From Actinomycetota bacterium (GTDB taxonomy: Bacteria; Actinomycetota; Geothermincolia; Fen-727; Anoxymicrobiaceae): DNA of 36,959 nt. The stretch's first letter is position 1; every line of letters begins with the position of its first letter. Shown piece after piece: positions 1 to 36,959 of this stretch. Made by a program: the position numbers and the translations under genes. The notes beneath the pieces are model-generated. The model did no database searches, was not told the DNA's origin, and saw only the letters and a list, made by a program, of their open reading frames with translations. Location of the stretch: assembly GCA_003157385.1 (NCBI GenBank), contig PMJJ01000102.1, positions 58,393 to 95,351 on the forward strand. The letters run 5' to 3'.

Positions 1-767
1 ACGCGGGACTCGGTCACGGACAGCACCTCTCCTATCTCGCGCATGGTCAGGCCCTCGAAATAGTAGAGGCTCACCACTATCCGCTCGCGCTCGGGAAGGT
101 GGTTGATCGCGCCGGCGATCATGTCCTTCATCTCTTCGATCTCGAAGGTCTTGGACGGGTCCTTGACCTTCACGTCCTCGACCGTGTCGGCGAGGCTGAT
201 CTTGTCGGGGCGGTCGCCCGAGACGGTCCACAGCTCGTCCAGCGCGACCAGCGAGATGAGGGACATCTTGCTCAGCAGGTTGAGGTACTCATCGAGCGTC
301 ACGCCGAGCTTCTCCGCGACCTCCTCGTCGGTGGGTATGCGACGGAGCTCGCTCTCCAGCGCTATGTAGGCCCGCTCGATCTCGCGCGCCTTGAACCTGA
401 CCGAGCGGGGTACCCAGTCGTCGGCGCGCAGTTCGTCGATTATCGCGCCCTTGATGCGCGCGATGGCATAGGTCTCGAACTTGATGCCTCTGTCGGGGTC
501 GTACTTGTCTATCGCGTCGAGAAGCCCGAAGACACCGTAGGAAACCAGGTCCCCGAACTCGACCGACGGCGGCAGCCCCGACGAGACGCGGCCTGCCACG
601 TACTTCACCAGCGGCGAGTAGTGAAGGATCAACTGTTCCCGCGCCTCGGGCGAGCGATCGGCCTTGTAGGTGGCCCACATGTGGCCGGCGTCTTCCTCCG
701 GCTTGGCGCCGTTGGCCTTCTTGGCCGTAGTGGTCCTCTGCTTGCCCTTGGTCTCCGATCGCGCCAT
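1..767 (-). CDS. whiG: RNA polymerase sigma factor, WhiG/FliA (sigma-28) type, 3' end beyond window
   Basis: Reverse-complement reading from ATG at 767: MARSETKGKQRTTTAKKANG...MWATYKADRSPEAREQLILHYSPLVKYVAGRVSSGLPPSVEFGDLVSYGVFGLLDAIDKYDPDRGIKFETYAIARIKGAIIDELRADDWVPRSVR...; open to window edge, so absent from the ORF track. Confidence 0.9.
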   Translation of the reverse strand, partial: MARSETKGKQRTTTAKKANGAKPEEDAGHMWATYKADRSPEAREQLILHYSPLVKYVAGRVSSGLPPSVEFGDLVSYGVFGLLDAIDKYDPDRGIKFETYAIARIKGAIIDELRADDWVPRSVRFKAREIERAYIALESELRRIPTDEEVAEKLGVTLDEYLNLLSKMSLISLVALDELWTVSGDRPDKISLADTVEDVKVKDPSKTFEIEEMKDMIAGAINHLPERERIVVSLYYFEGLTMREIGEVLSVTESR

Positions 768-769
768 CT

Positions 770-933
770 AGTGCTCCGTTCCGCAAATACGATGGCATTC
801 GAGCGCCCCTGCATCCACTCCAACTGCGTTCCGCTCCGTCGCCGGACTCCCCGAGTGCGCCTCGGTCGCGCGCCTTGCCGGCGCGGTGCATTGACGCTCT
901 CGGTGCTTCAACATATTTACGGAACGTAGCACT
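770..933 (-). repeat. 164-bp interval bounded by 20-bp imperfect inverted repeats (AGTGCTcCGTTCCGcAAATA / AGTGCTaCGTTCCGtAAATA); structured leader or MITE-like
   Basis: Left arm 770-789, right arm 914-933, 18/20 identity as inverted repeat; smaller inverted repeats inside (CCGAG/CTCGG 851-865, CGCGCC/GGCGCG 869-885); fills the xerC-sigma factor intergenic gap. Confidence 0.7.
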
Positions 934-939
934 TGCCCT

Positions 940-1869
940 TCAGGCGCGTGGATGGCTCTGCTCATAGGCTTTCCTGATCTCAGCTCTGGTCAAGTGCGTA
1001 TATATCTGCGTGGTCGCTACGTTCTGATGCCCCAGGAGCTCCTGGACGGCTCGCAGGTCCGCGCCGTGCGCGAGCATGTGCGTAGCGAACGTGTGCCTGA
1101 ACGTATGAGGGCTCACGTTTCCGCCCGTCGTAAGCTGGCGCGCCTGTCGCTCGACTATCCTGCGCACCTGGCGCTGGTCGATCGGCGACCCGCGCTTGCC
1201 GAGGAACACATGATCCCCGCTTGCCGGGGATCGATCCGCCAGCAGCGGGCGCTCGTTCGCCAGGTAGCTCTCGCAGGCCCGCACGGCCGGCCGGCCCATA
1301 AGGGCAACCCTCTCCCGATCGCCTTTTCCGATGACGCGGATGATGCCAGCCTCGAGGTCGACGTCTGAGAGCCTGAGCCCGCAAAGCTCGCCTACCCTGA
1401 CTCCCGTTGCGTACAGTACCTCTATTATAGCGCGGTCGCGAAGCGCAAGTTCCGTCTTCTCCGCTGGCGCATCGACGATCGATTCCGTCTCCCGCTCGGT
1501 AAGGTAGCGGGGCAGCCGCCTGCCCTTGACCGGAAACGAGAGCGTCGTGGACGGGTCGCTCTCGAGCGCGCCGGTCTCGACAAGGAAGTGGAAGAACGCC
1601 CTCAGGCAGGCACACCTGCGCGAAACGGTGGAGCGGGCGTAGCCCAATGCCTGCTGGTTGGCGAGGAAGGAGCGAAGCGTCTTGTGGTTCAATGCGGACA
1701 GGTCATCGATGCCCGCCCTTTCGGCGAACTCCTCGAACTGGACCAGGTCGCGGGCGTAGGACGAGACGGTGTTCGGTGACAGGTTCCGCACACTCCTGGC
1801 GTGGTCGAGGAAAGCATCGACAAGTTCGTGGGTCCCGGGAGCCGGGGCGCCGTCGCTGGAAGCCATCAA
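940..1869 (-). CDS. xerC: Tyrosine site-specific recombinase XerC/XerD family
   Basis: N-terminal SAM-like domain (LSPNTVSSYARDLVQFEEFAERAG) and catalytic region with R...K...HTFRHTFATHML...GHQNVATTQIYTHL; alternative ATG start at 1866. Confidence 0.92.
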   Translation of the reverse strand: MMASSDGAPAPGTHELVDAFLDHARSVRNLSPNTVSSYARDLVQFEEFAERAGIDDLSALNHKTLRSFLANQQALGYARSTVSRRCACLRAFFHFLVETGALESDPSTTLSFPVKGRRLPRYLTERETESIVDAPAEKTELALRDRAIIEVLYATGVRVGELCGLRLSDVDLEAGIIRVIGKGDRERVALMGRPAVRACESYLANERPLLADRSPASGDHVFLGKRGSPIDQRQVRRIVERQARQLTTGGNVSPHTFRHTFATHMLAHGADLRAVQELLGHQNVATTQIYTHLTRAEIRKAYEQSHPRA

Positions 1870-1917
1870 CCCTCTCTATCCAGATACACAGTGCCGTGGC
1901 GTCGCATAAGCCTCAAT

Positions 1918-1932
1918 CGAATATACTATTCG
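1918..1932. promoter_or_regulatory. Operator-like palindrome CGAATA-TAC-TATTCG upstream of xerC
   Basis: Perfect 6-bp inverted repeat with 3-nt spacer about 50 bp upstream of the xerC start. Confidence 0.3.
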
Positions 1933-2054
1933 CAGGGGTTTTCTCCTTGATATGACGAATGTCAGCATGGAGACGCCCACTGTTAATTATTTATACTATA
2001 TTATACTTAATGTTATTATTGTTGACTAGTGTTACTTGCCCCGGGAGGGCCTGG

Positions 2055-2313
2055 ATGAGCCGTGGGGATGTCTTCGCCCGGCTCGAGAGAGCCTTCGACC
2101 AGCTTGCCGAACTGCTCGCGGAGATGATACGGATCGACACCTCCGTCCCGCATGAGCTTCGTCGGTAAGGTGCTTGGGACGCGCGAGTTTATCGGCACCG
2201 GGGTGATGGACGCGGAGCACATCGGCGCGCACCAGCCGGACGAGACGGTGCCGGTGATCAACATGGTGCAGCTGTGCCAGGAGCTGGTAGCCTTCCTTAA
2301 CCTCGACGGCTAG
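2055..2313 (+). pseudogene. Internally deleted M20-family peptidase (ArgE/DapE-like) remnant
   Basis: Frame 1 (ATG 2055): MSRGDVFARLERAFDQLAELLAEMIRIDTSVP resembles an M20 N-terminus; another frame (2152-2313): ...GKVLGTREFIGTGVMDAEHIGAHQPDETVPVINMVQLCQELVAFLNLDG* resembles an M20 C-terminus (AHxPDE motif). The middle of the protein is absent. Confidence 0.65.
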
Positions 2314-2738
2314 CGCGGCCGGCACTTCTGGAAGCGCCCTCCCGCTCCGCGCTTCACCAGGCCCCGTATCTCGAGTGAGCTCAACGCAGCGCCCGCTGCC
2401 GCGGCTGACATCCCGGCCCTGGCGCAGAGCTCCTCGACGTCGCAGGGCCCGCCCTCCAGCGCCTCCAGCAGCGCCTTCTCCCCCGCCGCCAGCCTGGCGC
2501 CGACGGCTGCGCCTGAGGCTGAGAAAGGCGAGCAGGCCTCGATATCCAGTTCCGCCAGAACGTCCTGCGCGGAGCAGGCCACTGCGGCGTCCGAACGGAG
2601 GAGGCCGTGGGTGCCCGCGCTGTTGGAAGAGAAGATCTGTCCGGGCACCGCGAGCACCTCCCGGTCCTCGGTCAGCGCGAAGTCTGCGGTCAGCAGGGCG
2701 CCGCTCCGTTCGGCCGCCTCGACCACGATCGTCGCACG
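2310..2738 (-). pseudogene. dprA: 3' remnant of dprA (C-terminal Rossmann end + winged helix)
   Basis: RATIVVEAAERSGALLTADFALTEDREVLAVPGQIFSSNSAGTHGLLRSDAAVACSAQDVLAEL...LLEALEGGPCDVEELCARAGMSAAAAGAALSSLEIRGLVKRGAGGRFQ; N-terminal ~200 aa expected of DprA are missing. Confidence 0.85.
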
Positions 2739-3169
2739 GCGGCGTTGCCGCAGGGGACCAGCAGGTAATCCACGCCGCAGTCCCTGGCCCCCAGCGCGAT
2801 GGAGAGCGCGCCGGTGATCGCGCGTAGCTCGCCGTCCAGTGACAGCTCGCCCGCGGCGATGCAGCGCCCTTCCCTCTGCGGCTTGAGCTGCCCCATGGCC
2901 TGAAGTATGCCCAGCGCGATGGGCAGGTCGAACGAAGGGCCTTCCTTCCTGACGTCGGCGGGAGCGAGGTTGATATGCACCTTGGTCCTGGGCCACTCGT
3001 AGAGCGAGTTCTTGATCGCGGACTTCACCCTGATGCGAGACTCTTTGAGGGCGGCGTCCGGCAGGCCGACCATCTCGAAGCCGGGGATGCCGTTGGTTAC
3101 GTCGACCTCGACGGTGATGCGGTGAGACTCCATGCCGACCAGGGTCGAGCCGAAGAGCTTGGCGAGCAA
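2690..3169 (-). pseudogene. comM: 5' remnant of comM/yifB (Mg-chelatase-like AAA protein), truncated after ~143 aa
   Basis: TTG start at 3169 after GGAGG; MLAKLFGSTLVGMESHRITVEVDVTNGIPGFEMVGLPDAALKESRIRVKSAIKNSLYEWPRTKVHINLAPADVRKEGPSFDLPIALGILQAMGQL...GELSLDGELRAITGAL...LLVPCGNAA, then out-of-frame tail VRRSWSRRPNGAAPC*; Walker/AAA region absent. Confidence 0.85.
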
Positions 3170-3185
3170 GTGACCTCCAGGAAAA

Positions 3186-3218
3186 GCAGTACAAGCATAG
3201 TGTAGTGCAATACAAGCA
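3186..3218. promoter_or_regulatory. Tandem 12-mer GCAGTACAAGCA / GCAATACAAGCA with 21-bp period upstream of comM remnant
   Basis: 3186-3197 and 3207-3218 differ at one base; spacing is two helical turns; contains near-palindrome GTAGTGCAATAC. Confidence 0.35.
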
Positions 3219-3253
3219 GGTTGGCAAACGCGAAGCTACTTGGAGGGGGTACT

Positions 3254-5035
3254 TCAGCGAAGCTTGTAGACGTAGTCCTTGTCCTTGGGATCCTTGTCGA
3301 ACACCTTCCAGGGCTGAAGGTCCTTGTGCTTCAGCGACCAGTCGAAGACCCTTTGCAGGGTGGCGGGGTCCATCAGGCTCGCGTGGACAATCACGTACTC
3401 GATCCCCGTCGCCTTGAGCCAGGCGACGCTCTCCTCGGAAGGGAAGCCGGCGGTGGCGAGGACCGCCTCGTAGTAGGAGTCCGGTATGAAGCCGCTGTAG
3501 CCGTTGAGGAGCTTCTTCCAGTGCAGCGTCGAGTAGTACGTCCTCATGGGCTCGCGCTCGAGCCAGGTCTGCTCGTACTGCAACCCCTCCGAGAATGTCT
3601 TGGGGTTGTACATGGCAAGAGGCAGCTCAGCGGTCGGCGCGTCCCCTTTCTGCTGCTTGAGCCAGCTGTAGACCGGGGGGAAATCTTTGGCGGAGGCGAT
3701 CTTGTGCATGGGGAGCGGGACCGACATCAGGTCCACCAGCAGCAGGGCCACCACCACCAGCGCCACCAGGCCGGCGAGCGCGATCGACTTCTTCTTTCCC
3801 AGCCAGGCGAGGCCCGCCCTGACGCCGTAAGCGGACAGCACGGCCAGCGCGAGCAGCACCAGCACTATGAAGCGCGCCGGCACGCGGAGCACCTTGAACC
3901 CCGGGAAGAGGTAGTAGAAGACGTCGTAGGGCATCGGGAGGTTCACGGAGTGGCCGAAGAAGTAGAGCTTGGTGCCGAGGCATAACAGAGCCGCCAGCGC
4001 GCCCAGCGCGACCCAGAACCTGACCTGGAACCTGTCCTCTCCCTCTCCTTTGAGGAACAGCACAACCGCGCCGGCGATCCCCAGCAGCAGCGGCAGAAGC
4101 CCGGGGAAAAGAGAACGCTCAGTGGGGCCGCCCCGCTTCAGCGTCGTCTTGCGAAGGCCGGCGGTGAGCGAGCCCCACAACCAGTTCTGCTGTGAGGCGG
4201 TCACGAAGTCGGTCACGTCGGCCGAGAACATGTCGACCTCCTTGACCGAGCGGGTGAATCGCGGGTCCGACGAATGGATCTTAAGGTAAGGGAGCGCGAA
4301 AGGCGCGATGACCGCTCCCGCCAGTATTAGAACCAGCAGCAGCGAAAGGGTCCACTTGAGCGTGAACGTCTGCCTTTTCATCACCAGCCGCACCGCCAGG
4401 AAAAGGATTATGCCGATGGCCAGCATCACCCCGTAGTACCAGGTAGCGAGCGTCTGCACCACCAGGAAGAGCCCCACCAGCGCGGCATCGTACCAGTGGC
4501 CCTTCTCGGTGTACCGGGTCAGGAACAGCAGGCACAGTGGGATCCATCCCGCCGTCGAGAGCTGCAGGTGCATCACCTGGGCCAGCCGGGGGGCGCCGAA
4601 CGCGAACATCAGCCCGGCGGCGAACGCGGCGATCCTGTTCCTGGTCAGGTGGTTGGTCAGGAGGTAGGCGCCAAGCGCCGACAGGAAGAAGTTGAATATG
4701 AGCATGTAGTTTGCCGTCTGCATCGGGTTGTGGGTGATCGCCAGCAGCGGCGAGGCCAGCAGCGCGGTGCTCAGCTGGTTGTCGGAGTACGCCAGGGTAT
4801 CCTGGTTGGGGTAGTAGATGTTGGCGTTGAAAAGCGACAGCGGGTTGTTCGCCAGCGCCCGCGCGTCCGACTGCAGGGTCCAGGCCTGGAAGACCGGGTC
4901 GCTCGAGTCTTTGTAGACGTAGTCCCGTGCCTTGCTGATCATGGGCCGGGTGAACAGGCAGGCAAGCCCGATGAATGCGATTATGATGACAAGGCCAAGC
5001 GCCCTGCCTTTTGCGTTGCTCTCAGGTCTTTTCAT
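3254..5035 (-). CDS. Polytopic membrane protein, GT-C glycosyltransferase/YfhO-like
   Basis: MKRPESNAKGRALGLVIIIAFIGLACLFTRPMISKARDYVYKDSSDPVFQAW... many TM segments; YYPNQDTLAYSDNQLSTALLASPLLAI, long extracytoplasmic C-terminal loop. Start placed at internal Met (5035) rather than track start 5083. Confidence 0.65.
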   Translation of the reverse strand: MKRPESNAKGRALGLVIIIAFIGLACLFTRPMISKARDYVYKDSSDPVFQAWTLQSDARALANNPLSLFNANIYYPNQDTLAYSDNQLSTALLASPLLAITHNPMQTANYMLIFNFFLSALGAYLLTNHLTRNRIAAFAAGLMFAFGAPRLAQVMHLQLSTAGWIPLCLLFLTRYTEKGHWYDAALVGLFLVVQTLATWYYGVMLAIGIILFLAVRLVMKRQTFTLKWTLSLLLVLILAGAVIAPFALPYLKIHSSDPRFTRSVKEVDMFSADVTDFVTASQQNWLWGSLTAGLRKTTLKRGGPTERSLFPGLLPLLLGIAGAVVLFLKGEGEDRFQVRFWVALGALAALLCLGTKLYFFGHSVNLPMPYDVFYYLFPGFKVLRVPARFIVLVLLALAVLSAYGVRAGLAWLGKKKSIALAGLVALVVVALLLVDLMSVPLPMHKIASAKDFPPVYSWLKQQKGDAPTAELPLAMYNPKTFSEGLQYEQTWLEREPMRTYYSTLHWKKLLNGYSGFIPDSYYEAVLATAGFPSEESVAWLKATGIEYVIVHASLMDPATLQRVFDWSLKHKDLQPWKVFDKDPKDKDYVYKLR

Positions 5036-5053
5036 GCTCACAAGACAAACACA

Positions 5054-5075
5054 TGGGGCGGCAGATGCCGCCCCA
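5054..5075 (-). terminator. Strong hairpin TGGGGCGGCA-TC-TGCCGCCCCA between the two accessory genes
   Basis: 10-bp perfect stem with 2-nt gap followed on minus strand by TGTGTTTGTCTT; weak U tract, could be terminator or processing hairpin. Confidence 0.45.
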
Positions 5076-5128
5076 ATGGGCAAAACTCACTCTGATAATG
5101 TTTTCTGCACTGATGCGCCGGCGTCCTC

Positions 5129-8100
5129 CTACCAGGGACAGCCGATGGAATCGGTGCCCCAGATGCGGCCGTTTCCATACATCGCGCGCTCGGCGATGAC
5201 CGGCTTGTCCGAGGTGACCTTCGTCGAAACCTCCCAGACCTGGCCCACCGTGTCCGCGACGTTGAACGTCTTGCGGGTGTGCGGGGCCAGCACCACTGAC
5301 GGCCCGTCCCTGGAGACGTCCGAGGTCATGTAGGTCAGGCTGACCTTCGCCTCGGTGTCGTTGGGGTTCTGCACCAGTACCCACGTCTCGAAGCCCGGGC
5401 CGGTGCAGCCCTCGGGCAGGCACCAGGTCTGAGCGGGCGCACTCACGCCGATCGAATCGTGGGCCCACTTGCGGTGGTTACCGTACATCGCGCGCTCGGC
5501 GATGATCGGCTGGTCCGAGCTCACGTAGGTCGAGACGCTCCACTGGCCGGGTATGCTGTTGGCGAGGTTGACCGACATGCGGCTCTCGGGCGCCAGCTTG
5601 AGCGTCGGGCCCGCCTTTTGCCCGGAAGGCGTCATGTAGGTCAGCTTCACGTTGGCGACCTTCTCACCCGGGTTCTGTACCAGGACCCACGTCTCGAAGT
5701 CCGGACCTGTGCAACCTTCCGGCAGATACCATTGGGTCTGGGGCGAGGACGTGCCGATCGACTCGGTCGCGTCTTCTCCCGTTCTATACATTGCTCTCTC
5801 GGCCACCACCGGCTGGGTGGAGGTGACCTCGGTGGAGACCTGCCACTCGCCGGGACAGGTGTTGTTCACCTTGAAGCTCTGGCGCGTGTTGGCCGGCATG
5901 GTGACCCTGGGGCCCGCCACCGCGCCGTGCGAGGTCATGAACGTCAGCTGGATCGTAGCGGCGCTGCCGCTGGGGTTCTGGACCAGCACCCAGGTGTCGA
6001 AGCCCGGGCCGGTGCAGCCCTCGGCCAGGAACCAGTGCTGCGCCGGCTGCCAGATGCCTATCGAGTCGGTGGCCCAGGTGCGCCCGTTTCCGTACATCGA
6101 GCGCTCGGCGATGATCGGCCTGTCGGCGGTGACCATCGTGGAGACCTGGTCGGTGTTGGGGACCGTGTCCGCGACGTTGTAGGTCTTGCGGCTGCGCGGT
6201 CCGATCTCCTCGGTCGGGCCCTGCACCACGCCGTTGGGGGTCATGTACGTGATGTTGATGTTGGCCCCTCCGTCATTGGGGTTCTGGACCAGGATCCAGG
6301 TCTCGAAGTTGGCGCCGGTCGACCCCTCGGCCAGGTACCAGGCCTGCTTTGGCCCGTAGCTCACCACAAGTCCGTTGCGGAGCGCGGTCGGGATCTCGAC
6401 GCCGGTCGTGACGTTGACGTTCCGGGCCCCGACGGCCGCGCCCAGTCCCACCGTTATATTGGCGGTCGCGTGGTCCACGTCGATCACCGTGGTCCGGTTG
6501 ACCTTGATCCCGGTGCCGGAGACCGTCGCCGCCGACTGCCCCTGGACGAAGTGGGTGTTGCTCCCGACTATCTTCAGGTTGAGGGTATCGCCCTGCCGAG
6601 CCCCGCTGGGGCTCGAGGAAGCTATCGAGGGCACTCCCGGAGCGCTGACCGCGAACAACGCCGCAGAGTCGTCCGGGGTCTCCCCCGGTGTGACGACGTT
6701 GACGTTGCGGATACCGACCGTGGCGAGGTCGCTGATAGAGATGTTCGCGGTGGCACTTGTCGGCGAATGCACGGTGAGGGTGTTCACCGTGATGCCGTCG
6801 GACGGTGCGAAGACGCAGGTCGAGGTTCCGGCGTTGAAATGCGTGTTCGTCGCGGAGATGTCCACGTCCATCGTCTGACCCTGGATGCCCACGGCCGGGC
6901 TCACGGAATCGACGGACGGTATCGTCGCCTCGACCGACGCCCCGTTCGATGTGTTCAACGTTCCGGCGTAGATAGTCAGGCCGAGACCTTCATGCCTGGT
7001 GGTCATGGCCGAGACCGTCTGTTCGCCCGAATTCCCGAAGCCATTAGTGTTGGCCTGGCTCCAGGAGTCCGGGGAATCGGCACTGTACGAATCCCATACG
7101 GTGCAGTTGTACGCGGTTCCCACAAAGAGTCTGTTGTCTCCAGCGCACATCGAAGAGGCTATTTGCTCATGATTGCTCGTATTGAACCCGGAGTTGTTGA
7201 CCTGCCCCCAGCCGGTGAGCCCGGAGACGTCATGGCGGAATACGCCGCAGCCGTCGCTCCAGTTCGTCGTGCCCGCGAAGAGCATCCCGTTGTACATCGT
7301 GAGCGACGGGACATCCTGGTTGTTGCTGTTGCCGAAGCCGGAGCCGTCCGACTGCTCCCACGTGCCCGGCAGTGTCAGGCGCCACACCTGGGACCCGCTT
7401 CCGTTCCAGGCGAGGATGCCGAAGTACAACGATCCGCCGGCGTCGACCGCGGAGGTCGCCCTCACGGTGCTGCCGTTCCAGAAGGGGGGGTTGTCTGGTA
7501 AACCGCTTCCGATGAGCTTCGACCAGGTGCCGTCGTAGCTCCAGACCTCGCACCCGCTGCGGTTGTTGTACGTGCCGGCGTAGATCTTCTGGGTGCCCGT
7601 GCCCGGGTAGGCAACCATCGCCGAGATAGACCTGTTGCCGCCGCTCTCGATATCACCGGACGAGCTGACCCTGGTCCAGTCGCCCCTGCCCGGCCCGTCG
7701 AACCGCCATAGCTGGGCTCCGGCAGGGTTGTACGTTCCGACGTACAGCTTCTGGCCGCCACCGTCGTCGTACAGGACCATGGATGACGCCATCGAGTTGT
7801 TCTGGTCACCGAAGCCATCGTTCGAGACCTGGCTCCAGCTGCCGTTGTACCTCCAGACCTCGCAACCCGTCGCGCTCGCGGTCCCTGCAAAGACGTCGTT
7901 GCCGGAACGGAGCATCGAGGCCACCATGTAGTTGTTACTGCTCGTGAAGCCGTTCTGGTTTACCTGGCTGACGGAACCACCGGCGTTGTACTGCCACACC
8001 TCGCCGCCGGTCCCCCTGTCGGTGTCGCTTGAGTTCGGGTCGTTGAGGGTGCCGAAATAGAGGGCACCGCCGCCGCCCGGGTCCGACGTGGCGGCGGCCA

Positions 8101-9196
8101 GCGCGCCCTGGTTGAGAGGGTCGCCGAAGCCTGCGGTCACCGGCATGTTCAGGGCCGACCCGTCATAGGTCCATATCTGGCAGCCGTTGCTTCCCGACCA
8201 GTCACTGGCGGTCCCCATGAAAAGCTTGTCGCCGGAGTCGTTGAACACCGCCATCGAGGAGATCGAGTTGTTCGAGCCGTCGCCGAAGCCCGCGGTCGAT
8301 ATCATGTTTATGGTGAGGCTGGACCAGGACCCGAAGACCTCCCACAGCTGGCATCCTCTCACTCCAGGCCCGTTCGGGTTGTTGTGAGTTCCCACGTATA
8401 GGCGGTTGCCCAGACCGTGGTCGTACTGGATCATGGCGGTCGCGGCCGAGTTGTTGACGTCACCGAAGCCGTTGGTCTCAGCGGCCCCCCAGGCGCTCCC
8501 GTTGTACTGCCACAGCTGGCAACCCGTGCCCGTGTTCTCGGTACCGGCGACCAGCGAGCCGTTGAAAGCCGTCATCGAGGAGACGCGCCGGTTGTTCGTG
8601 AAGCCGAAGCCGGAGGTGTTGATCTGGGCCCAGATCAGACGGACGCCGCTGAAAGCCAGGACCTGGCACCCGCTGCCGCCCGAGGCGGAATCGTTCTCCG
8701 TGCCGGCGTAAAGAACGCCGCTGTACTCCGCCATCGCAGAGACATCCACGTTGTTGCGGTCGAGGTAGCCGAACAACATGTAACTCGTCCAGTTGCTGCC
8801 GTCGTAACGCCATACCTCGCAGCCGGTCGAGGTATTTCGCGTCCCGACGTAGAGGTTTCCGTTGTAGGAGATCATGGAGGTGGCCCTGGTGTTGTTGGAG
8901 TTCCCGAAGCCGTCGGTATTGACCTGCGTCCAGTTCGATCCGCCGTCGTAGCGGTACACGCGGCAGCCGTTGTCGTTCTCGGTGCCGGCGTACAGCCGGT
9001 TGTTGCCGCCCACGCTGAAGTACGTCATGCAGCTCACGGAGCGCTGCGCAGGGTCGAAGTTGCCGGTGAAACCGCCCGTGATCGAGCCGTTCCAGGTATC
9101 GGCTGCCGCGCTGGTCGGGAGCAGCAGATAGAACATGCCAAACAGCAGTAGACATATGGTGGAAAGGGCGATGACGCGTGAACGCACGAAAAACAC
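5129..9196 (-). CDS. Large secreted repeat protein: signal peptide, ~14 beta-propeller-like repeats, 2 Ig/IPT-like repeats, 4 C-terminal ~100-aa repeats
   Basis: N-terminus VRSRVIALSTICLLLFGMFYLLLPTSAAAD; repeats of TxGFGxxNNxxxSSMxxxNGxLYAGTxNxxxGCxVWRYDGSxWxQVN; 4x WYLxEGCTGPxFETWVLVQNPxxxxAxxxLTYMT...VSTxVTSxxPxIAERAMYGNxRxWxxDSIG. True start may be GTG at 9187 (better AGGAGG spacing). Confidence 0.88.
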   Translation of the reverse strand: MFFVRSRVIALSTICLLLFGMFYLLLPTSAAADTWNGSITGGFTGNFDPAQRSVSCMTYFSVGGNNRLYAGTENDNGCRVYRYDGGSNWTQVNTDGFGNSNNTRATSMISYNGNLYVGTRNTSTGCEVWRYDGSNWTSYMLFGYLDRNNVDVSAMAEYSGVLYAGTENDSASGGSGCQVLAFSGVRLIWAQINTSGFGFTNNRRVSSMTAFNGSLVAGTENTGTGCQLWQYNGSAWGAAETNGFGDVNNSAATAMIQYDHGLGNRLYVGTHNNPNGPGVRGCQLWEVFGSWSSLTINMISTAGFGDGSNNSISSMAVFNDSGDKLFMGTASDWSGSNGCQIWTYDGSALNMPVTAGFGDPLNQGALAAATSDPGGGGALYFGTLNDPNSSDTDRGTGGEVWQYNAGGSVSQVNQNGFTSSNNYMVASMLRSGNDVFAGTASATGCEVWRYNGSWSQVSNDGFGDQNNSMASSMVLYDDGGGQKLYVGTYNPAGAQLWRFDGPGRGDWTRVSSSGDIESGGNRSISAMVAYPGTGTQKIYAGTYNNRSGCEVWSYDGTWSKLIGSGLPDNPPFWNGSTVRATSAVDAGGSLYFGILAWNGSGSQVWRLTLPGTWEQSDGSGFGNSNNQDVPSLTMYNGMLFAGTTNWSDGCGVFRHDVSGLTGWGQVNNSGFNTSNHEQIASSMCAGDNRLFVGTAYNCTVWDSYSADSPDSWSQANTNGFGNSGEQTVSAMTTRHEGLGLTIYAGTLNTSNGASVEATIPSVDSVSPAVGIQGQTMDVDISATNTHFNAGTSTCVFAPSDGITVNTLTVHSPTSATANISISDLATVGIRNVNVVTPGETPDDSAALFAVSAPGVPSIASSSPSGARQGDTLNLKIVGSNTHFVQGQSAATVSGTGIKVNRTTVIDVDHATANITVGLGAAVGARNVNVTTGVEIPTALRNGLVVSYGPKQAWYLAEGSTGANFETWILVQNPNDGGANINITYMTPNGVVQGPTEEIGPRSRKTYNVADTVPNTDQVSTMVTADRPIIAERSMYGNGRTWATDSIGIWQPAQHWFLAEGCTGPGFDTWVLVQNPSGSAATIQLTFMTSHGAVAGPRVTMPANTRQSFKVNNTCPGEWQVSTEVTSTQPVVAERAMYRTGEDATESIGTSSPQTQWYLPEGCTGPDFETWVLVQNPGEKVANVKLTYMTPSGQKAGPTLKLAPESRMSVNLANSIPGQWSVSTYVSSDQPIIAERAMYGNHRKWAHDSIGVSAPAQTWCLPEGCTGPGFETWVLVQNPNDTEAKVSLTYMTSDVSRDGPSVVLAPHTRKTFNVADTVGQVWEVSTKVTSDKPVIAERAMYGNGRIWGTDSIGCPW
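5132..6355 (-). repeat. Four tandem ~100-aa C-terminal protein repeats (coding)
   Basis: Four aligned copies of WYLAEGSTGANFETWILVQNP.../WFLAEGCTGPGFDTWVLVQNP.../WYLPEGCTGPDFETWVLVQNP.../WCLPEGCTGPGFETWVLVQNP... Confidence 0.85.
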
Positions 9197-9280
9197 CTCC
9201 TGCGCGGATGGCTCCAGCTCAAAAGATCAGATCATCCTGGCATCTGCGCCCAATATGCTATCAGGCCTCAGCGCCCGCGG

Positions 9281-9640
9281 CTAGAAGGCGTCGGGGATGT
9301 GGCGCAGCTCCAGCACCTCGCTCCGGGGGTCGAGCATCACCGCGAAGACGTCGAACCGCACCTGCCCGTGAGTGGAGCCGGTCGCGAGATACTGCGCGGC
9401 GAGCGAGCGAAGCCGGCGCGCCTTTGCCGGCGTCACGGATTCCTCGGGAGCGCCGAATGCTGTTCCAGTCCTGGATTTGACCTCCGCGAAAACGAGCAGG
9501 TCTCCCCGCCTGGCGATGACGTCCACCTCGCCCTCGCGGACGCGCCAGTTGCGCTCCACGATCTCGAACCCCTGCCGGGAAAGCTCGGCGCACGCCGCGT
9601 CCTCACCGGCGCGGCCCTTGGCCCGCCTGTCAGGGCTCAT
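9281..9640 (-). CDS. yraN: YraN/UPF0102 family nuclease-like protein
   Basis: MSPDRRAKGRAGEDAACAELSRQGFEIVERNWRVREGEVDVIARRGDLLVFAEVKSRTGTAFG...; typical GExAA...EIDxIA...FVEVKxR motifs. Confidence 0.92.
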   Translation of the reverse strand: MSPDRRAKGRAGEDAACAELSRQGFEIVERNWRVREGEVDVIARRGDLLVFAEVKSRTGTAFGAPEESVTPAKARRLRSLAAQYLATGSTHGQVRFDVFAVMLDPRSEVLELRHIPDAF

Positions 9641-10490
9641 CGCCGGCCTCCCACAGCTTTATTTCCCCGGCCCCGTCCGCCACGCGGCGGAACGAGAGCC
9701 TGTGCAGCTCGCAGGGTCCGTACTCATCGAGCGCCTCCCAGTGCTCGGAGGTGCCGTAGCCCTTGTTGTTCTCGAAGTTATAGGAGGGGTAGCGCCTGTG
9801 CATCGCGCGCATGACCCTGTCCCGCTCGACCTTGGCGACTATGCTCGCCGCCGCGACGGAGTGGAATATCGCGTCGGCGGTGGGTATGCCGAAGACCGGA
9901 AAGGCGAGCCCCGTGAGAGTGAAGTGGTCGCAGACGGCGACGTCGCATCGCGGCTGCAGGCCGCTCAAGGCCTGGCCGAGCGCGCTCATGTTGACGATCT
10001 GCAGGCCCCAGCGGTCGACCAGCGAACTGTCCATGAAGACCACCGAGAGGCTCAAGGCCCGCGCCTGTATCTCGGCGTACAGCTCCTCGCGCAACTCGGG
10101 GGCCAGCAGCTTGGAATCGTTCACTCCTTCTATCTCGACGCCCGGCTCAAACAGGGCGGCCGCGGCGACCAGGGGGCCGGCGAGCGCGCCGCGTCCGACC
10201 TCGTCGGCGCCGGCCACCAGCCTGATGCCGTTCACGCGGAATATGTCCTCGTTGGCGGCGCGTCCGCGTTTCCTGCCCAGCGCCTTGAACGCCATGTTGC
10301 GCACTGTCATCCTGGGATCGCGAGTGAGACGGCAGAGCAGTCCGACGTCCGGGCGCTCGAGAGAAGAGAGCAGTTCGCGGATCTCCTTCACCGAGAGGCT
10401 CAAGCTCGCGGGATCGTTCAGCCCGGGCTCGTCACCCGTCAGGAGTTGACCCTGGGCCGGGGCTTTCCGAAGTGGCTCGGAGGCCACCAT
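9630..10490 (-). CDS. rnhB: Ribonuclease HII with N-terminal extension
   Basis: VAGADEVGRGALAGPLVAAAALF...GVNDSKLLAPELREELYAEI...ASIVAKVERDRVMRAMHRRYPSYNFENNKGYGTSEH. Confidence 0.94.
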   Translation of the reverse strand: MVASEPLRKAPAQGQLLTGDEPGLNDPASLSLSVKEIRELLSSLERPDVGLLCRLTRDPRMTVRNMAFKALGRKRGRAANEDIFRVNGIRLVAGADEVGRGALAGPLVAAAALFEPGVEIEGVNDSKLLAPELREELYAEIQARALSLSVVFMDSSLVDRWGLQIVNMSALGQALSGLQPRCDVAVCDHFTLTGLAFPVFGIPTADAIFHSVAAASIVAKVERDRVMRAMHRRYPSYNFENNKGYGTSEHWEALDEYGPCELHRLSFRRVADGAGEIKLWEAGDEP

Positions 10491-11302
10491 ATTAGGATCA
10501 CCTTTCCTATCACGGCGCGGTAGGGAATGGGACCGAAGTAACGGCTGTCGCGAGAGTTCGGCCTGTTGTCGCCCAGCCCGTAGAACATACCCTTGGGCAC
10601 CTTGACCGGCCCGAAGTCGCTCATGTCGTTGACCTTGTAGGGCTCGACTATCGGTTTGCCGTTGATGTAGACCTGGCCCTTCTTTATCTGCAGGGTCTCT
10701 CCCTCGGTCGCGACCACGCGTTTGACGAAAGGAGTGGTGCCGCGGTGCGTGATGTGCAGCGTCTCACCAATCTGCTGGAACGGCCAGTAGAACGGGTTGC
10801 TGGTCGTGAGCGACCTGGGGTCGTCGGGCGGGTAGCGCCAGACTACGATGTCCCCCCTGCGGGGCTTGCGGAAGTAATAGGTCACGCGGTCGACCATCAC
10901 CCTGTCCCCTACCTGGAGGGTCGGGCTCATCGAGGACGACGGTATGATGAACGCCTTGAAGAAGAACGACTGGATCAGAACCGCCACGACCGCGGCGAGC
11001 ACCAGGATGATGACGAGCTCGGTGACGCCCTGCCAGAATGTTATCTTGGGACGCTCTTCGGCCGCCTTGGCCTTTCGCTCGCGCCTGCTCAGACGCCTGG
11101 TCTGGTCATCGGCTTCAGTGACCTGTGCGTCTTGAGGCTTCGCGGCGGGCTCTGGCTCTTGGGCGGGTTGCGGCTGGCGTGCACCTTCAAGCTCGCTCGA
11201 AGGCGCGCCTTCGGTTCCTCGCGTTTGTCCGGAGATGTCCCGAGGAGGGCCTTCGGCAGGAGGTTGGGCTTTGGCGGGTTCGTTGTTTTCTTCTTCGGCC
11301 AT
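10439..11302 (-). CDS. lepB: Signal peptidase I
   Basis: KAFIIPSSSMSPTLQVGDRVMVDRVTYYFRKPRRGDIVVWRYP...FVKRVVATEGETLQIKKGQVYINGK...GLGDNRPNSRDSRYFGPIP. Confidence 0.95.
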   Translation of the reverse strand: MAEEENNEPAKAQPPAEGPPRDISGQTRGTEGAPSSELEGARQPQPAQEPEPAAKPQDAQVTEADDQTRRLSRRERKAKAAEERPKITFWQGVTELVIILVLAAVVAVLIQSFFFKAFIIPSSSMSPTLQVGDRVMVDRVTYYFRKPRRGDIVVWRYPPDDPRSLTTSNPFYWPFQQIGETLHITHRGTTPFVKRVVATEGETLQIKKGQVYINGKPIVEPYKVNDMSDFGPVKVPKGMFYGLGDNRPNSRDSRYFGPIPYRAVIGKVILIWWPPSHFGKPRPRVNS

Positions 11303-11319
11303 CTATGGAGCCATCACTA

Positions 11320-11694
11320 TCAGCTGGTGAACTTCTTCTTCTTGACCCGGGCGGCCTTTCCGACCTTGTCCCTGATGTAGTAGAGCTTGGCGCGCCTCAC
11401 GTCGCCCTCCTGGATCATCTGGATGTCTTTGATGATAGGCGAATGCACCGGGAACGTGCGCTCCACGCCGACGCCGAAAGAGATCTTGCGGACGGTGAAC
11501 GTCTCGCGCGCTCCCGCGCCCTGCCGCCTGATGACCAGGCCCTGGAAAGCCTGGGTGCGCGTCCTCACGGTGCGCTTTTCGCCGCTTCCGCTGGCTTCCT
11601 TGATCTCGATCGTGACCTTTATGGTATCGCCAGGCTGGAAGGGTATTATGTCCTCCCGCATCTGGCTTCTCTCGATAGTCTCTATCTCTTTCAT
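11320..11694 (-). CDS. rplS: Ribosomal protein L19 (bL19)
   Basis: MKEIETIERSQMREDIIPFQPGDTIKVTIEIKEASGSGEKRTVRTRTQAFQGLVIRRQGAGARETFTVRKISFGVGVERTFPVHSPIIKDIQMIQEGDVRRAKLYYIRDKVGKAARVKKKK. Confidence 0.96.
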   Translation of the reverse strand: MKEIETIERSQMREDIIPFQPGDTIKVTIEIKEASGSGEKRTVRTRTQAFQGLVIRRQGAGARETFTVRKISFGVGVERTFPVHSPIIKDIQMIQEGDVRRAKLYYIRDKVGKAARVKKKKFTS

Positions 11695-11766
11695 CGTTTT
11701 CTCCCGGAATAGACCGCACAAGACTCGGTCAACTATAGCAGAAGAGCGGTGCGGTGAAAATCAGCA

Positions 11767-11799
11767 AACGCACCATGGTGTCAGGTACCGTGGTGCGTT
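11767..11799 (-). promoter_or_regulatory. Intercistronic hairpin between trmD and rplS
   Basis: AACGCACCAtGG...CCgTGGTGCGTT, 12-bp stem with one mismatch, followed on minus strand by TTTGCTGATTTTC; attenuator, terminator or leader structure. Confidence 0.45.
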
Positions 11800-11809
11800 G
11801 ATCGCCCTG

Positions 11810-12502
11810 CTAGAGGAGGTCGGGGCGCCTCTCGCGGGTGCGCTCGAGCGCCTGCTGTTCTCTGAAGGCCTTGATCTTCCCATGGTCGCCACTGGTCAGC
11901 ACGTCGGGTACCCGCCATCCCCTGAATTCGGCGGGGCGCGTGTACTGTGGGTACTCCAGAAGCCCGGCTGCGAAAGACTCCTCGGCCAGGCTCTCCTCGT
12001 TCCCCAGCACGCCGGGGAGCAAACGGACCACCGCCTCGAGCACGGCGCAGGCGGCGATCTCGCCGCCCGCCAGCACGAAATCACCCAGCGATATCTCGCG
12101 ACCCGCGATGTGCCGCCTGATCCTCTCGTCCACTCCCTCGTACCTTCCACAGATGAAGACGAGGGTATCGGCCCGCGCGAGCTCGCGTGCGATCTCCTGG
12201 TCTAACCTCTCGCCCTGCGGCGTGAGCAGTATGACCGGGAAATCCTCGCGCAGCTTCTCGGCGTCCTTGTCGAACACCGCCTCGAGCGCGTGAGCGACGA
12301 CGTCCACGCGGAGCACCATCCCCGGCCCGCCGCCGTACGGCGTATCGTCAGCCTTGTGGTGCGGGTCCGGCGAGAGGGAGTGCAGGCTGTGAACGTTGGC
12401 GTCAAGCACCCCAGCCTCGACCGCGCGCCCCAGCACGCCCGCGGAGAGCGGTGAGAGGAGCATCTCGGGCAGTGTGCAGAAGACGTGTGCCTCCAGCGTC
12501 AC
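11810..12502 (-). CDS. trmD: tRNA (guanine-N1)-methyltransferase
   Basis: VTLEAHVFCTLPEMLLSPL...HHKADDTPYGGGPGMVLRVD...FICGRYEGVDERI...ISLGDFVLAGGEIAA...RPAEFRGWRVPDVLTSGDHGKI; GTG start overlaps rimM stop (GTGA). Confidence 0.95.
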   Translation of the reverse strand: MTLEAHVFCTLPEMLLSPLSAGVLGRAVEAGVLDANVHSLHSLSPDPHHKADDTPYGGGPGMVLRVDVVAHALEAVFDKDAEKLREDFPVILLTPQGERLDQEIARELARADTLVFICGRYEGVDERIRRHIAGREISLGDFVLAGGEIAACAVLEAVVRLLPGVLGNEESLAEESFAAGLLEYPQYTRPAEFRGWRVPDVLTSGDHGKIKAFREQQALERTRERRPDLL

Positions 12503-13032
12503 GGGCCCATCCCCTCCGGCAGCTCGACCGTTATAGTCCCGCCGTCCATATCGACTTCCTTCACGAACTCGGAGACGAACGGCACGCTGAACTCGACGCC
12601 GTCCGCCGAGGAGGCGATGATCAAATCCTGCGCCGCGCGGCACAGCACCTCGCTCACCCGGCCCAGCTCGCGCCCACCCGCATCGACGAGCGCCATGTCC
12701 ACCATGTCGTGCGGCCAGTACTCGCCTTCGCCCAGCGGCGCCGCCTCGCAGGCCGGGACCATCAAGAACAGCCCGCGCAGCTCGTCGGCCGCGTCCCGGT
12801 CCGTCAGCCCCATCGACACCAGGAAGCGCCCCGAGTGGGGTGCGGCCGTCTCCAGGGTCACCTCGACGTAGTCTTGCGGCCCTTTCTCGAGCAGCATCCT
12901 GGCCCCGGGGACAAACCGCTGGTCCCAGTCCGTCATCGACTCTACGATAAGAGCCCCACGGATGCCGTGGGGCCTCAGTATTCTTCCGACCGCCAGGAGG
13001 TCCCCCGGCGAATTGGTGTTCTTCTCACTCAA
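12499..13032 (-). CDS. rimM: Ribosome maturation factor RimM
   Basis: LLAVGRILRPHGIRGALIVESMTDWDQRFVPGARMLLE...GLTDRDAADELRGLFLMVP..., PRC-barrel C-terminus. Confidence 0.93.
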   Translation of the reverse strand: MSEKNTNSPGDLLAVGRILRPHGIRGALIVESMTDWDQRFVPGARMLLEKGPQDYVEVTLETAAPHSGRFLVSMGLTDRDAADELRGLFLMVPACEAAPLGEGEYWPHDMVDMALVDAGGRELGRVSEVLCRAAQDLIIASSADGVEFSVPFVSEFVKEVDMDGGTITVELPEGMGP

Positions 13033-13259
13033 TCCAGTATCTCTACTATCGCGTTCTTTCCCTGCTTGGTCGCCGATGCCTTGACCAGCGTCCTCAGGGC
13101 CTGGGCTATCCTGCCCTGCTTGCCGATCACTTTGCCGATGTCCTCGGGGTTGACCTTGAGCTGCAGGATGACCGACCTCTCCCCCTCGATGACCTCGACG
13201 TGGACATCGTCGGGATTGTCGACCAGCGCCTTGGCAAGGTACTCCAGAAGATCTTTCAT
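13029..13259 (-). CDS. khpA: KH-domain RNA-binding protein (KhpA family)
   Basis: MKDLLEYLAKALVDNPDDVHVEVIEGERSVILQLKVNPEDIGKVIGKQGRIAQALRTLVKASATKQGKNAIVEILD; position between rpsP and rimM. Confidence 0.92.
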   Translation of the reverse strand: MKDLLEYLAKALVDNPDDVHVEVIEGERSVILQLKVNPEDIGKVIGKQGRIAQALRTLVKASATKQGKNAIVEILD

Positions 13260-13296
13260 ATTCGAGCCTCCAGTATTCAACCCAGCGGGAGAAGAT

Positions 13297-13560
13297 TTAT
13301 TTCTTCGAGCTCTCGAACTGCTCCCAGACGCCCTTGATCTTCATCAGGTTCCGGACCTGGCTCGAGGGCTGGGCCCCCTGCGAGAGCCAGTAGAGCGCCC
13401 TTTCGCCGTTGAGCTCGATGGTCGAAGGTTCCGTCATCGGGTTGTAGAAGCCGAGCGACTCGATGTAACGCCCGTCGCGCGGCTTGTGCGAGTCCGCCAC
13501 GACGATGCGATAGACAGGCTGCTTCTTCTTTCCCATTCTGCGCAGTCTGATCTTGACCAA
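13297..13560 (-). CDS. rpsP: Ribosomal protein S16 (bS16)
   Basis: MVKIRLRRMGKKKQPVYRIVVADSHKPRDGRYIESLGFYNPMTEPSTIELNGERALYWLSQGAQPSSQVRNLMKIKGVW. Confidence 0.97.
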   Translation of the reverse strand: MVKIRLRRMGKKKQPVYRIVVADSHKPRDGRYIESLGFYNPMTEPSTIELNGERALYWLSQGAQPSSQVRNLMKIKGVWEQFESSKK

Positions 13561-13598
13561 TGTGCCTCCTTAAATCCCGTTTATTCTAGCAGAACGCC

Positions 13599-14933
<1,335 letters not shown>

Positions 14934-15137
14934 GGTTGCTCCATCGCTTGTCTTACCGAATAAAGGGAGTTTACCATGACCCGTTGCCCCACATAATGAT
15001 ATTACGCGCACCCCCGGACGCGCTCAAGCAAGAGAACGGGCGCACCCCGGGCTTCCGTCCGGGCTTCCCCTGCCCGATGGCCGGACGCGCGGGTTGCGAC
15101 GGCTCCCGCGGGGAGAGGGGTCAGGGAAATGAAAGAA

Positions 15138-15156
15138 GCCCGGCCGACGGCCGGGC
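15138..15156 (-). terminator. Rho-independent terminator downstream of DUF5679 gene
   Basis: GCCCGGCC-GTC-GGCCGGGC stem followed on minus strand by TTCTTTCATTT. Confidence 0.65.
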
Positions 15157-15185
15157 CTCGTCCATCACCTTATCTGGAAAGAGAA

Positions 15186-15332
15186 TCAGGCCTTGCCGGT
15201 GATCTTGAAGACCTTGGTCCCGCACTTGGTGCAGGTGCCTTTCAGGGCCTTCATCTTATTCTTCATGATGACCTCTTCAGGATCCTTGATCTCTACCTTC
15301 TCCTTGCACTTCACACAGTAAGCTTCAGCCAT
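15186..15332 (-). CDS. DUF5679-like small zinc-ribbon-type protein
   Basis: MAEAYCVKCKEKVEIKDPEEVIMKNKMKALKGTCTKCGTKVFKITGKA; two CxxC pairs; GGAGG-like SD upstream. Confidence 0.75.
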   Translation of the reverse strand: MAEAYCVKCKEKVEIKDPEEVIMKNKMKALKGTCTKCGTKVFKITGKA

Positions 15333-15409
15333 CTTACCTCCTTTGTACCCGGAACCCCCCGGATCCACAGATTACTCACAACACGTACATTTGTTCGGCT
15401 GTTCGCGCA

Positions 15410-15438
15410 AATATACCTTTGACCCTTCGGGCGGTCAA
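15410..15438 (-). promoter_or_regulatory. Sigma-70-like promoter TTGACC-N17-TATATT for the DUF5679 gene, overlapped by palindrome TTGACC-N8-GGTCAA
   Basis: Minus strand TTGACCGCCCGAAGGGTCAAAGGTATATT; palindrome arms 15419-15424 and 15433-15438. Confidence 0.55.
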
Positions 15439-15503
15439 CCAGTGCGGGGGCTCGAGACCGGTCCGGTGCTATACTGTCTGCGGCCGTGACAAGGAGGCGG
15501 AAG

Positions 15504-16154
15504 ATGCCCGAATCGTTCGACGAGCTGCGCCACGAGTACCTCGAGAGCCGCTGCGAGACGGCGGTCAAAGCGCTGCGGAAGAGGTGGTTCGACGCCCACT
15601 GGTTCTCCAACGCGGATCGCGCGGTGAAGGCGGCGCTCGATGTCATACCCCAGGGCTCGCGTGTGGGAGCCGGCGGGTCGGTGACTGTGCGTGAGAGCGG
15701 GTTGCTGGAGGTCTTGAGCGAGCGCGGAGACCAACTTGTGTACCACCAGCCCGACATGGCGCAACAGCAGAGCATGGAGGTCCGCAAGGAGGCCATCACC
15801 TGCCCTTACTACCTGTGCTCCAGCAACGCCATCACCATGGAAGGCGAACTGGTGAACACCGACGGGATAGGCAACCGGCTGGCCGGGATGATGTTCGGCC
15901 CCGAAGTGGTGGTGGTGCTCGCGGGCGCAAACAAGCTGGTGGAGGACCGCGCCGAGGCGTTCAGCAGGATTCGCAACGTGGCCGCCCCGGCAAACGCGAG
16001 GAGGCTCGGCCTCGACCTGCCTTGTGTCGAGCGGGGAAAGTGCGTCGACTGCCGAACTCCCCAGAACATCTGCAGGGTGACGTCGATCGTCAGCCTCAAG
16101 CCGATGTGGACCGACCTCAAGGTCTTCCTGGTAGCCGAACCACTCGGTTTGTAG
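15504..16154 (+). CDS. LUD-domain protein (LutC/YkgG, DUF162 family)
   Basis: MPESFDELRHEYLESRCETAVKALRKRWFDAHWFSNADRAVKAALDVIPQGSRVGAGGSVTVRESGLLEVLSERGDQLVYHQ...ITMEGELVNTDGIGNRLAGMMFGPEVVVVLAGANKLVEDRAEAFSRIRNVAAPANARRL...CVDCRTPQNICR; SD AAGGAGG before ATG 15504. Confidence 0.88.
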   Translation: MPESFDELRHEYLESRCETAVKALRKRWFDAHWFSNADRAVKAALDVIPQGSRVGAGGSVTVRESGLLEVLSERGDQLVYHQPDMAQQQSMEVRKEAITCPYYLCSSNAITMEGELVNTDGIGNRLAGMMFGPEVVVVLAGANKLVEDRAEAFSRIRNVAAPANARRLGLDLPCVERGKCVDCRTPQNICRVTSIVSLKPMWTDLKVFLVAEPLGL

Positions 16155-16224
16155 GGACAACTTCTTTTTCTACTATCGATACCGCAGTGGGTAGAAGAAT
16201 AAGTGGAAAGTACCTGTTCCCATC

Positions 16225-17241
16225 TCAGGGTGGGCGGCGGTACCAATCGATGAGGCGGGCCATCGGCGGGTATACCTTCCTGACCGCGATGAGGCTGTCG
16301 GCCACCTTTCTCGACCTCTCGGGCACAGTTGCCTTCGCCGATTTTATCGCCTCGAACCACTGGCGCGGGTCTTTCCTGGCCAGGATGCCCTCCAGGCTAT
16401 AGACGCTCACGTCGCGCACGCCGGCCGCCAGCGCCGCCTCCAGGCCGACCACCAGCTCAGCGGGCCCGCCGAAGACCGGCTCGTCCTGGAGCACTCCGCC
16501 CCCGGTAAGGCCAAGCGATACACCCGCGCGGCCGCCGAACTTCTCGCGCAGGCGGGAGCAGTTATCGTACACCAGCCAGTTGGCGTCCTTCACGCTGATG
16601 GCCCTGCCGGACATGCCACACAGCATGCTCACATAGAGCATCGGGCTCACGACGTCCCATCCGATCCCGGAAGCCGGCGTCTCGGTCATGTCCTGCAGCA
16701 GCTCGCCGTCCCCCTCCATCTCCAGCCCGATCCAGGGCAGCACCGCCGTGAGCGTGCGAATCCCGGCGTCCTGCAGCTCCACGTTGAGCCTGTCGAGCTT
16801 TCCCTTGGCCCGGTAGTAGCGCTCGCGGTCCAGGTTCTCGCGCGCCGATGTGAACACCTTTCCGAGCTTGATGAGCGGGTTGGTGGCCCGCATCACTTCC
16901 CACATCTGCTGGATGGGCATCTCGAGGTCGATCGCGACCGTGTCGGGAAGGACGTCGTTCTTCTGAGCCCACTCCACCTGGTGGCGGACCAGGGCGCCGT
17001 ATGAAGAAGCGTTGCGCTCGCCAGGAAAGTAGCCCTGCTCTTTCTCCATCAGAGGCCAGAAAGCGTAGTCCACTCCAGCCTCCTTGATCTTCTTGAGCGC
17101 GTTGGCGTTCTTCCGGGTCAGGGAGACCGGGTACATCGCGATGGCGACGCCCGCGGAGAACTCCTGCAGAAGAGGCAGGGCTTTCTTGACTATGTCGGGC
17201 GGAGCGAGCGACTCCTCCCAGAACCTCAGTTCGAACTGCAC
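16225..17241 (-). CDS. Conserved hypothetical protein, probable TIM-barrel / glycoside-hydrolase-like fold
   Basis: MQFELRFWEESLAPPDIVKKALPLLQEFSAGVAIAMYPVSLTRKNANALKKIKEAGVDYAFWPLMEKEQGYFPGERNAS...DTVAIDLEMPIQQMW...; alternating beta-alpha pattern, no specific family recognised. Confidence 0.55.
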   Translation of the reverse strand: MQFELRFWEESLAPPDIVKKALPLLQEFSAGVAIAMYPVSLTRKNANALKKIKEAGVDYAFWPLMEKEQGYFPGERNASSYGALVRHQVEWAQKNDVLPDTVAIDLEMPIQQMWEVMRATNPLIKLGKVFTSARENLDRERYYRAKGKLDRLNVELQDAGIRTLTAVLPWIGLEMEGDGELLQDMTETPASGIGWDVVSPMLYVSMLCGMSGRAISVKDANWLVYDNCSRLREKFGGRAGVSLGLTGGGVLQDEPVFGGPAELVVGLEAALAAGVRDVSVYSLEGILARKDPRQWFEAIKSAKATVPERSRKVADSLIAVRKVYPPMARLIDWYRRPP

Positions 17242-17390
17242 GATGACTCTTTACCCTTCCTCATCGCCCGAAGGTTTCCGTCTGCACCAAGCAGAGAATT
17301 CATACTATCAGAACTTCGATTACACGCCTGCTGTCTTTCATACTGGTCAGTAGATACTTCTATTTTCTGGGGGTCGAGGGAAGTCCCGAA

Positions 17391-17500
17391 GGGGGCGGGG
17401 TGAGCCTTTTGCGAGCGATTCGCAGCGTCTCGGGGAGCATGGAGAGTCTGCTGACTTCAAAGACGCGAGGACCAGCGAGCAAAAACCTCACCCCGCCTCC
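17391..17500. other. ~110-nt imperfect palindrome (candidate structured ncRNA or MITE-like element)
   Basis: Arms GGGGGCGGGGTGAGCCTTTTGCGAGCGATTCGCAGCGTCT ... AGACGCGAGGACCAGCGAGCAAAAACCTCACCCCGCCTCC; by hand 27 of 37 core positions pair in register, closing stem about 14 bp, apical loop about 30 nt. Confidence 0.7.
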
Positions 17501-17517
17501 TCCCATTTCCTTTGAAT

Positions 17518-18666
17518 TCAGAACAAGGCGCGGGCGTATTCCTCGGGGTCGAACGGACGAAGGTCGCTCATGCCCTCGCCCACTCCGATGTAGGAAACCG
17601 GTATCCCGAGCTCACGGCCGATGGCAAGGACGACCCCGCCCTTGGCGCTGCCGTCCATCTTGGTGAGCGCGATTGAGCCCAACTCCATGGCCTCGCCGAA
17701 AATGCGCGCCTGGCTGACGCCGTTCTGCCCGGTGGTGGCGTCGATGGCCAGTATCGACTCGGGCGGGTACCCGAGTTGGCGCTCGGCGACCCGCCACATC
17801 TTGTTGAGCTCGTCCATCAGGTTCTTCTTGGTATGCAGGCGCCCCGCGGTGTCGACTATGACGATGTCGATCCCCCGCGCCGTCGCCGACTCGAGCGCGT
17901 CGAACACGACAGCGGCCGGGTCCCCTCCGGTCTTGTGCCGCACCACAGGCGCGCCGACCCGTTGCGCCCACATCTCCATCTGCTCTATGCCGGCGGCCCG
18001 AAAGGTATCGGCCGCAGCGAACAGGACCTTTTGCCCTTCGCTCTTGTACTGGTAGCCGATCTTGGCGGACGTGGTCGTCTTGCCCACCCCGTTGACGCCC
18101 ACTATGAAGACCACATGCGGCTTCTCGTCGGAGACCGCGGGCCTCTCCCCGAAAGAGCGCAGCATCTCGGCGACCTCCTCGCGGAACACCTGCCGAAGGC
18201 CCTCGAGGTCCCGCACGCCCTCGGAGGTGATTCGCTTCCTGGCGGCTTCCACGATCGTGGTGGCGCTCTCGACGCCGGCGTCGGCGGCGATCAGCGCGTC
18301 CTCGGCGTCCTCCCAGAACTGGGGATCGATGGCGCGCCTGGTCGCGGCACGCGCGAACGGCCTGCCCAGGATCCGGCGCGAGCGCGACATACCCTTGCGA
18401 AGCCTGCGCTTCTCCTCGCCCTCCTCCGCCTCGTCCTCCTCGAGCCACTCCTCTTCGGTGGCCTCACCCTCGGCGACCTCGAGCGGGATGTCCGCGCCAG
18501 GAGCCTCTTCTACAGCGGGCGCGGGTGTTTCCTGCGTGTCTTCGGTGGGGAACTCTGGTGACTCCGGCTCGGGCTGCTGCTCGGCGGCCTCCGGCTGATC
18601 GCCCCCGACGGCGGCCTCAGCCTTCTTCCTGCGCTTCGGCTCCTTCAGGCGCTTGCCCTTGGCCAT
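17518..18666 (-). CDS. ftsY: Signal recognition particle receptor FtsY
   Basis: Acidic N-terminus plus GVNGVGKTTTSAKIGYQYKSEGQKVLFAAADTFRAAGIEQMEMWAQR...DTAGRLHTKKNLMDELNKM...GVGEGMSDLRPFDPEEYARALF. Confidence 0.96.
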   Translation of the reverse strand: MAKGKRLKEPKRRKKAEAAVGGDQPEAAEQQPEPESPEFPTEDTQETPAPAVEEAPGADIPLEVAEGEATEEEWLEEDEAEEGEEKRRLRKGMSRSRRILGRPFARAATRRAIDPQFWEDAEDALIAADAGVESATTIVEAARKRITSEGVRDLEGLRQVFREEVAEMLRSFGERPAVSDEKPHVVFIVGVNGVGKTTTSAKIGYQYKSEGQKVLFAAADTFRAAGIEQMEMWAQRVGAPVVRHKTGGDPAAVVFDALESATARGIDIVIVDTAGRLHTKKNLMDELNKMWRVAERQLGYPPESILAIDATTGQNGVSQARIFGEAMELGSIALTKMDGSAKGGVVLAIGRELGIPVSYIGVGEGMSDLRPFDPEEYARALF

Positions 18667-21600
18667 CAGGACGCCGCCTGCTCCACCAGCCTCTGTGAGA
18701 CCACGCGCGACATGCCGTCGTCGTGCATCGTCACGCCGTAGAGGATGTCGGCGATCTCCATCGACCGCTTCTGATGGGTGATAAGAACAAGCTGCGACTC
18801 GTCCTTGAACTCCTTGACCAGGTCCAGGAACCGGTGCAGGTTGACGTCGTCGAGCGCGGCCTCCACCTCGTCAAGAAAATAGAACGGGCTCGGGCGCACC
18901 TTGAACAGCGAGAAGAAGAACGCCAGCGCGGTCAGCGAGGTCTCGCCGCCCGACAGCAGTGAAATCCTGCGCAGCTTCTTGCCCTCCGGCTGCGCCATGA
19001 TCTCGACGCCGGAGGCAAGGATGTCGTCGGGGTCGGTGAGGCGCAGCTTGGCGCTGCCGTTGGGGAACAGGTTCGAGAATATCTTCTGGAAGTGCTCGTC
19101 CACCGCGGTGAGCGTCTCGGTGAACCGTTGCTCTATCTCGCGGTCTATCTGCTTGACGACCCTCTTGAGCTGGGTGCGCGCCTGGTCGATGTCGTCCATC
19201 TGCGTCTTGAGGAAGTCGTAGCGCTGCTCCAGCGACTCACGCTCGGTGATCGCCTCGGGGTTGACCGGGCCGATGTGCTCCAGCTCCGCGGTCAGCTCGA
19301 CCAGCCTGGCCTCGAGCTCGGGCGTGAGCTCCTCGGCGGGGTAGGTCTTGAGGGCGAACTCCAGCGGGACCTTGTTCTCGTCGACGATGCGCTCGACCAG
19401 CTGCTCGACCCTCACCTTGAGCTCGGCGCGGGCGAGCTCCTCGGAGTGGATCAGGTCGCGCAGCGCGGCGTGGTCCTGCTGCTTTCGCGAGACCTCTTCG
19501 CGCAGCTCGTGGAGGCCGTCGGCCGCCTTCTTCTCCGCCTCGACGCCGAGGTCCGCCTCTTCCCTGACCCGCAGCCGCGCAGCCTGCAGCTGCCCGGCGA
19601 GCTTCTCGTGCAGAGCGATCAACATGCTCAGGTCCTCGTCGGCTATCTCCGGCGGTTGCGAGCCGCCCGCGCCGACGCCGCTCCTCGCGCGCATGTCGCG
19701 CTCGTTTATCCTTCCGATCTCCAGGCGCCTGGCGAGGGTCGCCAGCCGGGAGTCGGCCGCCCGCAGCCCGTCCGCGAGGTCGCGCGCCTGGCTATCGCAG
19801 TCGGCGTAGCGCGAAGCCACCTCCGCCTCTTCGGCCTGCAGCTCCTCGAGCCGCGCTCGCATCGTCTCCGGGTCGGCGGTCGCGGTCTCGCCGGCGCCCT
19901 CTTCGGGGCCCGGCTGAGCGAGGTCCGCGCGCAGCGATTCCATCCGGGCGTCGAGGGCCGCTACCTCAGAGCGCGCCGACAGGAGCGCCTCGGTGGTGGT
20001 GATCGATTCCTCGCGGGCGCTCGAGGCCTGGCCGGTCAGCCCGGCGACGTCCGCCTCTATCGCTGCGCGGCGCAACTCGAGGCCATCGGCGGACTCACGC
20101 GACGAGGCCAGCGTCTCCTCCAGCTTGCGCCTCCGGCCCACCGACATCTCCAGAGTCACGGGGTTCACGGCGGTGCTGCCGCCCTTGATCATAGTGCCGC
20201 CGGTGATGACGTCACCGTCTGGCGACAGGAAGATGAGGTGCGGATGTCCCTCAGCCAGCGCGACCGCGCTGTCCAGGTCGGCGGCGATGTAGACGTCCTC
20301 CAGCAGCGCGTCGAGAGCGTCCGAGAACCAGTCGGGCGCCTGCACCGCTTCGCGCGCGGGGACCGCTCCCTCTATCAGGCGGCGGCTCCGCTCCGTTGAC
20401 GGGGCGGCCGAGTCGTGCCTGAAGAAGAGGCCCTGGCCCAGCCCTTTCTCCTTGAGGTGCTCGATCGCGACGATGATGGCATTGGTGTCGCGGGCTATGA
20501 TCCCGCAAAGCCAGGGACCGATATAGCTGTTGATCGCGGTCTCGTGCTTCGGATCTATCTTGATGTTGCTGGCGAGCATGCCGCCCAGCCCGCCGTCAGT
20601 CGGGTCGCTCTCCAGCAGCGCGGCGGAGGTGTTGAGCGGGCCCCAGGTCTCGGTCTCCAGGCGGGTCAGTATCTCCAGCGTCGCGGTGAGCCCGGCCTGC
20701 CGGCGGTCCTGCTCCCGCAGTTCGCTGGTGACCGAATCGCGCTCCGAGGCGAGCGAGACAAGGCCCTCCTCCAGCTCCCTCAGCTCCACCCTGGCCCGCT
20801 CGGACGCCTGCTCCAGCGGCGCAATTCCAGAAACGATCGCCTCGCGCTCCGGACCCAGCCTCGCGAGCTCTTCTCGCTTCCGCTGCAGCCGCTCGGCGGC
20901 GAACCCGCCGTCGGCGAGCAGCGACTCGTTGAAGGCCGCGATGCGTCCCTCCGCGACCGCCCTCTGCCTGGACAGCTCGTTGAGCCTCGCCTTCAGCTCG
21001 GAGGCCCTGGCGGCGAGCTCGGTCTCCCGCGCCCGCATCGACTCCACCTGGAGCGTGACCTCGCCTTGCTCACTGGCGAGCGCCGCGTTCTCGGAGGTCA
21101 CCTTCTCCATCTCCGCCGGGTCTGGAGCCGGCGCGGATGCCGCCTCCTCCTTGGAGTGCCTGGCCTTCTCGTCCCACAGCTCGAGCATCGCCTTGAGCCG
21201 CTCGTGCAGCGAGACCAGCCTGTATAGTCCGTTGTGGACCTGCTCCTCGCGAACGCGCCACTCGGCCTGCTGCTTCTCCAGCGACGCGACTACCGCGGCC
21301 CTCTCCGCCAGCAGAGCGTCCAGCGCCTCCAGCTTCCCCGTGCGCTCCTGCTGCCTGGCCTGGTGCTCCTCCCACTCACGGCGCATCGCCCGCAGGCGGG
21401 CCACGTCCAGCCTGAGGCGCGCCTCTTTCATCTCTCGCACCAGCGCGGTGTACTGCTCGAGCCTGCCAGCCTGACGTTGCAGGGGACGGAGCTGCCGGCG
21501 CACCTCTCGGGCCACGTCGTTGGTCCGCACCAGTTCCTCGTCCATGCGTGCCAGCCGGCGCATCGCCTTCTCGCGCCGCTTGCGGAACTTCAACAGGCCG

Positions 21601-22094
21601 CCGGCCTCCTCGATGTAGTCCCTGCGCTCTTCGGGCCTGCAGGAGAGGACGTCGTCGAGCGCGCCCTGGCTGATCACGGAGTTCAGCGTCCTGCCGACGC
21701 CGGCGTCGGAGAGCAGCTCCTGGATGTCGAGCAGCCTGCAGGCGCTGTTGTTGAGCCGGTACTCGCTGTCGCCGCCGCGTACCACGTTGCGGGTAATGGT
21801 GACCTCGGAGTAGTCCAGCGGGAAATCGTTGTTGGAGTTGTCGAGAGTGAGCGTGACCTCGGCGAGGTTGACCGGCTTGAGGCTCCCCGAGCCGGAGAAG
21901 ATGATGTCCTCCATGCGGTTGCCGCGCAGGGAGGTCGGGCTCTGCTCGCCCAGCACCCACATTACGGCGTCTGCGATGTTGCTCTTACCTGAGCCGTTGG
22001 GCCCCACGATGATGGTGACACCCGGCTCGAACTCGAGGACGGTCTTCCTGGCGAACGACTTGAAACCTTTGATGGTCAGCGACCTGAGAAACAA
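18666..22094 (-). CDS. smc: Chromosome segregation ATPase SMC
   Basis: MFLRSLTIKGFKSFARKTVLEFEPGVTIIVGPNGSGKSNIADAVMWVLGEQSPTSLRGNRMEDIIFSGS..., coiled coils, hinge, LLSGGETSLTALAFFFSLF...FYFLDEVEAALDDVN; TTG start. Confidence 0.97.
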   Translation of the reverse strand: MFLRSLTIKGFKSFARKTVLEFEPGVTIIVGPNGSGKSNIADAVMWVLGEQSPTSLRGNRMEDIIFSGSGSLKPVNLAEVTLTLDNSNNDFPLDYSEVTITRNVVRGGDSEYRLNNSACRLLDIQELLSDAGVGRTLNSVISQGALDDVLSCRPEERRDYIEEAGGLLKFRKRREKAMRRLARMDEELVRTNDVAREVRRQLRPLQRQAGRLEQYTALVREMKEARLRLDVARLRAMRREWEEHQARQQERTGKLEALDALLAERAAVVASLEKQQAEWRVREEQVHNGLYRLVSLHERLKAMLELWDEKARHSKEEAASAPAPDPAEMEKVTSENAALASEQGEVTLQVESMRARETELAARASELKARLNELSRQRAVAEGRIAAFNESLLADGGFAAERLQRKREELARLGPEREAIVSGIAPLEQASERARVELRELEEGLVSLASERDSVTSELREQDRRQAGLTATLEILTRLETETWGPLNTSAALLESDPTDGGLGGMLASNIKIDPKHETAINSYIGPWLCGIIARDTNAIIVAIEHLKEKGLGQGLFFRHDSAAPSTERSRRLIEGAVPAREAVQAPDWFSDALDALLEDVYIAADLDSAVALAEGHPHLIFLSPDGDVITGGTMIKGGSTAVNPVTLEMSVGRRRKLEETLASSRESADGLELRRAAIEADVAGLTGQASSAREESITTTEALLSARSEVAALDARMESLRADLAQPGPEEGAGETATADPETMRARLEELQAEEAEVASRYADCDSQARDLADGLRAADSRLATLARRLEIGRINERDMRARSGVGAGGSQPPEIADEDLSMLIALHEKLAGQLQAARLRVREEADLGVEAEKKAADGLHELREEVSRKQQDHAALRDLIHSEELARAELKVRVEQLVERIVDENKVPLEFALKTYPAEELTPELEARLVELTAELEHIGPVNPEAITERESLEQRYDFLKTQMDDIDQARTQLKRVVKQIDREIEQRFTETLTAVDEHFQKIFSNLFPNGSAKLRLTDPDDILASGVEIMAQPEGKKLRRISLLSGGETSLTALAFFFSLFKVRPSPFYFLDEVEAALDDVNLHRFLDLVKEFKDESQLVLITHQKRSMEIADILYGVTMHDDGMSRVVSQRLVEQAAS

Positions 22095-22145
22095 GCTTTT
22101 CCCCTCAAGGAAATAGGACGAGCCCTGATAACTTCCACGATAATT

Positions 22146-23189
22146 CTATGAAGGGCCGCCTATCCCCTCCCACGCGATGGCGCCCCCGCCGACGATGCCG
22201 GCGTCCGCGCCCAGACCCGAGAGAACGACGTTCACTCCCCGGGTCAACTCAGGCAGTCCGTTCTCGGAGACCGCCCTCGATACCTCGTCCAGCAGGAAGT
22301 GACCGGAGCGGGACATGCCGCCTCCCAGCACCACCTTTTCGGGGTCGAACGCGTGTATGAGGTTCACCACCCCCAGGCCGAGTTCATAGCCGATGCTCCT
22401 GAATGCCGCCAGCGCCGCCGCGTCCCCACGCTCGGCCGCGGCCGAGACCATCTCACCGGTGATGGCGGCGGGATCGCCGCCGCATAGTTCGACGAGGAGC
22501 GAGCCCTTCTCCGTTTCGATAAGCGCCGCCGCCTCCCGCTGCAGGGCCGTCCCCGAGGCCACAGCCTCCAGGCAGCCGCGCCGCCCGCAGGCGCAGAGCG
22601 GCCCGTGTGGGTCGATGGTCATGTGGCCGAGCTCGGCCGCGGTCCCCTTGTGGCCGCGATAGAGCCTGCCGTCCACGAATATGCCGCCGCCCACGCCGGT
22701 CCCCAGCGTGAGGTACACGAAATCGTCCACGCCGATGCAAACGCCCGCCAGATGCTCGCCGGCCGCCGCGGCGTTGGCGTCGTTGTCCAGGAAGGCGGGC
22801 AGGCCGGTGGTCTCCGTCGCGAGCCTCTGCAACGGGACGTCCCTCCATGAGATGTTGGGGGCCGACAGCAGGAGCCCTTCAGCGTGGAGCACGAAGGCGG
22901 CCGCACCGATACCGCACGCGGCGACCTCCAAGCCTTCACTCTGAGCGGATTTGATGGACTTGTCCAGGAGCCCGATTACCTCGGAGACCATCCGCGCACC
23001 GTCTTGCGAGGGCGAAGCGGTCTGTTGCCTGAAGATGATCGCTCCGGTGGGGTCGATCGCGCCCACCGCGATCTTGGTCGCGCCGACGTCGGCGCCTATC
23101 ACACAGGTGGACTCGAGCCGGGAGAGCCCGGTGGACGCCTCCACCTCGGCAAGCAAGTCGGAGCCAGGTGTGAGGCTATCGGCTCCCAT
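22146..23189 (-). CDS. ROK-family sugar kinase (glucokinase-like)
   Basis: VIGADVGATKIAVGAIDPTGAII...LDNDANAAAAGEHLAG...LTLGTGVGGGIFVDGRLYRGHKGTAAELGHMTIDPHGPLCACGRRGCLEAVASG (ROK zinc motif). Confidence 0.9.
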   Translation of the reverse strand: MGADSLTPGSDLLAEVEASTGLSRLESTCVIGADVGATKIAVGAIDPTGAIIFRQQTASPSQDGARMVSEVIGLLDKSIKSAQSEGLEVAACGIGAAAFVLHAEGLLLSAPNISWRDVPLQRLATETTGLPAFLDNDANAAAAGEHLAGVCIGVDDFVYLTLGTGVGGGIFVDGRLYRGHKGTAAELGHMTIDPHGPLCACGRRGCLEAVASGTALQREAAALIETEKGSLLVELCGGDPAAITGEMVSAAAERGDAAALAAFRSIGYELGLGVVNLIHAFDPEKVVLGGGMSRSGHFLLDEVSRAVSENGLPELTRGVNVVLSGLGADAGIVGGGAIAWEGIGGPS

Positions 23190-23196
23190 GTGGGCC

Positions 23197-23916
23197 TTAC
23201 CCTTTCTTCTTGCGCCCGGTGGTCCAGCCGAGCTTCAGAAGCGCGGCGCGCGCCGCCCCCTGCTCGGCCTCCTTCTTGGAAGGTCCGGCCACCGGCCCGT
23301 ACTTCTTGTTCCCTACCTCGACGGTGGCGTGGAACGTCTTGAAGTGATCGGGGCCCTCATCCCTGATGCGGTAGCGGGGCACCGCGCCGAACTTCTTGGT
23401 CGCCCTCTCCTGCAGCTCGCTCTTGAAGTCGCCCGACCCCCAGCTCACGATGTCGTGGATCAGCGGGCCGAGGCAGGACATGACCATGCCGGCGGCGACT
23501 TCGAACCCTCCGTCCATATAGATGGCGCCGACCACGGCCTCGTAGGCGTCGGCTAGGATCGAGCGCTTGCGCCTGCCCCCGGTGGCCTCCTCGCCCCTGC
23601 CCAGCAGTATCAGTTCGGAGAGGCCCAGCTTGTCGGCGGCCTCGGCCAGCGCCGCTCCTTTGACCAGCGGCGACCGCAGCTTGGTCAGCTCGCCCTCGGG
23701 GTAGTCGGGGAAGTCCTCGAACAGCACGTGGGTCACGGCGAGCTCTATAACCGAGTCGCCCAGGAACTCGAGCCTCTCGTTGGACTCGATCAGGGGCCTG
23801 CCCTTCTCGTTGGTGTAGGACCTGTGGCTGAGCGCCTGCTCCAGGATCTGGCGATCGTCAAACGTGTAACCGAGGAGGTTCTCAACGGCGTCGAGTATCC
23901 GGTCGATCTCTCGCAA
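23197..23916 (-). CDS. rnc: Ribonuclease III
   Basis: LLGYTFDDRQILEQALSHRSYTNEKGRPLIESNERLEFLGDSVIELAVTHVLF...ADAYEAVVGAIYMDGGF plus dsRBD; TTG start. Confidence 0.96.
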   Translation of the reverse strand: MREIDRILDAVENLLGYTFDDRQILEQALSHRSYTNEKGRPLIESNERLEFLGDSVIELAVTHVLFEDFPDYPEGELTKLRSPLVKGAALAEAADKLGLSELILLGRGEEATGGRRKRSILADAYEAVVGAIYMDGGFEVAAGMVMSCLGPLIHDIVSWGSGDFKSELQERATKKFGAVPRYRIRDEGPDHFKTFHATVEVGNKKYGPVAGPSKKEAEQGAARAALLKLGWTTGRKKKG

Positions 23917-23961
23917 ACAGATAAGCCTTTCAAGAGAAGCGTCGCGGGCCGCGCCCGCGGC

Positions 23962-25035
23962 CTACCTGAAGATGTGCATCCCTATCTCTTCGAGCATCAG
24001 GTCGAGGTCGAAGCCCTCCCTGATGAAACCCCTGATGCGCTCGATCTTCTTAGGGCTGTGCATCTTCTGGTGCCCTATGGCCGCCTCCACCATCTCCACC
24101 GTGGTGGCGGTGTCGTAGTCGACCAGGATTATAGGGACGCCGATCTCCTCGGCGTGGCCCAGCACCAGCGGGCTCGGCCTGTGGCCGCCCGTCAGGATGA
24201 GTGACTTGGTAGGGGTCTCCAGCGCGGCCAGCTGTATGTCGGAGCGGTCGCCGCCGGTAATGACCACCTTGTTCGCCTGCTTGCGGAACAGGCGCAGCGC
24301 CTGCTCCTGCCCCATCGCGCCCACCATCATCGACTCGATGAGCTCGTCGCCCTTGTCCGCGGCGCAGATGATGCTGCCGTTGAGCCCTTCGGCCAGGTCG
24401 TTGACCGTGATGGACCTGAGCACCCTGTCGACCGGGACGGAGCCGAACATGTTTATGCCCTGGCTGGTCAGGTACCGGCCCAGCAGGTTCTTGGTGAAGT
24501 CCATGCGCCTGGGCGGAACCCAGTTGAGCACGACTCCCAGGAACCAGTGGCCGAAGAAGTCCTTGGCTGAAAGGATCCTGTCCACCGAGAGCTCCTCGTT
24601 GAAAGTGTCGAGCAGCAGGACCTTCGCCTGCAGGACGTCGGCCAGCTCGAGGGCCGAGAGGTTGAGGATGCGGCCGTGCAGGAAGTTCTGCGCGCCCTCC
24701 AGTATCATCAGGTCCTTGCCCTCCGAAAGCTTGTTGTAAGCGTTCTTGACCCTGCTCTGGGGGTTGGGCGGTGTCTTGCGCATGTACCTGGTCATGTTGT
24801 CCCAGGTGAGGAAGTATGGCGAGATCTCGGTCAGCGGGTCGGTGAGGCCCAGCGCCTCGCGCACGAAGTAGGCGTCCTCGTCCACCTTCTCGTTGTTCAC
24901 CTTGATCGGGTAGGCGCCGACCGGCTTCATGTAGCCGATCTTGAAGCCCCGGTCGCGGAGCTCGAGCGCGAGACCCACCACCAGGCTGCTCTTGCCACTG
25001 AAACGTTCAGAAGATACGACTATTATCGCGGACAA
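23962..25035 (-). CDS. P-loop (BioD/Pta-N-like) + DRTGG-domain protein
   Basis: MSAIIVVSSERFSGKSSLVVGLALELRDRGFKIGYMKPVGAYP...; middle region GSVPVDRVLRSITVNDLAEGLNG..., NKVVITGGDRSDIQLAALETPTKSLILTGGHRPSPLVLGHAEEIGVPIILVDYDTATTVEMVE. Confidence 0.8.
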   Translation of the reverse strand: MSAIIVVSSERFSGKSSLVVGLALELRDRGFKIGYMKPVGAYPIKVNNEKVDEDAYFVREALGLTDPLTEISPYFLTWDNMTRYMRKTPPNPQSRVKNAYNKLSEGKDLMILEGAQNFLHGRILNLSALELADVLQAKVLLLDTFNEELSVDRILSAKDFFGHWFLGVVLNWVPPRRMDFTKNLLGRYLTSQGINMFGSVPVDRVLRSITVNDLAEGLNGSIICAADKGDELIESMMVGAMGQEQALRLFRKQANKVVITGGDRSDIQLAALETPTKSLILTGGHRPSPLVLGHAEEIGVPIILVDYDTATTVEMVEAAIGHQKMHSPKKIERIRGFIREGFDLDLMLEEIGMHIFR

Positions 25036-25041
25036 ATTGAT

Positions 25042-27189
25042 TTAACCTCCGAGGGTCATCCTGACGTCGACGCATGTACAGCCGTTGCCCGAATTGTAGA
25101 CCATGAGCGGGTTCATGTCCATTTCGACCAGCGCCCCGTGGTCGCAGGCCAGCTGCGAGAGGCGCATCAGCACTTCCTCCACCGCGTCCACGTCCGCGGG
25201 CTTCTCACCCCGCACGCCTTCCAGCAGCGCGTAGGCGTGCAGTTCGCGGAGCATCCTCGCCGCCTCGCCCGGCGTCACCGGCGCCAGCCGGAACACCACG
25301 TCCTTGAAGGCCTCGACGTAGATGCCGCCCAGGCCCGCCATTATCATCGGACCGAACTGCGGGTCCTTGATGATCCCGGATATCAGCTCGCGCCCCTCCG
25401 GGACCATTTTCTGTATGCCCACCCCGTAGATCTCGGCGCTGGGCATGCGCCTGCGGACGCTCGACATCATGTCGTCGTAGGCGTCGGCGAGCTGCTTCGC
25501 GTTCTTGATTCCCAGCACCACACCGCCCACGTCGGTCTTGTGCAGGATCTGCGGCGAGACGATCTTCATCACCACCGGGTAACCCATCTCGGAAGCGGCT
25601 TTCTTTGCCTCCTCGGCGTCGGACGCGTTCAGGTAAGGCGCAAACGGTATGCCGTAGGCGGCGAGCACCTTGCGGCAGTCCTCGGCCTCCACCTGGATCT
25701 CGTCTCTGGCGGCGTAAGACGCGAACAGCTTATCCACGGCGGCCTTATCGACCTTGAACTTCACCTCGCGCGACAACGGCATCTTGATCTGCAGCTGGCG
25801 TTCGTACATCCGCCCGATGACCTCCATGGCCTGGTCGGGGTACGGGATGTTGGGTATCCCGGCCTTCTGCAGCCTGTTGACCGGCGCCTGCACCGAGCCC
25901 GATCCCATGAAGGAGACCACCACCGGCTTGATGGAGTTGCGCGCGATGTGGATTATCTCGTCGGCCGTCAGATAAATCTCGGTCATCGCCTGGGGAGTCA
26001 GGATCACCAGCACGGCGTCGACTCCGGGGTCCTCTATCAACGCCTCGAGCGCGATCGCGTACCTCATGGCGTCGGCGTCCCCCAGTATGTCAACGGGGTT
26101 ATGCAGGCTCGCGGCCGCGGGAAGATACCTTCGCAACCTGGAGACGGTCGTGTTGGAGAGCTGCGCCAGCGTGAGGTCTGCCTTCTCGCCGGCGTCGGAG
26201 GCGATGATGCCCGGCCCCCCCGCGTTGGTCAAGATCCCGACCCTCGGCCCCTGCGGCAGCGGCTGCGTGGCCAGCGTGCGAGACAGCGACATCAACTCCT
26301 CCACCGAGGACGCCCGCAGGGCGGCGGCCTGCATGCAGAGCGCGTTGTAGGCGCTCTCGCTCCCGGCCAGCGCGCCGGTGTGCGACGACGCGGCCCTGGC
26401 GCCTGCCTGGGTAGTCCCGGCTTTCAAGAACACCACCGGCTTGGCCTTGCTCGCCACCGACAGCGTGTCGAAGAAGCGCTTGCCGTCCGACACACCCTCC
26501 AGGTACATGGCGATGACCCGGGTGTCGTCGTCTTGCGCCAGCGCCTCCAGGAAGTCGCTCTCGACCAGGTCGGCGCTGTTGCCCATGCTCACCAGCTTGG
26601 AGAAGCCGACCGCCTCCGAGCGCGCCCAGTCGACGAGCGAGGTGCAGATCGCGCCCGACTGGCTGATGACGCCTATATTGCCCTTCGGCGGCATCTTGCG
26701 GGCGAAAGTGGCGTTCAGCGGCAGGGCCGTGTTCATTATGCCCAGGCAGTTGGGGCCCAGCAGCCTCATGCCGCCGGCGTGCGCCCTCTCCACCGCGTCG
26801 CGCTCCAGCTTCCTGCCCTCGATCCCGACCTCCCTGAACCCCGCGGAGATGATCACCGCTCCGGCGACGCCGCGCCCGGCGAGCTCGGACACCGTCTCGG
26901 GCACGTGTACCGCGGGGACCACGATCACTGCCAGGTCGAGCGGGTCGGGAACGTCGTGGATGTCGTGAAAACATTCAAGGTCCTGTATCAGGTGGGCCTT
27001 GGGGTTCACCGGATAGACCTTGCCCGCATATCCGGACTTGATGATGTTGGCGAGGACCGCGTAGCCGACCTTGTCCGGGTGCGAAGAGGCCCCGATGACG
27101 GCAAGCGCCCGGGGCTCGAAAAAGGACTCGCTTATTCGGTTGGCTTTGTCACTCAACCTCGAAGATCTGGCGGCCATTGTAGTAGCCAC
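25042..27189 (-). CDS. ADP-forming acetyl/acyl-CoA synthetase (alpha-beta fusion; CoA-binding, ligase and ATP-grasp domains)
   Basis: FFEPRALAVIGASSHPDKVGYAVLANIIKSGYAGKVYPVNPKA...ASSHTGALAGSESAYNAL...TNAGGPGIIASDAGE...ATP-grasp VAYGIPFAPYLNASDAEEAKKAASEMGYPVVMKIVSPQILHKTDVGGVVLGI-like C-terminus. Start uncertain (overlaps rpmF; 27156 TTG also possible). Confidence 0.88.
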   Translation of the reverse strand: MATTMAARSSRLSDKANRISESFFEPRALAVIGASSHPDKVGYAVLANIIKSGYAGKVYPVNPKAHLIQDLECFHDIHDVPDPLDLAVIVVPAVHVPETVSELAGRGVAGAVIISAGFREVGIEGRKLERDAVERAHAGGMRLLGPNCLGIMNTALPLNATFARKMPPKGNIGVISQSGAICTSLVDWARSEAVGFSKLVSMGNSADLVESDFLEALAQDDDTRVIAMYLEGVSDGKRFFDTLSVASKAKPVVFLKAGTTQAGARAASSHTGALAGSESAYNALCMQAAALRASSVEELMSLSRTLATQPLPQGPRVGILTNAGGPGIIASDAGEKADLTLAQLSNTTVSRLRRYLPAAASLHNPVDILGDADAMRYAIALEALIEDPGVDAVLVILTPQAMTEIYLTADEIIHIARNSIKPVVVSFMGSGSVQAPVNRLQKAGIPNIPYPDQAMEVIGRMYERQLQIKMPLSREVKFKVDKAAVDKLFASYAARDEIQVEAEDCRKVLAAYGIPFAPYLNASDAEEAKKAASEMGYPVVMKIVSPQILHKTDVGGVVLGIKNAKQLADAYDDMMSSVRRRMPSAEIYGVGIQKMVPEGRELISGIIKDPQFGPMIMAGLGGIYVEAFKDVVFRLAPVTPGEAARMLRELHAYALLEGVRGEKPADVDAVEEVLMRLSQLACDHGALVEMDMNPLMVYNSGNGCTCVDVRMTLGG

Positions 27190-27325
27190 ACTCTTTACAT
27201 ACTCTGTGGGGGAGCTTTGGCTGGTGGCACTGCGGGCACTTGCCGAGGATCGTCACCTTGAGCGCGTGGTGCGACCTTCGCGTGTCTCTGTTCGACTTTG
27301 AGGTTCGCCTCTTGGGAACCGCCAT
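27149..27325 (-). CDS. rpmF: Ribosomal protein L32 (bL32), zinc-type, not in supplied ORF track
   Basis: Manual translation: MAVPKRRTSKSNRDTRRSHHALKVTILGKCPQCHQPKLPHRVCKECGYYNGRQIFEVE*. Confidence 0.95.
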   Translation of the reverse strand: MAVPKRRTSKSNRDTRRSHHALKVTILGKCPQCHQPKLPHRVCKECGYYNGRQIFEVE

Positions 27326-27384
27326 GACTCCTCGTTTCCTTGTCCTGGATGCTTGCTAAAGGGTACTTGAGACCTCCTGACCCG

Positions 27385-27954
27385 TCAAGGCGATGCATCG
27401 CCAGCGCCCTCCAGCCTTTTCTTGAGATCGGCGAGCGGACTCAGCCGCGAATCGGCGGGGAGCGCCACGCAAGAGCACGGCTCGGTGTTGAGGTTTGCCC
27501 CGCACCTCGCGCACAGCCCCTTGCACGACTCGTCGCACACGCGCTTCGCCGGAAGCGCCAGCGCCACCGCGTCGCGCAGGACCGGCTCGAGGTCGATGAT
27601 GCCGTCGGTCACGACGTAGTCCTCGGCGGTCTCCGAGTCCTGTTCCTCTTCGCCGTTGAGCCAGAGCGCGTGCTCCTTGAGCGTCAGTGACAGCTGGTAG
27701 GTGAAGTCCTCCAGGCAACGGAAGCAGGAGAGCCCGACGCTGCCCGCGACAGCGCCGGTGATCTCCAGGGCGCCGGCGATCCTGCGCAGGTCGAACCTCC
27801 AGGTTATGCCGTCTCCCAGCTCGAGGACCAGGTCGTAGCCGTCGCGCATGGTGACGTCGGCCGAGCCCTCGACGCTCCTGTGGTCGCCGACCAGCGGGAG
27901 CGCGTTGGACACATCGATCTGAAGATCGGGGACAGTTGGTCTCATGTTCATCAT
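27385..27954 (-). CDS. yceD: DUF177 / YceD family protein
   Basis: SCFRCLEDFTYQLSLTLKEHALWL...DYVVTDGIIDLEPVLRDAVALALPAKRVCDESCKGLCARCGANLNTEPCSC; adjacent to rpmF; start uncertain (27954 or 27945). Confidence 0.88.
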   Translation of the reverse strand: MMNMRPTVPDLQIDVSNALPLVGDHRSVEGSADVTMRDGYDLVLELGDGITWRFDLRRIAGALEITGAVAGSVGLSCFRCLEDFTYQLSLTLKEHALWLNGEEEQDSETAEDYVVTDGIIDLEPVLRDAVALALPAKRVCDESCKGLCARCGANLNTEPCSCVALPADSRLSPLADLKKRLEGAGDASP

Positions 27955-28001
27955 TCCGCGTTCCGCTTTCTCTCCGGCCGGGTCCAATCCTGCCGGAAAA
28001 A

Positions 28002-28024
28002 AACCCCGACCGTAGGCCGGGGTT
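28002..28024 (-). terminator. Rho-independent terminator
   Basis: AACCCCGGCC-TAC-GGTCGGGGTT stem (one mismatch) followed on minus strand by a T tract (GGGGTTTTTTTCC). Confidence 0.8.
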
Positions 28025-28045
28025 GTTTAAGGCGCGCCCGGAGGC

Positions 28046-28558
28046 TTACTCCTCATCGCGCTCGTACTCGTAGGAGTCCTCGGCAGTCTCCTGAGTGTAG
28101 CCGCGGAGTTTCTCGCGCCAGGAGGTTATGCGGGTCAGTATCTCGTCCGTGGAGTCTTTTACCTCGCTGAGCGACGCCTCCATCTCGCCGAATATGCGGT
28201 CGGCGACGTCCTCGGCGTCGTAGACTATGCGGCGCGCCTCTTCCTGCGCCTCGTCTATCATGTGGTCGCGCTCGAGCTCGGCCTGTTTGATGATCTCGGT
28301 CTGCTGGACCATGTCGTCGGCGCGCTTCTCCGCCTGGGCGAGCAGCTCCTCTTCCTTGCGCTGCGCCTCGGCCATGATGCGGTCGCGCTCCTTGGCGACG
28401 TGGCGGGCCTGCTTCAGCTCATTGGGCAGGGTCGCCCTGATGTCGTCGAGCAGGTCGTAGAACTCCGCCTCGTTCACCATCACCGAAGAGGAGAGCGGAA
28501 CCCGCTTGGAGTTCGCGATAAAGTCCTCAAGCTTGTCCAGCCGAGCGAAAATATCCAT
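28046..28558 (-). CDS. Coiled-coil protein (DivIVA / ATP synthase b-subunit-like)
   Basis: MDIFARLDKLEDFIANSKRVPLSSSVMVNEAEFYDLLDDIRATLPNELKQARHVAKERDRIMAEAQRKEEELLAQAEKRADDMVQQTEIIKQAELERDHMIDEAQEEAR... Confidence 0.8.
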   Translation of the reverse strand: MDIFARLDKLEDFIANSKRVPLSSSVMVNEAEFYDLLDDIRATLPNELKQARHVAKERDRIMAEAQRKEEELLAQAEKRADDMVQQTEIIKQAELERDHMIDEAQEEARRIVYDAEDVADRIFGEMEASLSEVKDSTDEILTRITSWREKLRGYTQETAEDSYEYERDEE

Positions 28559-28561
28559 CTG

Positions 28562-29071
28562 CTACTCCTTTTCCGGCGTGCCCGTGGTCTTGTGCTTTCC
28601 GAGCTTGGCGAGCAGCCGCTCCTCGACCGCGTCGGGCACCAGGCCCTTTATGGAGCCCCCGTAGGAGGCCACTTCCTTGAGCCCGCTCGAGCTCAGGTAG
28701 GTGAACTCGGGGCTCGCCATGACGAAAAACGTCTCGATGTTCTCGTCCATCTGCCTGTTGAACTGAGCCATCTGGAACTCGAACTCGAAGTCCGACATAG
28801 CCCGCAGGCCCTTCACGATGCAGCAGGACCCGTGCTGATGCGCGATGTCGATCAGCAGCGAGTCAAACGCGATGACCTCGATCTTGCCGGTGTCTCCAAT
28901 GCTCTGTTTCAGCATCGCGATGCGCTCCTCGACGTCGAAGAGCGGGCACTTGGTCGGGTTGGCGGCGACCGCCACTATCGTCTTGGTGAAGTGCTTCGCG
29001 ATCCTGCGTATCACGTCCAGGTGACCGTTGGTCACCGGGTCGAAAGTGCCTGGGCAGATAGCTACATTCAA
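28562..29071 (-). CDS. coaD: Phosphopantetheine adenylyltransferase
   Basis: MNVAICPGTFDPVTNGHLDVIRRIAKHFTKTIVAVAANPTKCPLFDVEERIAMLKQSI...IVKGLRAMSDFEFEFQMAQFNRQMDENIETFFVMASPEFTYLSSSGLKEVASYGG. Confidence 0.97.
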   Translation of the reverse strand: MNVAICPGTFDPVTNGHLDVIRRIAKHFTKTIVAVAANPTKCPLFDVEERIAMLKQSIGDTGKIEVIAFDSLLIDIAHQHGSCCIVKGLRAMSDFEFEFQMAQFNRQMDENIETFFVMASPEFTYLSSSGLKEVASYGGSIKGLVPDAVEERLLAKLGKHKTTGTPEKE

Positions 29072-29646
29072 GCCTGTTCCTTCTTCTCGCCGTCACTGTC
29101 CGCCGGACTGAACACACACACTATAGAGTCGCCGTAATCACGCCGCTCTTCCAGCGACCATTCACCGGTGGGGGGATCGTAGCCCGCGTGCGGCGAGTGC
29201 CGATAGACCAGCAGTCCATCGTCTTCGAGAAGCCCCCTGTCGAGAATGAGGCGAAACAGCGCCTCCAGCAAACGTTTATCAATTCTAAATGGGGGGTCTA
29301 TAAAAATCAAACCATACGGGCCCTTGGTGGAGGCGAGCGCGCCGGGGAGTTTTCCCGTTCTCACCGCGGCTTTTTCCTCCAGGTGCGCGCGTTTCAGGTT
29401 GTCGCGTATCGCAGAGGCCGTCGCGGCGTGCTGCTCGATGAAATCGGCGTGCTCCGCGCCTCGGCTCAGCGCCTCGATGCCCAGCGAACCGATGCCCGCG
29501 AAAAGATCGAGGACCCGGATGTCGACGACGCGGTCCCCCAGCACCCCGAACATGGACTCCTTGACCCGGTCGAGGACAGGCCGAAGCTGCCGGCCCTTGG
29601 CGCCGTGCAGCCTGGTCCCTTTGGCGCTTCCCGCGATCACGCGCAA
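29068..29646 (-). CDS. rsmD: 16S rRNA (guanine966-N2)-methyltransferase RsmD
   Basis: MRVIAGSAKGTRLHGAKGRQLRPVLDRVKESMFGVLGDRVVDIRVLDLFAGIGSLGIEALSRGAEHADFIEQ...LIFIDPPFRIDK. Confidence 0.95.
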   Translation of the reverse strand: MRVIAGSAKGTRLHGAKGRQLRPVLDRVKESMFGVLGDRVVDIRVLDLFAGIGSLGIEALSRGAEHADFIEQHAATASAIRDNLKRAHLEEKAAVRTGKLPGALASTKGPYGLIFIDPPFRIDKRLLEALFRLILDRGLLEDDGLLVYRHSPHAGYDPPTGEWSLEERRDYGDSIVCVFSPADSDGEKKEQA

Positions 29647-29678
29647 GCGGTGTCTCCCTTCTCAATGCACCACTGGGG

Positions 29679-31823
29679 TCAGGCGTGGAAGAGCCAGTCC
29701 AGCGCTCCACCGAAGCGGCGGTTGGTCTCCCATCGCAACAGGACGTTCTCTTTGTTCGAGAGCGTCGGGTCCTTGTCCACTATCGCGAACGCCTCGGCCC
29801 TGGCCTTGCGGATGAGGTCGAGGTTGCGAGCCAGCCGGGCGACCTTGAGGTCGGGAAGGCCGGACTGCCTGGTGCCGAAGAGGCTGCCCTCGCCGCGTAT
29901 GGCGAGGTCGGCCTCGGCCAGGGCGAACCCGTCCGAGTACTGCCTGATGGCCTCCATGCGCGCCTTGCCCTCCTCGGTCGTCGGGTCGGCGAAGAAGACG
30001 CAGATCGCCCTCTCGGTCCCGCGCCCGATGCGGCCGCGCAACTGGTGCAGCTGCGCCAGCCCGAAGCGGTCGGCATCCTCCACGATCATCACCGTCGCGT
30101 TGGGGACATCCACACCGACCTCGACCATCACCGTCGTTATCAGGATGTCGATCTCGCCGGCGCCGAAGCGCTCCATCACCTCGCGCTTCTCGACCCCCTT
30201 CATCTGCCCGTGAACCAGCTCCACCCGCGCCTCGGGCAGCTCGCGCGCGATGCGCTGCGCCTCCTCGGCAGCCGCCCTCACCTCGAGCTTATCGGACTCC
30301 TCGATGAGCGGGCACACCACGAATACCTGCCTGCCGGCGCCGACCTCGCGGGCGACCATGGCGAATATGCCTTCGCGCTCGTCCTGCCCCGCCACGTGCG
30401 TCACGACCCCTTTGCGTCCCGACGGGATCTCGTCGATGACGCTGACGTCCAGGTCGCCGAACAGCGTGAGCGACAGTGTCCTGGGGATCGGCGTCGCGGA
30501 CATGTGTAGCATGTCGGGGTCCTTGCCTTTGCGTCCCAGCAGGACGCGCTGCTCCAGGCCGAACCGGTGCTGCTCGTCGACGATCGCCAGGCCCAGGTTC
30601 GCGAACGAGACCTGGGCGGACACCAGGGCGTGGGTGCCGACGACTATGTCCACCTCGCCTGAGGCGATGGCCTCGAGCACGGCCTTGGAGGGCGCCCCGG
30701 TCAGCAGCTCCAGACACACCGGTAGCCCGGCCAGCATCTCGGATATGCGGCGGTAGTGCTGGTGCGCCAGTATCTCGGTCGGCGCCATCATCGCGCCCTG
30801 GTAGCCGCTCTCCACCGCGAGCAGCAGCGCCATAACGGCGACGACTGTCTTGCCCGAGCCGACCTCCCCCTGCAGCAGCCTGTTCATCTGCACGGGCGCG
30901 CGCATGTCCGCAGAGATCTCGTCGAAGGCCCGCCGCTGCGAGCCGGTCAGCTCGAAGGGCAGCGCGCTCTTGAATCGATCGGCCAGCTCTCCGGCGCCGG
31001 TGTGGCTCACACCGCGCGCCTGGCTCTGGCGCCGCTTCCTGGTGACCGCCAGGCCGACCTGCATGGTGAACAGCTCGTCGAACGCGAGCCGGTAGCGCGC
31101 CTTCTTCAGCGCCTCCGCGCCGCTGGGGAAGTGCACTTCGCTCAGCGCGTCCTCCAGCCCCATCAGGCCGAACCTGGCGACCACCGGCGGCGGCACCGGG
31201 TCGGCCATGCCCTTGACCGCCTCGAGCGCCCGGGCCACGAAGCGGCGCAGCACCGCCGAGGTCACCCCGGCGGTCGCCGGGTAGAGCGGGATGATGCGCC
31301 CGGTGTTCAGGCCCTCGACGCGCTCGTCCGACTCCTCGCTCCCCAGGATGTCGTAGGAAGGGTTGGTGATCTGTAGCATGTTGTAAAGGAAGCCGACCTT
31401 GCCGGAGAAAGCAGCGAGCGAGCCCACGGTGAGCTTGTCCTTGTGGTAATCCTGGTTGAACCAGACGCCCGACACGTAGCCGGTCCCGTCGAACAGCGTG
31501 ACCACCAGCATCTTCTTGCGCGAGCGGGTGGTGCGGCTGTCGGCCTCGGTGACCGTGCCCACCACGGTGACGTCCTCTCCCACCTTCGCCTCCCTTATCG
31601 GGGTAACGTTCGAGCGGTCGAGGTAGCGCCGCGGGAGGTGGTAGAGCAGGTCGGACACTGTCGCGATGCCCAGCGGCTCGAGCTTGCGGGCCATGGCCGG
31701 ACCTATCCCGGAAAGGGCTGTAATTGGCGCCGCGAAGCGGTTGAGCGCTTCGACCGCGGGAGGCATCGGCCGCCTGGCCGCGGCGCTCGCGCTAGCTTTT
31801 TCGTCGGGCTTGTCTTGAGGCAT
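29679..31823 (-). CDS. recG: ATP-dependent DNA helicase RecG
   Basis: LQGEVGSGKTVVAVMALLLAVESGYQGAMMAPTEILAHQHY...IVDEQHRFGLEQRVLLGRKG...HMSATPIPRTLSLTLFGDLDVSVIDEIPSGRK...GRGTERAICVFF. Confidence 0.96.
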   Translation of the reverse strand: MPQDKPDEKASASAAARRPMPPAVEALNRFAAPITALSGIGPAMARKLEPLGIATVSDLLYHLPRRYLDRSNVTPIREAKVGEDVTVVGTVTEADSRTTRSRKKMLVVTLFDGTGYVSGVWFNQDYHKDKLTVGSLAAFSGKVGFLYNMLQITNPSYDILGSEESDERVEGLNTGRIIPLYPATAGVTSAVLRRFVARALEAVKGMADPVPPPVVARFGLMGLEDALSEVHFPSGAEALKKARYRLAFDELFTMQVGLAVTRKRRQSQARGVSHTGAGELADRFKSALPFELTGSQRRAFDEISADMRAPVQMNRLLQGEVGSGKTVVAVMALLLAVESGYQGAMMAPTEILAHQHYRRISEMLAGLPVCLELLTGAPSKAVLEAIASGEVDIVVGTHALVSAQVSFANLGLAIVDEQHRFGLEQRVLLGRKGKDPDMLHMSATPIPRTLSLTLFGDLDVSVIDEIPSGRKGVVTHVAGQDEREGIFAMVAREVGAGRQVFVVCPLIEESDKLEVRAAAEEAQRIARELPEARVELVHGQMKGVEKREVMERFGAGEIDILITTVMVEVGVDVPNATVMIVEDADRFGLAQLHQLRGRIGRGTERAICVFFADPTTEEGKARMEAIRQYSDGFALAEADLAIRGEGSLFGTRQSGLPDLKVARLARNLDLIRKARAEAFAIVDKDPTLSNKENVLLRWETNRRFGGALDWLFHA

Positions 31824-31931
31824 CAGGGTCCTTGGTAGTCACGTGTCTATATAATACATTGTGCGCGCCACGCGCCATCGAGGGCACCACATCCGGTGCG
31901 GCGCTCAGGCGGCTCACACACGGGAGGTGGC

Positions 31932-34361
31932 ATGGCTGACGAGTCCGGCATCAGGGGCATAACCTCGTGGCTGAAGTCGAAGGTCAAGGGGGCGGCGGTA
32001 GAAGGCGCCGTGAGGAAATTCAGCATACCGCGCAGCGCGGTGCGCAACTTCCAGTCGTTCGCCGACCTCTCCGGCTCCGCGGCGAGCAGCCTTCCCACCG
32101 AACTGCTGGCGCTGGGCGCCGACATGTGGTCGGGCTTCATGCTCACTCCCTTCGCCGAGCAGCAGATGGCGAACTGGGTGATGCCCTACTGGCTGCACAA
32201 GCAGCGGCAGCCCTCGTCGGACTCGTTCACCCCCCACGGCCACTTCTGGCTGGAGTGCAACATGACCCACCGGGACTGGACCGGCATCGGCCTCTGTGGC
32301 TTCCCGCAGGAGGCGATTGTCGACCCACGAGGTCTCATAACGCCCTGGCCTTTCGCCCCATCCATCGACGTGTGGGTCAAGGTCGGCGACGCGCTGGTCT
32401 GCCCCTCGGAGCTCGCCGAAGTCGAGCAGTCGCTGGTGGACGGCCTGCCCATCGTGCGCACGGCGTTCGACGCGCTGGGCATGGAGTGCGTGCTCACGGC
32501 GTTCGTCGCCCCGATCGAGACCATGCCGGTGGTTCTCTGCCGCGCCGAGGTTACCAACGCGCGCTGCCAGGCGATGCCCGTCTCGCTGGTGGTGTCGGTG
32601 CGCCCCTACAACCCCGAGACGATCTGCGCGATAAACGAGCTCGCCTGGGACCGCGCCACCAGGACGTTCACGGCCGATGGAAACGTCATGGCGTGCATGG
32701 GAGCGCATCCGTCCGCGGTGCTGCTCTCCGACTACAGGAGCGGCGACGTGGCGGCACAGCTCAGGGACCCGGGCCGCGAGCGCCTGCCCGAGGGCACCGC
32801 GTCGGTGAGCGAGCCGTTCGGCCTGTCCAGCGGCGCGGCGGTCTTCGACCTGGACCTCTCGGGCGGAGGCGCCGGAACGGTCTGTTTCGCGAGCCCCCTG
32901 TCGGCCAGCGTACACCCGCCCCTTCACAAGATGCTGCCGGAGCGCGAATCGGTGCGCATCGTCGAGGAGAAGCTCTCGCGGCAGAGGGACAGCTGGTCCG
33001 CGCTCGTCGGCGAGGGCATGAACGTATCGGTCCCCGACGCGCCGTTCCAGCAGGCGTTCGACGTGAACAAGGCGTTCCTGCTGCTGCTGTTCGACGGACG
33101 CTCGATCACGCCCGGGGTCTCGACCTATCACATGATGTGGTTCCGCGACGCGGCCTACCTGGTGCCGGCGCTCGAGCGCATCGGGCACACTGACAAGGCC
33201 CACGACGTCCTGGCCACCTACCCCGACCGCCAGACGCCGGACGGATACTTCCGCTCGCACTCCGGCGAGTGGGACTCAAACGGCCAGGCGATGTACACGC
33301 TGGTGCACCACCACCGCATCACCGGGGACACGTCGTTCCTCAAGGAGGTCTACCCCTCGCTGATGAAAGGCGCGCGCTGGATCGAGGCGAACAGGGTGAT
33401 GGACCTGCCCGCGGACGATCCCAGGCGGGGCCTGCTGCCGGCGGGCATCAGCGCCGAGCACTTCGGCATGGGCGACACTTACTACTGGGACGACTTCTGG
33501 GCGATCGGGGGGCTGCGCGCGGTCGCCGGCGCGGCGCGCGATCTCGGCTTCGCCGGGGACGCAGCCTACTGCGAGAGGATCGCGGGCGATATGCGCGACG
33601 CCCTGGACGCCTCGTGGTCGGCGGTCGAGGTAAGGCTGGGCCGCAAGGTCATGCCGATCGCGCCGGACCGGGACATGGACTCGGGAAGCATCGGAGTGGT
33701 GTCGGGCGTGTACCCGCTGGACGTGATCGGCGCTGACGAGGAGATCATGTCCAACACTTTGCGCGAGTTGGTCGACAAGCACTTCTACCGGGACGCCTTC
33801 TATCACGGGATACTACACTGCGGGCTCAACGCGTACCTCTCCCTGCAGGTAGCGCAGTGCTTCCTGAAGCTCCGCGACCCCTACGCGCTCACGATATTCG
33901 ACGCCCTGATGACGATGGCGACGCCGACGCTGACATTTCCCGAGGCGATAAACCCGCTCACCAGAGGCGGCGCCTACGGCGACGGACACCACGGCTGGGC
34001 GGTGTGCGAGTTCCTCAACTTCACGCGCAACGTGCTGCTGGTCGAGGAGGGCGACAAGCTGACGCTGCTCGCCGTCTCCAAGCCCGAGTGGTTCGCGCCG
34101 GGCTCCGAGATCAAGGTAAACGGCGCGCCGACTTTCTTCGGCGAGGTGTCCTACCGGGTCGAGTCAGGCGACGACTCGATCGTCTTCGAGCTTCCAGGCT
34201 CGTTCGACAGGCCGCCCTCGGCCGCAGAGATAAACGTCCCGTTCGACATCACCGCTTGCGAGATCGACGGAGCCGCGTTCAAGACCGAGCCTGGCGCAAG
34301 GTCTATCGGCGTCGCGCCGGACGCGAAGAAGGTCGTGCTGGGCATCGATAGGAGCAACTGA
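31932..34361 (+). CDS. Intracellular (alpha/alpha)6-barrel glycosidase-like protein (GH15/GH63/amylo-alpha-1,6-glucosidase-like)
   Basis: MMWFRDAAYLVPALERIGHTDKAHDVLATYPDRQTPDGYFRSHSGEWDSNGQAMYTLVHHHRITGDTSFLKEVYPSLMKGARWIE...GDTYYWDDFWAIGGLRAVAGAARDLG; SD GGAGGTG before ATG 31932; no signal peptide. Confidence 0.72.
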   Translation: MADESGIRGITSWLKSKVKGAAVEGAVRKFSIPRSAVRNFQSFADLSGSAASSLPTELLALGADMWSGFMLTPFAEQQMANWVMPYWLHKQRQPSSDSFTPHGHFWLECNMTHRDWTGIGLCGFPQEAIVDPRGLITPWPFAPSIDVWVKVGDALVCPSELAEVEQSLVDGLPIVRTAFDALGMECVLTAFVAPIETMPVVLCRAEVTNARCQAMPVSLVVSVRPYNPETICAINELAWDRATRTFTADGNVMACMGAHPSAVLLSDYRSGDVAAQLRDPGRERLPEGTASVSEPFGLSSGAAVFDLDLSGGGAGTVCFASPLSASVHPPLHKMLPERESVRIVEEKLSRQRDSWSALVGEGMNVSVPDAPFQQAFDVNKAFLLLLFDGRSITPGVSTYHMMWFRDAAYLVPALERIGHTDKAHDVLATYPDRQTPDGYFRSHSGEWDSNGQAMYTLVHHHRITGDTSFLKEVYPSLMKGARWIEANRVMDLPADDPRRGLLPAGISAEHFGMGDTYYWDDFWAIGGLRAVAGAARDLGFAGDAAYCERIAGDMRDALDASWSAVEVRLGRKVMPIAPDRDMDSGSIGVVSGVYPLDVIGADEEIMSNTLRELVDKHFYRDAFYHGILHCGLNAYLSLQVAQCFLKLRDPYALTIFDALMTMATPTLTFPEAINPLTRGGAYGDGHHGWAVCEFLNFTRNVLLVEEGDKLTLLAVSKPEWFAPGSEIKVNGAPTFFGEVSYRVESGDDSIVFELPGSFDRPPSAAEINVPFDITACEIDGAAFKTEPGARSIGVAPDAKKVVLGIDRSN

Positions 34362-34374
34362 GAACGCGCTGCAT

Positions 34375-34402
34375 TTGCGTGCGGGCGGTGATGTGCTATT
34401 AT
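34375..34402 (+). promoter_or_regulatory. Putative sigma-70 promoter for rpmB (TTGCGT-N16-TATTAT)
   Basis: TTGCGTGCGGGCGGTGATGTGCTATTAT upstream of rpmB start. Confidence 0.5.
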
Positions 34403-34432
34403 CTTTCCTCGTTGGCACCGAAAGGATATGAC

Positions 34433-34621
34433 TTGTCGAACGTGTGTGATATTTGTGGGAAGAAGCCTCAGTTCGGCTTCAACGTGAGCCATTCACATAA
34501 GAAGACCAAGAAGCGCTGGACCCCCAACGTCCACAAGATGCGCATCGTGGTCAACGGCGGACAGAGCACCGCACGCGTCTGCTCCAAGTGCCTGAAGGCG
34601 GGCAAGGTCCAGAGGGCCTAG
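34433..34621 (+). CDS. rpmB: Ribosomal protein L28 (bL28), four-cysteine type, TTG start
   Basis: (L)SNVCDICGKKPQFGFNVSHSHKKTKKRWTPNVHKMRIVVNGGQSTARVCSKCLKAGKVQRA; SD AAAGGA 6 nt before TTG. Confidence 0.95.
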   Translation: MSNVCDICGKKPQFGFNVSHSHKKTKKRWTPNVHKMRIVVNGGQSTARVCSKCLKAGKVQRA

Positions 34622-34631
34622 CCGCGCAAGC

Positions 34632-35189
34632 CTAGGCGCCCAACTTCCCTTCGGCGAACACCGTGCCTTCCCTGAGGTCAAAAATCGTCAGTCTGCCGTC
34701 CTCGAGCACCGCGGCGGTGGGCGCCTCCCCCTCCTGCTTGGGCAGCGCTACGCTGCCGGGATTGATTATCGTAATCCCTTCCACCTGACGGATCCCGGGC
34801 AGGTGCGTGTGTCCCCTCTGGACCAGCTGCATCCCTGCCTTGCTCGCCATGGCGGCCAGCTCCTGCTCCGTGTTCTTGTGTCCGTGGGTGATTAGAATGC
34901 GCGTGCCCTCCACGCTCGCGAAGGCAAAGTCGGAGAGGATGTGGTTGTCCAGCGCCATCTGGTCGACCTCGGAGTCGCAGTTTCCGCGCGCGTGGATCAT
35001 CGGGAAGGCGACTTCGTTGAGCATCGTGGCAAGGCGCCGCGGGTCGTAAGTGTCCGTGATGGGGTTGAAGATGCCGTGATAGAGCACGTCGCCCGAGTGG
35101 CAGATGAGCTCGACGTCGCCTATGACCTCGAGTGCGCGCTCCCAGGCGGTCGGGTCGCCGTGCGTGTCGCTGACGAGGGCTATCCTCAC
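34632..35189 (-). CDS. Metallophosphoesterase, YfcE/MJ0936 family
   Basis: VRIALVSDTHGDPTAWERALEVIGDVELICHSGDVLYHG...MIHARGNCDSEVDQM...ILITHGHKNTEQELAAMASKAGMQLVQRGHTHLPGIRQVEGITIINPGSVALPK; GTG start overlaps thiD stop (GTGA). Confidence 0.92.
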   Translation of the reverse strand: MRIALVSDTHGDPTAWERALEVIGDVELICHSGDVLYHGIFNPITDTYDPRRLATMLNEVAFPMIHARGNCDSEVDQMALDNHILSDFAFASVEGTRILITHGHKNTEQELAAMASKAGMQLVQRGHTHLPGIRQVEGITIINPGSVALPKQEGEAPTAAVLEDGRLTIFDLREGTVFAEGKLGA

Positions 35190-36088
35190 TGAGCCTCGCC
35201 CTCCTGCTCCTCCAGCACCTGAGGCCGCAAGCCCTTCTGCAGCAGGAACGGATCGGCGCAGGCCGCTCCCCTCCCCGGGAAGACCGGCACCTCGATCGCG
35301 GCACGCGTCAGCGCGCGAGCCTCTAACACCGCGTCCTTCAGCGACATCCCCAGTGCCAGGCATGCGGCGATGCCGGCCGACAGCAGGCACCCGCTGCCGT
35401 GGACCTCGAGCCCTTCGACCCAGGGGTTGGTGAATATCTCTATCTCTTGTCCGTCGCAGAAGACGTCGGCCGCCACGTCCTCCCCGGCCTCGACCGACTT
35501 GAGCCCGGTGATGAGCGCCGAGCGCGCGCCGGCCGCCACCAGGCGCAGCGCCGCCGCTTCCGCGTCCTTGGAGTCGAAGACCGCGAAGCCGCTCAGCAGC
35601 TCGACCTCTTTGATGTTGGGGGTGACCATCGCCGCCACCGGCAGCAGGAACCGCTCCAGGGCGCTCACCGCATCCTCGTCCAGCAACCTCTGGGCGCCCG
35701 CGCTCAGCACCACCGGGTCCACCACCACGGGACCGTTGTACTTCTCCGCCAGCAGCAGGCCCAGCTCGCGCACCGAGTCGGCGCTTCCGAGCGCGCCGGT
35801 CTTGATGGCGTTCGGCATCCTGTCGGCGAATATCGCCTCGACCTGGCTCAGCAACGTCTCGGCCGGAAGGTCGAACCGGCCCAGCATGCCCGAGGTGTTC
35901 TGGTAGGTGACCGTGGACACCGCCGCCATGCCGTAGACGCCGAGCGCGTCGAAGGTCCGCACGTCGGCGATGACGCCGGCGCCCCCCGAGGGATCGAGCC
36001 CGGCGATCGACAGCGCGGTCCTCAATCCGGCCTGCGGCAGCCTGGGGGGCTGCCCGGCCTCCTCGGTGTCATCAAAGAAAGTGGTCAT
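35186..36088 (-). CDS. thiD: Hydroxymethylpyrimidine/phosphomethylpyrimidine kinase
   Basis: TALSIAGLDPSGGAGVIADVRTFDALGVYGMAAVSTVTYQNTSGM...AIKTGALGSADSV...VVDPVVLSAGAQRLLDEDAV...TPNIKEVELL...GSGCLLSAGIAACLALG. Confidence 0.95.
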   Translation of the reverse strand: MTTFFDDTEEAGQPPRLPQAGLRTALSIAGLDPSGGAGVIADVRTFDALGVYGMAAVSTVTYQNTSGMLGRFDLPAETLLSQVEAIFADRMPNAIKTGALGSADSVRELGLLLAEKYNGPVVVDPVVLSAGAQRLLDEDAVSALERFLLPVAAMVTPNIKEVELLSGFAVFDSKDAEAAALRLVAAGARSALITGLKSVEAGEDVAADVFCDGQEIEIFTNPWVEGLEVHGSGCLLSAGIAACLALGMSLKDAVLEARALTRAAIEVPVFPGRGAACADPFLLQKGLRPQVLEEQEGEAQ

Positions 36089-36959
36089 ATCCGAGCCCCT
36101 CCATCTCTGTCACCTGTCCATCATCGGAGACGAGCCGCATGCCCGGGGCCGGGCCTGTGACCGTGCCCAGCAGCGAGCAGGGAACTCCCAGCGCCGCCAG
36201 CGCGCCGGCGATCTCCTCGAACCCGTCTGGGGCCGCGGTGAACACCAGCTCGTAGTCCTCGCCGCCGGAAAGGGCCCACGTCATGGGATCCAGGAGGGCC
36301 TCGGCGGCAAGCTCGCGGAGGGCGTGGCTCACCGGTACATTCTCCGCCTGCACCTCGCACCCCGTTTTGCTTGCGCGGCAGATGTTGGCGAGGTCGCGGG
36401 CGAGGCCGTCGCTCACATCAGCCATCGCGTGCACCCTCGCCGAGGCCAGCGCGGCGCCCGCCGACACCCGAGGCCTGGGCCGCAGGTGAGCCTCGACCAG
36501 GCCGGGGTAGGTCGCGCGAAGGCCGTCGCTGCGCGATTTCAGCACGTACAGGCCGCCCGCCGAATCGCCCAGCGTGCCGGTCACCCCGATGACGTCTCCC
36601 TCCCGCGCTCCCGATCTCAGTATCGACCCGGTCGGGTTGGGCGTGCCCGCCACAGTGACCGTCAGCGACAGGCCAGCCTTGGAAGCGCAGACGTCGCCGC
36701 CCACTATCGGGCAGTGGCACTCGTCTGACACCTCGATCGCCCCGCGCACCAGGCTTCGCAGCTCCGGCTCCGTCGGAGGCTCGCCGAAAGCCGCCGATAT
36801 GAGCGAGCATGAAGGCTCTCCGCCCATCGCCGCGACGTCGCTGATGCTGGTCGCGACCGCCTTCCAGCCGACGTCGGCCAGGTCGTAGGCGTCGAGGGTG
36901 AAGTGGACGCCCTCGTGGACGGCGTCGACCGTGAGGATGATGCTGTTGGTGGTGAAGTC
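36072..36959 (-). CDS. thiL: Thiamine-monophosphate kinase, 5' end beyond window
   Basis: Reads from window edge: DFTTNSIILTVDAVHEGVHFTLDAYDLADVGWKAVATSISDVAAMGGEPSCSLISAAFGEPPTE...VGGDVCASKAGLSLTVTVAGTPN...DVSDGLARDLANICRASKTGCEV...LSGGEDYELVFTA. Confidence 0.94.
   Translation of the reverse strand, partial: DFTTNSIILTVDAVHEGVHFTLDAYDLADVGWKAVATSISDVAAMGGEPSCSLISAAFGEPPTEPELRSLVRGAIEVSDECHCPIVGGDVCASKAGLSLTVTVAGTPNPTGSILRSGAREGDVIGVTGTLGDSAGGLYVLKSRSDGLRATYPGLVEAHLRPRPRVSAGAALASARVHAMADVSDGLARDLANICRASKTGCEVQAENVPVSHALRELAAEALLDPMTWALSGGEDYELVFTAAPDGFEEIAGALAALGVPCSLLGTVTGPAPGMRLVSDDGQVTEMEGLGYDHFL

Follow-up and report, generated by a model that had tools for sequence, protein, structure and literature searches.

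The window, by which we mean the whole 36,959-nt stretch of DNA that was analysed, carries a real imperfect palindrome at positions 17390–17501, between ftsY and the gene downstream of it, both of which lie on the minus strand (Table 1). ftsY reads towards the palindrome, with 15 nt between the stop codon of the gene and the palindromic core. Consistent with the earlier note, which described arms of about 40 nt in register around an apical loop of about 30 nt, the arms (17390–17430 and 17461–17501) are 41 nt each and 73% complementary without an indel, and the loop measures 30 nt; the GCGTCT/AGACGC and TTTTGC/GCAAAA blocks and the long closing stem, with one G-T pair inside, are likewise present. 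The assignment of ftsY also held, but the ‘TIM-barrel’ label attached to the other neighbour did not, as the protein encoded there has no match in Pfam or NCBIfam. Folded as RNA and compared with dinucleotide shuffles, the palindrome reached −62.7 kcal/mol on the plus strand (z −3.6; 0 of 200 shuffles equalled it) and a z of −4.3 on the minus strand, and single-stranded DNA parameters gave a z of −3.3. As had been stated, no gene covers the palindrome on the coding (minus) strand; the 88-codon plus-strand ORF that overlaps it (17400–17666) is a mechanical one. Nor is the palindrome terminator-shaped, again as claimed: neither a terminator-like nor a promoter-like site was found at the locus, and there is no U-tract.

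Table 1. Features at the ftsY locus, in window coordinates
Feature	Position	Strand	Basis or remark
Gene downstream of ftsY, conserved protein (MQFELRFWEE...)	16225..17241	-	ORF
Left tail of repeat, TCGATTACACG...ACTGGTCAG...	17316..17387	+	30-copy alignment; conserved in young copies
Palindromic core, one family copy (models R1, R2, R3)	17388..17503	+	R2 match and homologues
Outer stem, 5' arm AGGGGGCGGGGTGAGCCTTTTGC	17390..17412	+	Fold and arm alignment
Internal loop, 5' strand GAGCGATTCGCA	17413..17424	+	Conserved among copies
Apical stem, 5' side GCGTCT	17425..17430	+	Fold
Apical loop	17431..17460	+	Conserved in young copies
Apical stem, 3' side AGACGC	17461..17466	+	Fold
Internal loop, 3' strand GAGGACCAGCGA	17467..17478	+	GAGGA is the most widely conserved part
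Outer stem, 3' arm GCAAAAACCTCACCCCGCCTCCT	17479..17501	+	Fold and arm alignment
ftsY	17518..18666	-	ORF; TIGR00064, 321.7 bits

The palindrome is one copy of a repeat. A DNA search of the window's own genome (2.58 Mb; a draft, 85% complete) with a 131-base query and a covariance model, R1, built from 20 young copies, which added the divergent ones, together revealed ∼40 dispersed copies, ∼30 of them young (80–94% identical) and ∼10 old. The copies that the earlier note proposed to look for in the host genome were thus found. In young copies the repeat is longer than the palindrome whose coordinates that note had quoted, extending ∼70 nt leftward (to ∼17316) and 10–50 nt rightward; conservation of the left tail, which is 3' of the hairpin in the reading direction of ftsY, drops at ∼17315 in the 30-copy alignment. 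A 2 × 2 bubble had been described as part of the closing stem, and it is present in the window; however, the family consensus pairs without it, as GGGGGCAGGGTGAGCCTTTTGC / GCAAAAGGCTCACCCTGCCCCC, to give a perfect 22 bp. By comparison with this consensus the bubble, including the CC in the 5' arm of the outer stem, is decay in the window copy and not a feature of the family.

A plain DNA search of 20 relatives returned matches in the own genome only, but the species-restricted repeat suggested by that result was overturned by the covariance models. R1 matched in three other genera of the window's taxonomic family, a second model (R2) in distant families of the same phylum, and a third (R3) in a distant family, f41, which we infer to be probably Coriobacteriia (e.g. 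Collinsella); there, 33 of 41 genomes had members, the maximum being 24 copies in one genome. The window core itself matched R2 with 82.4 bits (E 1.1e-15 in 335 kb of loci searched, covariance-model E-values being rough). Across copies the core measures 78–130 nt, and amplified subfamilies particular to a single genome each occur in G000, G005, and G001. Several own-genome copies hold NN gaps in the hairpin or sit at contig ends, as expected of a strong-hairpin repeat in a draft assembly. Such copies and the draft state of the genome could be taken to point to a chance palindrome or an assembly artefact, but that explanation is already refuted by copies with covarying stems in many independent assemblies, some of them single-contig genomes.

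Two further observations concern the copies themselves. In G000, the draft genome of the window, numerous breaks in the assembly and gaps in scaffolds fall inside copies (C127:1, C2:1, C70 end, C81 end). In addition, several copies directly adjoin a palindrome of a second kind (GGGTCTGACCCCCGCGAAGCC, or AAGGGGCCTGACCCCTT-like units), on the right flank of L014 (G000:C99) and on the left flanks of L011, L015, L017, L031, and L034, and also of L010, L013, L023, and L030. In L014, one unit of this second kind (AATGCAACACAAGGGTTCTTACCCCTTTTGTTGCATT) is apparently inserted within the right end, and mosaics of the two repeat kinds therefore appear to exist.

Copies share an architecture in which an outer stem of 18–25 bp is followed by a conserved, asymmetric internal loop (TCC-GCA-G / C-GA-GGA) and then by an apical hairpin that varies. 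The stem sequences are wholly different between copies, with pairing retained around the same small internal-loop motif, and in old copies and relatives different sequences or hairpins take the place of the apical loop. Divergent copies within the window's taxonomic family keep U4-5 [GC]C / G[GC] A4-5, GNA/AA, GC/GC, C/CA, UCC/GGA, GCA/GA, and GCGU/ACGC. Covariation, which the earlier note had named as a check, was well above shuffles in divergent copies: in an alignment of 11 such copies (A4), double-changed cells numbered 62 compared with 22.8 ± 3.5 after shuffling (score 0.451 versus 0.147), and in one of 42 diverse copies (A6) they numbered 450 compared with 138.6 ± 10.1 (score 0.712 versus 0.171), although the A6 alignment was fitted to the structure and its numbers lean towards it. 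Young copies alone showed weak covariation because they are recent. The exact pattern TCCGCAG N(3-33) CGAGGACCAGCGA, a search that makes no use of structure, was found in 7 of 397 genomes, compared with none for the reversed-pattern control; one genome had 11 exact-pattern copies, and the ten listed each had their own fully complementary apical stem. Because this search is independent of any fitted alignment, it supports the structure apart from the bias in A6.

In further exact-pattern scans, viral contigs gave no match to a tight pattern; the 69 viral matches to a looser one were all chance as judged by R2, and within the viral contigs scanned the family is not carried by phages. Seven exact-pattern matches in genome contigs were discarded, as they had no R2 score. 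A search for tRNA genes around the copies found none.

A 6S, SRP, or riboswitch-like RNA, either free-standing or cis-regulatory, would account for the strong covariation and the conserved loop. However, the known rod-like families that had been proposed for comparison (6S, SRP, and others) gave no match: of the 4227 families of Rfam 15, searched at the gathering threshold and in E-value mode, none scored above chance. Further, the 10–40 copies per genome stand behind the stops of unrelated genes, the stems show no G-U excess (see below), and the window copy has no promoter-like site, all of which makes such an RNA improbable. The family is also absent from the literature that we searched, although it may overlap with the palindromic structured RNAs that PMC8040213 predicts for human-gut bacteria, the taxa of which include Collinsella. 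A literature search with the motif letters returned unrelated sequences alone, as far as their titles tell, and other searches returned papers on REP, ERIC, and template switching with no description of the family. Overall, the family appears undescribed, extragenic palindromes as such being a known kind.

The position of the copies relative to genes was determined with a home-made codon-statistics gene caller applied to the stretches around the copies. On the strand of the model, 63 of 76 nearest right-hand genes in a first set ended towards the element (median distance 21 nt, 51 within 60 nt), as did 66 of 73 in a second set, mostly from f41 (median 20 nt). Pooled, and counting called genes only, this held for 129 of 149 nearest genes on that side, the distance typically being ∼20 nt. 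The orientation of the left-hand gene was split 33/37 in both sets, and in the first set that gene lay ∼200 nt from the element. Among the exceptions to the polarity (13 of 76 and 7 of 73) are the copies ahead of leuC and proS that form the second member of an inverted pair. The upstream genes are diverse, including ftsY, a DinG-like helicase, rpe, and an acetate-CoA ligase subunit in the own genome and groEL, a class II aldolase, pyruvate:ferredoxin oxidoreductase, glpK, ispG, pnp, rplX, and others in f41. The same gene may be followed by different stems, as with groEL and ispG (each in two genera) and with oadA and oppF (between species). Inverted pairs with unrelated stems, one member behind the upstream stop codon and one ahead of the next gene start, were seen in single intergenic regions (leuA-leuC, ispG-proS, and others; L113, L116, L198, L239, L260), and the leuA-leuC gap holds such a pair in both G113 and G142.

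A hairpin just behind an ORF, with fixed polarity, unpaired stem bases, and structure conserved above sequence, invites the question of an attC-like recombination site, in which the template-strand hairpin of the gene would be the integrase substrate, as in integron cassettes. We regard this as highly improbable, given that the conserved part lies mid-hairpin and not at the base, that no R' box (GTTRRRY) was seen in the consensus, and that the copies are dispersed beside core genes and not in cassette arrays.

At ftsY itself, comparison with relatives identified the window element as an insertion. A homologue of the downstream gene, recognised by its matching N terminus, apparently follows ftsY directly in G004, G006, and G007, where the gap is 13, 27, and 47 nt and holds no element, compared with 276 nt with the element in the window. 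G001, which belongs to another genus, also has an element at ftsY, 10 nt past the gene and oriented as in the window; it has a different stem and is a member of the subfamily particular to G001. On this comparison the 3' site of ftsY is a recurrent place for the element, either because elements arrived there more than once or because the element was retained while being rewritten.

The empty orthologous ftsY sites and the dispersed near-identical copies, both those of the own genome and those of the G005 subfamily, are in keeping with a MITE-type element. In the flanks, inspected by eye and without an empty site from a close strain, we saw neither a target-site duplication nor TIRs shared with an autonomous element, and no mobilising enzyme was found. 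These observations bear on the main rival to the interpretation that we prefer (given below), namely a purely DNA-level selfish element whose folded single strand or cruciform would be recognised by a transposase-like enzyme, as for REPs or MITEs, and whose gene-end position would reflect target choice or purifying selection and not host function. Young dispersed copies, presence or absence at individual sites, the genome-specific subfamilies, and the lack of a G-U excess all agree with this explanation. On the other hand, stems of distant lineages are saturated with changes yet still paired, and the same genes carry elements in different genera, which suggests upkeep per locus; further, Y1_Tnp is absent from the own genome and is not specific to carriers. 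We consider the selfish element possible but distinctly less probable than an even chance.

A narrower form of this explanation, in which a Y1 (HUH) tyrosine transposase would mobilise the element as a REP, is largely refuted and very improbable. The copies are indeed extragenic palindromes at gene ends, and Y1_Tnp was detected in 9 of the 12 element-bearing genomes searched, but it also occurred in 12 of 23 further genomes, the majority of which had yielded no element in the searches up to then. The 85% complete genome of the window has no Y1_Tnp, and no element was near the Y1 loci examined. REPs are 20–40 bp long and have a GTAG or CGTC end (PMC3733652); the elements described here are 78–130 nt and, among the copies listed, share no constant GTAG/CGTC end. 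The earlier suggestion of a MITE/REP-like insertion is therefore borne out by the dispersed copies and empty sites, but not for a REP in the GTAG/RAYT sense. We also note that G001, a genome of the same taxonomic family, has 13 genes for Y1_Tnp (REP-type transposase), compared with none in the window's genome.

The earlier note had alternatively proposed selection on a rod-shaped RNA. Pairing is indeed kept by covariation, but constraint acting on RNA only is expected to favour G-U pairs on one strand, and the counts of G-U and A-C stem cells were similar (52 and 45 outside the young copies, 35 and 47 in a second set), which weakens the RNA-only reading. Control gene-end hairpins gave 9 and 4, too few cells to decide. 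The two-way reading of the earlier note, a rod-shaped structure or a MITE/REP-like insertion, is partly supported, both halves being borne out; invisible to it were the stop-codon placement and polarity, the conserved internal loop, and the spread over distant families.

An ordinary intrinsic terminator was ruled out by the low T content following the element (fraction 0.26, compared with 0.41 after other gene-end hairpins) and by the lack of a U-tract at the window copy. In one genus, g97 (L295–L323), the apical hairpin is often an A-tract, a GC stem, and a T-tract nested in the outer palindrome, and in 15 of 103 copies outside the window's taxonomic family an A-tract precedes the apical hairpin and a T-tract follows it. 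Such a hairpin looks like a bidirectional intrinsic terminator. An RNA ending there would miss the second outer arm, yet the second arm is conserved.

Near-identical orthologs indicate how the arms may stay paired. Exact partner changes were about as frequent among them as single changes, and 3 of the ∼6 ortholog pairs with just two differences had exact partner changes. Template switching between hairpin arms is a known mode of mutation (PMC8794818), and, as far as these comparisons go, the partner changes fit it. Because template switching also preserves RNA stems, an RNA role is compatible with all of these data.

Taken together, we give about an even chance to the interpretation that the copies form a family of gene-end palindromes that spread as a non-autonomous repeat and are maintained as hairpin modules of 3' ends, their loop being read by a protein. 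The copies would have spread through a putative trans-acting activity, latest in the window's species. Once placed, the hairpin would fold right behind the stop codon of the upstream gene (here ftsY), shield the end of the message, and limit read-through into the next gene, and the loop TCC-GCA-G/C-GA-GGA would be the recognition site of a putative protein or nuclease. Selection and template switching between the arms during replication would each contribute to keeping the arms perfect. We more tentatively entertain a folded-DNA version, a gene-end boundary element over several Actinomycetota lineages that would both spread and serve the host, its loop read by a protein and its arms kept by template switching. 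In this version, with the same reserve, the folded form would be a single strand or cruciform, the loop read would again be TCC-GCA-G/C-GA-GGA, and the host ends would be those of housekeeping genes.

The combination is unusual in that stems are fully rewritten while pairing, the asymmetric loop, and stop-codon-proximal polarity persist. It could serve as a natural system for distinguishing the action of a palindrome as RNA from that as folded DNA, for weighing template switching against selection in the perfection of long hairpins, and for studying how gene ends are marked in lineages with few U-tract terminators, and the conserved loop offers a bait for finding the putative reader protein.

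Several known systems resemble the family in part. Like REP, BIME, and REPIN sequences, the elements are extragenic palindromes present in tens of copies near coding regions, sometimes as inverted pairs; unlike them, they are 78–130 nt long, have stems rewritten in each copy and an asymmetric loop, and have no specific link to Y1. In GTAG REPs the terminus frequently provides the TAG stop codon (PMC3733652). ERIC and other small mobile sequences of enterobacteria (RU/MITE-like) have been reviewed (PMC2229807). ERIC shares with our family the form of a dispersed, ORF-free imperfect palindrome of ∼100–130 nt but belongs to another lineage. ERIC is not known to have a fixed polarity at gene ends or to show deep covariation about a single loop. 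Intrinsic terminators are similar in being hairpins directly after the stop codon with a locus-specific stem, and in g97 the apical hairpin itself is bidirectional-terminator-like; the element differs from them in its much longer stem, its sequence-conserved internal loop, and the lack of a U-tract past the outer stem. Finally, integron attC sites are likewise structure-conserved hairpins behind an ORF, with unpaired bases and a polarity fixed to the gene, whereas the element has other conserved positions, forms no cassette arrays, and has core genes as its neighbours.
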